64,000 nt of DNA from Flavobacteriales bacterium (GTDB lineage Bacteria > Bacteroidota > Bacteroidia > Flavobacteriales_C > GCA-002722245). The first letter of the stretch is position 1. Each line of letters starts with the position of its first letter. The stretch covers positions 1 through 64,000 of the forward strand of contig PBLA01000029.1 in NCBI GenBank assembly GCA_002722245.1, given 5' to 3'. Both the position numbers and the translations under genes were made by a program. The notes beneath the pieces are model-generated. The model was not told the DNA's origin. It did not search any database and saw nothing but the letters and a program-made list of their open reading frames with translations. Below are positions 1 to 64,000 of this stretch, piece after piece.

Positions 1-91
1 CAAATCGCAATTTTAAATTTTTTGTATAGCCGGCATAGTTTTTACCATCTTTTAAGCTTTTCAGTATGTATACAAAGTAAAACTCATCCAT
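1..91 (-). CDS. GIY-YIG endonuclease-domain protein, N-terminal part (runs off the window)
   Basis: Reading leftwards from an ATG at 91, thirty codons stay open to the window edge and give MDEFYFVYILKSLKDGKN followed by YAGYTKNLKLRF. That is the start of a small stand-alone GIY-YIG (UvrC/URI-like) protein: the VYIL strand replaces GIY, and YAGYT replaces YIG. Family members are about 80-100 residues, so roughly two thirds of the gene lies outside the window. Stand-alone GIY-YIG proteins are common in Bacteroidota and their in vivo role is mostly unknown; they are candidate structure-specific nucleases. It lies 28 bp downstream of the stop of the FISUMP-like gene on the same strand. The family call rests on about 30 residues. 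Confidence 0.75.
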   Translation of the reverse strand, partial: MDEFYFVYILKSLKDGKNYAGYTKNLKLRF

Positions 92-119
92 AATAAAAAT
101 TTAAAATTATTCCATAGGG

Positions 120-1748
120 TCATTCCTTAAGGCAACGTACAGAGCAGCCGCGCGCGCGGTTGTAGGTGCGCATGTAGGCATCGCTATTCTTGAAGAACAG
201 GCTGAGCGCAACTGTACCGCTAACCGTACTACTCCAATAGTTACCGTTGGTACCTACACGGTAGAGCGAACCATTGTGGTTGATACGGGAGCCCGCCGAG
301 GGCAATTTTAACACAGAGGCAAAAGCACCGGCGCGATTGTTTTGTGCACTTCCTGTACCCCAATAACCCGGACCGCCATTATTACGTTCTGCTTCCCATT
401 CAGCCTCTGTAGGAATACGCCAACCGCTTGGGCAAGGGTTGTTGGTAGCGCTTTCTCCATTCCATAGGTTATCATCTTGGGTACTTCTCCAATCATGGGA
501 GCTACCTTCGGTAATGAAATTTCCATGGCCAGGTGAGTCCGCATTAGTGGAGGTTGTACTTGAAGATCTGTCTTGATGCCCGTCATCTGCTCGTCCCCAT
601 TGGAACAAATCACCGTAGGAATTAGCATCGTCAAAAGAAGTTGCTACTTGTGAAGCTCCTAAGTTACGATCCATCCAACACTCCCCTGTAGTGGATGAAA
701 CTGTTCCATAGGTAACACTCCCGCCATTATAAGTCCACGTTACTGTTGATGTTCCACAGGTGAATGCACTGTTCACCGTTCTATTCAATGTACAAGTTTG
801 CCCACCTATGTCTATAGCGAAACTTGCTGTACCATTACCGGAGGGTGTTCCGCTGATATTATAGGTAACACTTCCCGCACCGGAGGCAAAATCCCCCGCC
901 GAGAGGGTTGCCGTTAAGCCTGTAACACCCGTTGAGGTTACTGTTTGTCCGTTGTGGTCACCATTATTACCTCCTGTGTAAGGGATTTTACTGCTTACGC
1001 TACTGGCAGCTACACTCTCAGTAAGTGTACCATAATCGGTTGCTGAACCACAGGTTAACCCTGTAATTGTCCCCGAGTTTTTATTCGCTTCCTCAATAAT
1101 GTGCCAATTTGTTCCATCACTTATGATTTGAACAACATGGGTGTAGGAATCTAGGGCGTATGTGGTTGAGCCTTCAACGGTTTCACTTGCGTTTCCATCG
1201 ATGGTGATATCATCTCCATCGGTATCGATGTTTTTAATGTAGTAAACTCTACCAGTGTTGCTTGCTGCTGCAGGAAGGGTAACGGTATAAGGCCCTGTGT
1301 TACATAATACAACATTGTAAGTGTTATCCAATGTTGTTGCTGAAGTAATGGTATTTACTTTATAGCCCATACTGGATTGGATATCTAATCCACTTGCTGG
1401 TGAAGTGGTTCCAATACCTACATCTCCATCGTTTTGAATGGTTACCCTATCGGTTCCATTGTTGGATATTCTTAAATCGGTTGAACCTGATGCTGGTATT
1501 AATACATCCCACTTGGCGGTTGCTCCTGTACCCGAGTTATAAATTTCAACTCCAGTAACATCGTTGGCACCGTTTTGTTCGTTTTCAATCCTTACTACAG
1601 AGGAATCTTTACCAGAGCCACTGTGGTTGTTAATATGTAAAAGTGCATCGCTATCAGGCGTGCTACCATCGGTGTTTATTCCCACATTTTGGGCTTGTGT
1701 GTAATAAAAGCTTGATGTTATGATTATGGAGAGTACTATTTTTTTCAT
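120..1748 (-). CDS. Secreted FISUMP-domain surface protein with tail-fibre-like N-terminal half
   Basis: A 542-residue protein with a signal peptide (residues 1-20, cleavage after TQAQ). Residues about 21-225 are Gly/Thr/Asp-rich beta repeats (NVGINTDGS, VGIGTTSPASG, TLPAAA) of the kind seen in fibre-like adhesins of Bacteroidota. Residues about 225-330 look like further beta-sandwich repeats. From about 335 to the end there is a 'Fibrobacter succinogenes major paralogous domain' (FISUMP): CWMDRNLGASQVA, LFQWGR, NPCPSGWRIPTEAEWE and a C-terminal YWSSTVSG segment. FISUMP domains are C-type-lectin-like folds on secreted proteins, and ligands are usually unknown. No T9SS C-terminal domain is evident. 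Its N-terminal ~205 residues are paralogous to the gene just upstream (1754-2425), five bases away, so the two probably share a transcript. Confidence 0.8.
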   Translation of the reverse strand: MKKIVLSIIITSSFYYTQAQNVGINTDGSTPDSDALLHINNHSGSGKDSSVVRIENEQNGANDVTGVEIYNSGTGATAKWDVLIPASGSTDLRISNNGTDRVTIQNDGDVGIGTTSPASGLDIQSSMGYKVNTITSATTLDNTYNVVLCNTGPYTVTLPAAASNTGRVYYIKNIDTDGDDITIDGNASETVEGSTTYALDSYTHVVQIISDGTNWHIIEEANKNSGTITGLTCGSATDYGTLTESVAASSVSSKIPYTGGNNGDHNGQTVTSTGVTGLTATLSAGDFASGAGSVTYNISGTPSGNGTASFAIDIGGQTCTLNRTVNSAFTCGTSTVTWTYNGGSVTYGTVSSTTGECWMDRNLGASQVATSFDDANSYGDLFQWGRADDGHQDRSSSTTSTNADSPGHGNFITEGSSHDWRSTQDDNLWNGESATNNPCPSGWRIPTEAEWEAERNNGGPGYWGTGSAQNNRAGAFASVLKLPSAGSRINHNGSLYRVGTNGNYWSSTVSGTVALSLFFKNSDAYMRTYNRARGCSVRCLKE

Positions 1749-1753
1749 CCTAA

Positions 1754-2425
1754 TTAATTTGAATTAGATATTATGTGCCAATTTGAACCGTCGGAAATAA
1801 TGGTTATTTGTTGATTGTAATCTTCTAATGCGTAAGTGGTTGCACCGTTTATGGTTTCGCTTCCGTTACCATCAATTGTTATGTCATCGCCATCGGTATC
1901 GATGTTTTTTATTTTATAAACTCTTCCTGTACAACCTGAAGCGGCTGGTAGGGTAACAGTGTATGCGCCAGTGTTGCAAAAAACTACGAGGTGTGTATTA
2001 TCCAATGTAGTTGCCGATGTGATTGTTGTTAGGGAAAGTCCCATACTTGTTTGTACATCAAATCCGCTTGCTGGCGAGGTTGTTCCTACACCTACATCGC
2101 CATCATTTTGAATGGTTACATGATCGGAACCGTTATTATTAATGCGTAAATCTGTACTTCCCGAGGCTGGTATGTACATATTCCATGTTGCAGTGGCTCC
2201 TGTTGCGGAGTTGGATATTTGAAGTCCTGTTACGTCGTTAGCGCCGTTTTGCTCATTTTCTATCCTAACAATAGACGAATCGGAACTAGACGCACTGTGG
2301 TTATTAACGTGTACTAGCGCATCCCCATCGGGATTGCTCCCATCGGTGTTAAAGCCTATTCCTTGTCCGTAGCTGAGTGGGCTTATGGCTAGAAACAGTA
2401 TGTATATAATTTTTTTGAGTTGCAT
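1754..2425 (-). CDS. Secreted tail-fibre-like protein, short paralogue of the FISUMP protein N-terminus
   Basis: The start is set at the ATG at 2425 (MQLKKIIYILFLAISPLSYG), which gives a clean signal peptide. An ATG three codons upstream would overlap the stop of the neighbouring gene. The mature ~200 residues match the N-terminal half of the 120-1748 protein nearly block by block (SDSSIVRIENEQNGANDVTG, PASGSTDLRINNNG, ITSATTLDN, KNIDTDGDDITIDGNGSET, ISDGSNWHII) and stop where that protein continues into its FISUMP half. This indicates a local duplication with loss, or gain, of the C-terminal module. No sorting domain, membrane anchor or catalytic motif is visible. It lies between two other secreted-protein genes on the same strand with almost no spacing and is probably co-transcribed. 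Function unknown. Confidence 0.75.
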   Translation of the reverse strand: MQLKKIIYILFLAISPLSYGQGIGFNTDGSNPDGDALVHVNNHSASSSDSSIVRIENEQNGANDVTGLQISNSATGATATWNMYIPASGSTDLRINNNGSDHVTIQNDGDVGVGTTSPASGFDVQTSMGLSLTTITSATTLDNTHLVVFCNTGAYTVTLPAASGCTGRVYKIKNIDTDGDDITIDGNGSETINGATTYALEDYNQQITIISDGSNWHIISNSN

Positions 2426-2426
2426 A

Positions 2427-3629
2427 TTAATCAATTAGTATAACATCGTAATCATAAAACTTACCATTACTCATGCTTGCCGAAACAAAGTATTTACCGC
2501 CTTCTCCTTGGATGACGTTGTTAATTACATTGGCCCCTTGTTGGATGGTTAAAACATCGTTAACAATGAGTTTCCCAAGGGCATCGTAAATTTTTAGGCT
2601 TAGTGTACCGCCTTCGGTGGAGTTGATGAGGATGTTTACCTCTCCATCCGAAGGGTTAGGGTAAAGGCTTGTTATTCCCAGACCTCCACCGCAACTGCAA
2701 GTTTTAATATCAGAGTGGGCAGATGTTCCATCGAAATCTACTTGTTTTAAGCGGTAGTAATCCACCTCTTGATTGCTGTTGACTTTTACGGGTTGCTCGT
2801 AGTTAATTACCGTGGTGGAATTTCCTGCACCTTGCACGCTGTCAATAGTGCTCCATGAGGTACCATCGGTGGAGTGTTGGATTTCGAAATGGGAGTTGTT
2901 TATTTCGGCGGCTGTTGTCCATTTTATTACTGTTTGGTTATCAATGCATTTTGGCTCAAAAGAGATGAGCTCTACAGGTAATGGCGTAACGCTGCTCACC
3001 AATGCCCATGAACGGAAAAAGTTGGCTTTGGCTACTGTAACTGCTGATAGGGTGTTGGAAGTTGTGTTAAGCGTTCCCGATAGGGTTACATCATGCCATT
3101 GTGAAGCGGTGGAGTTCCACCGTTGTGGGAAGATGTCTGCTTCACTTAGTGTATTATTTGTTGCTGTTACTTCATCATCATCATAAGTAAAAGAGAGGGT
3201 TACATCGGGTTTATCGGTGTATCCATTGGCATCCATAATCCAAAAGCGGTCAACAACATTAGCAGAGTTATCTGTAGCGCTTGAATTATCCATATTGGTT
3301 ACATCCGATGGTTTATAATCGGATACTTTATAATTATCCGTTCCATTATTATCGGTATAACTTGAAAACTTGATGTTTCCGCTACCGGTTCCTGCTCCTG
3401 TAATGTTTACACTGGAAGGAATTTTAGATTCGGAAGCGTTGGTAGCCGTAGTGGCTGTTGTAAATGGAAGGGTGTAGGTTCCTGTATTTGTCCCTATGTT
3501 CCACTTTACTTGATTTTTTTCGTGTTTGGTGATGATGTTTCCGCCTGTGCCCGAGGTGGCTAGTGCGTTGGAATTTCCGTTTGCCAAAACCACAAAAACC
3601 TCATCGGTAGTTGCGGCTGTATTTAACAC
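2427..3629 (-). CDS. T9SS-sorted surface protein; real start lies upstream and is out of frame
   Basis: The longest conventional reading starts at a GTG (3629) and gives 400 residues with no signal peptide. The same frame, however, continues upstream with a clear signal peptide (SSKFFLTLFLCFFLQFSGYS, encoded at 3725-3666) that has no ATG, GTG or TTG before an in-frame stop at 3774-3776. A conserved ATG leader at 3798-3721 lies in another frame, across an (AT)11 tract. The body is low-complexity beta, with the usual Bacteroidota segment 'PLPVELISFEPKCIDNQTVI' near residue 215 and a fibronectin-like stretch. The C-terminal ~80 residues (SLYPNPSDGEVNIL to YDYDVILID) form a type A T9SS sorting domain. 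It heads the minus-strand group 3629-120. As assembled, the secreted form would not be made. Ligand unknown. Confidence 0.7.
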   Translation of the reverse strand: MLNTAATTDEVFVVLANGNSNALATSGTGGNIITKHEKNQVKWNIGTNTGTYTLPFTTATTATNASESKIPSSVNITGAGTGSGNIKFSSYTDNNGTDNYKVSDYKPSDVTNMDNSSATDNSANVVDRFWIMDANGYTDKPDVTLSFTYDDDEVTATNNTLSEADIFPQRWNSTASQWHDVTLSGTLNTTSNTLSAVTVAKANFFRSWALVSSVTPLPVELISFEPKCIDNQTVIKWTTAAEINNSHFEIQHSTDGTSWSTIDSVQGAGNSTTVINYEQPVKVNSNQEVDYYRLKQVDFDGTSAHSDIKTCSCGGGLGITSLYPNPSDGEVNILINSTEGGTLSLKIYDALGKLIVNDVLTIQQGANVINNVIQGEGGKYFVSASMSNGKFYDYDVILID

Positions 3630-3720
3630 TAGGTAGGCATCATCTTTAATGACAACACGAGATTGTGAATAGCCCGAAAACTGAAGAAAAAAACAAAGAA
3701 ATAAAGTAAGGAAAAACTTG

Positions 3721-3798
3721 CTAGAGTGCGATTTTAATATATATATATATATATATATGGCTTTTAAGGGCTGTTATTGGTGAATGTTTTGTTAACAT
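3721..3798 (-). other. Conserved ATG leader ORF of copy A, out of frame with the signal peptide
   Basis: The ATG at 3798 opens MLTKHSPITALKSH followed by an IYIYIYI run encoded by the (AT)11 tract, then terminates at TAG (3721-3723). The second copy at 8677 encodes MLTKHSAITALKSY-IYI. Of the differences between the first 14 codons, some are synonymous (TTA/TTG, TCA/TCT), as expected for translated DNA. Adding one AT unit, or removing two, joins this leader in frame to the signal peptide of the T9SS gene. It may be the true start of that gene in an OFF phase, or a leader peptide. Confidence 0.6.
3737..3758. repeat. (AT)11 dinucleotide tract, candidate phase-variation switch
   Basis: Twenty-two bases of perfect alternating AT lie between the conserved leader codons and the signal-peptide codons of the 2427-3629 gene. 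Tracts with a unit count divisible by three would make the leader and body one reading frame; 11 does not. Confidence 0.9.
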
Positions 3799-4213
3799 TT
3801 TTATCTAATTATTTCTCAAAAAAGCAATTACGCAGTAAAGGTATCGTGTTTCATTTTACCATCAAAAAATTATCAAAACTATTTTTTAACACTATAACCT
3901 GCACAATTTAAAGTTTATTGTTGGACTTTTTAATACAAAAAAGTGGGTTGAAACGATTTTTTAAACAAGATTAAAAATATTTAATATCGTTGTAATTCAG
4001 TAGCTTAATACTGCTTGTAGATGATTTTTAAATTTTGATTTGGGTGGTGTTTTGGTTTTTCTGCTATTTATTATGGAATAACAGAAGTAAAATTGATTTA
4101 TTACCACTTTACTTTTAACACATCAACACTTTATAGTGATGTAAAATGTGTTTAAATACAAATATTCATATGAATAAATGTAGTTAAGTCAGTTTTTTAG
4201 TATATTTAGACTT

Positions 4214-5488
4214 ATGGAGAGACTTGCTAAATCGGTTTTGATTGATTGGAAAAATAAACCAACCCGAAAACCTTTAATTATAAAAGGTGCTCGTCAGGTT
4301 GGTAAGACATGGCTGATGAAAACCTTTGCCGAAGAAGAGTTTGACGATTATGTGTACATCAATTTCGAGCGAGATGTTCAGCTACAAACTATATTCACTC
4401 AAGATTATGATTTAAAAAGAATATTACTCGCTTTGGAAATTCAAAGTGGAAAGGAGATAACCCCAAAGAAAACACTTGTGATTTTAGACGAAATTCAAGA
4501 AGCCAAAGGAGGTTTAACATCGCTTAAATATTTTAATGAAGAATTGCCCAATTTGCATATAGTTGCTGCTGGTTCATTATTAGGATTAAGTATCCATGAA
4601 AAACAATCCTTCCCGGTTGGTAAAGTGGAATTTTTAAATTTAAACCCATTTAGTTTCGAAGAGTTTTTATTGGCTAAAAACCATCAAAAACTAATTCAGC
4701 TGATTAAAGGCCGAGAATGGGAGCTGATTAAAACATTTAAATCGAAATATATTTCACTTTTAAAACAGTATTATTTCGTGGGAGGAATGCCCGAAGCTGT
4801 AGACGCATTTATTCAAAACGAAAATTTTAAGGAGGTTAGAGAGATTCAAAACAACATCCTAAATGCTTATGAATTGGATTTTTCAAAATATGCATCTCCA
4901 AATGTAGTTCCTAAAATTAAAATGATTTGGAATAGCATTTTACCTCAGCTTTCAAAAGAAAACAAAAAATACATTTACGGATTACTTAAACAGGGAGCAA
5001 GAGCAAAGGAATATGAAGATGCTTTGTTGTGGTTAGAAAATTACGGACTAATTAAGAGGGTTTCGAGAATTACTAAACCGCATTTCCCTTTAAAATCCTA
5101 TACCGATTCCAAAGCGTTTAAACTTTATATTCATGATGTTGGACTATTAAATGCAATGGGGAATGTGGACGAAAAGATACTTTTAGAGCCTTCCAAAATG
5201 TTTAGCGAGTTTAAAGGCTCTTTAACCGAGCAATTTGTATTGCAGGAATTAACAGCAAAAGGTGTTACAGGATATTATTGGTCTGAAAATACAGCGGAAC
5301 TAGATTTTGTAATTGAAAAGGAAAATTCCATTGTTGGGATGGAAGTAAAAGCCGAGGAAAACTTAAAAGCTAAATCTTTAAAAGTTTTTAACGCTAAATA
5401 CTCCGATACTAGCTGCATCAGATTTTCCTTGAGCGACTATCGTAAAGAGGATTGGTTAGTTAATATTCCTCTGTATGCCATAAGTTAA
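4214..5488 (+). CDS. AAA-family ATPase with C-terminal DUF4143 (PD-(D/E)xK-like) domain, copy A
   Basis: A 424-residue cytoplasmic protein. The N-terminal AAA_14-type ATPase has a Walker A GARQVGKT (residues 25-32), a Walker B LVILDEIQ (D92/E93) and a sensor-like AAGSLLG segment near 119-125. The middle is helical, with a winged-helix-like stretch around 255-300. The C-terminal DUF4143 domain keeps AELDF (D364) and, twelve residues on, MEVKA (E377, K379), the D...ExK pattern of the PD-(D/E)xK superfamily. The family is abundant and poorly understood in Bacteroidota and archaea; many genomes carry many divergent copies. The gene is divergent from the T9SS gene across the duplicated leader block. 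The copy at 9025 belongs to a clearly different subgroup although both flanks are homologous. No toxin, antitoxin or transposase partner is visible. Role unknown. Confidence 0.85.
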   Translation: MERLAKSVLIDWKNKPTRKPLIIKGARQVGKTWLMKTFAEEEFDDYVYINFERDVQLQTIFTQDYDLKRILLALEIQSGKEITPKKTLVILDEIQEAKGGLTSLKYFNEELPNLHIVAAGSLLGLSIHEKQSFPVGKVEFLNLNPFSFEEFLLAKNHQKLIQLIKGREWELIKTFKSKYISLLKQYYFVGGMPEAVDAFIQNENFKEVREIQNNILNAYELDFSKYASPNVVPKIKMIWNSILPQLSKENKKYIYGLLKQGARAKEYEDALLWLENYGLIKRVSRITKPHFPLKSYTDSKAFKLYIHDVGLLNAMGNVDEKILLEPSKMFSEFKGSLTEQFVLQELTAKGVTGYYWSENTAELDFVIEKENSIVGMEVKAEENLKAKSLKVFNAKYSDTSCIRFSLSDYRKEDWLVNIPLYAIS

Positions 5489-5515
5489 GAGAGCATTTGT
5501 TTAAGGTATAATTTT

Positions 5516-5582
5516 TTGTGTCACATTTGTGTTAAGGAAAAATAGAGCTCTGTGGGATAAGGATAGTTAGATATTGTATTGG
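5516..5582. repeat. Conserved 3' flank of ATPase module, copy A
   Basis: Just after the ATPase stop lies TTGTGTCACATTTGTGTTAA (5516-5535), an 8-bp direct repeat TTGTGTYA with an 11-bp period. TTGTATTGG follows at 5574-5582. Copy B has the same pair of blocks at 10269-10288 and 10326-10334, with starts 58 and 57 bases apart respectively. The 11-bp period is one helical turn, so a dimeric DNA-binding protein could bind it; this is inference. Confidence 0.55.
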
Positions 5583-5622
5583 CAAATAGATTCAATAAAA
5601 ATAGCCAGCTTTTTATCTCACA

Positions 5623-7092
5623 TTACTCCATCAACACAACATCGTAATCATAGTACTTACCATCGCTGGTAACTACCGATACGAAGTACTTACCGTTGGC
5701 ACCGTTGATGAAGCTGCCTATTTGATTGTTCCCTTCGTTAATTTGGAACTGCTCCGATTTTATAATCTTTCCTACAGCATCGTGAACTGTAAAAGTTATT
5801 GTTCCTGTTTCTGATGATTTAACAACAATGTTTACTTCTCCTTCTGATGGATTGGGGAAAAGCGAGATGATTTCAACCCCTTCAAAGTTTACTATTTCGA
5901 TGTTGGAGTAGCTTGTAGTCCCATCGTAATCCACTTGCTTTAATCGGTAGTACGATGTTCCCGAATAAGGTTGGTAATCCATTAAGCTATAGTTCTGCAT
6001 CTCTGTTGAGTTTCCGTCTCCGTGCGAGTCAACCGAATCGATTGGAGAAAAGTTAACCCCATCCTTAGAGCGTAGTACTACAAAGTAATCGTTATTAATC
6101 TCAGTAGCTGTTACCCAGCGAACATCTACCGCTTCGTTATTCTTTGGTTCGGCGGTGAACTCTATTAATTCAACTGGTAGTGAATTATCACATGGATTAG
6201 TCCCTAATGTGTAAGTATTAAAAGTAGACATTGCACTTCCCGATGGAATTGTTCCAGACCCTGCAGCACCAGACGCCGTTCCGCCACCATCTTGCCAGTT
6301 GGAACCATCCCAGTAAGCCACAAGCAAATCTGGCAAGTCAGACACAGTGCTTTCGCCATCCCATTCCAAGGTAACCGTTCCATCCTGAGAACCTGAAGTT
6401 CTTGTTAAATCCCAATACTCCACATTACTTACCTTACATATCCCAGCACCTAAACTACTACGGTTACTTGGCTGAGTGTAATTGTACTTAGCTTTCATGG
6501 TAGTAGCTCCTGTTCCACTAGGGGTATAAGCAAGAGAGTTGTAGGACGAACCATGACCAATTGGAAAGGTAAAAGCTGTAGTTGAGTTAAAGTTTTTAGC
6601 AACAGGACCATTTACGTGGCTCGCATCTGCAGCGCCAGCAGCACTTGCGCCTGTTTCAAAAGTTAACAATTCAGTATCCGTTGTGGTAAAGTCTCCAGTT
6701 GTAAACTGTACTTCATTATTAACCGTGGCCGAACGGGTAAATACTCCGCCTGCGGCGTTGTTAATTTCTAAGTTGTACAAATCGTCACCTCCAAAATCTA
6801 AGTTCTGACTCGTGCTTCCTGTAAGTTCTAATAAACCAGTTCCAGATGTTAAAGTCGCAGAAGTTCCATTGGTGAAATGCCCATCAAACTCTAAATTCGG
6901 TTCACCAGCCGATTCAAAAACTAGCGTGGAAGTATTCATATTCGCTACGTCACCATCCGAATGGACAACCAATCCGTTGTCTATTTGTAGCGTTAAACTC
7001 CCATTGTTATTAAAAGCTAACTGAGCCTTAAGTGTTGTTCCTCCTATTAGAAACAATGCTAACAATGCTTTAACCGATTGATGTAAGTTCAT
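5623..7092 (-). CDS. T9SS-sorted secreted protein, hypothetical
   Basis: A 489-residue protein with a signal peptide (MNLHQSVKALLALFLIGG, cleavage after LKAQ near residue 24). The body is Thr/Ser/Gly/Asn-rich beta structure, with an FTFPIGHG motif near residue 170. This arrangement is typical of large surface proteins of gliding Bacteroidota whose ligands are unknown. The usual linker NSLPVELIEFTAEPKNNEAV (about residue 305) leads into a fibronectin-III-like segment. A type A T9SS sorting domain closes the protein (SLFPNPSEGEVNIVVKS to YDYDVVLME). Its last 180 residues resemble those of the 2427-3629 protein, showing a shared C-terminal module. It is convergent with the ATPase gene and about 50 bp downstream of the S74 protein gene on the same strand. 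No enzyme motif was found. Confidence 0.75.
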   Translation of the reverse strand: MNLHQSVKALLALFLIGGTTLKAQLAFNNNGSLTLQIDNGLVVHSDGDVANMNTSTLVFESAGEPNLEFDGHFTNGTSATLTSGTGLLELTGSTSQNLDFGGDDLYNLEINNAAGGVFTRSATVNNEVQFTTGDFTTTDTELLTFETGASAAGAADASHVNGPVAKNFNSTTAFTFPIGHGSSYNSLAYTPSGTGATTMKAKYNYTQPSNRSSLGAGICKVSNVEYWDLTRTSGSQDGTVTLEWDGESTVSDLPDLLVAYWDGSNWQDGGGTASGAAGSGTIPSGSAMSTFNTYTLGTNPCDNSLPVELIEFTAEPKNNEAVDVRWVTATEINNDYFVVLRSKDGVNFSPIDSVDSHGDGNSTEMQNYSLMDYQPYSGTSYYRLKQVDYDGTTSYSNIEIVNFEGVEIISLFPNPSEGEVNIVVKSSETGTITFTVHDAVGKIIKSEQFQINEGNNQIGSFINGANGKYFVSVVTSDGKYYDYDVVLME

Positions 7093-7115
7093 TACTTAAA
7101 AATCTTGTTTTTATT

Positions 7116-7139
7116 GTCACCCTGAGCGGAGTCGAAGGG
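7116..7139. repeat. Dispersed intergenic repeat of the GTCACCCTGAGCGGAGTCGA type
   Basis: The sequence begins GTCACCCTGAGCGGAGTCGA and ends AGGG, immediately after the stop of the S74-domain gene. I recognise it as a sequence found in many intergenic copies in Bacteroidota and other bacterial genomes. The ends CCCT/AGGG can pair. Only one copy is in this window, so repetition here rests on prior knowledge. Confidence 0.55.
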
Positions 7140-8204
7140 CTATTTAACCGAAGCTGATTCCTGTTGTTGGATGAGTTGTAACAATTGTTGTACTTGGGCT
7201 TTTAAGGCTTCTATTTCTTCGGCGTTGTTTGATGCATCTGCTTTTACTTCTTCTACCTCTTTTTCCTGTGCAGCATTCTCCGCCTTTTGTGTTTCTATTT
7301 CCCTTTTCTGAGCTTCAATGATGGCTTGTTGTTCTTTGATTGCTTCAACCAATAATGCAGTTAAAGGTGCGTATTGCATGCTGTAGTATGATGTGTCGTT
7401 TTGAGGAGCATCTACCACTTCTGGAATGATTTGTTCTGCTTCTTGAGCAATAAATCCCATTTGTATGCCAGGTAAATGATGAGTGGTATCTTTCCATTCA
7501 TAATTTACACCTCTTAAGGCCATGACTTTGTTTAGAGAGTTAGGGATAGTGGTAATGTTCTTTTTTAAGCGTTCGTCAGAGTCATTAAACCAAGCAGTGG
7601 TACCCCCGGCGTCTCCATTTACAGAAAACGTCCGGCCAAAAGCCCCACCCGTGTAATTTCCATGAGCCACCCTTACTCTATTCCAGGGATCAATTGATAA
7701 ACCTGAAACACCATCGGTTCGAAAGTCCCAAGAGTTCAGTGTGTTAAACGTCCAAGGAGACGTTGTTCCAGCTGTAGTGGTGGAAGTTATCCACATTGGG
7801 CGTGATCCAGAAGAATTATGCAAATAAAATGCTGTTCCTGCATTTGTGACAGCTCTTCCATAAATGTTCCCTATAACAGTGAGATTGTAACTAGGGTTGC
7901 TTGTTCCAATACCAACTTCTCCTGTGGATTGAACGGTTACAGCTGTACTCGCATCGGGTGCTGTTGTTCCAATTTTGAATTTATCATCCGTATCATCAAT
8001 TCCTATTGAAAAAGTTGTGGTATTATTTAACTGAAAATTAATTTTCGGGTCACCGTCGGCAGCGGTGTTGTTAATATCCAAAGCAGCATCAGTTGCTTCA
8101 ATATCTAGTGGTACACTTGGGGTTGTTGTCCCAATTCCTACCTGTGCAAATGTTAACGTACTTGCTCCAAGTGCTAATGCGAATAAATAGTTTGACTTTT
8201 TCAT
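7140..8204 (-). CDS. Tail-fibre-like surface protein with C-terminal S74 intramolecular chaperone domain
   Basis: A 354-residue protein. The signal peptide is MKKSNYLFALALGASTLTFA (cleavage before QVGIGTT). Residues about 21-195 are short beta repeats (VGIGTTTPSVPLDI, VQSTGEVGIGTSNP, FSVNGDAGG) typical of trimeric fibre shafts. From about residue 205 the segment SDERLKKNITTIPNSLNKVM and the following MGFIAQEAEQIIPEVV mark a Peptidase_S74 / endosialidase-type intramolecular chaperone domain, which trimerises and auto-cleaves in phage tail spikes. It ends in a Glu/Lys/Gln-rich coiled coil (about 290-350). No phage genes are nearby; secreted S74 proteins are frequent on Bacteroidota cell surfaces. 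The stop abuts the dispersed repeat at 7116-7139. Exact adhesive target unknown. Confidence 0.85.
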   Translation of the reverse strand: MKKSNYLFALALGASTLTFAQVGIGTTTPSVPLDIEATDAALDINNTAADGDPKINFQLNNTTTFSIGIDDTDDKFKIGTTAPDASTAVTVQSTGEVGIGTSNPSYNLTVIGNIYGRAVTNAGTAFYLHNSSGSRPMWITSTTTAGTTSPWTFNTLNSWDFRTDGVSGLSIDPWNRVRVAHGNYTGGAFGRTFSVNGDAGGTTAWFNDSDERLKKNITTIPNSLNKVMALRGVNYEWKDTTHHLPGIQMGFIAQEAEQIIPEVVDAPQNDTSYYSMQYAPLTALLVEAIKEQQAIIEAQKREIETQKAENAAQEKEVEEVKADASNNAEEIEALKAQVQQLLQLIQQQESASVK

Positions 8205-8213
8205 ATTTTGGCT

Positions 8214-8546
8214 TTATTCAATTCTGTTGTTCGTTTTTAAACTCGAGTGCGGTTGTACCGCGTTCGTATTGTTTATAGCAGTTGTTCTGCGGTTACACTT
8301 TTCGGACTTCAAGTCCTTAATACAATAGTTACGCGTTACAAACGCGCACCAGTTGATATTTGAAAATCTTATTTGTTCTCTCATGGAAGAAGTAGAGCGT
8401 GTTTTAGCTTCGTTATTTGAAATGTATGGTTCCTTGAAGTTGGGAACTTCAAAAAAAGAAAACGTTAGTGTATTGCTAACCTCCTTGTAAAAGGAGAGTC
8501 CACTATAATTATTTGCAGAGATTATTGTTGGAGCACCAAACTCCAC
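8214..8546 (-). pseudogene. Truncated/degenerate surface-protein start (copy B) running into a hairpin field
   Basis: The open frame starts at a GTG (8546), but as in copy A the same frame extends upstream through a signal peptide (SSKFFLTLFLCFFIQFSGYS at about 8614-8555) with no start codon. The candidate ATG leader is out of frame at 8677. After about 20 plausible residues (RAVEFGAPTIISANNY) the translation passes through at least six short hairpins (8249-8496) and stops at 8214, only ten bases before the S74 gene. The product has no beta-repeat or T9SS domain and looks like translated intergenic repeat. I read it as a T9SS gene start whose body was replaced or lost. It could instead be a short genuine leader; confidence is moderate. 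Confidence 0.5.
8249..8496. repeat. Field of six short hairpins with mostly 3-4 nt loops
   Basis: Perfect inverted repeats: GCGGT-TGT-ACCGC (8249-8261), GGACT-TCA-AGTCC (8304-8316), CGCGTT-ACA-AACGCG (8332-8346), GAAGTT-GGG-AACTTC (8436-8450), GTTAG-(7)-CTAAC (8464-8480) and CTCCTT-GTAA-AAGGAG (8481-8496). The sequences differ but four of the six share a 3-nt centre. Such arrays recall dispersed palindromic intergenic elements of Bacteroidota; no transposase is present. Confidence 0.7.
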
Positions 8547-8623
8547 AGCACGAGAATACCCCGAAAACTGAATGAAAAAACAAAGAAATAAAGTAAGGAA
8601 AAACTTGCTAGAATGCCTGTTTA

Positions 8624-8677
8624 TTATATATATATATAGCTTTTAAGGGCTGTTATTGCAGAATGTTTTGTCAACAT
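8624..8677 (-). other. Conserved ATG leader ORF of copy B, out of frame with its signal peptide
   Basis: The ATG at 8677 opens MLTKHSAITALKSYIYI and stops at TAA (8624-8626) inside the end of the TA tract. It parallels the leader at 3798. Removing one TA unit, or adding two, would fuse it in frame to INRHSSKFFLTLFLCFF and onward. Confidence 0.55.
8625..8638. repeat. (TA)7 dinucleotide tract, candidate phase-variation switch
   Basis: Fourteen bases of alternating TA sit at the same place in the module as the (AT)11 tract of copy A. Seven units is one more than a multiple of three, so the leader is out of frame; six or nine units would be in frame. Confidence 0.85.
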
Positions 8678-9024
8678 TATTTTTCATTTAATTATTTCTC
8701 AAAATAGTAATTACGCAGTTAAATGTATCAAGTTTCGGTTTACCAGCAAAAATTCAACTAAACTCTTATTAACACTATAACCTGCACAATTTAAAGCTTA
8801 TTGTTGGACTTTTTAATACAAAAAAATGGGTTGAAACGATTTTTTAAACGAGACTACAGTCGTTTAATGTTATTGAAATTCAATGATTTAACGCTGATCA
8901 TGAATGATTTTTAAATTTTGGTTAGGTCGACTAACTTTGGGCTTGGGTGCGTATTACTTTTTATTATTAACGAAATATTAAAATCATATTTTACTTTTTC
9001 AGGTTTAAGCATTATCTTAGATAA

Positions 9025-10185
9025 ATGATACAACGATGGAAATTGAAGGATCTTTCGGATAATTTAAACTACTTTCCAGTAATTGGAATAGTTGGACCAA
9101 GACAAGTTGGTAAAACTACCATCTCTAAAACCCTTATTAAAGAACTCCAAAAGGAAACATTATACCTAGATTTAGAGGATCCACAAGACCAAGCAAAAAT
9201 AACTAACCCTAACTTGTTTTTTGAGCGAAATCAGGATAAGTGTATCATTTTGGATGAAGTTCAAAGGGCTCCTGATTTGTTTCCAGTTTTAAGATCTATG
9301 ATAGATAAAAACCGGGTGCCAGGCCGCTTTATTCTACTTGGGTCGGCATCGCCAGAATTAATAAGAGATTCATCGGAATCTTTAGCAGGAAGAATTGCTT
9401 ATGAAGAACTTACTCCTTTTAATTTATTAGAAATCATAAATACTAAATCAATAATTGAGCACTGGATTTATGGAGGTTTTCCAGACTCGATATTATCACC
9501 AAATAAAAAGGTTCAGCAAACTTGGATGCGAAATTTTATCCAAACCTACATTGAAAGGGATTTACCTATGTTAGGCTTGTCGGCAGACAGGGGTACAATT
9601 AGAAAATTGTGGACAATGATTGCACACATGCATGGTAGTTTGTTAAACATGAGCAACTTAGCTAAGTCCTTAGAACTCACTTCACCTACCATTAAAAGTT
9701 ACCTTTCCTTTTTGGAGGAAGCCTTTTTAATAAGACAATTACCAACCTATACCACTAACCTTAAAAAAAGATTAGTTAAAGCACCTAAAGTATATGTTAG
9801 GGACTCGGGAATTTTACACTTTTTACTGGGAATAAATTCTATAGATGAGCTTGAAGGTATGCCTATAATTGGAAATTCGTGGGAAGGTTATGCAATAGAA
9901 CAAATTTGCCACATAACACAAAACGAATTTGAACCTCACTTTTACAGAACCCATGAAGGAGCCGAAATAGATTTGGTTTTACTTAAAGCTGGAAAACCAA
10001 TTTACGCTATCGAAATAAAATACACATCGGCCCCAAAGCTTAGCAGAGGAAACACTCAGGCTTTTAGGGATATTAATGCAAAGGAGAATTTTATTATAAC
10101 CCCAAATTCCGACGATTATTATCTTACGAAAGAGATTAGGGTATGCAGCTTAGGTGACTTTTTAAAGCTTCTTATAGCGGAATAA
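9025..10185 (+). CDS. AAA-family ATPase with C-terminal DUF4143 (PD-(D/E)xK-like) domain, copy B
   Basis: A 386-residue cytoplasmic protein. The N-terminal ATPase has a Walker A GPRQVGKT (residues 24-31), a Walker B CIILDEVQ (D77/E78), a LLGSASPEL segment near 108-116 and the TYIERDLP motif typical of this branch (about 178-185). A winged-helix region follows (about 205-255). The C-terminal DUF4143 domain has AEIDL (D316) and AIEIKY (E330, K332), the D...ExK signature of PD-(D/E)xK-like folds. It is only distantly similar to the 4214-5488 protein, yet sits at the same place in the duplicated module, divergent from the copy B leader and followed by the same 3' flank. Nuclease activity is not demonstrated for most family members. 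Role unknown. Confidence 0.85.
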   Translation: MIQRWKLKDLSDNLNYFPVIGIVGPRQVGKTTISKTLIKELQKETLYLDLEDPQDQAKITNPNLFFERNQDKCIILDEVQRAPDLFPVLRSMIDKNRVPGRFILLGSASPELIRDSSESLAGRIAYEELTPFNLLEIINTKSIIEHWIYGGFPDSILSPNKKVQQTWMRNFIQTYIERDLPMLGLSADRGTIRKLWTMIAHMHGSLLNMSNLAKSLELTSPTIKSYLSFLEEAFLIRQLPTYTTNLKKRLVKAPKVYVRDSGILHFLLGINSIDELEGMPIIGNSWEGYAIEQICHITQNEFEPHFYRTHEGAEIDLVLLKAGKPIYAIEIKYTSAPKLSRGNTQAFRDINAKENFIITPNSDDYYLTKEIRVCSLGDFLKLLIAE

Positions 10186-10268
10186 AACAAAAACATCTTT
10201 TTAAGGAATATGATTCCGTATTTTTCCACAAAGTAATACTGTGAGGTGTTTTTTTAACACCTGAATTC

Positions 10269-10334
10269 TTGTGTCAGATTTGTGTCAACCGTCTAAAAGG
10301 ATTGGTTTTATTGAGGGTTGAAATGTTGTATTGG
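10269..10334. repeat. Conserved 3' flank of ATPase module, copy B
   Basis: TTGTGTCAGATTTGTGTCAA (10269-10288) followed 57 bases on by TTGTATTGG (10326-10334), matching 5516-5582. The two halves form a direct repeat TTGTGTCA-NAT-TTGTGTCA. It lies in the 310-bp gene-free stretch between the ATPase and the methyltransferase. Apart from this flank and the hairpin at 10336-10356 I see nothing definite there. Confidence 0.55.
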
Positions 10335-10335
10335 A

Positions 10336-10356
10336 AAGTAAATCAAAGATTTACTT
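10336..10356. repeat. Perfect 9-bp inverted repeat, AAGTAAATC-AAA-GATTTACTT
   Basis: The arms pair perfectly around AAA, adjoining the module flank and about 140 bp upstream of the methyltransferase start. No T-tract follows, so a terminator is unlikely. It resembles the small-loop palindromes at 8249-8496. Confidence 0.6.
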
Positions 10357-10495
10357 GGAAATCCTGACCGACAGTGGAGCATCAAGGAAAGGTAAATAAT
10401 TCATCATTAACCAACCTAATTCAGTTTGGGAACAGTCTCTATACTATCTTAATTTATTTTATTGTTCCTTTGTTTTAAATTCAATCTTTTGAAGA

Positions 10496-11305
10496 ATGGC
10501 AGCAAGAATCTTTGTTTCAATCCTTAAAATATCTCCTAAATTTAAAAAAGCAGTTTGGAAAAGAATTTATCAGTTTTTGGCTTCTAAATATCAAACTGAA
10601 GATTGGACTTTTATGAATTATGGTTTTCAGTCTTTAAATAAATCTGAAAGGATTGAATTAAAAAAAGAAGATGAAACTAATCGGTTTTTTATTCAACTGT
10701 ATAATTATGTAGCCTCTAAAGTGGATTTAAAGAATAAACGAATTTTAGAGGTTGGGAGCGGTAGAGGCGGTGGAGCCGATTATGTGGATCGTTATTTTCA
10801 GCCCTCAAAAATGTTTGGGGTGGATTATTCTCGTAATGCCATTGAATTTTGTAATAAAGTATTTAAAGATTCAAAAGTTGAATACAAGCTTGGAGATGCC
10901 GAGAATCTTCCGTTTGAAAACGAAAGTTTGGATGTTGTGATTAATGTTGAATCATCACATTGTTATGCTAATGTGTCTGCTTTTTTTGCAGAAGTAAATC
11001 GAGTTTTAAAGTCAGGTGGATATTTTTCATTCGCTGATTTTAGAGATAAAGAGCCCTTTGAGGATTTGAAAAAGGACCTTGCAAATAGTGGACTTGAAAT
11101 CGTTAAAAGCACCAATATATCAAAAGAAGTATTGCGGGCATTGGATGATTTTAATGAAGAAAAGATGAAACGCTTTGGCAAAATGTTTGGAAGCTGGCTT
11201 AAAAAGCCGTTGTCAGAATTTGCAGGAATGAAAGGATCGAGTATTTATGAAGATTTATCAAATGGTAACACATTGTATTACTATTATTTATTGAGGAAGA
11301 ACTAA
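10496..11305 (+). CDS. Class I SAM-dependent methyltransferase
   Basis: A 269-residue cytoplasmic protein with a Rossmann-type methyltransferase core. Motif I is ILEVGSGRGGGADYV (about residues 83-97), a GVDYSRNAIEFC strand binds the ribose region, and motif II/III GDAENLPFENESLDVVINVE and the VLKSGGYFSFADF segment follow. The layout resembles Methyltransf_11 enzymes related to phthiotriol/sterol-type O- or C-methyltransferases. The N-terminal ~75 residues are a basic, helical cap. The substrate cannot be inferred: no biosynthetic neighbours are present, and it stands alone between the ATPase module and a convergent minus-strand pair. The ATG at 10496 is the first in frame and precedes the conserved core by a normal distance. 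Confidence 0.8.
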   Translation: MAARIFVSILKISPKFKKAVWKRIYQFLASKYQTEDWTFMNYGFQSLNKSERIELKKEDETNRFFIQLYNYVASKVDLKNKRILEVGSGRGGGADYVDRYFQPSKMFGVDYSRNAIEFCNKVFKDSKVEYKLGDAENLPFENESLDVVINVESSHCYANVSAFFAEVNRVLKSGGYFSFADFRDKEPFEDLKKDLANSGLEIVKSTNISKEVLRALDDFNEEKMKRFGKMFGSWLKKPLSEFAGMKGSSIYEDLSNGNTLYYYYLLRKN

Positions 11306-11428
11306 TCAATATATAGTCTTTTTTCTGCGTAAACTTCAAAATTTATTTAGACATCAAATTGACAGGATCGGTTAAAAAACATTTTGAATTAATAGCCTAA
11401 TTATTGATGACTTTTAACTTACATTTAA

Positions 11429-12010
11429 TTACTGTACTACATTTATAAACAATGTGGTTGCGATACCAAATCCTGCTCCTGAAAAGAAAAGATTCCAATC
11501 AAAGTGTCGTTTTTTCAAAACATAAGAATAAAGCCAAAGAACTCCCATGAGAAGAAGTACAATGAACAACTGTCCAATTTCAATACCTAAATTAAAAATA
11601 AATAAGGGCATTACGATATCGTCACTAAAAAGCATGAATTTGAAGTTGCTTGCGAAAGCTAATCCGTGAATTAATCCAAATACAAGTGCAATAGCATATT
11701 TTATCCTAACATTTGATTTTTGAGTTTCCTTTTTATAATTAATGATATTTGATATGGCTGTTATCATTATTGTAATAGGAATTAAGGTTTCTATAAGAGT
11801 AGTGTTAGACGGAACAATATCTAAAGCACTTAAAATAAGCGTGCAGCTATGGCCTATTGTGAATGCGGTTATTATGACTAATATTTGTTTCCATTGTTTT
11901 AGTTGAAACGCAGCACATAATGTCATTACAAAGAGGAGATGATCGTATGCATTGATGTCTACAATGTGTTCCCAACCGGTTACGAAAAATGAACTAAGTG
12001 AATGATTCAT
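11429..12010 (-). CDS. HupE/UreJ-like integral membrane protein
   Basis: A 193-residue protein with six or seven hydrophobic segments. HupE/UreJ_2 features include GWEHIVDINAYDHLLFVMTL near the N-terminus, FTIGHSCTLILS (about 50-61), FGLIHGLAFASNF (about 115-127) and a C-terminal GAGFGIATTLF. HupE/UreJ proteins are proposed nickel or cobalt permeases, and histidines fall in the predicted membrane segments (H13, H21, H54, H119 approximately). It follows the DUF6702 gene by 11 bp, a pairing I associate with Bacteroidota, where a secreted DUF6702 protein and a HupE-like permease occur together. No urease or hydrogenase gene is in the window, so the metal role is inference. Confidence 0.75.
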   Translation of the reverse strand: MNHSLSSFFVTGWEHIVDINAYDHLLFVMTLCAAFQLKQWKQILVIITAFTIGHSCTLILSALDIVPSNTTLIETLIPITIMITAISNIINYKKETQKSNVRIKYAIALVFGLIHGLAFASNFKFMLFSDDIVMPLFIFNLGIEIGQLFIVLLLMGVLWLYSYVLKKRHFDWNLFFSGAGFGIATTLFINVVQ

Positions 12011-12021
12011 GGATAAACAGT

Positions 12022-12549
12022 TTAGTTTATAATTAATTTCTGTGCAGAGTTTTGATACGTCGCTTGATAGTGTTTTTCCTCAAAAAAAGGAAGCATTCTT
12101 ATCACGTTCATATTTGTTTGTTTATAACCAAATTCATTAAACAAAAGGTTATTTTCTATAAATAGCTCATCTCCTTCTTGTATGTAAATTTGATCACAGG
12201 AAAATTTAAATCGGAAAGCATTGTAATTAGTGTGTACCTCAATATCTTCAAATTTTAAATCAAGAAAAATACCATTAACAGCAATCTTAAAATAGGTGTC
12301 AAAATATTTTGTTACTTTTCTTTTTTCTGTTTTTGAAGGGCTTAAAAAATCAACCTCTTTTGGAAGAATTTTATTCGCACTAAATAGAAAGTCATCCATA
12401 AAAAGATTGAACATAAATTCTATTTGATTTGATTCTTTGTTGTATTCAATAAGTGTTGTACTAAATTTTAATTGGTGAGCATGTGAATTTATATACAGTC
12501 CCAAAAAAAGAAATATCAAAATCAGAGGCTTTGAAAGTGTATATCTCAT
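12022..12549 (-). CDS. DUF6702-family secreted/periplasmic protein
   Basis: A 175-residue protein with an N-terminal hydrophobic signal (MRYTLSKPLILIFLFLGLY, cleavage near SHAH). The mature start HQLKFSTTLIEYNKESNQIE is the typical DUF6702 opening: a His right after the signal followed by a beta strand. The remainder is predicted beta-rich, with a conserved FRFKFSC centre and a C-terminal NVIRMLPFFEEKHYQATY. The family is of unknown function and often lies beside HupE/UreJ-like genes, as here (11 bp apart, same strand). It may bind a metal or support the permease; this is inference. A strong palindrome (12585-12615) lies 36 bp upstream of its start. Confidence 0.7.
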   Translation of the reverse strand: MRYTLSKPLILIFLFLGLYINSHAHQLKFSTTLIEYNKESNQIEFMFNLFMDDFLFSANKILPKEVDFLSPSKTEKRKVTKYFDTYFKIAVNGIFLDLKFEDIEVHTNYNAFRFKFSCDQIYIQEGDELFIENNLLFNEFGYKQTNMNVIRMLPFFEEKHYQATYQNSAQKLIIN

Positions 12550-12584
12550 GCTTTAAAAAATTAAATAAAATGAATTTCTAAAAT

Positions 12585-12615
12585 CACTCAAATGCAACAA
12601 TGTTGCATTTGAGTG
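12585..12615. promoter_or_regulatory. Perfect 14-bp inverted repeat upstream of the DUF6702/HupE pair
   Basis: CACTCAAATGCAAC-AAT-GTTGCATTTGAGTG has no mismatch. It lies between the stop of the 12704-12991 gene and the start of the DUF6702 gene. A terminator for the upstream gene is possible, but no clean T-run follows on the minus strand. An operator controlling the DUF6702/HupE pair fits the position equally well. Confidence 0.6.
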
Positions 12616-12703
12616 TGAATATACTATAAATTATCCGAATTTTATAAAAACGATTTTTAATTAAAATCGAATGATTTAAAAAGAGTATGTAATTATTGTT
12701 TTA

Positions 12704-12991
12704 CTATTTCAATCCTTTTTGATAGGATATTAAAGATTTTTCTAACCCTTCAATCACTTTTTTTGTCACTTTCCTAGGGTGGTCTTTTTTGAATTCTTTT
12801 AATTCATTTAAAGCGATTTCACCTAACTCATTTAAGCCAGATGGATTTTTGTCAAATTCGTAACTTCCAATACACCATTTAAGTCTTCCTAAAGTGTCTT
12901 CAAACTGTTCAAGACCTAGTTTTTCTAATGTTGTAACTGCTTCAGCGCAAGATTTTTTCAGTTTTTCGTTGTTTTTAAAAGTTGATTTCAT
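12704..12991 (-). CDS. Small hypothetical helical protein
   Basis: A 95-residue soluble, charged and mostly helical protein (MKSTFKNNEKLKKSCAEAVT ... EGLEKSLISYQKGLK). It has two Cys (about 15 and 40), no signal peptide and no membrane segment. It is not recognised as a named family. Coding potential is supported by the ATG immediately downstream of a Bacteroidota-like -7 element (13015-13022) and by plausible amino-acid composition. It could be a small regulator or a four-helix-bundle-like protein; nothing in the sequence decides this. The repeats in its promoter are described separately. Confidence 0.55.
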   Translation of the reverse strand: MKSTFKNNEKLKKSCAEAVTTLEKLGLEQFEDTLGRLKWCIGSYEFDKNPSGLNELGEIALNELKEFKKDHPRKVTKKVIEGLEKSLISYQKGLK

Positions 12992-13014
12992 GATTTAGGT
13001 TTAGTTTGTTCCTA

Positions 13015-13061
13015 CAAACATAAAAAACATAAAAAACATAAAAAACAGAACAAACAATCAA
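13015..13061 (-). promoter_or_regulatory. Promoter of the 95-aa gene containing three 9-bp repeats
   Basis: On the minus strand TATGTTTG (13022-13015) matches the -7 consensus TAnnTTTG. TTG triplets lie at 13053-13051, 13057-13055 and 13061-13059. Between them are three tandem CATAAAAAA units (plus strand 13019-13045). The spacing from the nearest TTG to the -7 box is 28 bp, exactly one 9-bp unit longer than a good 19-bp spacer. Confidence 0.45.
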
Positions 13062-13119
13062 CTATAAAATGCTATGCCAAGGAATATTTTTATGAAATAA
13101 AATGAAGCATGAACATCTA

Positions 13120-13545
13120 TTATGCGACGGGTTGATAACCTTTCATAAAATGGGCCTTCATTTTAGATACCTTTTTGATGAAGTCGAATTGTGACTTTTT
13201 TAATGAATTTTTTGAAAATTTCATAAATGTTCCATTTTCATATATTGAAACATCTATTGAAAAATAAAGGGATAATTTATAATAAGGAATCACCCACGAA
13301 AAATGTTCAGTAAATTTTTTAAAATGAACGATAATACCTTTTGGACGAAGCTCAATACTTGTATTAATAATAGACTCATCAGTTGGTAACAAGTCTCTAA
13401 TATCATCACTTGATGATCGTAAAATATATCGAGGTGAACCTATCCCTTTCAATTTTAATCGATCAAGTAGGCCAAATGGTTGTCCAACTAATTCATTAAT
13501 TTCTTTTCTTAATGGCCTGTCGTAGTAAGAAGTATCATAAATCAT
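13120..13545 (-). CDS. Conserved hypothetical protein
   Basis: A 141-residue soluble protein (MIYDTSYYDRPLRKEINELV at the start; a charged, basic C-terminus around KKSQFDFIKKVSKMKAHFMK). The middle has alternating beta strands (GIIVHFKKFTEHFSWVIPYY, KLSLYFSIDVSIYENGTFMK), giving a small alpha/beta or beta-barrel impression. There is no signal peptide, membrane segment or catalytic motif. It resembles uncharacterised conserved proteins of marine Flavobacteriales, but I cannot name a family. It stands alone between the 95-residue gene and menB on the same strand, about 100 bp from menB, so it could be downstream in the menB transcript. Confidence 0.55.
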   Translation of the reverse strand: MIYDTSYYDRPLRKEINELVGQPFGLLDRLKLKGIGSPRYILRSSSDDIRDLLPTDESIINTSIELRPKGIIVHFKKFTEHFSWVIPYYKLSLYFSIDVSIYENGTFMKFSKNSLKKSQFDFIKKVSKMKAHFMKGYQPVA

Positions 13546-13650
13546 ACTTTAATATAGATTCTTTTACAACAGCAGAACAGTAAGGGAATAATCTAAAAAT
13601 GATCTTTAAATAGGTAAAATCAATTTTTACTAATAGAACTCAATGTTACC

Positions 13651-14493
13651 TTACGGGAACTTTGGAAATTTTGAAAAATCTCTCTTCCGTTTTTCAAGAA
13701 ATGCATTTCGTCCTTCAACGGCTTCCTCGGTTCCATAAGCAAGTCGTGTTGTCTCTCCAGCATAAACTTGTTGTCCGATTAACCCATCATCAATGAGGTT
13801 AAATCCAAATTTCAACATTTTTATAGCAGTAGGACTTTTAGTCATAATTTCTTGTGCCCAATCATACCCAACCTGTTCGAGTTGATCATGTGGAACAACC
13901 TTATTTACCATTCCCATATCATAGGCTTCTTGAGCAGTATAATTTGCCCCTAAAAAGAAGATTTCTCTTGCTCTTTTTTGACCAACTTGACGAGCAAGGT
14001 AAGCAGAACCGAAACCTCCATCAAAACTAGCGACATCGGCATCAGTTTGTTTAAAAACCGCGTGCTCTTTGGAAGCAAGAGTGAGGTCACAAACAACATG
14101 TAAACTATGACCACCGCCAACACACCAACCTGGCACTAATGCAATGACGACTTTATTCATGAATCTTATTTGACGTTGTACATCTAAAATATTGAATCTG
14201 TTTACACCATTGGACCCTTTATAACCCGTATTTGATCGAACATTTTGGTCACCACCTGAACAAAAAGCCCAACCACCGTCTTTTGGTGAAGGTCCTTCAC
14301 CGGTGATCAGAACCACACCAATCTCTTGGCTTTCATGGCAAATAACCAATGCCTCCCATAGCTCATCAACTGTTTTGGGGGTGAAAGCATTCCTTACCTC
14401 TGGTCGATTAAACGCTATTCTGGCAACACCATTGCATGACTTAAATGTGATTTCTTCGAATTCTTTTTCGATTTTCCAATCTATATGTCCCAT
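13651..14493 (-). CDS. menB: 1,4-dihydroxy-2-naphthoyl-CoA synthase (MenB)
   Basis: A 280-residue crotonase-fold enzyme of menaquinone biosynthesis. It closes the second ring of o-succinylbenzoyl-CoA to give 1,4-dihydroxy-2-naphthoyl-CoA. Key MenB segments are NRPEVRNAFTPKTVDEL (29-45), CSGGDQ (78-83), the oxyanion-loop region GWCVGGGHSLH (122-132), KQTDADVASFDGGFGS (148-163) and a C-terminal YGTEEAVEGRNAFLEKRK. The Asp at 151 in QTDADV is the side-chain type found in bicarbonate-independent MenB enzymes; bicarbonate-dependent forms have Gly there (family knowledge). Length is typical. No other men genes are in the window, so the gene stands apart from the rest of the pathway. A respiratory menaquinone fits Bacteroidota. 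Confidence 0.95.
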   Translation of the reverse strand: MGHIDWKIEKEFEEITFKSCNGVARIAFNRPEVRNAFTPKTVDELWEALVICHESQEIGVVLITGEGPSPKDGGWAFCSGGDQNVRSNTGYKGSNGVNRFNILDVQRQIRFMNKVVIALVPGWCVGGGHSLHVVCDLTLASKEHAVFKQTDADVASFDGGFGSAYLARQVGQKRAREIFFLGANYTAQEAYDMGMVNKVVPHDQLEQVGYDWAQEIMTKSPTAIKMLKFGFNLIDDGLIGQQVYAGETTRLAYGTEEAVEGRNAFLEKRKRDFSKFPKFP

Positions 14494-14819
14494 GTATTCA
14501 CGAATTTGTGACTAAAATAATGATTAATTGATAGTGTAAAGAAGTTAAATAAAACAAAGGTTTATACTAAAGGTATACAAGGTTACTTAAAAGTTATAAC
14601 AGGGCTATCTAATTAATGGAGTGAATTTTCAGTGTGGCAGTTTATTTATTCCGCGACTCTTTTTAATCATTTATTTTCTATTCTCTTAATGTCAAAAATC
14701 GTTATTTAATCAGCTAAAAGTTCTTTTAAAAGGTGCTGTTTAATCAAACAAGTATTCTGTTTACTTGTCATCTTGGAATTCTTAATGTAATTTTAAGAAC
14801 TACCTTAATTTTTTAAAAA
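14494..14819. promoter_or_regulatory. Intergenic region between menB and the expansin gene, with a candidate promoter at 14765-14795
   Basis: This is a divergent region of 326 bp. On the plus strand TTG (14765-14767) is separated by 20 bp from TAATTTTA (14788-14795), a one-mismatch match to the TAnnTTTG -7 box, about 25 bp before the ATG. No clear promoter for menB and no RNA gene were seen. Confidence 0.35.
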
Positions 14820-17612
14820 ATGACTTCATTATTATCCAATCTTTCTAAGATATTTTCATTTGTAGGTCTATACTTTCTTTTTAACACTGGTGTTTTTGCT
14901 CAATGTGAGGGCGGGAAAGAGGACCATGGGCATGGTACATGGTATGTGAATTTAGAAGAAACAGATCACCCGTTATACACAGGTGTTGTTAGATGTTCGT
15001 TCCAAAGAGATGATATCGTAGGCGGTAAATATGGGGCATTAGATAAAGGGATGTTACAAGAAGATAATGATGCGAAATACTGTGGTATGTGTGTGGAAGC
15101 AACCGGGCCTGCAGGTTCAACTATTATTCAAATTGTAGATGAATGTCCAGATTGTTGGGATCGAAGTGCAGGTGGACAGATATTAACGGGTACAAATACG
15201 AAATTTGGAGATATTGATTTATCACCAGCAGCTTTTGAAGCTGTGGTAGGACATCAAGATATAGGAATTGGTGATTTTGATTGGCATGAGGTTTCATGTC
15301 CTTGGACAACTCCGATTGATATTATTGTAGAAGGTTCAAATCAATGGTATGCTAAAGTGATCATTTCAAACCATGTTAATCGAATCGCGAAAGTGGAGGT
15401 TCAGCAAGGAGGACAATGGATTTTGATGGAAAGAGGTGAAGATAATGGATGGGTTAAGGGGAGTATTAATGAAGCATCTAAATCTTTTAGAATAACTGAT
15501 ATCTATGGGAATGAAGTGATTGCAGAAGGGATAGATTTTACACAAAATCCTACTAATTCCAAGACTTCAATAAACGGTAATTTTCCAACTTGTAATAACA
15601 ACGGAGGAACAGACGGAGGAACAGACGGAGGAACAGACGGAGGAACAGATGGCGGAACAGATGGCGGAACAGATGGCGGAACAGACGGCGGAACGAATAG
15701 TGGTGATCCTTGTTCATCTCCAGGTTGGGAATTAGGAGAAACTTATCAAATTGGAAATAAAGTTTTGCACAATGGAAAAGTTTATTCGTTAACAGCAGCA
15801 GCTGCATGGGCAGGACAATCTGCCTATGAGCCTGGCGTTGGATGGGCTTGGGAACAAGCTTGGAAATTAGAAAATGAGACTTGTGGAAACACTGGCGGTA
15901 CAGATGGGGGAAGTTCGGGTGGTAATATCGGGTCGTGCGGATATCCTAACTACGAACAAGGTATGACGTTAGAAGTAGGTGATAAAGTTGAGCATAATGG
16001 AGGAGTTTACGAGGTGAAAGTAGCAACATGGGCAAGTCAAGGTGGTCCATATGAACCAGGAGTTGGATGGGCTCAAGGAGAAGCTTGGATTACGACAGGA
16101 GAAACATGTGATGGAAGTTCTGACGGTGGTAATACTGGAGGAACAGACGGAGGGTCAACAGACGGAGGGTCAACAGGTGGTTCATGTAACTACCCTAACT
16201 GGTCTTTAGGAATGGCTGTAGAAACAGGAGACAAGGTTGTTCACAACGGAAAGGTATATCAAGCAAAGGTTGGTTCTTGGGCCAGTGAGCCTAACACTGG
16301 TTATGAGCCAGGAGTTGGTTGGGCTCAGGAGAGTGCTTGGAGTGAAACAGGTGAAAGTTGTAGTGGTGGTGGAACAGGAGGCAGTACTGGAGGGTCAACA
16401 GGAGGAACTGATAGTGGTGGAACAGGAGGCAGTACTGGAGGATCAACAGGAGGAACTGATAGTGGTGGAACAGGAGGCAGTACTGGAGGATCAACAGGAG
16501 GAACTGATAGTGGTGAAACAGGAGGTAGTACTGGAGGATCAACAGGAGGAACTGATAGTGGTGAAACAGGAGGTAGTACTGGAGGATCAACAGGAGGTAG
16601 CACTGGAGGATCAAGTGATGGAACTGATAGCGGATCGAATGGTCAGGCTTGTTCCGATAAAAAAGATCATGGTCATGGAACATGGTATGTAAATTTAGAA
16701 GAAACAGATCACCCATTATACACAGGGGTTGTGAGATGTTCTTTTGAAAGAGATGATATTGTAGGCGGTAAATATGGAGCGTTGGACAAAGGAATGCTAC
16801 AGGAGGACAACAATGCCAAATATTGTGGAATGTGTGTTGAGGCTGATGGTCCTGCAGGTACTGCTATTATTCAAATTGTAGACGAATGTCCAGATTGTTG
16901 GGATAGAAGTTCAAGTGGACAGATATTAACGGGTACAAATACAAAATTTGGCGACATTGATTTATCACCTGCAGCGTTTGAAGCTGTTGTAGGGCATCAG
17001 GACGTTGGGATTGGTGATTTTGATTGGCATGAGGTTTCATGTCCATGGACAACCCCAATTCATATTATTATTGAAGGTTCGAATCAATGGTATGCTAAAG
17101 TTATTATTGGTAATCACAAAAATAGAATTGCTTCTGTTGAGGTTTCTGATAATGGTGGATCATCATGGGTATCAATGGAACGAGGAATGGATAATGGATG
17201 GGTGAAAGGAAGTTTGTCCTCTCCAACCAAAGAGTTGAAAATTACAGATATTTACGGTAGTGAAATTATCATGGAAAACGTTGATTTCTCTTCTACAATT
17301 ACAAAGAGAAAAGATAATGGAACAGAAAATTTCCCAGCTTGTGGTGAAGTAAAATCGTTGAATCTTCCAAATACATTGGACTACGTTACGGTTTTTCCTA
17401 ATCCTGCAAATACAAGAATTACTTTTGATGGTGTTGAGGAGGTTAAATTGATTGAGATCCTAAATGTAAATGGTCAGGTTCTTGCAAGTAAATCATTTAA
17501 TCGTAGTATGGCACAGATAGGGCTAGATATTTCGAAATTTCCAGCTGGAATTTATGTGGCTAAATTAACAGGATTGAATAATACAGGTGTAGTTAATTTT
17601 GTGAAAAAATAA
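14820..17612 (+). CDS. T9SS-sorted double-expansin protein with three CBM5/12-like modules
   Basis: A 930-residue secreted protein with a signal peptide (1-28). Order: expansin-like module 1 (29-258), a GGTD repeat linker (262-293), three CBM5/12-type modules (about 297-355, 372-430, 456-514; each with VxHNGxVY and a Trp-rich end such as YEPGVGWA), a 48-bp-repeat Gly/Ser/Thr linker (520-605), expansin module 2 (611-850) and a type A T9SS domain (FPNPANTRITF to VVNFVKK). The expansin modules have a DPBB domain with VDECPDCWDR and the conserved DLSP Asp (D133, D714), plus a D2-like half. Bacterial expansins loosen cellulose-containing walls without hydrolysis; CBM5/12 usually binds chitin or cellulose. 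The two expansin modules are nearly identical, which suggests recent internal duplication. Confidence 0.85.
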   Translation: MTSLLSNLSKIFSFVGLYFLFNTGVFAQCEGGKEDHGHGTWYVNLEETDHPLYTGVVRCSFQRDDIVGGKYGALDKGMLQEDNDAKYCGMCVEATGPAGSTIIQIVDECPDCWDRSAGGQILTGTNTKFGDIDLSPAAFEAVVGHQDIGIGDFDWHEVSCPWTTPIDIIVEGSNQWYAKVIISNHVNRIAKVEVQQGGQWILMERGEDNGWVKGSINEASKSFRITDIYGNEVIAEGIDFTQNPTNSKTSINGNFPTCNNNGGTDGGTDGGTDGGTDGGTDGGTDGGTDGGTNSGDPCSSPGWELGETYQIGNKVLHNGKVYSLTAAAAWAGQSAYEPGVGWAWEQAWKLENETCGNTGGTDGGSSGGNIGSCGYPNYEQGMTLEVGDKVEHNGGVYEVKVATWASQGGPYEPGVGWAQGEAWITTGETCDGSSDGGNTGGTDGGSTDGGSTGGSCNYPNWSLGMAVETGDKVVHNGKVYQAKVGSWASEPNTGYEPGVGWAQESAWSETGESCSGGGTGGSTGGSTGGTDSGGTGGSTGGSTGGTDSGGTGGSTGGSTGGTDSGETGGSTGGSTGGTDSGETGGSTGGSTGGSTGGSSDGTDSGSNGQACSDKKDHGHGTWYVNLEETDHPLYTGVVRCSFERDDIVGGKYGALDKGMLQEDNNAKYCGMCVEADGPAGTAIIQIVDECPDCWDRSSSGQILTGTNTKFGDIDLSPAAFEAVVGHQDVGIGDFDWHEVSCPWTTPIHIIIEGSNQWYAKVIIGNHKNRIASVEVSDNGGSSWVSMERGMDNGWVKGSLSSPTKELKITDIYGSEIIMENVDFSSTITKRKDNGTENFPACGEVKSLNLPNTLDYVTVFPNPANTRITFDGVEEVKLIEILNVNGQVLASKSFNRSMAQIGLDISKFPAGIYVAKLTGLNNTGVVNFVKK
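15603..15698 (+). repeat. 12-bp tandem coding repeats (GGTD linker)
   Basis: Eight or so tandem units of the type GGAACAGAYGGM encode the Gly-Gly-Thr-Asp linker between expansin module 1 and the first CBM. Neighbouring units are identical in groups (GACGGA, then GATGGC), pointing to slippage or unequal exchange within the gene. Confidence 0.8.
16377..16568 (+). repeat. Four 48-bp tandem coding repeats (GGSTGGSTGGTDSG linker)
   Basis: Four in-frame copies of a 48-bp unit encode GGSTGGSTGGTDSGGT (twice) and GGSTGGSTGGTDSGET (twice); a partial unit follows. They differ by very few bases. This is the linker before expansin module 2. It is coding, so it is not a CRISPR array. Confidence 0.9.
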
Positions 17613-17633
17613 ATGAATCTTTAATTTACTATA

Positions 17634-17659
17634 GCCGCTAAGTGATTAGCGGCTTTTTT
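17634..17659 (+). terminator. Rho-independent terminator after the expansin gene
   Basis: GCCGCTAA-GTGA-TTAGCGGC is a perfect 8-bp stem with a 4-nt loop, followed by TTTTTT. It lies 22 bp past the stop codon. Confidence 0.9.
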
Positions 17660-17685
17660 GTTTTACACTGGAAGGCTTATTTTAA

Positions 17686-17693
17686 TAAATTTG
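17686..17693 (+). promoter_or_regulatory. -7 element for the GT4 gene
   Basis: TAAATTTG fits TAnnTTTG and lies 16 bp before the start codon. The nearest upstream TTG (17658-17660) is 25 bp away, longer than usual, so only the -7 box is supported. Confidence 0.35.
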
Positions 17694-17709
17694 TTTTGGA
17701 TTTTATTTT

Positions 17710-18837
17710 ATGAAAATAGGTTTTGACGCGAAACGACTATTCAATAATTTCACGGGTTTGGGAAATTATAGTCGATCTCTTTTAAAAGATTTGAGCGGAT
17801 TAACTGCGTCCAATCAACTTTATTTGTATTCACCCAGCATTAAAGAGAACTCAACAACTTCGCCTTTTTTTGATGACCAAAATTATGTTTTGAAGTCATC
17901 AGAAAAATTATTCTGGCGTTCAAAAGGAGTTGTTAAGGATTTAAAGCGAGATGGGATAGATTTATACCATGGGTTAAGCAATGAAATTCCTTTTGGAATT
18001 CCTCATTCAGGGGTTAAATCAATCGTGACGATTCATGACTTGATTTTTAAAATTTATCCAAATACCTATAGGTATATTGATTCAAAAATTTATGATTTTA
18101 AATTTAAATATGCTTGTAGGAATGCTGATCGAATTATAGCGATTAGCGAGAGTACAAAAGCAGATATTATTCGTTTTTACGATGTCCCCTCTCAAAAAAT
18201 TGAGGTCATTTATCAAGCTTGTGACCCCCTATATTATCATCTGCAAACTAAAGATCAGATAGATGTGGTTCTTAAACGGTGCAATGTTCCTAGTCGGTTC
18301 ATGTTGTATGTGGGTTCTGTAATTGAACGAAAAAATCTATTAACTATTCTAAAGGCTCAAGAGCGATTGGATGCAAAATTGAGGATACCACTTGTTATTG
18401 TAGGTAAAGGTGACACATATCAAAAAAGAGTGGAGCACTATATCAAGGTCAACAGGTTGGAAAATCATGTTTTATGGTTGTCTAATATTTCTGATAATCT
18501 TGATTTACAAGCGCTGTATCAGGCTGCTGATATTTTTATTTACCCTTCAGTTTATGAAGGTTTTGGTATACCCGTTGTGGAAGCGTTACTTTCCAAAACT
18601 CCTGTAATTACTTCTAATTGCTCTTCATTACCCGAAGCTGCTGGCCCGAATAGTATTTGCATAGATCCGAATAATGTTGACGCTATGGCTCGTGCTATGA
18701 CGGATATTTTTACCAATGAAACCTTACGCGAGTCTATGATTCGTGAAGGGTTTATCTATGCTCAAGATAAATTCAATGGCATGAGTAATGCGAATAAAGT
18801 AATGAATCTTTATCAAAATGTCTTTAAGCATCTATAG
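17710..18837 (+). CDS. Glycosyltransferase family 4 (GT-B fold)
   Basis: A 375-residue cytoplasmic glycosyltransferase. The N-terminal acceptor domain begins MKIGFDAKRLFNNFTGLGNY, with the Gly-loop GLGNYSRSLL typical of GT4 mannosyl- or rhamnosyl-transferase-like enzymes. VTIHDLIFKIYP (about 108-119) and ADRIIAISESTKADI (about 139-153) follow. The donor domain has MLYVGSVIERKNL and the nucleotide-sugar motif EGFGIPVVEALLSKTPVI (283-300). There is no membrane segment. It transfers a sugar from an activated donor to a surface polysaccharide or lipid acceptor, but neither substrate can be named. It has its own likely promoter and is separated by a terminator from the expansin gene. It is not part of a visible polysaccharide cluster. 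Confidence 0.9.
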   Translation: MKIGFDAKRLFNNFTGLGNYSRSLLKDLSGLTASNQLYLYSPSIKENSTTSPFFDDQNYVLKSSEKLFWRSKGVVKDLKRDGIDLYHGLSNEIPFGIPHSGVKSIVTIHDLIFKIYPNTYRYIDSKIYDFKFKYACRNADRIIAISESTKADIIRFYDVPSQKIEVIYQACDPLYYHLQTKDQIDVVLKRCNVPSRFMLYVGSVIERKNLLTILKAQERLDAKLRIPLVIVGKGDTYQKRVEHYIKVNRLENHVLWLSNISDNLDLQALYQAADIFIYPSVYEGFGIPVVEALLSKTPVITSNCSSLPEAAGPNSICIDPNNVDAMARAMTDIFTNETLRESMIREGFIYAQDKFNGMSNANKVMNLYQNVFKHL

Positions 18838-18994
18838 TACCGTCAGTTGTGGTTGTTAAGGGATGAAATCATATATCTAAATTTTAAAGATATTCATGGT
18901 GATTAGCCTTTAGGGCTAAAATGAACAAATATCATTGGTAATGAATGATAATTTAGGATGTTGTTAGATTGTTATTAGGTTGATTTTTAGGTTT

Positions 18995-19024
18995 TTGACG
19001 ATTAACGTTATTTTATTAAATTTG
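18995..19024 (+). promoter_or_regulatory. Bacteroidota-type promoter of the beta-helix T9SS gene
   Basis: TTG (18995-18997), 19 bp, then TAAATTTG (19017-19024): an exact fit to the TTG-N19-TAnnTTTG promoter of Bacteroidota. It predicts an untranslated leader of roughly 150 nt before the ATG at 19179. The gene-free stretch 18838-19178 also holds a small hairpin, TAGCC-TTTAG-GGCTA (18904-18918), and TCGTT-GCCT-AACGA in the leader (about 19046-19059). Confidence 0.65.
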
Positions 19025-19178
19025 GGAGGCTCTGAATTTTATATTCTCGTTGCCTAACGAAAATAGAAGGATGAGCTTTTAAAATCATAGGGGGATTAAT
19101 AGAGCAAAATTGTTTATACCTAGATGAGCTTTTTTAATTGATGTGATTTTAAAATTAACTAACCTTAACGACATACTT

Positions 19179-22100
19179 ATGAAACTCAAAACTTTGTTTG
19201 CATTAGCAATCATAGGGCTGTTTTCAGCTTCTGCCTATTCAAATGTTTATTTGGTTAAAAATACAGCTGGCAATGCTTGGTGGCCAGAAGAAGGAGATGC
19301 AAATTCATTTAAAGCAGCCTTATTTGCTTCTAAAAATAACCCTGGAAGAGACACAATTCGTTTTGAATTATCGGGAGGTACTTCCGTATCTGCAGTAATG
19401 AATCCAATACCAATTACGACAGCTCATTCTGATTTATTAGTAGATGGATATTCAACAATTGATGGAAACCCGATAAAACTAACTTTTAGTTTTAGAGTTG
19501 AGGGATCGAATGTTGATTTTAAAGGAATAGATTTCCAAACGGTTAACAATCCATTAGAAGTTACAGGGAATAATATATCGGTAGACAATTGTACCTTTTT
19601 AGTTTCTGGAGCGGGTCAAAATGCAGTTTGGATAAGAGGAGGGAATAATTCCTCGATTACTAATTGCACTTTTACAAATTCAAAACAGCACGCCGTTTCA
19701 ATTGAAAATGGAGGAGGGCACACCATAAGTAATTGCTCATCAACAGGAAGTGTTGATGTAGCATTTATCACCAGAGGAACAGGAGGGAATACATTTACAA
19801 ATTGTAGCGCTTCTGATGGAGAGCATAATGGTTTTGGAATGTTATCACGTGATAATATTATAGAAGATTGCATATCTTTTAATAATGACAGATCTGGTAT
19901 TGCTGTTGATAATTCTACGGGTCAATCAAGTGGGAATATTATTAGAAGAAATCAAGTGTATGGTAACAATAGGGTGTTTTACATGGGTGCTGTTAATCCT
20001 TTATATGATCAGGCAGCTATTTTTACAGATGGACCTTCCACAGAAATTTATGAGAATTATATTTATGATAACGAGGCAAATGGGATCATGCTAAATGGCG
20101 CATTAGCCAATAATGGAGTGGTTAGAGACAATGTAATTGGAAGAAATAGTAGTGGAGACGAACTAGGAAATGGCTGGAATGGAATTTTTGTTCATACAGG
20201 TAGTAATGCTATAGTGGAAGATAATATTGTTGTGAATAATGGAACAGGAGATTCACATAATACCTATTATATGAAAGATCGGATTTCGGGTATTCGATTT
20301 CAAAATACTACTTCAGGAACTATTCAGAATAATTATGTAGGAACGGACGCGAACAAAACCAATGCGGGGAATGCTTTTGATGGAATAACTTTGTATCAAA
20401 ACACCACAAATACTGTGGTGACGAATAATGTTATTTGTTATAATGGATTTAGTGCCCCTAACTATGGAGATGGCGGAGGGCTCGCCCTAAGGGAGGGTTC
20501 TGGAAATGGAGTAGCAATAACAGCGAATTATATTGGTGCGCATGAGGATTTGTCTGATGGTGGAAATAATGATTATGGTATTTCCTTGGAGAGTGCAAAT
20601 AATGTAACTGTTGGAGGGGTAGATGTTGCTCAGAAAAATATAATTGCAAATACGAAAAACGCATCTTCAGGTGGGAATTATAACGGAAGAGGAATTTGGC
20701 TAGCGTTTAGTGGAACGACGGGGGCAGAGATATATAACAATGATATTACGAATAATGCTGGTCCAGGGATTGAAGTGATGGAAGGAGCCTCAAATAATAT
20801 TATAGGAGCCGCAGGGGATGGAAACACCATTACTGGGAATGAATTAGGAATAGTTGTAACAGGGAATTCTATTAACAATACCATGCGATACAATTCTTTT
20901 TCATGTAATGTCTCAAAAGGAATTTTGCTTGAGAATGGCGGGAATGAAGAGTATGGAAACAATGGAACTCCAAAATCAGTTTTGGTAAATACGAGTGATC
21001 CAAGAGTAGGTTTTGTATCAGGATTTGCTCCTTCGGCTAATGCATCAGTAGATATTTATGCGAAGGATTCGAATTGTGAATTGGAATGTGATGACCCAGC
21101 TAATCAAGGCGCTACATATGTTACAACGGTTTCCGCTTCGGCATCAATCTCGGGTAATGGGATGTATAGTTGGGAATATGATTTTGCTGGTGGAGGAAAT
21201 CAAGTAAACCAAGAAACCGTTATTGTTTTAGCAACGGAAAACGGATCAGCAGGAACCGTAAATACCTCTGAGTTTTCAATTTGTAATCTAGAATGTGATA
21301 CCCCTCAAAATGCATTAATTACGTCATCGGATTTAAGTTTTTGTGAGGGTGAAGAAGTGTCATTAGAAGCCAATGCAGATAATTTATCAGGATCAGTAAG
21401 CTACACATATGCGTGGTATTTAGGATCCATAGCAAATGATAATTTAGTAACCTCCAAAACAAACGATAATACCTATTCCACTGATGTAGCGGGAACATAT
21501 TTTGTTGTTGTGTCTAATCAACAAGACCCTGATGCGTGTTTTGATAATTCACCAGGTGTTACTGTGGTTGCAGATGTTTCTCCGATTACAAGTATACAAT
21601 CGTCTAATCCGGCCGGAGTTTGTGAAGGCGAGAGTGTTACGTTAAGTTCAAATGCTACAGGCTTGAATTTAGTGTATAGCTGGTCAACTGGGGCCTCTTC
21701 TCCAAATATTGTGACCAGTGAGGGTGGAACTTATTCGGTCACTGTAACGAGTACTTCAACAGGATGTGATGCATTGTCCTCTTTTGATTTAGTGGAAAAT
21801 AATAATCCTATACTGGCTTTGCCAGATTCTTTATTGTTTTGTCAAAGCGATTCTCTTGAAATTTCGGCAGGTGTATCAGGTTTAGAATACTTGTGGTCTC
21901 CCACAAATAATACTTCAGAATCTTTTTATATACAGAATTCAGGAACGCATCGTTTATTAGCTACCGATCCAATTTCTGGATGTGAAGCAAGAGATACTGT
22001 TGTAGCGCTACAGAGTCCTCAACCTAAGCCGTCTGTTACACTGCCCTCGGATTCAATATTATGTGAGTCTGAAGGAGAACAAATTGCAATTACAGCAAAT

Positions 22101-22538
22101 TATATTGCGTTTTTACCCGGAGAATTGCAATGGAGTGATGGGACATTAAATGAAGACTCTATTCTCGTATCGGATACGTTAGAGTATTGGGCGAAGTATA
22201 TTGATGTATATGGATGTGAAGGGGTAGATTCTATTAAAATCAGTAATTTTTGTATTCCTCCCGAGCCAGAGTTGCCTAATGTAGCTTCTGAGGATTCTCC
22301 TTTTACCCCAACAGGAGATGTTGCACCTGAGCAAATTCTTGAAAGTTCGTTAACGATTTATAACCGATGGGGATTAGAGGTTTTCGCTTTGAACTCCAGT
22401 GATGAATTACCTGTGTGGAAAGGGTATAATAAAAAGGATAATCCTTGTTCTTCTGGTGTTTATTATTGGATTTGGGAATTTACAGACAATACATACACTG
22501 AGAAACGTTACAATGGTTTTGTTCATTTCATTCGTTAG
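19179..22538 (+). CDS. Secreted right-handed beta-helix protein with type B (CHU_C) T9SS domain
   Basis: A 1119-residue protein from the ATG at 19179 (MKLKTLFALAIIGLFSASAY signal peptide). A GTG 36 bp upstream is less likely because it would bury the signal. Residues about 40-560 are parallel beta-helix repeats (many N-N-x-I-x-x-N steps such as GGNNSSITNCTFTNS and GNNISVDNCTFLV), a fold of polysaccharide lyases and adhesins. No lyase catalytic set is evident. Around 580-720 a beta-sandwich with paired Cys follows, then three PKD/Ig-like repeats (about 720-1000), each with C-G/E-x-x-V-x-L and WSTG/WSDG motifs. The end (LTIYNRWGLEVF ... GVYYWIWEF ... YNGFVHFIR) is a CHU_C-type gliding-motility sorting domain. 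It is likely a surface adhesin or glycan-active protein; substrate unknown. Confidence 0.85.
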   Translation: MKLKTLFALAIIGLFSASAYSNVYLVKNTAGNAWWPEEGDANSFKAALFASKNNPGRDTIRFELSGGTSVSAVMNPIPITTAHSDLLVDGYSTIDGNPIKLTFSFRVEGSNVDFKGIDFQTVNNPLEVTGNNISVDNCTFLVSGAGQNAVWIRGGNNSSITNCTFTNSKQHAVSIENGGGHTISNCSSTGSVDVAFITRGTGGNTFTNCSASDGEHNGFGMLSRDNIIEDCISFNNDRSGIAVDNSTGQSSGNIIRRNQVYGNNRVFYMGAVNPLYDQAAIFTDGPSTEIYENYIYDNEANGIMLNGALANNGVVRDNVIGRNSSGDELGNGWNGIFVHTGSNAIVEDNIVVNNGTGDSHNTYYMKDRISGIRFQNTTSGTIQNNYVGTDANKTNAGNAFDGITLYQNTTNTVVTNNVICYNGFSAPNYGDGGGLALREGSGNGVAITANYIGAHEDLSDGGNNDYGISLESANNVTVGGVDVAQKNIIANTKNASSGGNYNGRGIWLAFSGTTGAEIYNNDITNNAGPGIEVMEGASNNIIGAAGDGNTITGNELGIVVTGNSINNTMRYNSFSCNVSKGILLENGGNEEYGNNGTPKSVLVNTSDPRVGFVSGFAPSANASVDIYAKDSNCELECDDPANQGATYVTTVSASASISGNGMYSWEYDFAGGGNQVNQETVIVLATENGSAGTVNTSEFSICNLECDTPQNALITSSDLSFCEGEEVSLEANADNLSGSVSYTYAWYLGSIANDNLVTSKTNDNTYSTDVAGTYFVVVSNQQDPDACFDNSPGVTVVADVSPITSIQSSNPAGVCEGESVTLSSNATGLNLVYSWSTGASSPNIVTSEGGTYSVTVTSTSTGCDALSSFDLVENNNPILALPDSLLFCQSDSLEISAGVSGLEYLWSPTNNTSESFYIQNSGTHRLLATDPISGCEARDTVVALQSPQPKPSVTLPSDSILCESEGEQIAITANYIAFLPGELQWSDGTLNEDSILVSDTLEYWAKYIDVYGCEGVDSIKISNFCIPPEPELPNVASEDSPFTPTGDVAPEQILESSLTIYNRWGLEVFALNSSDELPVWKGYNKKDNPCSSGVYYWIWEFTDNTYTEKRYNGFVHFIR

Positions 22539-22550
22539 CTTTTGAATAAG

Positions 22551-22925
22551 TTAACAAACTTGGCTTACTATTCTTTCTTTTGCCATATGGCAAATTCGTT
22601 TTGAAAGACCCTTTGAATATTGGAAAAAGAATTGAAACTCTGTTGGGGTGAACTGACCTGCAATTAGATAGGTTAAAGAGGTTTTAAATTGTAGATTGTG
22701 TTTAAACAGTTGGTCAATGATTACCTTTTTTTCTTCTTGTGGTTGTTTTTTCCAATCAATTTTTAAATTGGATATTTGTTCGTGAAATCGCACAATCAAC
22801 AGATCGTTTTGAAGTTTTAATATTGGACGCAAAGTTTGATTTTGAAAGTTTTCTTCGGCTGAACAACTGTCCGAAGATATTTTTTTGATGGAAGGTCTGA
22901 TGTTTTTTCTTTGATCATTCTCCAT
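22551..22925 (-). CDS. Conserved hypothetical protein downstream of UbiB-like kinase
   Basis: A 124-residue soluble protein. The N-terminal 30 residues are polar and probably disordered. The rest is helical, with a conserved-looking core NQTLRPILKLQNDLLIVRFH and ISNLKIDWKKQPQEEKKVII, then a hydrophobic helix SLTYLIAGQFTPTEFQFFFQ. I recall uncharacterised Bacteroidota proteins with the same TLRPILKLQN block, but I cannot assign a function. Its start overlaps the end of the UbiB-like gene by 11 bp in a different frame, so the two are translationally coupled and probably act with the TetR gene upstream as one operon. Confidence 0.6.
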   Translation of the reverse strand: MENDQRKNIRPSIKKISSDSCSAEENFQNQTLRPILKLQNDLLIVRFHEQISNLKIDWKKQPQEEKKVIIDQLFKHNLQFKTSLTYLIAGQFTPTEFQFFFQYSKGLSKRICHMAKERIVSQVC

Positions 22926-24237
22926 TTGAATCAGGACTATAATTCATGGTGACAATATTTTTACTTTTAAGATCAAACATCAAATTGTATAACCCAAAAA
23001 ATGTTCTGTTCATATAAATGAAATGTTTAGATCCTCTTCCTCCATTTTGATTTCGCAGCTCTTTATCTTTAGATAGTTTTTCACCTAAAGCGACAATTTC
23101 TTGAAAAAATTCTTCATTTGAAAAATCAAAAGTTTCAGATTGAAAAGGTTTAGTGAATACAGATAGAAGTTCTGAAAAAATTGATTCAATAAATTGTTCT
23201 TCCTCAGGTGTGTCATCATCATAAAGCACTTCAAGTCGTTTTAAAATAGATTTAAATTGATTACTATTATTTCGATTTTCTTCCTTAACCAATTCGAAAT
23301 ACGGTGTGTAAAAATTATCTGGAATAGTTTTCAAACATCCAAAGTCCAATACAATCAAATTACAGTCTTTATCAACCAAAAAGTTTCCAGGGTGTGGATC
23401 TGCATGAAACTTTTTAAGCACGTGAAGTTGAAACATGTAAAAATCCCAGAGTGCTTGAGAAATTTTGTGAGCTTCTGGTGTACCAGCCATTCTTTCACAA
23501 AACGTAGATAGGTGTTCGCCCTCCATCCATTCCATAGTAAGGACTTTATCGGATGAAAATTCGGTATAATATTTTGGGAATATGATGTTTTTTAGTTTTG
23601 AACATTCAGATGCAAGAGTTTTACCTTGAATTAATTCATTATGATAATCAGTTTCTTCAAGAAGCTTATTTTTTACTTCTTGAAAATATACATCCGCATC
23701 TTTACTGGAGATGTTTAGTAATTTAAGCGCAAATGGTTTAACTAATGCTAAATCACTTGATATACTATTAGCTACACCTGGATATTGAATTTTAACAGCA
23801 AAATGTTCCCCATTTTTACTGGCCTTGTGAACTTGACCGATACTTGCTGCATAAATTGCATCAGAACTGAACGAATCAAAAATTTCGGATGGACTTTTTC
23901 CAAAGCTTTTTGAGAAAGTTTTAGAAATTAAGGGACCCGAAAGGGGAGGGACGGAAAATTGGGAAAGCGAAAATTTTTCAACATATTCTTTTGGTAGCAC
24001 ACTCTTATCCATACTCATCATTTGAGCAACTTTTAAAGCACTTCCTTTAAGATTTTTTAATCCATCATAAATATCTTCAGCATTATCCTCGTTTAGAATT
24101 TGATCGGCCTCTTCCTTGGATTTTGTAACTCTATTTGCATAGTATTTTACATAATTTCCACCCACTTTAGCGCCCGTTTTTATAATATTTGAAGCACGTT
24201 GTAATTTTGAGGTTGGTATGCTGTTGATTGTTTTCAT
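22915..24237 (-). CDS. UbiB/AarF (ABC1) atypical kinase-like protein
   Basis: A 440-residue ABC1/ADCK family protein. The N-terminal helix holds KGSALKVAQMMSMD (64-77), the KxGQ element with Ala in place of Gly. The nucleotide-binding A-rich loop is AASIGQVHKA (130-139), the catalytic Lys lies in FAVKIQYPG (K149), the catalytic loop is HADPHPGNFLV (278-288) and the metal-binding motif is DFG (298-300). The family supports isoprenoid-quinone or membrane-lipid homeostasis as ATPases/kinases; the exact client here is unknown. It sits 1 bp downstream of a TetR-type regulator and overlaps a hypothetical gene. All three lie beside lipid-related genes. Unlike UbiB, no C-terminal transmembrane pair is obvious. 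Confidence 0.9.
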   Translation of the reverse strand: MKTINSIPTSKLQRASNIIKTGAKVGGNYVKYYANRVTKSKEEADQILNEDNAEDIYDGLKNLKGSALKVAQMMSMDKSVLPKEYVEKFSLSQFSVPPLSGPLISKTFSKSFGKSPSEIFDSFSSDAIYAASIGQVHKASKNGEHFAVKIQYPGVANSISSDLALVKPFALKLLNISSKDADVYFQEVKNKLLEETDYHNELIQGKTLASECSKLKNIIFPKYYTEFSSDKVLTMEWMEGEHLSTFCERMAGTPEAHKISQALWDFYMFQLHVLKKFHADPHPGNFLVDKDCNLIVLDFGCLKTIPDNFYTPYFELVKEENRNNSNQFKSILKRLEVLYDDDTPEEEQFIESIFSELLSVFTKPFQSETFDFSNEEFFQEIVALGEKLSKDKELRNQNGGRGSKHFIYMNRTFFGLYNLMFDLKSKNIVTMNYSPDSNGE

Positions 24238-24238
24238 A

Positions 24239-24874
24239 TTAATTCATTTTAAAAGCGTCTTTGAAAATAAATTTTCCAAAATCAATGACGCTTTCTAACT
24301 GACTGAAATTAAATAGTTCGAAACCTACTGAGGTGGATTTTTCAATAAATGCATCCGTTTTTTCAAAACTTGGTGATTCATCTTTCATCCAATATTTGAT
24401 GATAGTTAGAAACTGACCCCATAAAACTTCACTAATCCCTTTTTCTTGAAATTCCCTTAACTGATCCACCGGGATTTCTGGTTGTTTAAGATCTAAACTT
24501 TCAACAAAAGATTTAAAATGGGATTTTACACCATGAATGTTAGAGAGTCCTTTGATTGGATTTTTAATATCCAATAAGTAGAGCGCTAAACTCCTATTTG
24601 CGGTTAGGTTTTCAATGTAAGTGTAATAAAGGGATAATAGTTTGTCTTTTTCGCTAAAGCTTTCATATTCTTTATTCGCTTTTAGTACTTTAATTGTTTC
24701 TTCAAAAAAATGAGTAAATACAAATTTTTCAATTGATTCGAATGACCCAAAAAATTGGTAAAATTTAGATTCCTCAATTTTTATGGATTGACAAAATTTA
24801 TAAACATTTAAGGGGCGTTTTCCTTCTGTTAAAAGATGGTTGGTGTATGCTTCTACTAAATCCGATTTTTCCAT
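24239..24874 (-). CDS. TetR/AcrR-family transcriptional regulator
   Basis: A 211-residue protein with an N-terminal helix-turn-helix (about residues 6-50: VEAYTNHLLTEGKRPLNVYK then FYQFFGSFESIEKFVFTHFF, the usual YxxFxSxExL pattern after the recognition helix). A helical ligand-binding domain follows (60-211). The ATG at 24874 is preceded at 24896-24889 by a -7 box TATATTTG. A perfect 10-bp palindrome covers the expected -33 position, strongly suggesting autoregulation. It leads the operon with the UbiB-like kinase and the 124-residue protein. Fatty-acyl or other lipophilic effectors would suit the neighbourhood, but that is inference. Confidence 0.85.
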   Translation of the reverse strand: MEKSDLVEAYTNHLLTEGKRPLNVYKFCQSIKIEESKFYQFFGSFESIEKFVFTHFFEETIKVLKANKEYESFSEKDKLLSLYYTYIENLTANRSLALYLLDIKNPIKGLSNIHGVKSHFKSFVESLDLKQPEIPVDQLREFQEKGISEVLWGQFLTIIKYWMKDESPSFEKTDAFIEKSTSVGFELFNFSQLESVIDFGKFIFKDAFKMN

Positions 24875-24888
24875 ATTATTTGTTTTAA

Positions 24889-24939
24889 CAAATATACATA
24901 TATTGTGAATACCACGCGTACATTAATTGTTAATGTACG
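24889..24939 (-). promoter_or_regulatory. Promoter and candidate TetR operator
   Basis: The minus-strand -7 box TATATTTG spans 24896-24889. The palindrome CGTACATTAA-TTG-TTAATGTACG (24917-24939, perfect 10-bp arms) lies where the -33 contacts would be. TetR-type repressors usually bind such dyads next to their own gene. Confidence 0.6.
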
Positions 24940-25042
24940 TTAACATTGTATTGAATTTCAATAGGAGATTCTTTTCTTATGACATGACCGTTTGCTTTAA
25001 TTGAATATACCAAAAAAGGCTGCTTTAATTCAATGTTAGCGA

Positions 25043-25543
25043 TTAACTAACTGTTTCTCTCACTTTAAAACTCCAAGTGAAATAGTATTCGCAAACCAAA
25101 TCACCAAAATCATTAAATCCTTGAGCACAAGCAGTTACTTGAACAGGTGTATTTTCTGCAACACATTTTTGTAAAGCGGATTTAAATTTTGCGCCATCGT
25201 TACATGTAAAGCGAATTCTTCCCGTTGCTTTTTTAAGGAATTTACCATTTGATTCAACAACTAAAACAGCAATTGATTCATCATGTTTTGCCATTGAAAA
25301 AATTGCCAATACTCCTGTGCTTAATTCAGCAGTCATTGCAAGTACAGCAAAATAAATGGATTTAAAAGGGTTTTTGTTGAGGTATTTATATTTTACCTCA
25401 GTGATGGCGGAGTCTTCATCAAGTGCTTTTAATCGAAGGCCTACAAAAAACGCTAAAGGAAGTTTAAACAACTTGAAGAGCTTAAATTTTAATGGCGAAA
25501 GCATTCGCTTTTGAAGCTTTAGTTGTTGAGGAGAAAGACTCAT
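25043..25543 (-). CDS. DUF4442 hotdog-fold (thioesterase-like) protein
   Basis: A 166-residue protein of the DUF4442 type. It has an N-terminal amphipathic region (QLKLQKRMLSPLKFKLFKLF), then the strand-helix pattern of a single hotdog fold: NPFKSIYFAVLAMTAELSTG (about 57-76) is the central helix with the preceding NPF, followed by strands AVLVVESNGKFLKKATGRIR and DLVCEYYFTWSFKVRE. DUF4442 proteins are related to acyl-CoA thioesterases, and substrates are generally unproven. It is about 35 bp downstream of the DUF3817 gene and on the same strand as the TetR operon further down. Proximity to the fatty-acid degradation operon fits an acyl-thioester role, but this is inference. Confidence 0.8.
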   Translation of the reverse strand: MSLSPQQLKLQKRMLSPLKFKLFKLFKLPLAFFVGLRLKALDEDSAITEVKYKYLNKNPFKSIYFAVLAMTAELSTGVLAIFSMAKHDESIAVLVVESNGKFLKKATGRIRFTCNDGAKFKSALQKCVAENTPVQVTACAQGFNDFGDLVCEYYFTWSFKVRETVS

Positions 25544-25578
25544 GATTTGAAGTACGATTGGACAATATCAGAGTTACA

Positions 25579-25908
25579 TTAAGAATCTATAACATCTTCA
25601 TTATTAGCATTTTTTCTGATGTACTTGAAATATTTATAATCTACCCAAAAGGTCATAAATGGAACAATCGAAGCAATACCGCAAATAAAAAGTCGTCCAA
25701 ATTTCCAGTTTTCTTGTTTGTAAACAGGTAATAATAAAACTAAGTAGGCGATAAAAAATATACCATGTATCATCCCCGGTATTCTCACTGCCGAGTCAAT
25801 ACCTGCACTATATTTTAAAGGCATAGCAATCAAATAAAGCGCGATACAGGTAATTCCTTCAATTAATGCAGCAATTCTTAGTCTTCCTATGTGGTTTTTA
25901 AGGTTCAT
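25579..25908 (-). CDS. DUF3817-family small integral membrane protein
   Basis: A 109-residue protein with three membrane helices: about 10-32 (LRIAALIEGITCIALYLIAM), 44-64 (PGMIHGIFFIAYLVLLLPVY) and 72-92 (FGRLFICGIASIVPFMTFWV). The motif RIAALIEGIT near the start and the helix containing VRIPGMIHGIFF are the hallmarks of DUF3817, also annotated as the YdzA type. Function is unknown across the family. It begins 40 bp after the SUI1-like gene and ends 35 bp before the DUF4442 gene, all on the minus strand, so the three are likely co-transcribed. Confidence 0.85.
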   Translation of the reverse strand: MNLKNHIGRLRIAALIEGITCIALYLIAMPLKYSAGIDSAVRIPGMIHGIFFIAYLVLLLPVYKQENWKFGRLFICGIASIVPFMTFWVDYKYFKYIRKNANNEDVIDS

Positions 25909-25948
25909 CTAAGTTTAAAATTTAACAACAACAATTTTCTTTAATGCT

Positions 25949-26293
25949 TTATCCCCCTTTTCTTTTTACTTGATATCCTTCCAATTGAAGTAATGAAACA
26001 ATTTTATCTCTAAAATCACCCTGAATTAAAATCTCTCCGTTTTTTGCAGAGCCGCCAACACCGCATTTTGATTTCAGTAGTTTACCCAAATCTTTTAAAT
26101 CCTCTTCTGAGCCTACAAAACCTTCAACCAAAGAAACAGCTTTACCTTTTCGATTTTTTTTATCCAAACTCACATAAAGTTGTTGTTCATGAGGTGGAAG
26201 CGTTTCTTCATCTTCTCTATTCCCATGATCATAATCAAAGTCTGGATTGGTTGAATAAACCATGCCGAGTCTTTCTTTCCAATCGTTTTCCAT
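25949..26293 (-). CDS. Translation initiation factor SUI1/eIF1-like protein (YciH family)
   Basis: A 114-residue protein. The N-terminal ~40 residues are acidic and probably flexible. The C-terminal SUI1 domain has QLYVSLDKKNRKGKAVSLVE (about 39-58), FVGSEEDLKDLGKLLKSKCG, the conserved GVGGSAKNGEILIQGDFRDK (about 78-97) and the final LLQLEGYQVKRKGG. Bacterial YciH-type proteins share the fold of eukaryotic eIF1 and can influence start-codon fidelity in vitro; their physiological role is not settled. It is first in a probable three-gene minus-strand group with DUF3817 and DUF4442. Length and motif spacing are normal for Bacteroidota. Confidence 0.92.
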   Translation of the reverse strand: MENDWKERLGMVYSTNPDFDYDHGNREDEETLPPHEQQLYVSLDKKNRKGKAVSLVEGFVGSEEDLKDLGKLLKSKCGVGGSAKNGEILIQGDFRDKIVSLLQLEGYQVKRKGG

Positions 26294-26424
26294 AATACAA
26301 AGTTAATTGATATTAGATATGTTTCAAATAGCGCTTTAAAAGCAACTGTAATTCTCTGTCCGAAAAAAAAGGATAACAACGATTATGAAAGAATAAATTA
26401 ATACTTTAACACAAAAATAAACGT

Positions 26425-27486
26425 ATGGAAAATTTTAGTTGGCAAGAACCATTTGGAATTCAATTACTGGATTGGGGAATAACGGCGGGATTAATTACAC
26501 TGTCAATTCTTGGAGCAAAAGTTATTTTTTGGCTCTTGAGCAAGGTTATCAGTAAGCTTGCAAAAAAGACCAAATCTCAACTGGATGATCTACTCATAAA
26601 TCTATTGGAAAAACCGATTGCTTACATTTTAGGTTCAATAGGGATCTGGAAGTCTCTCAGCTGGTTGCAATTAGGTGAAATAGGGCAGAGTAGAATTGAT
26701 AAATTCTTTTTCATCGTTTTACTTGGTTTTATCGCTTGGGCAATAACCAGGACAATTGAAGCTTTAATTGAGAGTTATTTAGTCCCTATTATAGAGAAAA
26801 CAGAAAGTGATTTAGATGATCAATTAATTCCTATTCTAAGAAAAGTACTAAAATCCACTGTTTGGATTATGGCTATCATTCTTGGGTTGAATAACGCAGG
26901 ATATGATGTGGGAGCAATTGTTGCTGGTCTTGGTATTGGTGGATTAGCTCTTGCTTTAGCAGCACAAGATTCTGTGAAAAATCTTTTTGGTGGGTTTACA
27001 ATTTTTGTAGATAAGCCATTTAAGGTAAAAGATAGAATTAAGATTTCAGGGTTTGATGGTGCCGTTGAAGAGATCGGCATTAGAAGTACTCGAATTAGAA
27101 CGTTAGATGGACGGATGGTTACAATTCCTAACTCAAAGTTTTCTGAAAGTGCGATTGAAAATATTAGTTCTGAACCATCTAGAAAAGTTGTTTTAAATCT
27201 GGGATTGACGTATGATACAAAAAGTGATGGAGTTAAAGAGGCAATGGGTCTTTTAAAAGATATTGTAAACAGTAAAGAGGGTGTTGATGAAAAAGTTTTT
27301 GTTGGATTTAATGCATTTAATGACTCTGCTTTGAATGTGATTTGTGTGTATTATATTTCTCCTGGTGCAGATATCCTTGGAGTTCAAACAGAAATTAATT
27401 TAGAGATTTTAGATAAGTTTGCGCATGCAAAATTAGATTTTGCCTTTCCTACTCAAACTTTATTTATTGAAAAAGATTCTGAATAA
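26425..27486 (+). CDS. MscS-family mechanosensitive ion channel
   Basis: A 353-residue inner-membrane protein with four predicted membrane segments (about 15-37, 60-80, 90-110, 132-155). The pore helix region is LNNAGYDVGAIVAGLGIGGLALALA (written here in part), rich in Gly/Ala as in MscS TM3. The MscS beta domain follows: FGGFTIFVDKPFKVKDRIKI, GAVEEIGIRSTRIRTLDG, then RMVTIPNSKFSESAIEN. It ends with an alpha/beta cytoplasmic domain. It protects cells from osmotic downshock by opening under membrane tension. It is a single gene with a strong bidirectional terminator right after it. The two extra N-terminal membrane helices place it in the medium-sized MscS subgroup. Confidence 0.93.
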   Translation: MENFSWQEPFGIQLLDWGITAGLITLSILGAKVIFWLLSKVISKLAKKTKSQLDDLLINLLEKPIAYILGSIGIWKSLSWLQLGEIGQSRIDKFFFIVLLGFIAWAITRTIEALIESYLVPIIEKTESDLDDQLIPILRKVLKSTVWIMAIILGLNNAGYDVGAIVAGLGIGGLALALAAQDSVKNLFGGFTIFVDKPFKVKDRIKISGFDGAVEEIGIRSTRIRTLDGRMVTIPNSKFSESAIENISSEPSRKVVLNLGLTYDTKSDGVKEAMGLLKDIVNSKEGVDEKVFVGFNAFNDSALNVICVYYISPGADILGVQTEINLEILDKFAHAKLDFAFPTQTLFIEKDSE

Positions 27487-27522
27487 ATATAACCTTACTA
27501 TCAGTGTGTAATATTAAAGAAC

Positions 27523-27548
27523 AAATAAGGGGCATATGCCCCTTATTT
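27523..27548. terminator. Bidirectional terminator between mscS-like and fadE genes
   Basis: A perfect 26-bp palindrome with arms AAATAAGGGGCAT / ATGCCCCTTATTT lies between the convergent MscS gene (stop at 27486) and the fadE stop (27574). T-rich sequence flanks it on both strands, so it can end transcripts from either side. Confidence 0.85.
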
Positions 27549-27573
27549 TGTTTGTTATTTTATGCCTTATAAT

Positions 27574-29361
27574 TTACAAGGCATACTTGTTTTCTGCAAT
27601 TAAATGTTGGGCAATAGATTGCCTCGCTTCTTTTACATTGAAGGGGGCGACTTTCGTAAAACGCTTAATACCTAACAACATCATTCTCTGCTCATCTCCT
27701 TCTGCAAAGGAATTAATGGCGTCTTTACCTGATTTATTTATTTTATCTGCAGCATCGTAAATGTAGGTTTGAACAGCAGCAATTTTTTGCTCAGCCTCTT
27801 GTTCTCCTTTTAATTGAATAATTTTTTTAACCCGAAGAAGCATAGATTCTGCCACATAGGTTTGTATAACCATATCTGAGAGGTTCATTAAGATTTCTTG
27901 TTCCTTAGCAAGAGAGGTCATTAATTTCTGTACGGCTGCTCCTGCTGTCATTAAAATAGCCTTTTTAAAATTAGCGATATATCTGTCCTCAGCGGCAAGT
28001 AAACGATCATCTTGTTCTCCAAAATCTGGAATACTCATTAACTCTTTTTGAACAGCTTGCGCAGGTCCAAGTAAGTTAAGTTGACCTTTCATAGCTCTTT
28101 TCAAAAGCATATCTACAATAAGCATTCGGTTGATTTCATTCGTTCCTTCAAATATTCTGTTTATTCGAGAATCTCTGTATGATCGTTCCATTGGCGCGTC
28201 TGCAGAGTATCCCATACCACCAAATACTTGAACACCTTCATCGATTACATAATCCAATGCTTCGGAACCAAATACTTTAAGAATTGCAGCTTCGATAGCG
28301 AACTCTTCAACACCTTTTAATTTGGCTTGCGCTTCATCCATTCCGCCAGCGAGCAATTCTTCCGTAGCCTGATCAATATTTAATCCTGTTCGATATAATG
28401 CGGATTCAACAGCAAAAGATTGTATCGCCTGCTCTGCTAATTTATACCGAATCGCACCATACTTAGAAATTTGTCTGCCAAATTGCTCTCTTTCGTTGGA
28501 GTAATTTATGGATTGACTAATAATTCTTTTCATAGCACCGAGCGCGGCTGCAGCCAGTTTAATTCGCCCAATGTTTAGGATATTTAGTGCAATTTTAAAT
28601 CCTCCTTCCCGTTCACCTAAAAAGTTTTCTTTTGGTACTTTAACATCATTAAAAAATACTTGTCGAGTAGAAGATCCTTTTATACCCATCTTATGTTCCT
28701 CCGGATTCAAACTAATTCCTCCGAACTCTTTTTCAACGATAAGAGCGCTTAAGTTTTCATCGTTATCTACTTTAGCAAATACAATGAAAATATCAGCAAA
28801 CCCTCCATTGGTAATCCACATTTTCTGTCCATTCAGGGTGTAATGTGAACCATCTTCAGAAAGAACAGCTTTTGTTTTACCAGAGTTAGCGTCAGAACCT
28901 GATCCAGGTTCTGTTAAACAATAACATGCCTTTTTAGCCCCCGTGGTTAAATCAGGAAGATATTTTGCCTTTTGCTCTTCATTTCCATAGTAAAGAATAG
29001 GAAGAGTTCCAATTCCGGTATGTGCAGATAGGGCAACGGCAAAGGAATGACCGGATCCAGTTGCTTCATTGATAAGAAGTGAAGTATTGAAATCTTTCTC
29101 AAAACCACCATATTTAGCTGGTATTGAAATTCCTAATAAACCAAGCTCTCCTGCTTTATCTAATTTGGAAGGCATTAATCCCTCCTCAAGTTGGTCAATG
29201 CGATCTAAATCAGGAAATATTTCTGCATTAAGGAAGTCATAACATGTATCCCGCATCATTTTTTGTTCCTCATCCCATTCTTCAGCAATGAAAATATCTT
29301 CTATATTGGCTTCTTTAATTAAAAACTCGCCTCCTTTGATTGATTTTTTTTCGTCTGACAT
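27574..29361 (-). CDS. fadE: Acyl-CoA dehydrogenase, FadE (YusJ) type
   Basis: A 595-residue protein from the ATG at 29361 (MSDEKKSIKGGEFLIKEANI); an ATG eight codons upstream adds a sequence unlike the family. It catalyses the first beta-oxidation step, FAD-dependent alpha,beta-dehydrogenation of acyl-CoA. Domain order: N-terminal helical domain, FAD-binding core with CYCLTEPGSGSDANSG and MWITNGGFADIF, then RIFEGTNEINR with E405 as the likely catalytic Glu, and a ~170-residue C-terminal extension. The ~595 length matches Bacillus FadE/YusJ rather than the short-chain enzymes of about 380. It is the last gene of the fadD-fadN-ywqK-like-fadA-fadE operon and ends before the bidirectional terminator. 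Confidence 0.93.
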   Translation of the reverse strand: MSDEKKSIKGGEFLIKEANIEDIFIAEEWDEEQKMMRDTCYDFLNAEIFPDLDRIDQLEEGLMPSKLDKAGELGLLGISIPAKYGGFEKDFNTSLLINEATGSGHSFAVALSAHTGIGTLPILYYGNEEQKAKYLPDLTTGAKKACYCLTEPGSGSDANSGKTKAVLSEDGSHYTLNGQKMWITNGGFADIFIVFAKVDNDENLSALIVEKEFGGISLNPEEHKMGIKGSSTRQVFFNDVKVPKENFLGEREGGFKIALNILNIGRIKLAAAALGAMKRIISQSINYSNEREQFGRQISKYGAIRYKLAEQAIQSFAVESALYRTGLNIDQATEELLAGGMDEAQAKLKGVEEFAIEAAILKVFGSEALDYVIDEGVQVFGGMGYSADAPMERSYRDSRINRIFEGTNEINRMLIVDMLLKRAMKGQLNLLGPAQAVQKELMSIPDFGEQDDRLLAAEDRYIANFKKAILMTAGAAVQKLMTSLAKEQEILMNLSDMVIQTYVAESMLLRVKKIIQLKGEQEAEQKIAAVQTYIYDAADKINKSGKDAINSFAEGDEQRMMLLGIKRFTKVAPFNVKEARQSIAQHLIAENKYAL

Positions 29362-29461
29362 AATGTTTTCTTTTAAAAGGATCAATTAAGCGTTATTACT
29401 TAAAACGATCCCAGTTAATAAATTATTTTCTAAAGGAGATTTTAACCTCCTAAAAAGTTGC

Positions 29462-30637
29462 TTACAGCATTTCAAAAATTCCTGCAGCACCTTGGCCCGT
29501 TCCCACACACATGGTGACCATTCCAAATTTTTGATTCCTTCTTTTCATTTCATTGAAAAGCTGAACGGATAATTTGGCTCCTGTGCACCCTAATGGATGG
29601 CCTAATGCAATCGCCCCTCCATTCACATTCACAATATCCGGGTTTAAACCTAACTCTCGAATAACAGCTACTGATTGAGACGCAAAAGCTTCATTCAATT
29701 CAATTTGTTCAATTTGATTGAGTTGCATTCCAGCTTTTTCTAAAGCACCTGGAACAGCGTAGATTGGACCCACACCCATTATTTTTGGTTCTAAAGCAGC
29801 CACGTGATAAGAGACTAATCGCGCAATTGGTTCGATATTGAGCTCTTTTATCATTTTTTCACTCATTACCATGACAAAAGCTGCACCATCTGAAGTTTGA
29901 GATGAATTTCCTGCTGTAACTGATCCTCCTGCGGCAAACACAGGCTTAAGTTTTGAAAGTGCCTCTATTGTGGTGCCTTTTCTCGGTCCTTCATCGGATT
30001 CAACAACAAATTCGCGTTCTTGACGCTTTTCATTTTCATCAAGGAAGATCTCTTTGATTGTAACAGGAGCAATATCATCTTTAAAAATACCTTTATCTAA
30101 CGCATTAAGGGCTTTCATGTGAGAGTGGTAAGAAAATTCATCCTGGTCTGATCGGGTGATGTTATATTGATTAGCCACTTCTTCTGCGGTTAATCCCATT
30201 CCCCAATACCAATCAGGATTATTTTTAGCTATTTCATAGTTTGGAGTAATTTTCCAACCCCCAAAAGGGATGGGAGACATACATTCAACACCCCCAGCAA
30301 TAATGCAATCTGACATACCTGCTTTAATTTTTGCAACTGCAATTGAAATTGTTTCAAGGCCAGAGGAGCAATATCTATTAACAGTCATTCCAGGAACTTT
30401 CACAGTGTCCAAGCCCATTAGGGATATCATTCGGCCAATGTTTAGTCCCTGTTCTGCTTCAGGAGTAGCATTTCCACAAATGACATCATCAACACGATTT
30501 GGATCCAAATTAGGAAGGTCCGACATGAGTTTCTTCACCACTTGTGCACTTAGGTCATCAGGACGAAAAAATCTAAACCCTCCCTTTTTTGATTTTCCAA
30601 CTGCTGATCTATATCCTGCTACAATGTATGCTTCCAT
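29462..30637 (-). CDS. fadA: Acetyl-CoA acyltransferase (3-ketoacyl-CoA thiolase)
   Basis: A 391-residue thiolase catalysing the last step of beta-oxidation, CoA-dependent cleavage of 3-ketoacyl-CoA. Active-site motifs are all present: the nucleophile in [11 protein letters not shown] (C90), [11 protein letters not shown], the His in [16 protein letters not shown] and the second Cys in [11 protein letters not shown] near the C-terminus. Length is typical. It lies 100 bp upstream of fadE and 4 bp downstream of the YwqK-like gene in the same operon. The fadN-fadA-fadE order equals that of the Bacillus fadNAE operon, so long-chain fatty-acid degradation is the likely role rather than acetoacetyl-CoA synthesis. 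Confidence 0.95.
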
Positions 30638-30641
30638 ATTT

Positions 30642-31193
30642 TTAATCTTTTTTATCTAATTTCTTTGATTCAACAATAACACCGTTTTGGTATTTAATGA
30701 TTGAACGAACAGTTTCGTTTTTATCGTAAAAAATCCATTTTCCATGTTTTTTTCCCTCTTTGAAATTACCAGTTAGTCTAACTGTACCTGGTGCATTTTT
30801 AAAATAATAACTCCACAATCCGTTTTTCATTCCTTTTCGGTATGAACCCTCCACTCGTTTGGCACTATTGTTATACCACTTTGTAAAAGAACCATTTTTT
30901 AAATCATCCAGGTAAGCGCCTTTTTCAAGCATTTTTCCAGTTACTCCATTGTATCGAACAAATTCACCATTCCTTTTATTATTCTTGTAATTAATTTCCA
31001 GTATCAAAATTCCATTTTCAGAATAGAATTGCCAGTTCCCCCATTTATTTCCATTGTTATCAAGTTTATTTCTATGACTCGTTGTATCGGGCGCATGCTT
31101 TGGACGCATGGCTGTTAATTCCTCAGGAGTTTGTGTGAAACTGAGAAGTCCAAGAATAATGGATAGGGCTACTATGTGTTTAATTACCTTCAT
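30642..31193 (-). CDS. Secreted MORN/YwqK-type repeat protein inside the fad operon
   Basis: A 183-residue protein with an N-terminal signal (MKVIKHIVALSIILGLLSFT). From about residue 45 it consists of MORN-like repeats of about 20-23 residues: NKWGNWQFYSENG, NNKRNGEFVRYNG, LKNGSFTKWYNN, MKNGLWSYYFKN and KKHGKWIFYDKN. This repeat class is annotated as YwqK or 'toxin-antitoxin system YwqK family antitoxin' in Bacteroidota, though no toxin is adjacent. Its position between fadN and fadA, 4 and 20 bp from them, is unusual for a beta-oxidation operon and implies co-expression. Role unknown. A second member of the family is at 59297-59971. Confidence 0.8.
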   Translation of the reverse strand: MKVIKHIVALSIILGLLSFTQTPEELTAMRPKHAPDTTSHRNKLDNNGNKWGNWQFYSENGILILEINYKNNKRNGEFVRYNGVTGKMLEKGAYLDDLKNGSFTKWYNNSAKRVEGSYRKGMKNGLWSYYFKNAPGTVRLTGNFKEGKKHGKWIFYDKNETVRSIIKYQNGVIVESKKLDKKD

Positions 31194-31213
31194 GGGTAAA
31201 CAAAAATTTTTTA

Positions 31214-33619
31214 TTAGTTCCTTAGCGGCTTTCCGGTAGTTAATATGCTTTGAATTCTTTCGAGTGTTTTTTTCTCACCCAACAGGGATAAAAATGCTTC
31301 TCGTTCCAAGTTTAATAGGTATTGTTCGGATACAGTTGTTTTTGCAGATAAATCACCTCCACATAAAACGTATCCTAATTTTTCGGATATTAATTTATCG
31401 TGTTCGGAAATGTATTTTCCACTATACATTGTGTGTGCACCAGCATAAACCATTCCTAGTCCCTGACGACCAAGCACCCGAATATTTTTTCGTTCTTGAG
31501 GTGGAGTGTATCCGGATAGAGCGAGTTCTAATACTGCCGATTTCGCTTCTTTAATCTGACGATCTTGGTTGATAACCACTTTATCTCTACCTTTTTTATA
31601 AATACCTAAGTCGAAAGCTTCAGCTGCACTTGTAGAAACTTTAGCCATTCCTATTGTTAAAAAACGATCTCTTAGAGAAGGTAGTTCAATATCTCCGTCA
31701 AACGTTTCATCGGATAGTCTAAGCGCAAATTCTTTGGTTCCCCCCCCTCCTGGAATAACTCCTGCTCCAACTTCTACTAGTCCTGTGTAGGTTTCTGCAC
31801 TGGCTATGACTTTGTCGGCGTGCAAAGCGATTTCACAACCACCTCCAAGAGCTAAGGCATGAGGAGCAATTACAACCGGTATGCTGGAACACCGTACCCT
31901 CATCATTGTTTTTTGAAAATATCGTATTGCAAAATCGAGCTCGTCATATTCTTGCTCAATAGCTAACATAAATACCATTCCGAGGTTTGCTCCTGCTGAA
32001 AAATTATCGCCTTGATTAGCAATGACAATACCATTCCAGCCTTCGTTTTCTGCTAAATCTATCGCTTTATTAATACCTTGAAGTATTTCACTTCCCATGG
32101 TGTTCATTTTTGTATGAAATTCTAAATTTAGTACACCATCTCCAAGGTCAAATAACGTTGTTCCGCTGTTTTTCCAAACCACATTGGAGGCTCTTAAATT
32201 ATCAAGAATAATAAAGTTTTCAGCTCCAGGAATCGTTTTGTAGGATTGTGAGTTAACATCATAAAATGTTCGAACACCATTTTCAATTTTATAAAAACTT
32301 TTTTTCCCTGAGGCAAGCATATCGGTAACCCATGAAGCTACTTGAATGCCGCTTTTTTGCATTAAACCAACAGCATTTTTAACTCCTATAGCATCCCAAG
32401 TTTCAAAGGGTCCAAGCTTCCAGCCGAATCCAGCTTTCATACCCTGATCGATCTTGTATAGTTCATCGGATATTTCTGGAATTCTATTGGCTACATAAGA
32501 GAATAGGTTGGTGAAGATCCGTCTGTAAAAATCGCCGGCTTTATCTTTTCCCATTGCAAGAATGCCCATTCTTTTTGAAAGATTATCCTCTGATTTCGCT
32601 AAATCCAGCGTGGCAAATTTCACTTTTGATTTAGGGCCGTATTCTAAGGTTTCCAAATTCAATTCTAAAATTGTTTTTTTACCTTGTTCGTCTTTGTCTT
32701 TTTTATAAAAACCTTGTTTGGATTTAGAACCCAACCACCCATTAGATTCCATTTTTGTAATATATTCTGGAATGGTGAATTGTGCATTTGATTCATCTTC
32801 TGGGCAATTTTGTTGAACACCATTCGCAACTTTAATTAAAGTATCTAAACCTACAACATCACAGGTTCTAAACGTAGCTGATTTGGGGCGACCAAGAATA
32901 GGACCTGTTAATTTATCCACTTCTCCAACGGTCATACCTAGTTCTTTCACAGTATGAAAGAGGTTCATGATACCAAATACGCCAATTCGATTTGCAATAA
33001 AAGCAGGAGTGTCTTTACACAAAACCGTTGTTTTTCCTAGAAACTTTTCACCATAATTCATTACAAATTGAGTGACTTGTGTATCGGTTTTAGGTGTTGG
33101 AATAATTTCCAGTAATTTCAAGTATCGTGGAGGATTAAAGAAGTGGGTTCCACAGAAATGTTTTTGGAAATCTTCACTTCTTCCTTCGAGCATAAGATGG
33201 ATAGGGATTCCTGAAGTGTTGGAGGTGATTAATGATCCTGGCTTTCGATGTTTTTCAACTTCATTGAAAACCTTCTTTTTTATCTCTAAATTTTCAACTA
33301 CAACTTCAATCGTCCAGTCACAATCACTGATTTTATGAAGGTCATCATCAAAATTACCCGTTTCAATTTTTCTTCCGTCAGATTTTTTGTAGAGCGGGGA
33401 AGGATTTGATTTAATTGCAAAATTTAAGGCCTCATTTACAATTCTATTTCGAACTATTTTATCCTCCAGAGTGAGTCCTTTCGCATTTTCTTTTTCATTC
33501 GTTTCCTTTGGGACAATATCCAATAGAATAACATTTACTCCGATATTTGCAAAATGACATGCGATTCGAGATCCCATTACTCCCGAACCAAGAACCGCTA
33601 CTTTATTAATTTTCCGCAT
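31214..33619 (-). CDS. fadN: 3-hydroxyacyl-CoA dehydrogenase/enoyl-CoA hydratase, FadN type
   Basis: An 801-residue bifunctional enzyme covering the hydration and NAD-dependent dehydrogenation steps of beta-oxidation. The dehydrogenase comes first: Rossmann motif VAVLGSGVMGSRIACHF (8-24), then TSNTSGIPIHLMLEG and CGTHFFNPPRYLKLLEII with the catalytic His, and a helical C-domain with GRPKSATFRTCDVVGLDTLI. The hydratase-fold part is C-terminal (about 495-720): GDNFSAGANLG, ALGGGCEIALHAD and the Glu-containing GLVEVGAGVIPGGGGT. This order is the reverse of E. coli FadB and matches Bacillus FadN (about 790 residues). It lies 92 bp downstream of fadD, and an inverted repeat occupies that gap. Confidence 0.93.
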   Translation of the reverse strand: MRKINKVAVLGSGVMGSRIACHFANIGVNVILLDIVPKETNEKENAKGLTLEDKIVRNRIVNEALNFAIKSNPSPLYKKSDGRKIETGNFDDDLHKISDCDWTIEVVVENLEIKKKVFNEVEKHRKPGSLITSNTSGIPIHLMLEGRSEDFQKHFCGTHFFNPPRYLKLLEIIPTPKTDTQVTQFVMNYGEKFLGKTTVLCKDTPAFIANRIGVFGIMNLFHTVKELGMTVGEVDKLTGPILGRPKSATFRTCDVVGLDTLIKVANGVQQNCPEDESNAQFTIPEYITKMESNGWLGSKSKQGFYKKDKDEQGKKTILELNLETLEYGPKSKVKFATLDLAKSEDNLSKRMGILAMGKDKAGDFYRRIFTNLFSYVANRIPEISDELYKIDQGMKAGFGWKLGPFETWDAIGVKNAVGLMQKSGIQVASWVTDMLASGKKSFYKIENGVRTFYDVNSQSYKTIPGAENFIILDNLRASNVVWKNSGTTLFDLGDGVLNLEFHTKMNTMGSEILQGINKAIDLAENEGWNGIVIANQGDNFSAGANLGMVFMLAIEQEYDELDFAIRYFQKTMMRVRCSSIPVVIAPHALALGGGCEIALHADKVIASAETYTGLVEVGAGVIPGGGGTKEFALRLSDETFDGDIELPSLRDRFLTIGMAKVSTSAAEAFDLGIYKKGRDKVVINQDRQIKEAKSAVLELALSGYTPPQERKNIRVLGRQGLGMVYAGAHTMYSGKYISEHDKLISEKLGYVLCGGDLSAKTTVSEQYLLNLEREAFLSLLGEKKTLERIQSILTTGKPLRN

Positions 33620-33643
33620 ACTGTGATTGTATAAAAATAGTAA

Positions 33644-33673
33644 GTGTAAACAGCAGATTTTACCTGTTTACAC
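33644..33673. promoter_or_regulatory. 10-bp inverted repeat between fadD and fadN
   Basis: GTGTAAACAG, 10 bp, CTGTTTACAC: perfect arms in the 92-bp gap upstream of fadN. It may be an operator for a fatty-acid regulator or an intercistronic RNA hairpin. No long T-run follows on the minus strand. Confidence 0.55.
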
Positions 33674-33710
33674 CGTTAAAAGTTTCATATAATGAATAGA
33701 AAAAAATGAT

Positions 33711-35450
33711 CTATTGTTCTCCGTATATTTTTTTCACCAAGTGTTCATATTTAGCCATAATTGGCTTCCTTTTTGGTTTCATTGTTGGTGTTAATTCACC
33801 ACCGGCTACAGACCACTCATGATCGATTAATTCAAATTTTTTGATTTGCTCTACTTGACCGAAACTTTGGTTGAAATTTTTAATGTCAGCATGAATAGCA
33901 GCAATAACATCTTTGTTGGAGCAAATTTCAGTATTTGTTTTATTTCCAAGATTTTCTTCTTTCCCCCATGCTTTTATGTATTCAAAGGCAGGTACAATAA
34001 GTGCTGATGTATGCTTTTTTCCTTCTCCAATTACCATGATTTGTTCAATAAAAGGAGAGGCTTTCATGGTGTTTTCAATAGGTCCGGGTGCTACATATTT
34101 CCCTCCAGAGGTTTTAAACATTTGTTTTTTTCTATCGGTGATTTTTAGAAAGTCATTTTCAAATGTTCCAATATCTCCTGTATGGAACCATTCACCCGTC
34201 ATCACCTCATCGGTTTGTTGCTCATCCTTATAGTAACCAAGCATAACATTTGGTCCTTTTGCGAGAATTTCACCATCCTCCGCGATTTTAACTTCTACTT
34301 TTTCAACTACTTTTCCTACAGTACCGAATTTAGTACCATCAGGTAATAATGTGTTCACAGATATAATTGGAGAGGTTTCCGTTAATCCATAACCTTCCAA
34401 AACAGGCAAACCAACACCCCAAAAGAATTTCTGCAATCGAGCTTGAAGTGCTGCAGAACCAGAAATAATAACTTTAACGTTTCCTCCAAGACCTTCTCGT
34501 ATTTTTGAGTAAACAAGTTTGTCAGCGATAAAATTCCTGCCGTTACCAATTTCAAAATTTTGAGCTTTACCAACTGCCCAGAAGAAGAGCTTTTTTATTA
34601 TTCCTGATTTTTGACTGCCTCCGGCGATGATTTTATCATACACTTTTTCAATGAGTCGAGGAACAGCTGTGAAAATATGTGGTTTAACTTCTTTTATGTT
34701 TTCTCCAATTTTTTCTAAACTTTCAGCGTAATATATTTTTATTCCGGCATAGATATATAAATTGAGAATCGTCCGCTCAAAAACATGACAAACAGGAAGG
34801 AAACTTAGGGCTATATCACCTGCCTCAACAGGGAGTAAAGGGATTCCGGCTTTCACATTGGACATTAAGTTGAGGTGACTTAACATTACTCCTTTAGGCT
34901 TTCCCGTTGTTCCAGAAGTATATATTATCGTGACCAGATCCGTCTCTTTTATATCGTTACTACGCTTTTTGATTTCATCATTGTGTTGATTGTTGCCCAG
35001 TTTGAGTACCTCTGTCCAGTGTTTTGCATCATCAATTTTATCGAAGGTAAACACGTCAATTATGCCCGGTGCTTTTTCTTTTGCCTTATTCACCTTTTCT
35101 AAAATTTCGGCATCACTTACAAATACATATTTGACCTCTGAATGGTTAAAGATGTATTCATAATCCTCTGCAGAGATTGTGGGATACATGGGGCATAGAA
35201 TAGCACCAATTTGAGCAACTGCATAATTTAATATATTCCACTCTGGTCGATTATTATTAATTGAAGAAATCTTATCACCAGGTTCAACCCCTAATTCAAT
35301 AAGTGCGTTGCTCATTTGTTGCACTTGATTACTAAAGTCTTGAGTTGAGTATTTCTCCCACTTACCATTTACTTTAGCAGCTAAACAGTCCTCAAACGGA
35401 TAACTTTTTAAAGCATGAGGAAGAATGTCGAAGGTTCTTTTGATTTCCAT
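33711..35450 (-). CDS. fadD: Long-chain-fatty-acid-CoA ligase
   Basis: A 579-residue AMP-forming acyl-CoA synthetase that activates long-chain fatty acids for beta-oxidation. The P-loop-like motif is TIIYTSGTTGKPKGVMLSH (174-192). Later come the substrate/ATP segment GYGLTETSPIISVN, the hinge-region motif GEWFHTGDIG, and DRKKQMFKTSGGKYVAPGPI before the C-terminal lid. The last catalytic Lys sits in TPTMKPKRKPIMAKY. There is no membrane segment, and length fits Bacteroidota long-chain ligases. It is the first gene of the fad operon. A TAGGTTTG -7 box lies 44 bp upstream. Confidence 0.93.
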   Translation of the reverse strand: MEIKRTFDILPHALKSYPFEDCLAAKVNGKWEKYSTQDFSNQVQQMSNALIELGVEPGDKISSINNNRPEWNILNYAVAQIGAILCPMYPTISAEDYEYIFNHSEVKYVFVSDAEILEKVNKAKEKAPGIIDVFTFDKIDDAKHWTEVLKLGNNQHNDEIKKRSNDIKETDLVTIIYTSGTTGKPKGVMLSHLNLMSNVKAGIPLLPVEAGDIALSFLPVCHVFERTILNLYIYAGIKIYYAESLEKIGENIKEVKPHIFTAVPRLIEKVYDKIIAGGSQKSGIIKKLFFWAVGKAQNFEIGNGRNFIADKLVYSKIREGLGGNVKVIISGSAALQARLQKFFWGVGLPVLEGYGLTETSPIISVNTLLPDGTKFGTVGKVVEKVEVKIAEDGEILAKGPNVMLGYYKDEQQTDEVMTGEWFHTGDIGTFENDFLKITDRKKQMFKTSGGKYVAPGPIENTMKASPFIEQIMVIGEGKKHTSALIVPAFEYIKAWGKEENLGNKTNTEICSNKDVIAAIHADIKNFNQSFGQVEQIKKFELIDHEWSVAGGELTPTMKPKRKPIMAKYEHLVKKIYGEQ

Positions 35451-35493
35451 ATACTATTTATTAATTACGTATGACTTCACTGAAATGATAAAA

Positions 35494-35501
35494 CAAACCT
35501 A
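35494..35501 (-). promoter_or_regulatory. -7 element upstream of the fad operon
   Basis: TAGGTTTG on the minus strand matches TAnnTTTG, 44 bp before the fadD start. No TTG stands at the right distance for a -33 box, so activation by a regulator is possible. Confidence 0.35.
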
Positions 35502-35633
35502 ATAATTTCATTCAGTATCGCTAATAAACCCTTTCTTAACGTTTGGATTCCGAAAAAGTTATGCTTTTTTTCTGATTGTTTATTTTTATCAAAGAGGGGG
35601 TGTAAACCAAGGAGATATATATCTTAATTTCAC

Positions 35634-36710
35634 TTAAGGTATTTGTATTCTATTTAAATAACGAAGAAGCTCGTTTAGTGCGTTTGAATTCATGTCAGGA
35701 TTTAAAAGTGCGGAATGAATTGTTACAATCCATTGATGGTTGTATGTATAGATTATATGGGAATGGATACCACCATAGCCTCCTTTACTACGTAGTATAT
35801 TCAATTCATTATCATAGGTAAACTGATAAGGATCAGGGAATGATCTAGTTTTAGTAGGTTTTACGGAGTCTAAATGAAGTTCTTGAATAAGAAATTGTCC
35901 CCAATGAGCAAGGTCAGAGGCCGAAAGGTAGATGTGTTGATTGCCTTTCGTTCCATCATCAAATGGGAAACCACGAGAACGGAGATTATCACATAAAGCC
36001 AAGGTTGAATCAGGGAAAAATCGGTATCCCCATCCTTTATTTAGTATGGTGTCTTGTTTTGAACACGCTTTTGGTTGACACGGAATATGACTTTGGCTGA
36101 CTAATTCTTTGATTAAAAATTCAAAATCCTTTTGAGTTACCCGTTCAAGTAAAGAGACAAGAATTAGATAATTAAAATCAGCATATTGAGTTTTTTTGCC
36201 AGGTTCAAAGGATAATGTTGGTTTTTTCGTGTGAATAAGTAGAAGAAGGTCATCATTATCCATTCTTTTTTGACGATCCTCCAGTTTGATGTTCCAATCA
36301 TTGTAATATTCTTTGTGGTAAAATTTAAGATAAGAAGCAGGGAGGCCAGATTGATGGTTAATCAAATGCTCGACCGTGATGTTTTCGTAGGGGAATTGAG
36401 GTAGATAGGAAGTTATGTTTTCGGATAGCTTTATTTTACTCAACTTTAGTAAATGTTGTATGGCAAAATCTACAAAGGAGTGGGAGAGTTGACCGATATT
36501 AAAAAGAGTAGAATCATTAATGGGTTCAACTTTTAGCCTGTCTTTGTTTCCAAAGTTTTTTTTGTAAATAAATTCACCATTAAATTTTTTCACGGCGATT
36601 TGACCTGTAAAATTAGACGGTAGAAAGTATTGAATAGAATCAGAGTGTATAGACTGACTAATGCAGGAAAAGGATAAAAAAAGGAATAGTCCTGAGATTA
36701 CTTTCTCCAT
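35634..36710 (-). CDS. Serine beta-lactamase/transpeptidase-like protein lacking catalytic residues
   Basis: A 358-residue secreted protein (signal MEKVISGLFLFLSFSCISQS) of the beta-lactamase class C / penicillin-binding-protein-like superfamily (EstB, serine hydrolase annotations). Domain landmarks are clear: STLFNIGQLSHSFVDFAI (68-84), LINHQSGLPASYLKFYH (116-132), QYADFNYLILVSLLER and KGGYGGIHSHIIY. The catalytic signatures are altered. The SxxK motif reads QLSH (Q74, H77), YxN reads YAD (176-178), and the HxG-like third motif reads GGI. The protein is therefore probably inactive and may bind peptidoglycan-like or other ligands. Its start overlaps the nitroreductase stop by 13 bp. Gene integrity (no frameshift, full length) argues for a maintained pseudoenzyme rather than decay. 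Confidence 0.75.
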   Translation of the reverse strand: MEKVISGLFLFLSFSCISQSIHSDSIQYFLPSNFTGQIAVKKFNGEFIYKKNFGNKDRLKVEPINDSTLFNIGQLSHSFVDFAIQHLLKLSKIKLSENITSYLPQFPYENITVEHLINHQSGLPASYLKFYHKEYYNDWNIKLEDRQKRMDNDDLLLLIHTKKPTLSFEPGKKTQYADFNYLILVSLLERVTQKDFEFLIKELVSQSHIPCQPKACSKQDTILNKGWGYRFFPDSTLALCDNLRSRGFPFDDGTKGNQHIYLSASDLAHWGQFLIQELHLDSVKPTKTRSFPDPYQFTYDNELNILRSKGGYGGIHSHIIYTYNHQWIVTIHSALLNPDMNSNALNELLRYLNRIQIP

Positions 36711-37282
36711 TCTGTTTTATATTCTAATGGTTTGCGATGTTTTTTGGGCCAATCAATATTGGGATAGCCAAGGTAAAAAAGTCCGAGGCATTTATCTTTA
36801 GGTTGTAGGTTAAGAAAGGTTTTCATTTCCTCAGAGTAGCATACTGCACCACTGCTCCAATACCCACCTAATCCGTAAGCGGTCGCTGTAAGATGCATGT
36901 TTTGAACGGCGCAGGCTACAGCTTCAATTTCTTCAATTTCCGGGATTTTTTCAATCTCCTGACGTTTCATGCATATGGCAATAACTACACTTGATAGTTG
37001 AGGACGATTCAAAAGTTTATCAAATTTTTTTTGATTAAACTCCTCGGAACTAGTAGCGTGATTATAGGTATCTGCCATAAATTTACCCAAGTCTATTAAA
37101 GCATTTTCTTGAAAAATTACAAAATGCCACGGCTCTGTCATTCCATGTGTTGGAGCCCATCGAGCACTGTTTAAGATTTCCCTCAATTGGTCATCTAATA
37201 CTTTTCTTGGTTTGAAATCCTCGGGTTTAATGGTTCTTCTGTCTTGTATAAGTGCTTTTATATCACTTAAGCTATGTTTCAT
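36698..37282 (-). CDS. Nitroreductase-family oxidoreductase
   Basis: A 194-residue FMN-dependent nitroreductase-fold protein. The N-terminal phosphate-binding motif is IQDRRTIKPEDF, followed by LREILNSARWAPTHGMTEPWHFVIF (about 34-58, written in part), the core FMN-contacting region. AVACAVQNMHLTATAYGLGGYW (120-141) and LGLFYLGYP (169-177) are further family motifs. It is cytoplasmic, probably dimeric, and reduces nitro compounds, quinones or flavins with NAD(P)H; the natural substrate is unknown. It overlaps the pseudo-serine-hydrolase gene by 13 bp and follows the 176-residue protein by 4 bp, giving a likely three-gene operon. Length agrees with the short YdjA/nfnB-like branch. Confidence 0.88.
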   Translation of the reverse strand: MKHSLSDIKALIQDRRTIKPEDFKPRKVLDDQLREILNSARWAPTHGMTEPWHFVIFQENALIDLGKFMADTYNHATSSEEFNQKKFDKLLNRPQLSSVVIAICMKRQEIEKIPEIEEIEAVACAVQNMHLTATAYGLGGYWSSGAVCYSEEMKTFLNLQPKDKCLGLFYLGYPNIDWPKKHRKPLEYKTEWRK

Positions 37283-37286
37283 AAAA

Positions 37287-37817
37287 CTACGGTGTTAGTA
37301 TGTGGTAGTTGCCACTGGTAAGGTCATATGATTTGTTCTTAAAGAGGAACGGAATGCTTGAAAGCCCTGTTGTTGCAAATCCTATGGATATATAAACTGG
37401 GACGATCTCTTCATTTTTACCCTCAGTCCCTTCAGCAAAAGCCATTAAAACACCTTTGGATAGTATTCCTATTCCTGTAATTAAAAAAGGTTTGGCGAAA
37501 TTTTTCCATTTTCTAATCCCTTTTCGATCGATTTCCAAAAAGCTAATGTCATTTTTATTAACCTCTGTACCATCATTAAAAACGAGGATAGAATCATATG
37601 AGGTTGAAAGAATTCCGTAATCGGGTGTCATTTCAATTCCTAAAACGGAGTCAGAGTAAAGTGTATAAAAAATCTTGGTGCCATAGGAGATTTCTCTGCT
37701 ATTTCCTGATAGAGTGTCTTTTAGTATGATTTGACTATTCGCTTTAAAAAATCCAACAAGAAGTAGAAAAAAGCATATTGTGCGAAAAGAAGTATTTATG
37801 TGAGTAATGAATGACAT
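37287..37817 (-). CDS. Hypothetical exported/membrane protein
   Basis: A 176-residue protein with an N-terminal hydrophobic signal (about residues 10-28, TICFFLLLVGFFKANSQ). A beta-rich segment follows (IILKDTLSGNSREISYGTKI ... DSILVFNDGTEVNKNDISFL), then a weak membrane-like stretch ending near SIPFLFKNKSYDL. The N-terminal part resembles a small beta-sandwich or SH3-like domain found in Bacteroidota proteins that respond to the cell envelope, but I cannot assign a family. It is first in the probable operon with the nitroreductase and the pseudoenzyme; spacing is only 4 bp to the next gene. Function unknown. Confidence 0.6.
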   Translation of the reverse strand: MSFITHINTSFRTICFFLLLVGFFKANSQIILKDTLSGNSREISYGTKIFYTLYSDSVLGIEMTPDYGILSTSYDSILVFNDGTEVNKNDISFLEIDRKGIRKWKNFAKPFLITGIGILSKGVLMAFAEGTEGKNEEIVPVYISIGFATTGLSSIPFLFKNKSYDLTSGNYHILTP

Positions 37818-37910
37818 AGCGTTATACTAATTTAAGATAAATTCACGCTCTATTAAGTATACAAAAAAATAGAATCATTAAGGCGGTAAAATTAATGAGT
37901 TCAACGTGCA

Positions 37911-37939
37911 AAAAAAAGAGGCTCCGTAAAGCCTCTTTT
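37911..37939 (-). terminator. Rho-independent terminator after the BNR-repeat T9SS gene
   Basis: The minus-strand stem AAAAGAGGCT-(6)-AGCCTCTTTT is followed by more T. It sits 18 bp past the stop of the 37957-40347 gene. Confidence 0.85.
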
Positions 37940-37956
37940 CGTATCGTAGTGTTTAA

Positions 37957-40347
37957 TTATTTAGATTGTGTTACTGCGATTTTATTAGAATGCGTAATCC
38001 CCGATTTGTTTGTGGTATTTACAATATATAAACCTCCTTTTAAATTTTGATTGAATGAGATATTTTTCTCTTTTGGAATCCCGCTGTATACTAGCTTTCC
38101 ACCCAGGTCAAAGACTTCAATGTTTTGGATGACAAAATTAGCAGATACATGAATTAAACCTTCTTCAAATAAAATAGATACGTTATCGTCACTTTGAGTC
38201 AATTGGTCATGCACACTAACGGATGAAGTTTCTAAATCCTGAGCATATAATCCCGTGGAAGTACCCACTAAAAGTTCATCATAAAAAAGCACATTGATCT
38301 CTATTCCTGCAGGGTAGGAGTAAGCTAAACTCCACGTGAGTGGGGAAGAAACAGGACATGTATAAATTTTTTCATCAATTGCCATGAAAATATAATTGTC
38401 TCCTACTGTAATGGCTGTTGAAAATCCATTGTCAGAACTTGGTCCGGGGTAGTTGCTGCTCCATGTACCTGCTGTAATATCTTTGAAAATGACATTGTTT
38501 ACTGGAAGAAGTCCAGGATCCCTGTATAGAACAATTAATGTGTCTCTCGCTATGTTCATTTCCAAATCGATAATATTATCGGTTGCACCAAATGCTGATG
38601 AGTGAGTTACAGTCCAAGAACTTGAAGATAATTCTGCTCTGTAAACTCCATAAGCACCTGTAGTTAATGGGTCAGACTCAACTCCAATATAAGCAACAAT
38701 GTTACCCCCCTCTTCGGTAAGTTCAATGTCCATAACATCCAAATCCTCTCCTGTCGAGGTTTCAACTAACAGAAGTTGATCCCAAGTATTTCCTCCGTCT
38801 AAACTGTAGAAGGCTCCCCCTTTGTTACTATAGTCTTGTGAGAATCCAGCCAATACTACATTGCGATCATATTTTGAGATGGCAACAACATTACATTTTG
38901 TATTGATTCTGTTAAAGTTGTATGGACTTGATTCTGGGGTAAAAACTCTTTCCCAACCATCATCCATTCCGGTTGAAGTTCCGCCATTGGTAGTTCTGTA
39001 CACCCTTTGGTTTCCAACAAATACGGTGTTGTGATCAAATGTATCTACAGCAACCGAAAGGTATGGGGAACCGTCTGAATCAGGGAAAGATGGAGAATGC
39101 CATGTTTCACTTGCTGTATTGTAATTTTCTACTTTTCGAATCCCGGATTTGGATGCTACCCAACCAATTGAGAAGTCTGGATTCATATCAATATCATTTA
39201 CTTGTACAGCTTCAATCCCTTCGTTCCAACCAAAGATGCTATCGCCTTCACTGGTAGAGAATCCAAACCCAATGTTAGTAGTATGATATTTAAGATCATT
39301 TACCAAAGGGTCGGAAAGTGTTTTTCCATCGTTGGCTCGATTTAAATTCCCTATATACACTGTGCCTGGGTTGTTCCAATTACCCATGTTTGAGGTATCG
39401 GTTAAAAACAGGTTTCCACAAAATAGGTTTCGTGATCCCGATAAATCATCAATAATAATATTGGATCCAACCACCCCGCCAATCGGACCAGGGCCATTCA
39501 TGAATTCATAATCCCAATTGAAACCATTGTCTGTAGACCATGCAATTCTTCGATCAGTATCGGTGGGAGAATCTAAAGGAGGTTGACCAGCAACATAAAT
39601 TGTACCATCATCCGCAATTCCAGTAGTTCGCCAATCGGCATTCGCTACAATTGGAGCTGCACTTACAGCGGATGCTATCGGAGAACTATTTGTCATTCCA
39701 TTAAATGGATCCATTATCATTTGCCTTTGTGGGTTCGTTCCTCTGTCAAATAAATGGAGTTGGTTGTCTACTGGAGAAATAAGAAGTTGAGGAGGGTCAT
39801 TAAATCGTTTCAATAAGCTAAACCCATTTGTTGAGGTGAAATTCCCTAATGCGTCAATCGGTCCAAATTCAAGTGTATCATTTCCTCCTGCAATTAAATT
39901 ATTTTTCACTAAACACATCGTGTCGTTTTGAATGATAAACGCCTTTACCAAGTCACTTACTAAACTGGCGGAAGAGGCGGTCAAACCGGTTTTATAAACT
40001 GAACCATTCGTCAAAAAGAATAAGGTGTTGCTTTGTTGGTGAATTTCAATGTTTTCAACATGAGAACCATAGCCATCATCACTACCGGCACTTTCTAATA
40101 CAGAGAAGCTCAGATTATTTCTACTGCTCCCTCTATAAGCCTTTGCTAAAAATATGGAGTTTGGGCTTTCGGTAGATATGGCTACGTAAATTGAATCGGT
40201 GTCAAATTCCCAGGACTCGATATCAAGTATTTGTCCACCGTATACCCCTTCTGCAACAGGGGTTGATAAGGTTTGTGAACTAACGGTTAGTGTGGATGAA
40301 AACACACACGTGGATAAGAGCAGTTTCGCTAGATTTCTTTTGATCAT
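37957..40347 (-). CDS. T9SS-sorted surface protein with BNR/Asp-box (sortilin-like) repeats
   Basis: A 796-residue protein. The signal peptide is N-terminal (LAKLLLSTCVFSSTLTVSSQ). The body is a beta-propeller-like array with Asp-box/BNR motifs: IAWSTDNGFNWDYEF (about 270-284), VYRTTNGGTSTGMDDGWERV and AFYSLDGGNTWDQLLL (about 510-525). Such Asp-box propellers occur in sialidases, xyloglucanases and sortilin-like proteins; here the sialidase catalytic triad is not apparent. The final ~80 residues (VSILFEEGLIHVSANFVIQN ... GGLYIVNTTNKSGITHSNKI) form a divergent type A T9SS sorting domain. It is a single-gene unit with its own terminator, upstream neighbour of the glucan operon end, and a likely cell-surface glycan or protein binder. 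Substrate unknown. Confidence 0.8.
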   Translation of the reverse strand: MIKRNLAKLLLSTCVFSSTLTVSSQTLSTPVAEGVYGGQILDIESWEFDTDSIYVAISTESPNSIFLAKAYRGSSRNNLSFSVLESAGSDDGYGSHVENIEIHQQSNTLFFLTNGSVYKTGLTASSASLVSDLVKAFIIQNDTMCLVKNNLIAGGNDTLEFGPIDALGNFTSTNGFSLLKRFNDPPQLLISPVDNQLHLFDRGTNPQRQMIMDPFNGMTNSSPIASAVSAAPIVANADWRTTGIADDGTIYVAGQPPLDSPTDTDRRIAWSTDNGFNWDYEFMNGPGPIGGVVGSNIIIDDLSGSRNLFCGNLFLTDTSNMGNWNNPGTVYIGNLNRANDGKTLSDPLVNDLKYHTTNIGFGFSTSEGDSIFGWNEGIEAVQVNDIDMNPDFSIGWVASKSGIRKVENYNTASETWHSPSFPDSDGSPYLSVAVDTFDHNTVFVGNQRVYRTTNGGTSTGMDDGWERVFTPESSPYNFNRINTKCNVVAISKYDRNVVLAGFSQDYSNKGGAFYSLDGGNTWDQLLLVETSTGEDLDVMDIELTEEGGNIVAYIGVESDPLTTGAYGVYRAELSSSSWTVTHSSAFGATDNIIDLEMNIARDTLIVLYRDPGLLPVNNVIFKDITAGTWSSNYPGPSSDNGFSTAITVGDNYIFMAIDEKIYTCPVSSPLTWSLAYSYPAGIEINVLFYDELLVGTSTGLYAQDLETSSVSVHDQLTQSDDNVSILFEEGLIHVSANFVIQNIEVFDLGGKLVYSGIPKEKNISFNQNLKGGLYIVNTTNKSGITHSNKIAVTQSK

Positions 40348-40393
40348 TTTAAATAGTTTTTAAGTTCGCCGAAGAGTGTTGTGTAGTAATAAA

Positions 40394-40418
40394 CCCTTCA
40401 TTTAGTTGTTCTGAAGGG
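40394..40418. terminator. Weak hairpin between the glucan operon and the BNR-repeat gene
   Basis: CCCTTCA-(11)-TGAAGGG is followed by CTTTT on the plus strand and by TTTATTA on the minus strand. It lies about 90 bp beyond the stop of the 40507 gene and could end the long minus-strand operon. The stem is short. Confidence 0.45.
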
Positions 40419-40506
40419 CTTTTACTGTTTAATTTAAATAAAGTTGCGTTTAATTGTGTTTTTTTGGCGACGAATTTTAAATAGGGATGAGTTCAAGTGG
40501 ATATTC

Positions 40507-41772
40507 TTATTTTATTTTGAAAGGAATGTTTCCGGTTGCAACATTGCCATACCCATCTTTTGCAAAAAGGAAAAGTCGATATTCACCTGATCTGTGGATT
40601 GAAAAATGAACCGTGTTTTTTTGAGTGTCTGATTTTTTAAAAATACCCATTAAAGGTTGTGGAGCCCGTTCTTTATCACCTCCTGTTTTCTTATCTGTGC
40701 TTTCGGGAATGATTTGCCACTGGTAATAAATGTGATCTCCATCGGGATCATGAATGGTAACAAAAGCCTCTATTTCTCTTCCTTTTTCAATGGTAATATT
40801 GTCTTTGGCCTCCTTTTTTTGGAGGTGAAAGTTTTTTATACTTGGTGCTTTGTTTTTTGGGTCTTTACCAGTCCAACCCTTGATCATCACATCCATTACC
40901 TCAGTTTCCTCTCCCTCTTCGGTGAACAGGCTAAACCATGTGGAGGTTGTTTCTTGTTTTTGTCCCCATAAAAAAACATAAGATCCTAAACACTTGGAAG
41001 AGTCACTTTGTATACTATACATACTTTTTTGATATGTAACGGCTTTTTGACTACTTGTTTCTTCAATGGCAGCCCCCCAGCTTGTTTGGGCAACTTCCCA
41101 CCACCCATAAGGACCCCATTCGGCAATAATATAAGGCTTTTCCCAACCATACATATCCATCGCATCTTTAATGTATGAAATGTTCCCATAGGTATTGATT
41201 CCTAGAATGTCGAGGCTAGGTGTATATTGCTGAATTAGTTTTATTTCAGCCACGTCTAATCCTGCTGTAACAATCATTGTAGGATGGTTAGGATCTTCTT
41301 CTTTAACTATTTTACACACTTCCTCCATATGTTTCCAAACATCGAAATTCGTATAATTTAAATCCATTTCATTTCCTATTCCCCAAATTAAAATTGATGG
41401 ATCATTTTTGTATTTTCTTACGGTTGATCGAACCATTTCAAGTTGTGCTTCAAGTGCTTGTTTATTAGAATAATCAAATCCCTGACGTTCTTGGCCAATC
41501 CAAATTCCAAAGCAAACCATTAAATCATATTTTTTTGCATCACTTAAAATTTGATCTGTGTTGGCATCTACTCCCCATGTTCTTATGGAGTTTCCTCCAT
41601 ATGCTTTTAACTTCTTGAGATTTTCAGTTCCTCCGGCACCCTTGATGTAAAAAGGCACGCCATCTTTTATAAGTTGGTACCCTTTAGGTGTAGTTCGAAC
41701 TTCAACTTTAGATCCAAAAGAGATAAAAGGCAAGAGAATAAGTACGATGTATAGAAATAAACGGGTATGCAT
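40507..41772 (-). CDS. Secreted TIM-barrel glycoside hydrolase/transglycosylase (GH2/GH5-like)
   Basis: The start is taken at the ATG at 41772 (MHTRLFLYIVLILLPFIS signal peptide, 421 residues); an ATG 45 bp upstream would overlap the GH16 gene. The TIM barrel runs about 25-310. YGGNSIRTWGVDANTDQILS, the acid/base motif WGIGNE (E135) and the nucleophile motif YIIAEWGPYGWW (E218) follow the clan GH-A pattern, with Asn before the first Glu. The fold resembles the GH2 C-terminal catalytic domain, GH5 and the GH72 glucanosyltransferases. The C-terminal part (about 320-421) is a beta-sandwich like those ending beta-glucan enzymes. As the last gene of a GH16/GH3-containing operon it probably acts on beta-1,3-glucan, by hydrolysis or transglycosylation. 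The exact GH family needs a profile search. Confidence 0.75.
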   Translation of the reverse strand: MHTRLFLYIVLILLPFISFGSKVEVRTTPKGYQLIKDGVPFYIKGAGGTENLKKLKAYGGNSIRTWGVDANTDQILSDAKKYDLMVCFGIWIGQERQGFDYSNKQALEAQLEMVRSTVRKYKNDPSILIWGIGNEMDLNYTNFDVWKHMEEVCKIVKEEDPNHPTMIVTAGLDVAEIKLIQQYTPSLDILGINTYGNISYIKDAMDMYGWEKPYIIAEWGPYGWWEVAQTSWGAAIEETSSQKAVTYQKSMYSIQSDSSKCLGSYVFLWGQKQETTSTWFSLFTEEGEETEVMDVMIKGWTGKDPKNKAPSIKNFHLQKKEAKDNITIEKGREIEAFVTIHDPDGDHIYYQWQIIPESTDKKTGGDKERAPQPLMGIFKKSDTQKNTVHFSIHRSGEYRLFLFAKDGYGNVATGNIPFKIK

Positions 41773-41791
41773 GGTATATTTTCTTTTTACA

Positions 41792-42592
41792 TTATTTTTT
41801 TTGATAAACTTTAACATAGTCTACTTCCATATACTTTGGAGACATTAATGCAGCATGATCAATTTCACCACCTAAATTTCCTCCAACAGCAGTGTTTAAT
41901 AGAATGTGGAATTCAGCATTAAAAGGCCAATTGTTTGCAATTTGTGGATGACTACGCAAAATTCGATATGTTTCAGAATCATCCAAATACCAAATGATTT
42001 TATTTTCATCCCATTCAATACTGTAAACGTGAAAGTCTTTATCGTTAGCAAATTGTGTAGTTCCTCCTAAATATTGATGCTGATCAAAGTTATTGGCGAA
42101 ATGAACAGTATTTAAGATTTCAAAAGGCTCGTTACCAATAAATTCCATAATGTCAATTTCACCACTCATTGGCCAGTTTTCAGAGGGGTTGGTAGGTAAA
42201 AGCCAAAAGGCATGCCATAGTCCTTTTGCATCAGACATTCTAATAGATGCCTCTATTTTTCCATGTTGAAAATCCGCTAGATTTTTGGTGCGAATTCTAG
42301 CTGAAGTGTAGTCATATCCGTTATATTCCTCGGCGACAGCTTTTATGAGTAATTTACCATTGGATACGCGTGCATTTTCTTTTTTATAATATTGTTGCTC
42401 ATTATTTCCCCATCTCCAAAGCCCATATTGTGCTCCATCTCCAAGTTGAAATTCCCAATGATCAGTATTGATTTCTGAACCATTGAACTGATCTTCCCAA
42501 ATAAGAGAATATTCCTTTACTTCAGGATCACTTTGATGACATGAATAAAGAAGAGTAATTAGTATTCCAAAGAAGATGTTTTTTGTATTCAA
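41792..42592 (-). CDS. GH16 endo-beta-glucanase (laminarinase-like) lipoprotein
   Basis: A 266-residue lipoprotein (lipobox LYSC, C18). It is a single GH16 jelly-roll domain with the catalytic signature GEIDIMEF (E145 nucleophile, E150 acid/base). Upstream lie WRWGNNEQQYY and the cleft segments TSARIRTKNLADFQHGKIEA, LWHAFWLLPTNPSENWPMSG; downstream HVYSIEWDENKIIWYLDD. Length and motif spacing fit GH16_3 laminarinases of marine Bacteroidota, which cleave internal beta-1,3-glucan bonds. The position after the lipobox (HQSDPE) is only partly like a surface-export signal, so the side of the outer membrane is uncertain. It is 4 bp downstream of the T9SS jelly-roll gene and is eighth of the nine operon genes. 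Confidence 0.92.
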   Translation of the reverse strand: MNTKNIFFGILITLLYSCHQSDPEVKEYSLIWEDQFNGSEINTDHWEFQLGDGAQYGLWRWGNNEQQYYKKENARVSNGKLLIKAVAEEYNGYDYTSARIRTKNLADFQHGKIEASIRMSDAKGLWHAFWLLPTNPSENWPMSGEIDIMEFIGNEPFEILNTVHFANNFDQHQYLGGTTQFANDKDFHVYSIEWDENKIIWYLDDSETYRILRSHPQIANNWPFNAEFHILLNTAVGGNLGGEIDHAALMSPKYMEVDYVKVYQKK

Positions 42593-42596
42593 ACTT

Positions 42597-43919
42597 TTAT
42601 TTAATGATTTTATGAGTAAATGTTTGTTGATCAGTGGTAGACCCTTTAAGAAAATAAATTCCTGGAGAAAGATTCCCTGTATTTATGTAAATTTTATTTT
42701 TTCCTCCTTTTACTTCGAGTACTTTTTTCCCATCATGTGTAAACAGTGTAACTCGTTCAAAACGAATGTTGTTTTTTGCTTCAATTGTAATTCGTTCAGA
42801 ATATCGGGAAGGATTGGGATACACATTCACTTTGTGCGAATAATCAAGTGTTCGGGAAGCGTGTGATTGAAGTGGCGAAAAGATAAAGTTATCGATGTAA
42901 ATTGAATCTTCACTTTCTTCAGCAGGATTAAGTAAAAAAACAAATTTCTCCACAGTCTCCGAAGGGGAAATGGTACTTAAATCCATCCAAAATGTATTCC
43001 AGTCATCAGTAGACTCTGTAATAAATTTGCCTTCTACAAGATCATCTCCGTTTTCATTTTGGAAAATAAGAAAGAATTCGGTTGGAGCATTAGGGTCATA
43101 TAAATCGAATGTTGAAGTTTGATAAATGTCAGTGGTAAAAGATGGTTTTACAGCTCCTCCAAATGCACCATCCTCCACGGTGATCCATTTTTTAAATTTC
43201 CCACATTTATTTGAACCATTTGCTCCTGATTTCATTGGATTATCAACTACCGTGAAATCACCATTTGAAAAATCAAACGAAACATTGCGATGACAATCAA
43301 AATTATCGCCTATTGAATCGATTGGTTCAACCTCCTCGCAAGGGTCTTTAAATTCGGGCCCCATAATATTATCGATATAGAAAACATCACTTGTGTAATT
43401 CCCTGGATTGAATAATATTACCATCTGATCTACATTTAAATTAGATACAGTTGGATCGGGCTGGAGATCAAATTTAAAGGTTAATTTCTCCCACTCTCCT
43501 GACCCTGATGTTGTATCGAGGTAAACGCTATGCCTACCTGTAGGATAATTTGAGGGCTGGGCATCTGTTTTATTTTCAAGTGTGATTTGTACGGTTACCG
43601 AAACGTCTGTTTTGACATACATGGACATTGTTTTATTTCCGCTTAAATAATCCGATAAATCATTCATAAAATCAGAAGGCTCTATGAGTATAACATCATA
43701 TGGAACGGCAATATTCCTGGTATATTTGGCACATGTTAATGAGGTGTTCAAGCCAGTGGTGTCTGGGTTGGATAGGTTGCGCTCATACACACCATTGATA
43801 AATCCATAGCCAACATTAGCAGTAGCTTCAAAATCATCATAAAGTTGTTGAGATGTTGCTAATAGGGGAGAAAAGATCAAAAGCACTAGAATTGGAATTA
43901 ATTTATACATGTTAAACAT
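42597..43919 (-). CDS. T9SS-sorted protein with two putative carbohydrate-binding jelly-rolls
   Basis: A 440-residue secreted protein (MFNMYKLIPILVLLIFSPLL signal). It has two tandem ~150-residue beta-sandwich repeats, about 22-190 and 205-350. Each has an F-[ST/N]-F or DDFE opening, a K-[Y/F]-T/K cysteine-containing strand (CAKYTRNI, CGKFKKWI), a MSMYVKTD or TFDLYDPN strand and an ending FYIDNIMGPEF / IYIDNFIFSP. That internal repeat resembles CBM4/CBM11/CIA30-like glycan-binding domains. The final ~80 residues (VNVYPNPSRYSERITIEAKN ... PGIYFLKGSTTDQQTFTHKI) are a type A T9SS domain. It is likely a surface protein that captures beta-glucan for the neighbouring GH16. No catalytic residues. 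It starts a sub-block after a 75-bp gap. Confidence 0.78.
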   Translation of the reverse strand: MFNMYKLIPILVLLIFSPLLATSQQLYDDFEATANVGYGFINGVYERNLSNPDTTGLNTSLTCAKYTRNIAVPYDVILIEPSDFMNDLSDYLSGNKTMSMYVKTDVSVTVQITLENKTDAQPSNYPTGRHSVYLDTTSGSGEWEKLTFKFDLQPDPTVSNLNVDQMVILFNPGNYTSDVFYIDNIMGPEFKDPCEEVEPIDSIGDNFDCHRNVSFDFSNGDFTVVDNPMKSGANGSNKCGKFKKWITVEDGAFGGAVKPSFTTDIYQTSTFDLYDPNAPTEFFLIFQNENGDDLVEGKFITESTDDWNTFWMDLSTISPSETVEKFVFLLNPAEESEDSIYIDNFIFSPLQSHASRTLDYSHKVNVYPNPSRYSERITIEAKNNIRFERVTLFTHDGKKVLEVKGGKNKIYINTGNLSPGIYFLKGSTTDQQTFTHKIIK

Positions 43920-43994
43920 CTTTAATAGATTATACCATAATATGAAGATTATTGAAAATACCCTTATTGATGTAAAAGGATAATAATCACCTTC

Positions 43995-46325
43995 TTAATG
44001 AACTGATTTTGAGCCTAAATGGTTTTGCTTTTTATCAAAAACTTCAAAGTCAGCACTTAATTTTTCAACAGATATTTTAAAATCTCCGGGCTCTACCACC
44101 CATTTATTATCAATTCCAACAAATGCAAGTTCTGTCACCGGTATGGATAATTGTATAGTCTTTCTTTCGAATCCTTTTGTATGTACTTTTTTAAATGCCC
44201 TTAATCGTTTAACAGAAGGTGTAATACTCGCGACTAAATCAGAACAATAAACTTGTATTACCTCTTTTCCAGGCATTTTGGATTGATTTTCTAGAGTGAC
44301 TTTAATGTATATGGTGTCATGTATTGAATAGCTTGATTTGTTTAAATGAAGATCAGAGTATTTGAATTTAGAATAGCTTAATCCATAACCAAAAGGCCAT
44401 TGGGAGGAAGTTCCTTTAAACTTGAGGTCGTGCGCGTTTAAGGAGGAAGTTTGTCCAAGAAATCGATCTGTTTTTTCAGTATGTTTATGATCATATGGTA
44501 TTAGTAATCCTTGGTATTTGGGGTAGGTGAAGGGGAGTTTTCCAGAGGGGTTGTTTTCCCCGAAAATAGTTTGAGCTAGGGCTGTTCCTCCCTCATTGCT
44601 GGGTAAATATCCTAACAGAATAGCTTCTGATAATGGTTCTATTTCTCGCATTAAACGCGGCCTTGAAGTGGTAGTTATAAGAATGATAGGAAGTCCTATT
44701 TGGCTTAATTCATGTACGAGTTGTTGTTGTGCATCAGGGAAATCAAGTGAATTTATATCTGCAGGGCCTTCTGCAGCGGGATCTTCCGAAAGACAAACAA
44801 CAATAACATCGCATTTTTTTGCTTTTTCTACCGCGAGTTCAGTATTAATATCAGTATCTAAAGTTGTTCCTTGAACATAGGTTATGTTTGATGATATGCT
44901 GGTGAGCGCTTCTTTTATTGTGAATTTTCCACCAGGGTTATATTTAGTTTCGTCTCCTTGCCAAGTGTATGTCCATCCGCCATTCAAGTAGTTCAATGAA
45001 TGAGCTCCTGGACCTGTGAGTAGTATTTTGGTTGATGGACGGAGTGGAAGTATATCGTTTTTGTTTTTGACCAAAGTAATTGACTCTTTAGCCGCTTCTA
45101 GGCTTTTTTGCTGGTGCGCTTTGGAAGCAAATTTGGGATAGTCATTAAAGTTTGGAATAGGCGTTTTAAAGAGTCCTAATGTTTGTTTCATAGTCAGTAT
45201 CCTGTGGACAGAGGAATCAATGCGCGACTCACTAATTTTCCCTTCCTCCACCAGCTCAATAAGTGCATCATTGAATGAGTAGTCATTTGGCGTCATGCTC
45301 ATATCAATTCCTGCATTAATTGCGAGATATACAGCCTCTTTCATGTCTTTTGCAATATGATGATCTTTATAGAGCTTAATAATGTCTTCCCAATCCGTAA
45401 GAACCACACCTTTGAATCCCATTTCATGTCTTAAAATGTGGGTCAGAAGCATTCTATTGGCATGAACGGGTATACCGTTAACTTCGCCAGAGTTCACCAT
45501 AATGCTTAACGCTCCCTCATTTATAGCTGATTGAAAAAGTGGTAAAAAATACTCCCTTAAAACCCGTTCGGGGATCCATGCAGGTGTTCGGTCTTTTCCT
45601 GATAAAGGGAAACTGTATCCCACATAATGTTTTAAGCAGGCAGCAATTTTGTTTTTATTGGTAACATTTTCGCTTTGATAACCACGAACAAATGCTTTAC
45701 CCATTGTTTTCCCTAAAAAAACATCCTCGCCAAAGGTTTCATAAAATCTTCCCCACAAGGGCTGTCTTCCTAAATCTAGTACAGGTGAAAAATTCCAAGG
45801 GATCCCTGAGGCAGCCACCTCATAAGCAGTAATCTCTGCCGCTTTTTCGACTAATTCTGGGTTCCATGTAGCTGCTAATCCTATTTGTTGAGGGAATAAG
45901 GTGGCATCAACAGTGTAATTTGCCCCATGGACGGCATCAATACCATATATAATTGGAATTTTACTACCCTCTGTTATCGCTTTGTTTTGGATACGCGTAA
46001 TTATTTTCTTCCAATGGTCACGAGTAAATGGATACCCCGCTGCATTTAGAATTGAACCCACGTAATAAGAGTTAATGGCTTTGTCAAGTTTGTTTGCATC
46101 TATCTCATGAGGTTGTTGCAAATTGTAAATTTCTCCAGTAGAAATGACATCTAGGTTAATTTGGGTCATTTGACCTACTTTTTGCTTTAATGACATACGC
46201 TGAATAATGTCATTAATTTTCTTATCACTTCCTTGATTCTTATTTTCTTTCATGGCGTAAAAAGAACAGCAAATCATAGATGCTAAGACGCTAATGAATA
46301 ATATTGTTTTAATTTTTAAATTCAT
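43995..46325 (-). CDS. bglX: GH3 beta-glucosidase lipoprotein
   Basis: A 776-residue glycoside hydrolase family 3 exo-enzyme releasing glucose from the non-reducing end of beta-glucosides or gluco-oligosaccharides. The N-terminal signal carries a lipobox-like SMICC (C19/C20). The (beta/alpha)8 domain has YGIDAVHGANYTVD (127-140), KHY (232-234) and the nucleophile in GFKGVVLTDWED (D311). The alpha/beta-sandwich domain follows with LLTGPGAHSLNYLNGGWTYT and VVCLSEDPAAEGPADINSLD, then PFTYPKYQGLLIPYDHK and WPFGYGLSYSKF, and a fibronectin-III-like C-terminal domain. Order and length match BglX-type enzymes. Its start overlaps the stop of the upstream lipoprotein gene by four bases (ATGA). Confidence 0.93.
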   Translation of the reverse strand: MNLKIKTILFISVLASMICCSFYAMKENKNQGSDKKINDIIQRMSLKQKVGQMTQINLDVISTGEIYNLQQPHEIDANKLDKAINSYYVGSILNAAGYPFTRDHWKKIITRIQNKAITEGSKIPIIYGIDAVHGANYTVDATLFPQQIGLAATWNPELVEKAAEITAYEVAASGIPWNFSPVLDLGRQPLWGRFYETFGEDVFLGKTMGKAFVRGYQSENVTNKNKIAACLKHYVGYSFPLSGKDRTPAWIPERVLREYFLPLFQSAINEGALSIMVNSGEVNGIPVHANRMLLTHILRHEMGFKGVVLTDWEDIIKLYKDHHIAKDMKEAVYLAINAGIDMSMTPNDYSFNDALIELVEEGKISESRIDSSVHRILTMKQTLGLFKTPIPNFNDYPKFASKAHQQKSLEAAKESITLVKNKNDILPLRPSTKILLTGPGAHSLNYLNGGWTYTWQGDETKYNPGGKFTIKEALTSISSNITYVQGTTLDTDINTELAVEKAKKCDVIVVCLSEDPAAEGPADINSLDFPDAQQQLVHELSQIGLPIILITTTSRPRLMREIEPLSEAILLGYLPSNEGGTALAQTIFGENNPSGKLPFTYPKYQGLLIPYDHKHTEKTDRFLGQTSSLNAHDLKFKGTSSQWPFGYGLSYSKFKYSDLHLNKSSYSIHDTIYIKVTLENQSKMPGKEVIQVYCSDLVASITPSVKRLRAFKKVHTKGFERKTIQLSIPVTELAFVGIDNKWVVEPGDFKISVEKLSADFEVFDKKQNHLGSKSVH

Positions 46326-47479
46326 ATGCTCACCAATTTAATATCATCCAGACATATTTTTCCCCTCTTCACTCCTTTAAACTTGAGTTGTTTAATTTGA
46401 TCCATTATAACGCCTTTTTCTTGAAGTTTAAACAGTTTAAGAGGGATGCGTATAAAAATCCAATCATCAGAAGATGTGTAATTGCTTGCGTTAATTGGAA
46501 TGCTTGAATAATGTCCGCTATAATCTTCAATAATCATTTGGAATTCAGAATCAGGGGAGAGTTTGGCATTGAATTGAATTGTACACTCTTCGGTTAATCC
46601 CCGCCAGTTTATTTGATACCAGTCATTCCAGTTTATTCCCCATTCAGCCCAGTTGCACTCTGTTGTTTGATAATTCCATTCAATAAATTGATTACCCAAT
46701 GTGTCTGATCGTTCATGAAGAGAATGGCATTTTTTTTCGCCAGTTCCCCAACCTCTTTTTGTCAGCATTCCTTCTTCATAAATCACTTGGGGTGTTTTGC
46801 CTTTGGGCTTTAGAGCGTCTACTTCATTTAGAAGATGCTGGTATTGGAGCGTATCGAAATCAATCAATTCAATTTCGTCAATGTAAAAATCTCCAGATCC
46901 TTCAAGCTGAAACTTTAATTGTTTAATGGATGATAAGTCAACATCATCATTTTCTACTTCATCACCTATTGGGAAATGCCATAGTGGGACAATAATCTGA
47001 GTCCAGGTGGTATCAATTGTTAATCCTTTCAAGTATTTTTTACTATCGAGAAAAAGATACGATCCTCCCCCTGCAAAATCCTCTAGTGCAAGTACAATTG
47101 GAATACCATTTACCTTATTTGAAGGTGTTTTAACAAACATACTTATGGCTTTTTTGTGGATGTATTGCTTTACGTTGGTTGGTATCCAGTTATTAAAACT
47201 ATTTCCAAACCCTAACCATTCACAATTCGTTGATTTAGTCCATGTCAACTTTATAGATGAATTTCCTTTGTAAGCCGTTTCATTAGTGACTGAAAAATCA
47301 CCACAATTGGATAATGAACTCCATAGGGTTCCTTTGGCATCAGAAAATACAACTTGCTTTGTTGCTTTGTCCAATATTGGTTTTTTGAATTCATCATACA
47401 AGGCTATCTTTTCGAATTGAAGAGAACAAGACGAAATAATAAGCATACTGAGTAATATGGATAAATAATTTCTTCTCAC
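46322..47479 (-). CDS. Lipoprotein with two CIA30/CBM-like glycan-binding domains
   Basis: A 385-residue lipoprotein starting at a GTG (47479), chosen because it overlaps the upstream stop (GTGA) and gives a clean lipobox (LIISSC, C18). Two ~160-residue beta-sandwich repeats follow, about 30-205 and 240-385. Each contains NCEWLGFGNSFNNWIP-type or CNWAEWGINWNDWYQI segments (paired Trp near a Cys) and ends FYIDEIELIDF or ICLDDIKLVS. The Trp-rich strands are what one expects of a beta-glucan binding cleft. No catalytic motif was found. In the operon it lies immediately upstream of the GH3, a plausible periplasmic or surface partner. The family name cannot be fixed by eye; CIA30 or CBM11-like is the best guess. 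Confidence 0.7.
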   Translation of the reverse strand: MRRNYLSILLSMLIISSCSLQFEKIALYDEFKKPILDKATKQVVFSDAKGTLWSSLSNCGDFSVTNETAYKGNSSIKLTWTKSTNCEWLGFGNSFNNWIPTNVKQYIHKKAISMFVKTPSNKVNGIPIVLALEDFAGGGSYLFLDSKKYLKGLTIDTTWTQIIVPLWHFPIGDEVENDDVDLSSIKQLKFQLEGSGDFYIDEIELIDFDTLQYQHLLNEVDALKPKGKTPQVIYEEGMLTKRGWGTGEKKCHSLHERSDTLGNQFIEWNYQTTECNWAEWGINWNDWYQINWRGLTEECTIQFNAKLSPDSEFQMIIEDYSGHYSSIPINASNYTSSDDWIFIRIPLKLFKLQEKGVIMDQIKQLKFKGVKRGKICLDDIKLVSI

Positions 47480-48483
47480 GGTTTGTACGATTCGTTTTCT
47501 GTAAAAATGAGTTGATCGATAGTTGCCTCCGATCGAATACCTGATTCTTTATTTGCTAGAAAAAATACGGTGACACCAATTAGTTTCGAAGGCTCGGGTA
47601 AACCATTTCCATTAGTTTCTGCTAAATCACCATCGGCATTGTATTTTAAATCACCATATTTAAAACTAACTAAATTCCATTTGTCATTTTCGTACCAATA
47701 TTCATAAATAAATTGATCTTCTGATGATGCGGTGTACACTCCATCACCATTATCGTCTTCATCAAACCATAATTGCAAGAAGCAATTATTTGGTCCGGTA
47801 TTACTAATAAATTTTGCTCCAATATTGAAGTAAAGGTTGTTTGCATTTGCGGGTAATCCAAATCCATTCTCAGGAGTATTTATTTTTAAGTAGCCAATGG
47901 CCCAATCCCATGGAACAGAACCATCCCATGAATAAAAACAGCTTCCTTTTGCAGCATCATCAGTATTACATATTATCGATGCGCTTACTCCTGCTTGATT
48001 AAAATAATCCCAGGAATCGGAGCTGCCATTTTCAAAATCAGTAACAATAATCCCTTGATCTTTTTTTAGTCCTGTAATATGTATTGAATCCATTATGAGT
48101 GGTGCGTCTTCTTCGTCTGGAAAAGAGATTTTAATATAGGTTTTCTCTAGTCCAAAAGATGGAAATGTATTTGCTCCACCTTTCCAAAGGGCATTGTCTT
48201 TTGAAATGATTCGATCATTACCTGTAAAAGTTCTTTTTGCCCCCGACGTTGCTCCTGTTATTTCTATTTCCCATCGCGTTCTTTTGGAAATTTCTACATT
48301 AAATGCAATATTTTCTCCGGATGTAAAATTAACTTTATCCCCGAGTTCTAGTGGTGAGAGGATACTAAAAGGCCCGTATAAATCATTTAAACTGGGTCCT
48401 TGAAAATTATCTGAATCATCTTTCCGACATGAATGGAAAAATAAGCAAATGATAAAAATAATATAGATGAACGTTCTTTTCAT
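47476..48483 (-). CDS. Surface glycan-binding-type lipoprotein
   Basis: A 335-residue lipoprotein (lipobox FFHSC, C19) followed by RKDDSDN, which resembles the acidic lipoprotein export signal that sends Bacteroidota lipoproteins to the cell surface. The N-terminal domain (about 30-145) is an Ig/PKD-like sandwich with a GDKVNFTSGENIAFNVEISK stretch. The C-terminal domain (about 150-330) is a jelly-roll with TDFENGSSDSWDYFNQ, CFYSWDGSVPWDWAIGYLKI and ending EATIDQLIF. The combination of an Ig-like domain and a distal binding domain is the usual SGBP architecture in polysaccharide utilisation loci. One base separates its ATG from the stop of the barrel gene upstream (minus-strand order), so translation is coupled. 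No enzyme motif. Confidence 0.72.
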   Translation of the reverse strand: MKRTFIYIIFIICLFFHSCRKDDSDNFQGPSLNDLYGPFSILSPLELGDKVNFTSGENIAFNVEISKRTRWEIEITGATSGAKRTFTGNDRIISKDNALWKGGANTFPSFGLEKTYIKISFPDEEDAPLIMDSIHITGLKKDQGIIVTDFENGSSDSWDYFNQAGVSASIICNTDDAAKGSCFYSWDGSVPWDWAIGYLKINTPENGFGLPANANNLYFNIGAKFISNTGPNNCFLQLWFDEDDNGDGVYTASSEDQFIYEYWYENDKWNLVSFKYGDLKYNADGDLAETNGNGLPEPSKLIGVTVFFLANKESGIRSEATIDQLIFTENESYKP

Positions 48484-48484
48484 A

Positions 48485-50200
48485 TTAAAACATTAAGCTG
48501 AATAAAATGATAAATTCTGAGATGCCGTAATTAACATTCTGATCAACATTATCGGTTATGGTGAAATTTTGATATTGTAATGATAGCGCGTTGCCTTGTC
48601 CAAAGTCATATTGGAGTCCGCACGCCAAAATTTGTTCTGTAAAATTGATTGTTAAAGGCTCAAAATCAATGATTTCATTGTAAGAGTTTCTAACTTCCTT
48701 TTGCTCGTTTCCTTGAGCATTCCAAAGTTTTCCTCCAAAAAGAATATTTAAATTTTTGACAAACTCATAACTTAATCCAACATCAATAAAGTTACTGGTC
48801 AGATTAATTTGTTCAAAATCTTGCCCTCCTCGAAGAGTGATTTCATTTCGAAAACCAATATTTAATAGAAGTGCCTGCTTGTGTTTTATCCATTCATTTA
48901 TGGCAATATCAGTACCTAGTTTTGTGAGTAAAAATGACTTTTTACGAGTTGTTCCACTTCCCGCTGATTCCTGAAGAGCATAAATTTCAATGTAACTGTT
49001 TTTAATAGTTCCTGAGTCCAGATTATGGCACTTCAGATAAGCTCCTTTTCGATTTGGGGTTGCATTGCCGTAGGGATTGGAATTGTTGTAAACTACATTA
49101 TATGCCATGAGCGATTCTGAGATTTTTCTCGAATTGCTTGTGTTTCCATTAATAATGTCAGTAGTAGTAACCGTTCTTCCTATATAGTTATTGGTGAATT
49201 GTTGATAGGGTACTGGCGATTTATCGAAATTGACTCTTTTTGTTTGGGCACCTGGAGCACTGAAATCTTTCCCAACATCCTTAAATCCTACGTTGAATTT
49301 TATGGATTGGCTATTCAGGTTAATAGATGATGATATATCGTAAAACCATTCATCTGAGTTTAAAGGCGTTGTTAGATCACTAAAGTGTTTAAAGTGGCTA
49401 TTAGAAAAACCACTTTCACCTTCTATCTTCATCGTTGCGAAGTTGTTATTGTACATCTGCCAATGAAAATTTGTACTGCTTACATTATTCCATAAAAAAG
49501 AACTATCGGTGGCCGAAGTTTGAGTAAGATCAAAAAGATGGACACTGTTAAACGCAAAAGCTATATTTTTATTTTTCACAAAATTGATGCTTCCTCCTCC
49601 AAAAAGACGTTCTGGATCGCCGCTTTCTCCTGTAGGACGTTGACGGGTTAAATGCCCTTTAAATTCTATTTTGTCAATATGATTAGAAGGAAGGAGATTA
49701 AACCCCACTTTTGCGCCTTGCATTCTCCATTGATTATTGTTGTAGAAAAGATCATAATGAACAATATTTCTCCTCAAACTAAATAACCCTGATTCATTTA
49801 AAAACCCTTCTTCAGAATGATTGAATAGCGTGTAAGGAGTCATTTTTAAATCAATGTCTCCAATTTCATAACGAACCACATTCGCTGCAACTCCCTTGAG
49901 AGTTAATTGTCGAACATCAAAGTTTACCCCTCCTCCCCAAAATCCACCAAGTTCATTTCGTATTCTAAAAATACCAATGACTTCAGTTTGTTTATTTGGA
50001 AAAGCACTTATGCCAAGATCTAATAAATTGTGCCCATAATTACTTTTTTTAGCTGTAATGGAATCAACATCATTACTAATGTTTAATTGATTAGCAAAAA
50101 GGTAGGAGCGTGCACTTCCATTAATTTGAAATTTCTCATTTTGAGCATCAACGTGAAGCGCAAAAACAATAAGTGATATGGTAATTAGTGTTAATTTCAT
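48485..50200 (-). CDS. Outer-membrane beta-barrel protein, second of a pair
   Basis: A 571-residue protein with a signal peptide (MKLTLITISLIVFALHVDAQ). The mature part is made of regularly alternating amphipathic strands ending in aromatic residues (e.g. VGFNLLPSNHIDKIEFKGHL, NIAFAFNSVHLFDLTQ, DVGLSYEFVKNLNILFGGKL), and the chain ends ...YGISEFIILFSLMF. This is a C-terminal strand typical of outer-membrane barrels. There is no TonB box, plug domain or SusC signature. Its ATG overlaps the stop of the first barrel gene (TAATG). It may be a glucan-oligosaccharide porin or part of a two-barrel complex. I cannot assign a named family. Confidence 0.7.
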   Translation of the reverse strand: MKLTLITISLIVFALHVDAQNEKFQINGSARSYLFANQLNISNDVDSITAKKSNYGHNLLDLGISAFPNKQTEVIGIFRIRNELGGFWGGGVNFDVRQLTLKGVAANVVRYEIGDIDLKMTPYTLFNHSEEGFLNESGLFSLRRNIVHYDLFYNNNQWRMQGAKVGFNLLPSNHIDKIEFKGHLTRQRPTGESGDPERLFGGGSINFVKNKNIAFAFNSVHLFDLTQTSATDSSFLWNNVSSTNFHWQMYNNNFATMKIEGESGFSNSHFKHFSDLTTPLNSDEWFYDISSSINLNSQSIKFNVGFKDVGKDFSAPGAQTKRVNFDKSPVPYQQFTNNYIGRTVTTTDIINGNTSNSRKISESLMAYNVVYNNSNPYGNATPNRKGAYLKCHNLDSGTIKNSYIEIYALQESAGSGTTRKKSFLLTKLGTDIAINEWIKHKQALLLNIGFRNEITLRGGQDFEQINLTSNFIDVGLSYEFVKNLNILFGGKLWNAQGNEQKEVRNSYNEIIDFEPLTINFTEQILACGLQYDFGQGNALSLQYQNFTITDNVDQNVNYGISEFIILFSLMF

Positions 50201-52080
50201 TAGAAAACTACTTTTAATTCTAAGGTGGATTCATGTCCACTAAACTTATCAAGTGGGAAACTGGTGTCCTCAAATTTGAAGTACCTGTGTCTAAAATATA
50301 GGCCTGTATTTTTTGCCAGAATGAAATCAAACCCTACACCAATACCAATTCCTTCTTGATTAATGGGTCTACCAGTTTCTATATTGAGTTGTGTATCGTA
50401 ATTACCAATTATACGCTCCACACCTACGTATTGCGAAATCATTAAGTTTTTAAAAAGTTGGTAATAGTTTTCAAGTTGATGATTATACACTCTTAATAAA
50501 GCCGATTCGTTGAGCACAGTAAAACCAGCTAATTGATCTTGAACAGAATTGTATGAACCCAAGTAGAAAATATACCCAGGGCGATTTAAGAAAGTGAATT
50601 TATATTTTAATTGTGTTTCCATCGTGTTGAAACATTTTTTAAAATCAAGATTCCCATTACTGTTGGTTTGTGTTAAGTTGATTGTTTCAAATACAGAGCG
50701 ATAAATCACAGATTTTTTATTGTAAGGACCTACATTTGAAGGGAAGGACCATCTCCAAAATCGGGACATGGTTAAGCCATTGAGATGCGTGTAGCTAATT
50801 TGGTTTCCAATTTGTTGAAGTTCTCTTGCAATACTATTCCCAAACGTGATTGATAATGATTTTAAATTAAAATAGGCACTGATGTCAATACCCTGACGAT
50901 TATTGGCCAATTGACCCATTGGGACAATACCACTTCCAGTTTGTTGAAGTACCCCATTTGATCCAATATTTTGTTGGTCAATTGAAGCGGCGGATTGTGC
51001 TTGGTTCATACTGGTATTAATGAAAATAGAATTGTTGTTCACTACTTTATGACTAATTCTGTAGGCATGAATTTGTAAAGGAATCAAATAGAGAGAAGGA
51101 TCTAAATTAAAGTGCAGAGAAATGAGCTCTCCATACCCTAAGCTATCCTGATTAAATTCATCACTGTATTTACCAAGACCAGTTTCGCTCAATATCTCAA
51201 ACTTTTTTGTTTTGTAATTGATTCCTGATGTTACAATAAAATTGGTAATTGGATTTCGCGCAAGGGTGTCGCTGTAAGTGATTCTACTATAATTATTTAT
51301 GCTTGAAGTTAGTCGTCTGATTTTTTTTTTCAATGCTCCTCCAAATACATAGTTTGGAACAATGTTTTGATACAGATTAATGTTGTTTAAATTATTTGTA
51401 GTTAGAAAACTTGCTCCAGTATTTTGAGCCCTTCCATAAATGAGGTTTAATGATGTTTCTCGCGGTAATTCTGCATCCAGGATAATACCTTGAATCGCTT
51501 GGTTTGCCCATCTGGAATCCTGATTAATTGCACCATTCTTGTAGTAGTTTAAATAGCGATCTTCCACCTTTCTGGTTTGCGGATCCCAAGGATTTCGCTC
51601 AAACACACTGAATCTATTATAACCATAAAATGATCCAAAGGTTAAGGGGCTTATTTCGTGCCAGAAGATCCCACCAGTCCTTATATTAACAGCTGTTTTT
51701 TTGGTGCTAAAACTTCCATATAAATTTATCCCAAGTTGCAAGCTTCTGTAATAGTCAAAATTACCGTTGTTCTGGTTCCATACAATCAAGTCTGTTCCAA
51801 ATGAGAGTTTATTATTTGGACGACCACTAATATTTAATGTGAGTTCAGGAAGTTGAGAAGCATCTCCTGTAAGAATTGATCGGCCATCAATTGTTTGTTC
51901 AATACCATTTTCTGTTCCAATAACATATGGTGCATTAAAAAGACGGTGTTGCGCGTAAAATCGATAATTTCCGCTCACATTAAAATTTTGAAGAGGTGCA
52001 GGTTTTACATTTTTTTTCTCTTGACTCATCAACGATGAAGCAAAAAGTATAAATGTTATAAACCAAATACCTTTCATCAT
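50200..52080 (-). CDS. Outer-membrane beta-barrel protein, first of a pair
   Basis: A 627-residue protein from the ATG at 52080, which overlaps the transporter stop (TAATG) and gives a signal peptide (MMKGIWFITFILFASSLMSQ). The longer open frame would start inside the transporter gene. The mature protein is rich in amphipathic beta strands (TLNISGRPNNKLSFGTDLIV, SLQLGINLYGSFS, TQLKYKFTFLNRPGYIFYLG) and ends GHESTLELKVVF, a typical barrel end. An FNVSGNYRFYAQHRLFN start and NRFSVFERNPWDPQT loop are notable. No SusC-like TonB-dependent features. Together with the next gene it may form the outer-membrane route for sugars to the symporter. Family not recognised. Confidence 0.7.
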   Translation of the reverse strand: MMKGIWFITFILFASSLMSQEKKNVKPAPLQNFNVSGNYRFYAQHRLFNAPYVIGTENGIEQTIDGRSILTGDASQLPELTLNISGRPNNKLSFGTDLIVWNQNNGNFDYYRSLQLGINLYGSFSTKKTAVNIRTGGIFWHEISPLTFGSFYGYNRFSVFERNPWDPQTRKVEDRYLNYYKNGAINQDSRWANQAIQGIILDAELPRETSLNLIYGRAQNTGASFLTTNNLNNINLYQNIVPNYVFGGALKKKIRRLTSSINNYSRITYSDTLARNPITNFIVTSGINYKTKKFEILSETGLGKYSDEFNQDSLGYGELISLHFNLDPSLYLIPLQIHAYRISHKVVNNNSIFINTSMNQAQSAASIDQQNIGSNGVLQQTGSGIVPMGQLANNRQGIDISAYFNLKSLSITFGNSIARELQQIGNQISYTHLNGLTMSRFWRWSFPSNVGPYNKKSVIYRSVFETINLTQTNSNGNLDFKKCFNTMETQLKYKFTFLNRPGYIFYLGSYNSVQDQLAGFTVLNESALLRVYNHQLENYYQLFKNLMISQYVGVERIIGNYDTQLNIETGRPINQEGIGIGVGFDFILAKNTGLYFRHRYFKFEDTSFPLDKFSGHESTLELKVVF

Positions 52081-53726
52081 TACCAAAGGGTTGTATAAAT
52101 TAAAATGAGGAGGAGTACTACAATCCAAGCAGAGATGTTAAACGCCTTTTGTGTTTTAAAAAGGTTCTCAGTTAGAATAATGCCTTTCTCATCACGGTTA
52201 TTATTGTTGTGCATGTAAGAGAAAACAAACATGATTAAAACAGTTAACATAAATGTTAGTCCCATTTGATGCATGAATGGTAAATCAGGGAATATCCATA
52301 AATCACTCCAGCCTTTAGGGGCCACTTTAAAAAATAATGCGATTGGAATAGAGGAGAGCGCTCCTATTATTGCTGATTTGGCGCTTGTTTTATTCCAAAA
52401 CAAACCAAGCATAAAAATCGCAAGAATCCCAGGGCTAAACAATCCTGTCCATTCTTGGATAAACTGGAATGCCTGATCAATACTGCCTAAAACGGGAGCC
52501 ACAAAAATCGCTATGACTATGGCAATCATTCCAGAGATTCTTCCCACAAAAATTAAACGTTTTTCTGAAGCATTTTTATCAATTAGCGGCTTGTAAACGT
52601 CCAAGGTAAAAATAGTTGATGTACTATTTAGCATGGAGGCAAGGGAAGAAACAATTGCCGCTGATAGGGCGGCAAGAATAAGGCCCTTAAGTCCTGTGGG
52701 TATAAATTGTGAGATAAGCCATGGATATGCCTTGTCATTCATAATCACACCCTCTTCACTTGTAAAAGATGCTGCCACACCAGGATCTTCTTTAAACAGA
52801 ACAAAAGCTACAATTCCAGGAATGATGACAATTAATGGAATAATCATTTTAATTAATGCGGCAAAGGCAATTCCTTTTTGTGATTCCTGAAGACTTTTTG
52901 CGGCAAGGGTTCTCTGAATAATGTATTGATTGAACCCCCAGTAGTATAAATTGGCAATCCACATTCCCCCTGCCAGCACAGCGATGCCTGGTAAATCAAT
53001 GTATCCTTTGTCTCCTTTTTCCAAAATCATATTGAATTTTTTGGGAGCTTTCTCAAACATATACTGGAAACCATCAAGTACACTCCCGGAAGGAGTTAAT
53101 TCACTTAGGGCAATAAATGTGGTTATCCCTCCGCCAATAATCAATAGAATTACTTGAATAACATCTGTCCACGCTACTGAAGATAAACCACCCCAAATGG
53201 AATAAGCTGCTGAAAACAATCCCAAAATTATGACACAATTAAGAACCAATGAGCCATCACCAGAACCAATTATCGTATCTAATGCGGTTCCTCCTAAATA
53301 AAGAACAGAGGTTAAATTCACAAAGACAAAAAGAAAAATCCAAAAGAAAGCCAAAACGGTTTTTACTTTTGAGTTAAATCTTTTTTCCAAGAATTCAGGA
53401 ATGGTGTGGATGTTTTTTTTGATAAAAATGGGTAAGAAGTATTTACCTACAAGAATTAATGTAAGTGCGGCCATGAATTCATATGAGGCGATAGCTAAAC
53501 CAATGGCAAATCCGGAACCTGACATACCAATGAATTGTTCGGCAGAAATATTTGCAGCAATTAAAGAGGCGCCAATTGCCCACCAAGGAAGTGATTTTCC
53601 TGCAAGGAAATAATCTTTCGAGTTTTTTGACTCTCCAGATGTTGATTTCGACTTGTAAAAGCCTACGCACAAAATTATGATTGCATAAACTATAAGTATA
53701 ACAATGTCAACTTGAGTAAAATTCAC
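52080..53726 (-). CDS. Sodium/solute symporter family (SSS) transporter, likely Na+/glucose-type
   Basis: A 548-residue inner-membrane protein, starting at GTG (53726; no ATG in frame upstream). About 13-14 membrane helices. SSS hallmarks: the first helix with the unwound region VDIVILIVYAIIILCVGFYK, DYFLAGKSLPWWAIGASLIA, AANISAEQFIGMSGSGFAIG, then AYSIWGGLSSVAWTDVIQ and ALSAAIVSSLASMLNSTSTI (the SSM-N sodium-site region). These match the vSGLT/SGLT branch that imports sugars with Na+. In place of a SusCD pair it is first in the operon, so it probably carries the mono- or oligosaccharide released by the GH3. Substrate is inferred from context. No ABC or PTS genes are present in the locus. Confidence 0.9.
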   Translation of the reverse strand: MNFTQVDIVILIVYAIIILCVGFYKSKSTSGESKNSKDYFLAGKSLPWWAIGASLIAANISAEQFIGMSGSGFAIGLAIASYEFMAALTLILVGKYFLPIFIKKNIHTIPEFLEKRFNSKVKTVLAFFWIFLFVFVNLTSVLYLGGTALDTIIGSGDGSLVLNCVIILGLFSAAYSIWGGLSSVAWTDVIQVILLIIGGGITTFIALSELTPSGSVLDGFQYMFEKAPKKFNMILEKGDKGYIDLPGIAVLAGGMWIANLYYWGFNQYIIQRTLAAKSLQESQKGIAFAALIKMIIPLIVIIPGIVAFVLFKEDPGVAASFTSEEGVIMNDKAYPWLISQFIPTGLKGLILAALSAAIVSSLASMLNSTSTIFTLDVYKPLIDKNASEKRLIFVGRISGMIAIVIAIFVAPVLGSIDQAFQFIQEWTGLFSPGILAIFMLGLFWNKTSAKSAIIGALSSIPIALFFKVAPKGWSDLWIFPDLPFMHQMGLTFMLTVLIMFVFSYMHNNNNRDEKGIILTENLFKTQKAFNISAWIVVLLLILIYTTLW

Positions 53727-53941
53727 AAGAGAATGATTTTCGAAAACAAAACAATTAGTTCGTTTACTGAAAAAAAAAAAATAGGTTTCTGTTGTGTTTC
53801 CTTCTCGAAACCTTTTATCACCTAGCTCGTATTTCTTTCAAACAAAAGGATTTTAAGCCTTCATTTTATAAACCCCTTTTCAAAGTGTTCTAATTCATGC
53901 GCCTACATGAAGAACGTTTGGAAAACAAAACTCTAAATCTC

Positions 53942-54565
53942 ATGAAAAATTTTACGCTTGTTTTATTTAGTTTACTCTTTTCGTCTGTTGCCTTTGGCCA
54001 ACTTATTATCACTGTTTCTTTTTGTGAAGAATCGCCCTCCGCTGTTCGTTTGACCGGTCCTTGGTGGGGTTGGAATCCAGATGGAGGACCAGTTGCCGCT
54101 GATAATGGAGATGGAACGTGGACTTTTACGTTTGATCCAGTGCCAGAGGATAATATGGAGTATAAGATAATAGCAGATGGAGTATGGGAGGATCTAACAG
54201 ATGAGCCATGTATTTTAAATCAAGGAGGATATTTTAATAGATTTTGGTATACAACAGACTCTCTAGTAAACGATATTACCTTCGGTCAATGTGCTGCATG
54301 TACTACTACGAATTTATCAAGTGCAAGTAAAATAGAAAATAAATTTGAACTGTTTCCAAATCCAGCTTCTGAAACACTAAATATCATTACTTCTGGTGAT
54401 TTTCAACGACTTAATATTGTTAACATTTATGGAAGTGTGGTGAAAGATGTTCGATTATCTTCTACAAATAGTGTAATTAATCTGGAGGATTTGTCTTCAG
54501 GTATTTATTTTGTAAATGCATTTTCTGGAGAAAATAAGATTACTCAGCAAATTACAATTAAATAA
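53942..54565 (+). CDS. T9SS-sorted protein with putative starch/glycan-binding domain
   Basis: A 207-residue protein from the ATG at 53942 (MKNFTLVLFSLLFSSVAFG signal); an upstream ATG at 53897 would add 15 non-signal residues. The ~100-residue mature domain opens ITVSFCEESPSAVRLTGPWW and continues GWNPDGGPVAADNGDGTWTF, an Ig-like glycan-binding layout (AMPK/CBM48/CBM20-like) with two Trp near the loop. The final ~80 residues (LFPNPASETLNIITSGDFQR ... SGIYFVNAFSGENKITQQI) form a type A T9SS domain. It is divergent from the glucan operon with a 215-bp gap, so both may share regulatory DNA. I recall the same domain in secreted beta-glucan enzymes of marine flavobacteria, so a beta-glucan-binding role is the best inference. 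Confidence 0.75.
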   Translation: MKNFTLVLFSLLFSSVAFGQLIITVSFCEESPSAVRLTGPWWGWNPDGGPVAADNGDGTWTFTFDPVPEDNMEYKIIADGVWEDLTDEPCILNQGGYFNRFWYTTDSLVNDITFGQCAACTTTNLSSASKIENKFELFPNPASETLNIITSGDFQRLNIVNIYGSVVKDVRLSSTNSVINLEDLSSGIYFVNAFSGENKITQQITIK

Positions 54566-54590
54566 TAATTACCAGTACAATGTATATCGA

Positions 54591-54617
54591 GCCAGCACGC
54601 TAGTGCTGGTTTTTTTG
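54591..54617 (+). terminator. Rho-independent terminator after the 53942 gene
   Basis: CCAGCAC-GCTA-GTGCTGG is a perfect 7-bp stem with a 4-nt loop, followed by seven T residues, 26 bp beyond the stop. Confidence 0.9.
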
Positions 54618-54711
54618 TTGGGTTACGTAGAATGTGAAAAACTTGATGAGTTGACACTTTCTTTAATGAATATTGTTAATTATGTTCGTGTTTCATTATT
54701 AGAATAAGAGT

Positions 54712-55677
54712 ATGCAAATGCCATTAGTGGATTCGATACCATCATTAGACTTAAGTGATTTTTTGGGATCGAATATTGAGAAAAAGACACAATTTGTTCA
54801 TGACTTAGGAAAAGCATTTGAGTCAATCGGATTTGTGGCCATATCAAATCATGGATATCATTCTGATCGTCAAGAGGCATTGTATCACTCTATTCGTACA
54901 TTTTATGAATTACCAGAACATGTAAAAGAAAAGTATGATGGAAGTCATACTGCTGGACAACGAGGATATACAGGAAAGGGTAAAGAACATGCCGCAGGAA
55001 GAAATGTTGGCGACTTAAAAGAGTTTTACCATATTGGTAAAGCCATTGAAGGGAGCGATTCCTCTCATTATCAAAAGAATATTTTTCCAGATGAAGTTCC
55101 TGCCTTTAAAATTGAAACATTGAATGCCTATCAAACCTTGGAGTCTATTGGCAAGCAAATGCTAGCAGCAATAGCGCTTTACTTAGGTTTAGAAGAAAAC
55201 CATTTTGAAAGTAGAGTGAATCGAGGGATAAGCATTTTAAGACCACTTCATTATTTTCCTATTGAGCATGCTGATCAAATTCCTGCAGATGCCGTTCGAG
55301 CCGCAGAACATGGTGATATTAACTTAATTACGTTACTCATGGGAGCAAGTGCAGAGGGGCTTCAAGTAAAAAGAAGGGATGGTCAATGGATTCCCATTAC
55401 TGCAGTAAAAGATTGTTTAGTGGTGAATGTTGGTGATATGCTTCAGCGCTATACAAATGGGAGATTAAAATCTACCATTCATCGTGTAGTTAATCCTCCA
55501 AAGGAAAAAATGACATTTTCACGATATTCCGTGCCTTTTTTTATGCATGCAAATCCTGATATGGATCTTAGTTGCTTAACAACGTGTATTACGGATGAAT
55601 GCCCCAAACAATTTGATGATATTACTGCTGAGCAATTTTTAGTACAGCGCTTAAAAGAAATTGGATTGATTAAATAA
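54712..55677 (+). CDS. Isopenicillin-N-synthase-like 2-oxoglutarate/Fe(II) dioxygenase
   Basis: A 321-residue cytoplasmic protein with the N-terminal DIOX_N-like half (IPSLDLSDFLGS, FESIGFVAISNHGYH) and a C-terminal jelly-roll with the Fe(II) facial triad: AEHGDINLITLL (H200, D202) and STIHRVVNPPKEK (H257). The 2-oxoglutarate-binding RYS is at 271-273. The family contains IPNS, flavonol synthases and bacterial amino-acid or hormone-like hydroxylases; substrates are rarely known in Bacteroidota. The start is taken at the first of two ATGs two codons apart (54712, 54718). It stands alone between a terminator and the ABC transporter gene. No penicillin or secondary-metabolite genes surround it. 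Confidence 0.9.
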   Translation: MQMPLVDSIPSLDLSDFLGSNIEKKTQFVHDLGKAFESIGFVAISNHGYHSDRQEALYHSIRTFYELPEHVKEKYDGSHTAGQRGYTGKGKEHAAGRNVGDLKEFYHIGKAIEGSDSSHYQKNIFPDEVPAFKIETLNAYQTLESIGKQMLAAIALYLGLEENHFESRVNRGISILRPLHYFPIEHADQIPADAVRAAEHGDINLITLLMGASAEGLQVKRRDGQWIPITAVKDCLVVNVGDMLQRYTNGRLKSTIHRVVNPPKEKMTFSRYSVPFFMHANPDMDLSCLTTCITDECPKQFDDITAEQFLVQRLKEIGLIK

Positions 55678-55778
55678 CGGATACTTTGAGGGTAAACGTC
55701 CCTAAAGTCCTTTAGTGATTAAGGAACAATTTTGATCATTCGACGTAGCAGTTTTATTGAATGAAAAGTTAAGGTTAA

Positions 55779-58700
55779 ATGTCTGAAGAAATTCTTAAAG
55801 CGCTTATGCAACTTTTTGCAATCCTCACCAGTCAAGAGGGGGGGGCTTCAGATACCCAAAATAAGTTTGTAGAAAATTTTTTGCGGCAGCAATTATCACC
55901 AGATAAAGTTCCTGTTTATTTTGATGATTTCATTAAGAAATCTAAGCCCAAAGTAGTGCGAAAAAAATCTCTTGATACATCTGGAGATGTTTCACAAACT
56001 ACTGAATCTCCTGAAGAAAAAGAGAAAAGACGTAAACGAGAGGAGCGAAAACGTTTAAGAGAAGAAAAAAGAAGACAGCTTGAGAAAGAGGATTCTGTTC
56101 AATTGGTTGATGAAACACCCGAAGAAAAGGAGAAAAGGTTAAAAAAGGAGGCTCGAAGAAGAGAAAGAGAGGCTCTTAAGGCGGCTGATGCAGCAAAGGA
56201 ACACTCTGCAAGCGATGAAGGGTCTGGTCAGCTTACCTCGATGATGGATTCCATTAAAACATTGAGGGTGTGTAAAAAGATCAATAAAACCCTCGCCCAA
56301 CCTCAAAAGATTGTCGCATTTATTCGATTGTTTGAGCTTATTTGGGTAGATCGTTCAATGAATCCAAATGCGAAGGAATTGTTGGACACAGTTGCTGATG
56401 TATTTAATATATCCAAAGCTGAATATGCGGACATATCCAGCTTAACGATTCAGGAGCAAACAGATTCAATCAACACCAATAACATATTAGTAGTGAATGG
56501 ATGTGAAGATTTTTATGCTGAAGGTGTAGAAACAAAGCATCTTCCAATTCATGGTTTTAGTGGTGAAATACTTTTTTTAAAGGTCCTTTCTACAGAGCTT
56601 TACTTCGTCAAATGTGTTGGCAATGACAACCTTTACATGAGTGGATTACCGCTAAATCCTGGGCAAGTTTATCCATTTTCGAATGGATCTACTATTAAAA
56701 CGCCAACCGGAAAGCCCATATATTATTCAGATGTTGTTGCGCGATTTCTTTCTGGTACGATAGAGCATGAGCTCTCTTTTCACGCAAAGGATATTGAATA
56801 TCAATTTCCAAATGGGAATATGGGCTTAAGGGGTATCACAATAGAGGAGCAAACAGGACGATTAATAGGAATTATGGGAGCTTCTGGAGCTGGGAAATCA
56901 ACTCTGCTCAATATACTCAATGGAAATGATGCGCCTACAAAAGGTAATGTTCTCATTAATGGAATAGACATTCATAAAGAAAAAACTAAAATAGAAGGTG
57001 TGATTGGATACGTTCCTCAAGATGACCTCCTTTTAGAAGAGTTAACCGTTTTTGAAAACTTATATTTTAACGCTAAGTTATGTTTAAATGATAAGACGGA
57101 TGATGAAATTAATGAGATGATTATTAATTTATTGAAGGCGCTCGACTTACTCTCCACTAAAGATCTGAAAGTGGGAAATCCGTTGGAAAAAACCATTTCG
57201 GGTGGGCAGCGTAAACGCTTAAACATTGGATTGGAGCTTTTAAGAGAACCGTCGGTGATCTATATGGATGAGCCAACATCTGGACTTTCTTCGCGCGATT
57301 CTGAAAATATACTCGATTTACTAAAAGAACTTGTTCTTAAAGGAAAAATAATATTCGTAGTTATCCATCAGCCTTCATCGGATATTTATAAAATGTTTGA
57401 TCGTATGCTCATTATTGATCAAGGTGGATATCCAGTATATTATGGTAATCCTGTCGAGGCCATTATGTACTTTAAACGAAAGGCGAACCAAGTAAACAGT
57501 GATAAAGGACAATGTACATCTTGTGGAAATGTCAATCCAGAACTTGTATTCAATATTATCAGTGCCAAGTTAGTGGACGACTATGGGAAACTATTGGATG
57601 AGCGAAAAGTATCTCCTGAACAGTGGAATGGATACTATAAAGCAGAAGTCATTACACAAGTGAAACCCGTTAAGTCGGTTGCTAGTCCACCTCCTAAATC
57701 GTTAAATATACCCAACAAAGTTGAGCAGTGGAAAACGTTTATTAAAAGAGATGTTTTATCTAAATTAAAGAATGCACAATATATGTATTTAACCATGTTG
57801 GAAGCGCCTATTCTTGCTTTTGTGTTATCTTTTATCGTGCGTTACATCGGAGGTGGTACCGAAGCTGAATATACATTTGCCGATAATCAAAACGTTCCTG
57901 CTTATATTTTTATGAGTATTGTTGTATCATTATTTATTGGCTTAATGGTATCTGCAGAGGAAATCATAAAAGATGCTAAGATTCAGAAGCGCGAAAAGTT
58001 TTTGAATTTAAGTAGAGGATCCTACCTAATGAGTAAACTGGCCATATTATTTTCTATATCTGCCTTTCAGTCCATGCTTTTTGTTCTTGTTGGGAATTTA
58101 ATAATGGGAGTTGAAGGCATGTGGGGTTCTTACTTTTTAGCGCTCTTTACAGTAAGTTGTTTTGCTAATTTATTAGGATTAAATATTTCCGCCACTTTTA
58201 ATAGTGTTGTAACCATATACATTCTTATTCCGCTCATTCTAATTCCACAAATGATTTTGAGTGGAGCTATGTTTAGTTTTGATAAAATTAATGGGATATT
58301 GGGCGGGGGGCCTAATAGTGTACCAAAAATTGGAGAAGTAATGGTTTCTCGGTGGGCATATGAAGCCTTGGTTGTTGAGCAGTTTAAAGAAAATGATTTT
58401 AAACAGGCATATGTGAAAGATTACGATTCTAAAACTGATGATTTTTTGATTCCCGTGAAAGATTTTCAAGAAGGAGAAGAGGTGAAATTGTATGATTTAG
58501 AATTTGCAGAATCTTACTGGGATTATAAGCAAGCCTATTACATATCCGAAGTCAATAAACTTTTAGATGCAATAGATGCACAAAGAAAGCGCATTCGAAA
58601 ATGGCGTAAAAAGATCAAGAAAGCCAAAAAAAGAAATTTAGACGTTCCACCGTTACTCGTTGATACCACGAGAATGAAGATGGATTATCAAAATCTTTTA

Positions 58701-59288
58701 AAGTGTTTAGATTTTTTAGCGTGGGATTTAGATACAGTTATTCCTACGCGTCTTGATAATTTGACTTATTTGGACTTCAAAAGCAAACATATCCGAAAAA
58801 CAAAGAAATTTATCGACTGGTCAAATCATTTTTACAGTGAACAATTTGCTAAAGTAGCTCAGTTAAAAGATAAGTTGTCGTATCAAGTTATTGATCACTA
58901 TGGACTGGAGATATCAAAAGAAAGAGGTGTTGATACCAATAATATTGATTCAATCTCTTACTATGGAGAACAATATTATACAGAGTTAAAAAATAATTAC
59001 ACGAATCATTACTTAAATGATTTGATGAGAAATGCTTTGGTAGATGATAAAATTATTTGGGAACCTGCAAAAGGTTCTTTTACTCAAATCATTGATCCTA
59101 TTTTTAAAAAGCCAAAAACCACTTTTTTTTCTCATTTTTATGCTCCCGAGAAAAAAATGTTTGGAACCTACTGGGAAACGTTTAGTTTTAATTTAATCGT
59201 AATTTGGGTAATGGGTGTGTTATTGTACATTACACTCTATTTTGATGGGTTAAAAAAGTTTCTTAGTTTATTTCAGAAAAATAAATAA
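55779..59288 (+). CDS. ABCG-type ABC transporter with TerB/FHA-like N-terminal region
   Basis: A 1169-residue half-transporter. Residues 1-50 and about 160-225 form a TerB-like helical bundle interrupted by a Lys/Glu/Arg-rich coiled insert (about 55-150, with an internal duplication of PEEKEKR). A beta domain (about 230-320) looks FHA-like. The ATPase follows: Walker A GASGAGKST (367-375), signature SGGQRKRL (474-481), Walker B VIYMDEP (D497/E498). An ABC2-type membrane domain (about 660-850, six helices) is followed by a ~270-residue hydrophilic C-terminal domain and one last membrane helix (about 1145-1163). ATPase-before-membrane order is ABCG-like. Such giant proteins are a Bacteroidota family of unknown substrate, probably an exporter. 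Eight bases precede the YwqK-like gene. Confidence 0.88.
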   Translation: MSEEILKALMQLFAILTSQEGGASDTQNKFVENFLRQQLSPDKVPVYFDDFIKKSKPKVVRKKSLDTSGDVSQTTESPEEKEKRRKREERKRLREEKRRQLEKEDSVQLVDETPEEKEKRLKKEARRREREALKAADAAKEHSASDEGSGQLTSMMDSIKTLRVCKKINKTLAQPQKIVAFIRLFELIWVDRSMNPNAKELLDTVADVFNISKAEYADISSLTIQEQTDSINTNNILVVNGCEDFYAEGVETKHLPIHGFSGEILFLKVLSTELYFVKCVGNDNLYMSGLPLNPGQVYPFSNGSTIKTPTGKPIYYSDVVARFLSGTIEHELSFHAKDIEYQFPNGNMGLRGITIEEQTGRLIGIMGASGAGKSTLLNILNGNDAPTKGNVLINGIDIHKEKTKIEGVIGYVPQDDLLLEELTVFENLYFNAKLCLNDKTDDEINEMIINLLKALDLLSTKDLKVGNPLEKTISGGQRKRLNIGLELLREPSVIYMDEPTSGLSSRDSENILDLLKELVLKGKIIFVVIHQPSSDIYKMFDRMLIIDQGGYPVYYGNPVEAIMYFKRKANQVNSDKGQCTSCGNVNPELVFNIISAKLVDDYGKLLDERKVSPEQWNGYYKAEVITQVKPVKSVASPPPKSLNIPNKVEQWKTFIKRDVLSKLKNAQYMYLTMLEAPILAFVLSFIVRYIGGGTEAEYTFADNQNVPAYIFMSIVVSLFIGLMVSAEEIIKDAKIQKREKFLNLSRGSYLMSKLAILFSISAFQSMLFVLVGNLIMGVEGMWGSYFLALFTVSCFANLLGLNISATFNSVVTIYILIPLILIPQMILSGAMFSFDKINGILGGGPNSVPKIGEVMVSRWAYEALVVEQFKENDFKQAYVKDYDSKTDDFLIPVKDFQEGEEVKLYDLEFAESYWDYKQAYYISEVNKLLDAIDAQRKRIRKWRKKIKKAKKRNLDVPPLLVDTTRMKMDYQNLLKCLDFLAWDLDTVIPTRLDNLTYLDFKSKHIRKTKKFIDWSNHFYSEQFAKVAQLKDKLSYQVIDHYGLEISKERGVDTNNIDSISYYGEQYYTELKNNYTNHYLNDLMRNALVDDKIIWEPAKGSFTQIIDPIFKKPKTTFFSHFYAPEKKMFGTYWETFSFNLIVIWVMGVLLYITLYFDGLKKFLSLFQKNK

Positions 59289-59296
59289 CGTAATAA

Positions 59297-59971
59297 ATGT
59301 TCCGATTAAAGAATATTATAATAGTGTTTATTGTGTATGGCCATTTGTCAATCGGTCAAAACGATCCGGCTGTACCAAAAAGTTCCGCTAAGATTCCAAC
59401 AATTGATTATTTTACAAGTGGTGGGAAGAAAAGTGAAGGAAAAGTACTTAAAGTTGATTTTTGGATTTATTACCATGAAAATGGAAACAAAGAAAGTGAG
59501 GGAAAATATACATTTGGAAGAAAAGATAGCATTTGGACTTATTTTGATATTAATGGCAATAAAGTTTTACAGGGTGAGTATAAAAAAGATGTGAAAGTAG
59601 GAGCTTGGACCTCTTGGTTTCCAGATGGAAAGGTTAAAAACATTGTTAACTATAATAATGGTGTAATGAGTGGCCAGTATACACAACTTTTTGCCGATGG
59701 TAAAACGAGATCGCGTGAATCCTATGAATTAGGTAAATTAAATGGAAAATCAGAACATTGGTTTAACACTGGAAAAAAAAGGCATGTAGGGGAATATATT
59801 ATGGGCAAACAAGAGGGGCATTGGGTTTATTGGCACTGGAATGGTAGAAAAGAAATGGAAGGCGATTTTATTAATGGAAAAAAAGAAGGAATCTGGACCA
59901 CCTGGGATGAATTTGGCGAAATTATTGAAAGAGCACGATACAGCAACGGAAGACCTTCCAGGCAAAAATAA
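59297..59971 (+). CDS. Exported MORN/YwqK-type repeat protein
   Basis: A 224-residue protein with a signal peptide (MFRLKNIIIVFIVYGHLSIG, cleavage near QNDPA). From about residue 45 it has seven MORN-like repeats of 20-23 residues with GxWxxWxxxG cores: VDFWIYYHENGNKES, GRKDSIWTYFDINGNK, DVKVGAWTSWFPDGKV, MSGQYTQLFADGKTR, LNGKSEHWFNTGKK, QEGHWVYWHWNGRK and KEGIWTTWDEFGE. It shares the YwqK annotation with the 30642-31193 protein. Placed eight bases after the ABC transporter gene, it is probably co-transcribed and may be a periplasmic partner or substrate-side factor; that is inference. No toxin is adjacent. Confidence 0.82.
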   Translation: MFRLKNIIIVFIVYGHLSIGQNDPAVPKSSAKIPTIDYFTSGGKKSEGKVLKVDFWIYYHENGNKESEGKYTFGRKDSIWTYFDINGNKVLQGEYKKDVKVGAWTSWFPDGKVKNIVNYNNGVMSGQYTQLFADGKTRSRESYELGKLNGKSEHWFNTGKKRHVGEYIMGKQEGHWVYWHWNGRKEMEGDFINGKKEGIWTTWDEFGEIIERARYSNGRPSRQK

Positions 59972-60071
59972 TAGATCCAATTACCGATTAGTGAAAAAAC
60001 TGTATTAATTATCTGTTTTCATTCTAAATAAGCAAAATTTGTACGAAATTTTGTAAAATATTGAAAATGTA

Positions 60072-60102
60072 TTGGTTTCTAATAAGTCACGTGTTATTTT
60101 TG
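60072..60102 (+). promoter_or_regulatory. Bacteroidota promoter of the ferredoxin gene
   Basis: TTG (60072-60074), 20 bp, then TATTTTTG (60095-60102), an exact TTG-N20-TAnnTTTG promoter. The start codon at 60123 lies about 14 nt beyond the predicted transcription start. Confidence 0.75.
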
Positions 60103-60122
60103 TAGTAACAAATATTATTAAA

Positions 60123-60470
60123 ATGGCTATTATAATCACTGATGAATGTATTAACTGTGGAGCGTGTGAACCAGAGTGCCCAAATAATGCTATCTATGAA
60201 GGAGGAGTAGAGTGGAGACTATCTGACGGTACTTCATTATCTGGAGAAGTTACTACACCTATGGGAAATACCTTAGATTCGGATGATGAACAAGAGCCAA
60301 AAGAAGAAGATGTTTATTATATCGTAACGGATAAATGTACTGAATGCGTAGGTTTTCATGATGAGCCTCAATGTGCTGCTGTTTGTCCTGTTGATTGTTG
60401 TGTAGATGATGAAGACAACGAAGAAACAGAAGAACAATTGATGGCCAAAAAAGAGTTTATGCATTTATAA
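60123..60470 (+). CDS. 2[4Fe-4S] ferredoxin (YfhL-like)
   Basis: The start is taken at the ATG at 60123, because the upstream in-frame ATG (60072) lies inside the promoter. The result is 115 residues. First cluster: C9-x2-C12-x2-C15-x3-C19-P ([14 protein letters not shown]). Second cluster: C72-x2-C75-x8-C84-x3-C88-P ([20 protein letters not shown]), the longer second-loop spacing typical of YfhL/Allochromatium-type ferredoxins. Between them is an acidic loop with inserted [20 protein letters not shown], and the C-terminal tail is acidic. It is a small soluble electron carrier; redox partner unknown. It is a single-gene unit closed by a terminator. Confidence 0.95.
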
Positions 60471-60490
60471 AAAAGATCGTTTTTATACTT

Positions 60491-60516
60491 AAAGTCCCGT
60501 TTACGGGACTTTTTTT
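60491..60516 (+). terminator. Rho-independent terminator after the ferredoxin gene
   Basis: AAAGTCCCG-TTTA-CGGGACTTT followed by a T-run. It touches the ATG at 60517, which argues that the next gene starts at 60535 instead. Confidence 0.9.
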
Positions 60517-60534
60517 ATGTTAAATTTTATATCA

Positions 60535-61131
60535 ATGAGTTGGATTTATCTTTTTCCATTGATTGGAGCTGCTACAGGATGGGTGACTAATTGGATTGCT
60601 GTGAAAATGCTCTTTCACCCTAAAGAACCTCGAAGTTTTTTATTTTTTAAAATTCAAGGTGTTTTTCCCAAGCGTCAAAAAGCAATGGCTCAAAAATTGG
60701 GGCATATTGTAGCTTCGGAACTGTTTTCTATTGATGAGGTAGTTGCTAAAATGACCGAATCAGATAATAAAGAAGTTTTATTATTTGTAGAAAACAAAAT
60801 TGATGACTTTATATCTCATAAGCTTACTGAAAGTATGCCTATGTTAGGTATGTTCTTAAATGATGAATTAAAAACTAAAATAAAAACAATCTTGCTGAAA
60901 GAAATTGAGCAAGTCATTCCTGAGGTTATGAATAGTTACGCCTCAAAAATGAAAGAGGAGGTTAACGTTCAGGAAATGGTATATCAAAAAGTAGTGAATT
61001 TTTCCAGCGATAAATTAGAAGAAATACTTGTTTCTATCATGAAAAAGGAATTTAAGTTTATTGAGTTACTTGGAGGTGTTTTAGGATTCATTATAGGAAC
61101 GATACAAACAATCATAATCCTTTTCGGATAA
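60535..61131 (+). CDS. DUF445-family membrane protein
   Basis: A 198-residue protein; the start is taken at the ATG at 60535 (MSWIYLFPLIGAATGWVTNW), as the ATG at 60517 abuts the terminator. The DUF445/YheB signature is at the N-terminus: PLIGAATGWVTNWIAVKMLF, then HPKEPRSFLFFKIQGVFPKR, one membrane helix followed by a helical amphipathic domain. The C-terminus has another membrane helix (LLGGVLGFIIGTIQTIIIL). Length is at the short end for the family. Function unknown; members have been linked to cell envelope or sporulation in Gram-positive bacteria (family knowledge). Three bases separate it from the convergent GT-C gene. Confidence 0.88.
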   Translation: MSWIYLFPLIGAATGWVTNWIAVKMLFHPKEPRSFLFFKIQGVFPKRQKAMAQKLGHIVASELFSIDEVVAKMTESDNKEVLLFVENKIDDFISHKLTESMPMLGMFLNDELKTKIKTILLKEIEQVIPEVMNSYASKMKEEVNVQEMVYQKVVNFSSDKLEEILVSIMKKEFKFIELLGGVLGFIIGTIQTIIILFG

Positions 61132-61134
61132 TCG

Positions 61135-63384
61135 TTAGTTTAGCTTCCCACAAATTTGTTTTTTAATTTTAGACGCTCGATTTGAACCGAATTTTTCCGC
61201 TTTTTGAATATTCGTACACGCATCCCTGTAATTTTTTTCACCGAATTGAATAATCGAAACATTTTCCCACGCTGCTGCATATTTCCCATTTCGTTGTAGG
61301 CATTTTGTATAGGCTTTAATAGCCTTTTTATTCTTCTTTAATTGCTGGTTTGCTAAGCCAATGTAAAACCACGATTGATGATCTTTGTCATTTATTTCTG
61401 CCGCTTTTTTAAACGTTTTAATTGCAGCGTTATATTTTTTCATGTTTAATTGTGCAGCTCCTTTTTGCAACAGTAAGTTGAAATGATTGGGTGTATTTTC
61501 TAAGCCCTTATTAAAAAAGCGGAGTGCTGTTTTAAAATTTCTTTTCGAGGACATCACTAATCCTAATCCAAGGAAACCTTCAGCATATGTAGAATCTATA
61601 TTTACTGCTTTAGCAAAAGCATTATACGCTTTTTCATAAGCTTTAAATTTCATTAAGTAAGTATTCCCTAAACAAAAGAAAGATGAAGCGTCAGAGCTGT
61701 CTGTTTCCTGAATATATTTCATGTGCGCATTAATATAATCTTCTTCATCTTCAATTTTTTCATAAACACTTATAATAAAGCTTCTTTTTTCTGGTATCAT
61801 TCTAATAATTTCAATCCATTTTTTTGATTGCATAAAATAACTTTGTCTTACATCTCCTGATAAACGACTGCTATAATGAGTTTCAAAAAGAGCCAATGCC
61901 CCCTCAGATGCTTTTTCTAAACTGTCTTTTCTTATATAGTTCATTTGTTTATCATAACGATCACTTCCGGTAGACCAGATGAACCAAGGGTGATTTACAT
62001 GGATTTCTCGTTTTTTGAAATAAGTATTTTTATAAATGTTCGCAAGTTTCCCGATCAATTCTCTCTCCTCGCTGGAATTAGCCATGGGATGTTCAACAAC
62101 CAAAGTATAGCTAAATAATGTAAGAAGAATGACAGAAGGCATTAGCCAGTTCATAATCCGACGTTTTAGGAAGATTACGCTCAAAGAAGTGAGTAAAAGA
62201 ATGACACAACAAATTGCAAGCGTATAGTCTTTTTCTTCGGAAATTTTATGATGAATATGCAATTTAAATGGGTAGTAAAAATATACCAGAGTAGAAGAGA
62301 ATAGTAACACAAGAAAACTATAAAACTTGCCATTACTTACTTTCGTATTAAATGCTTTTGCCTTGATGACCCAATTTTTGGCATGTTTAAATTGAGGAGG
62401 TCTAGAGGTATTGATTTTTCGTTTAACAGCAAACGAAAACCATGTATTTACTCCAGCTAAACAAAGAAGTGTCAAAAAAGGAGAAATAGGAATGATGTTT
62501 CTTAAAAAGCCAGCTGCATTACCCATGTTTGCTTTTGCAGAGAAATAAGTATACATGAAAAAACCACCTATAAAGGGGAGTAAAATGAAGTAACGCAGAA
62601 ATTTATGCCGAAATGTTTTTAGGCTTCCAAGAACGCTAAAGAACATTAATACAGGACCTACTACATAAGCATATCTAGAATAATAGGTATCCCAATTTTG
62701 ATGTCCATACCTATTTTCCTCCTTTTCTTTTCCAATTGTCACATCTATAATCCACCATAAATTATGGTTCATTAATGCTCCCGCAAATGCCCATAAAATA
62801 CTTGGGACACCAAGAAGAAGAAGTTGAAAATACTTTTTTGCATGAATTAATGGAATAATATAAAAAGGAAAAAAAATAACAAGTTCCATTCGAGCAAGCG
62901 GAAGTAAAGAACCTGCTATTGCAAAAGCGTTCCATTTTTTTCGGACATGAAAATACAACGATAAACAAATGAGTGTAATGGCTAAAGGCTCAGTCATTGC
63001 ATATTTTGAAACACCAAAAACAAATGGTTGTAGAGCCAGTAAGGGAAATGCCAGAAACGCGAATCTAAATTTAAAATGTTTGGCAACATGATAGAGCGAA
63101 AAACCACCAACAATAGAAAATATAGTTTGTAAAATAGGAATTGTCCAAGCACCTAATTGCACAGGAAGTGAGAAAATAATCACGAATAATGGTCGGTTCC
63201 AAAGTTTAATGAATTGGGAGGGATCATTAAAAGCATGAAGTGTGTTTTGATATCGCGCAGGGCAATCGTCATCCCATGTGTTGTCACTGTAAAAAGCCCA
63301 AAATAAATTTACAAAGATGAAAGTCAATGTGATTATCAATAATGGCATTTTATCTTTTGTATGAACTTTAAAGAGTGCTCTCAT
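61135..63384 (-). CDS. GT-C-type membrane glycosyltransferase-like protein fused to TPR repeats
   Basis: A 749-residue protein. The N-terminal ~500 residues hold about 10 membrane helices (MPLLIITLTFIFVNLFWAFY at the start). The first external loop NTWDDDCPARYQNTLHAF carries acidic residues where GT-C enzymes keep their DxD/DE metal site. Then come a short soluble segment and four to five TPR repeats (about 565-745): AYNAFAKAVNIDSTYAEGFL, ALRFFNKGLENTPNHFNLLL, AAIKTFKKAAEINDKDHQSW, AIKAYTKCLQRNGKYAAAWE. The arrangement resembles O-mannosyl-/oligosaccharyl-transferase-like proteins joined to a TPR scaffold; the donor would be a lipid-linked sugar. Function is inferred. 45 bp separate it from the YkgJ-type gene upstream; both may be one transcript. 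Confidence 0.75.
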   Translation of the reverse strand: MRALFKVHTKDKMPLLIITLTFIFVNLFWAFYSDNTWDDDCPARYQNTLHAFNDPSQFIKLWNRPLFVIIFSLPVQLGAWTIPILQTIFSIVGGFSLYHVAKHFKFRFAFLAFPLLALQPFVFGVSKYAMTEPLAITLICLSLYFHVRKKWNAFAIAGSLLPLARMELVIFFPFYIIPLIHAKKYFQLLLLGVPSILWAFAGALMNHNLWWIIDVTIGKEKEENRYGHQNWDTYYSRYAYVVGPVLMFFSVLGSLKTFRHKFLRYFILLPFIGGFFMYTYFSAKANMGNAAGFLRNIIPISPFLTLLCLAGVNTWFSFAVKRKINTSRPPQFKHAKNWVIKAKAFNTKVSNGKFYSFLVLLFSSTLVYFYYPFKLHIHHKISEEKDYTLAICCVILLLTSLSVIFLKRRIMNWLMPSVILLTLFSYTLVVEHPMANSSEERELIGKLANIYKNTYFKKREIHVNHPWFIWSTGSDRYDKQMNYIRKDSLEKASEGALALFETHYSSRLSGDVRQSYFMQSKKWIEIIRMIPEKRSFIISVYEKIEDEEDYINAHMKYIQETDSSDASSFFCLGNTYLMKFKAYEKAYNAFAKAVNIDSTYAEGFLGLGLVMSSKRNFKTALRFFNKGLENTPNHFNLLLQKGAAQLNMKKYNAAIKTFKKAAEINDKDHQSWFYIGLANQQLKKNKKAIKAYTKCLQRNGKYAAAWENVSIIQFGEKNYRDACTNIQKAEKFGSNRASKIKKQICGKLN

Positions 63385-63429
63385 GATTGAAAATTAGTAA
63401 AGGTAAATTAACAGATCAACTTCAAAAAA

Positions 63430-63915
63430 CTAATGCGTTACTGATTTTATCGATTCAAAGATTTGAAATACCGCAGGGCAAATCTCCGTGTTTTTTAGAT
63501 TTAATGCAAGAATCTGATGTTGCTTTACACGATCTGTATGAGGATAGTCAGAACATGCTTTTGGTCGAGCGTCGTAAATACTACAATAGTTGTTCTGATC
63601 TAAAAATGGACATGGAACAACTTGTAAAACATAGTCATTATCCTCATCCAATCTTAAATATTGTTTAATGAATAATTTCGGTTTTATATTTAAATGGTTG
63701 GCTATACGATCAATATCCTTATTAGTGAACAGAGGGCCTGTTGTTTTACAACAATTTGCACATGACAGGCAGTCAATACAACTAAAAGCCTTTGAGTGGG
63801 CCTCAAAAAATAATTCATCCACCTCCTTTCCTTTCTTTTTTTTAAGTTTTTGAATAAGTTTTTTATTCGTTTTTTTTTGTGCTAGAGCGTTCTTTTTTAA
63901 TTCACTTAAATTCAT
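63430..63915 (-). CDS. YkgJ-family cysteine-cluster protein
   Basis: A 161-residue cytoplasmic protein. The YkgJ/CxxCxxCC zinc- or iron-chelating motif is CIDCLSCANCCKTTGPLFTN (about 46-65). The second set is VVPCPFLDQNNYCSIYDARP with a following KACSDYPHTD (about 110-136) and a late CP (142). The N-terminus is a charged helix (LSELKKNALAQKKTNKKLIQ) typical of the family. YkgJ proteins bind a metal or Fe-S cluster and are of unknown role, sometimes linked to Fe-S repair. It is the last complete gene at the window end; transcription runs into the GT-C/TPR gene. Confidence 0.92.
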   Translation of the reverse strand: MNLSELKKNALAQKKTNKKLIQKLKKKKGKEVDELFFEAHSKAFSCIDCLSCANCCKTTGPLFTNKDIDRIANHLNIKPKLFIKQYLRLDEDNDYVLQVVPCPFLDQNNYCSIYDARPKACSDYPHTDRVKQHQILALNLKNTEICPAVFQIFESIKSVTH

Positions 63916-64000
63916 GGATAATAGGTTAGTGGACTAATTACACGTAATATCATTATACGGATTGAATAAACACAATGAATGAAAATAAGGAGTAGTCGGA

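Follow-up and report, generated by a model that had tools for sequence, protein, structure and literature searches.

The slippage of an AT dinucleotide repeat probably turns on and off a predicted cell-surface protein of a Flavobacteriales bacterium. The gene was found in a stretch of 64,000 nucleotides (hereafter, the window), is encoded on the minus strand, and its product carries a sorting domain of the T9SS. We consider it quite likely that the locus is a contingency locus, where phase variation is translational and an AT tract acts as a frame switch on a T9SS protein. The gene would begin at ATG 3798, cross the tract, and continue into the signal peptide. Slipped-strand mispairing would lead to the gain or loss of AT units, which would bring the signal peptide and all that lies downstream into the frame of the start or take them out of it. 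Because the units have two bases, one phase in three would join the start to the signal peptide. With the 11 units of the assembled sequence, the gene would be OFF, since translation would meet a TAG after 25 codons. With 9 or 12 units, it would be ON and yield a protein of about 460 residues, whose signal peptide is preceded by a long n-region that includes a (YI)n stretch. The use of ATG 3798 as a start and the change of tract length within populations are both predictions made from the sequence. If they are true, then a repeat-slippage switch on a T9SS protein represents a second, and simpler, route of surface diversification in these abundant bacteria, since most of what is known about phase variation in Bacteroidota concerns DNA inversion.

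Anatomy of the locus

The elements of the putative switch follow each other closely on the minus strand. An A-rich stretch (GATAAAAATG) precedes ATG 3798, which opens a leader (3759..3798) whose 40 nt encode MLTKHSPITALKS.. as far as the tract. Then comes the tract itself, a pure (AT)11 of 22 nt (3737..3758), which would set the gene ON if the unit count is divisible by 3. It is followed by T-AAAA and by the signal-peptide coding frame LKSHSSKFFLTLFLCFFLQFSGYSQS (3660..3737), which lacks a start codon of its own: ATG, GTG, and TTG are absent between the upstream stop of this frame and the h-region. The frame remains open for 437 codons (3737-2427) and closes with the stop at 2427. The leader ORF of the assembled phase has 25 codons before it is closed by a TAG (3721..3723, minus strand), which is part of a CTC TAG CAA G stretch also present in the sister species described below. 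The repeat unit is not a multiple of 3 and lies in the 5' coding part, so that only certain lengths join the start to the frame: counted from ATG 3798 through the stop of the gene, the sequence is in frame at n = 6, 9, 12, and 15 units and out of frame at n = 11. Hence, the assembled sequence contains the hydrophobic frame of a Sec signal peptide, but ATG 3798 lies in another frame. A preceding sequence-only reading of this DNA had already claimed that the T9SS gene at 2427-3629 has an in-frame upstream signal peptide without a start, that a leader running from ATG 3798 to a TAG is separated from it by (AT)11, and that adding one unit or removing two would join them. Our analysis agrees on all three points, with no ATG, GTG, or TTG before the hydrophobic core, the tract at 3758-3737, and the stop at 3723-3721. 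An LKSH repeat flanking the tract on both sides was also considered, and was taken as chance since the codons differ.

The mechanical call of this ORF starts at GTG 3629, and the called gene therefore loses its signal peptide. The locus thus shows that automatic annotation can start such genes too late. Further upstream, a possible Bacteroidota -7 box, TAGTTTTG (consensus TAnnTTTG; 3874..3881, minus strand), has its first base 83 nt from the ATG. This box would place the tract inside the transcript, but the match is weak: about 0.25 such boxes are expected by chance in the stretch searched, and none was found when the TAnnTTTG box was looked for in the sister species.

The exported part of the protein (2427..3659, minus strand) has an N-terminal part that matches no named domain and is conserved in Bacteroidota homologues, with relatives of about 30-45% identity across the phylum. 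It also includes a T9SS type A sorting domain (2460..2666, minus strand), which was identified by two profiles, PF18962 (34.5 bits for a cut-off of 27, E 2.5e-08) and TIGR04183 (32.9 bits for a cut-off of 23, E 4.8e-08). The SprA translocon is above the cut-off in 5/5 genomes of the genus and in 0/14 controls. The protein is predicted to reach the cell surface. The next gene (MQLKKIIYILFLAISPLSYGQG..; 1754..2425, minus strand) has its ATG 1 nt past the stop of the T9SS gene, and a third gene, encoding a FISUMP/Fib_succ_major domain protein (120..1748, minus strand), lies 5 nt further on. Given this spacing, the three genes likely form an operon, in which case the OFF state could lower the expression of the two downstream genes through polarity. 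Elsewhere in the window (15597-16614), there are tandem-repeat arrays with units of 12, 15, and 48 bp (98% matched in the case of the 48-bp array). All these units are multiples of 3, and the arrays resemble those of surface-protein linkers that vary in length.

The sister species, selection, and more distant homologues

The closest homologue was found in genome G004, a Flavobacteriales MAG of the same genus (JAQXEE010000106.1), on a contig that ends inside the gene. The two proteins have 81% identity over residues 1-132. The homologue has 9 units of AT at the corresponding position, and its ATG at L010:1342 reads MTKPVQISSFAQ-YIYIYI-NSYSSKKALVFFLCFFLQLSLFSQA and continues into the protein without a stop, so that a start codon shares the frame of the signal peptide. 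With a unit count divisible by 3, this copy has the length predicted for the ON phase. One arrangement is therefore seen in both species (one sequence each), with two lengths and two predicted states. The sequence-only reading had suggested comparing related genomes to see if unit counts vary and cluster at multiples of three. This was partly borne out in that the count differs (9 vs 11) and one of the two counts is divisible by three; the comparison involves a single relative, and the leader peptides of the two species (two sequences only) are hardly alike. The sequence upstream of the leader shows no clear relation between the species, which is why we call the pair close homologues and not proven orthologues. 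The start region in G004 (ATGTATG, L010:1338-1345) contains two overlapping ATGs that differ in frame. At n = 9, only the second is in frame; the first, whose alignment with ATG 3798 is slightly better, would need n = 10. If both ATGs serve, two of the three phases would be ON in this species.

In both species, the codons of the signal peptide come directly after the tract, and there is no start codon downstream of it. This matters for the possibility that the tract acts on transcription or on the mRNA rather than on the reading frame. AT/TA tracts do space promoter elements at Haemophilus hif (PMC2651432), and an (AU)11 run is capable of self-pairing, but we set promoter spacing aside as the main explanation because the tract abuts the codons of the signal peptide without a later start. 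The -7-like box, a weak match, lies upstream of both the ATG and the tract. RNA structure was rejected as well, because the fold of the region 3690-3865 is ordinary (z = 0.29); no Rfam family matched this region. A role in transcription or in the mRNA is thus very unlikely.

The comparison of the window gene with the G004 copy also informs on selection. The 168 shared codons give a dN of 0.158 and a dS of 0.735, a ratio of about 0.21, and 60 of the 109 differences are at third codon positions. The low ratio and the excess at third positions indicate purifying selection on the frame downstream of the tract, and the ratio further indicates that this is no old, decayed gene. Within the first 28 codons, which correspond to the signal peptide, the differences are evenly spread over the codon positions (9, 5, and 9), as is usual for signal peptides. 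The (AT)9 of the sister species, with its in-frame ATG, and the purifying selection downstream of the tract both favour the earlier proposal that the tract may be a reading-frame switch.

The same data bear on whether the out-of-frame copy could result from an assembly error in the tract or from a recent inactivation of the gene, with no reversible switch in either case. The draft genome consists of 34 contigs, repeat runs are error-prone, and a single out-of-frame copy, taken alone, is indistinguishable from a new mutation. However, 22 nt are short enough for ordinary reads to span, and the sister species has the tract at another length. Furthermore, the frame after the tract is intact over its 437 codons and under purifying selection, and a wrong value of n would alter the inferred phase only, not the anatomy of the switch. 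We therefore give little credit to these explanations.

We then considered 25 further homologues. All of them (25/25) have an ATG, GTG, or TTG at the signal peptide or ahead of it, none has an AT tract, and two have a homopolymer run nearby. Since the tract is missing from these homologues, it appears to be a feature of this genus among those sampled. These homologues are also relevant to the hypothesis of a non-standard start codon, such as an ATA within the tract, which would leave the gene always on and dispense with a switch. The hypothesis has some appeal: the codons of the tract in the signal-peptide frame alternate between ATA and TAT whatever its length, so that such a start would be independent of the number of units. 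Yet, ATA starts are weak and rare in bacteria, the 25 homologues use ATG, GTG, or TTG, and the sister species has an ordinary ATG in frame. A start at ATA is accordingly improbable. Each of these three rival explanations accounts for less than a frame switch does.

AT tracts elsewhere in the class

Long AT tracts are rare. Under a first-order model of the window, about 1e-6 (AT)11 tracts are expected per 3 Mb, and a scan of the class revealed (AT)9 or longer in just 17 of 395 genomes. At this frequency, it is very unlikely that two species have a tract at the same site by chance. The (AT)9 at the locus is the sole (AT)8+ tract of the G004 genome, and the genome of the window has one other, on a contig of doubtful origin (C31). 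This contig of 15,347 bases is very AT-rich, and its long ORFs are cysteine-rich, repeat-bearing, unlike the rest of the genome, and without Pfam matches; it may be contamination from a virus or a eukaryote.

Several other tracts were inspected. The idea that AT tracts are commonly found at gene starts was abandoned, because most of the further (AT)9+ tracts that we examined in the class are intergenic or unrelated to an N-terminus. The AT tract of a nadA-like gene (L047, L048, around 1502-1516) was also discarded as a frame switch: it has (AT)6-7, is constant in length in G004 and G001, and directly abuts the ATG. In a genome of the same family (G009), a SUMF1-like secreted protein is encoded on the minus strand by a gene with an (AT)13 tract (L049:1502-1528) about 40 nt before its start; this may be a repeat locus of the transcriptional or 5'-UTR type.

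In another genus of the class, a tract from the same scan splits a lipoprotein gene (genome G139). Several species of this genus have tandem arrays of lipoproteins of about 200 residues (..LPPITQTGANTFG..IYIYIP..GRFD), which we studied at loci L178-L193 (G139, G399, G407, G468, G454, and others), some of them in single-contig assemblies. These lipoproteins have no Pfam match. Many copies contain an AT alternation, of 5 to 31 nt, at one codon site, which encodes the IYIYIP strand. By a motif-based count, the alternation is 9, 10, 13, 17, 19, 27, and 31 nt long in the seven out-of-frame copies, and 5 to 20 nt long, mostly below 10, in the 19 in-frame copies. The alternations are thus longer on average in the out-of-frame copies (Mann-Whitney p 0.006; p 0.026 when at least 10 nt is compared with shorter), with p-values that are indicative only, owing to the relatedness of the copies and to a motif count made without manual curation. 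The lipoprotein arrays are therefore a second candidate family of AT-tract frame switches, and their tract-associated frame breaks give an independent hint that genes are switched by AT slippage in the class. A broader hypothesis can be tentatively formulated, which we regard as plausible though somewhat short of probable: the slippage of AT dinucleotides might be a general, so far unrecognised, mode of phase variation of exported proteins in Flavobacteriia, affecting T9SS cargo and tandem lipoprotein arrays, and operating alongside the inversion systems of Bacteroidota.

Comparison with known systems

The open-licence literature that we searched describes neither an AT-tract frame switch nor repeat-driven phase variation of T9SS proteins, which is weak evidence of absence and matches the sequence-only reading, where no such switch in a T9SS surface protein was known. 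A 2025 review of phase variation, in the part used here, covers Bacteroides mostly for invertase/inversion systems (PMC11868660). These systems resemble our proposed locus in that they switch surface structures within this phylum, and they differ in being driven by recombinases that invert DNA, whereas we propose repeat slippage.

Two other known systems are based on repeats. The first is the hif locus of Haemophilus influenzae, where the (TA)9-11 tract of hifA/hifB is proposed to space promoter elements (PMC2651432). It had been put forward initially as the comparator for a frame switch, a role that does not suit it: an AT/TA tract of similar length governs a surface structure at hif and would do so here, but the hif tract spaces a promoter and affects transcription, whereas the tract described here lies between a start codon and a signal peptide and would affect translation. 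The second is oipA of Helicobacter pylori, where CT repeats in the region coding for the signal peptide set the ON and OFF states by frame (PMC10564699). As in oipA (and also in babA and sabA), a dinucleotide tract is placed at the 5' end of a surface-protein gene, by the signal peptide (PMC10564699); the number of units sets the reading frame, and the OFF frames meet stop codons. The differences concern the units, CT in oipA and AT here; the product, an outer-membrane porin-like protein in one case and a T9SS cargo of Bacteroidota in the other; and the position of the tract, which here precedes the core of the signal peptide, in an added leader. Variation of oipA among isolates is documented, whereas our locus is known from one sequence in each of two species. 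By analogy, this locus may work like oipA, which is a closer parallel than hif.
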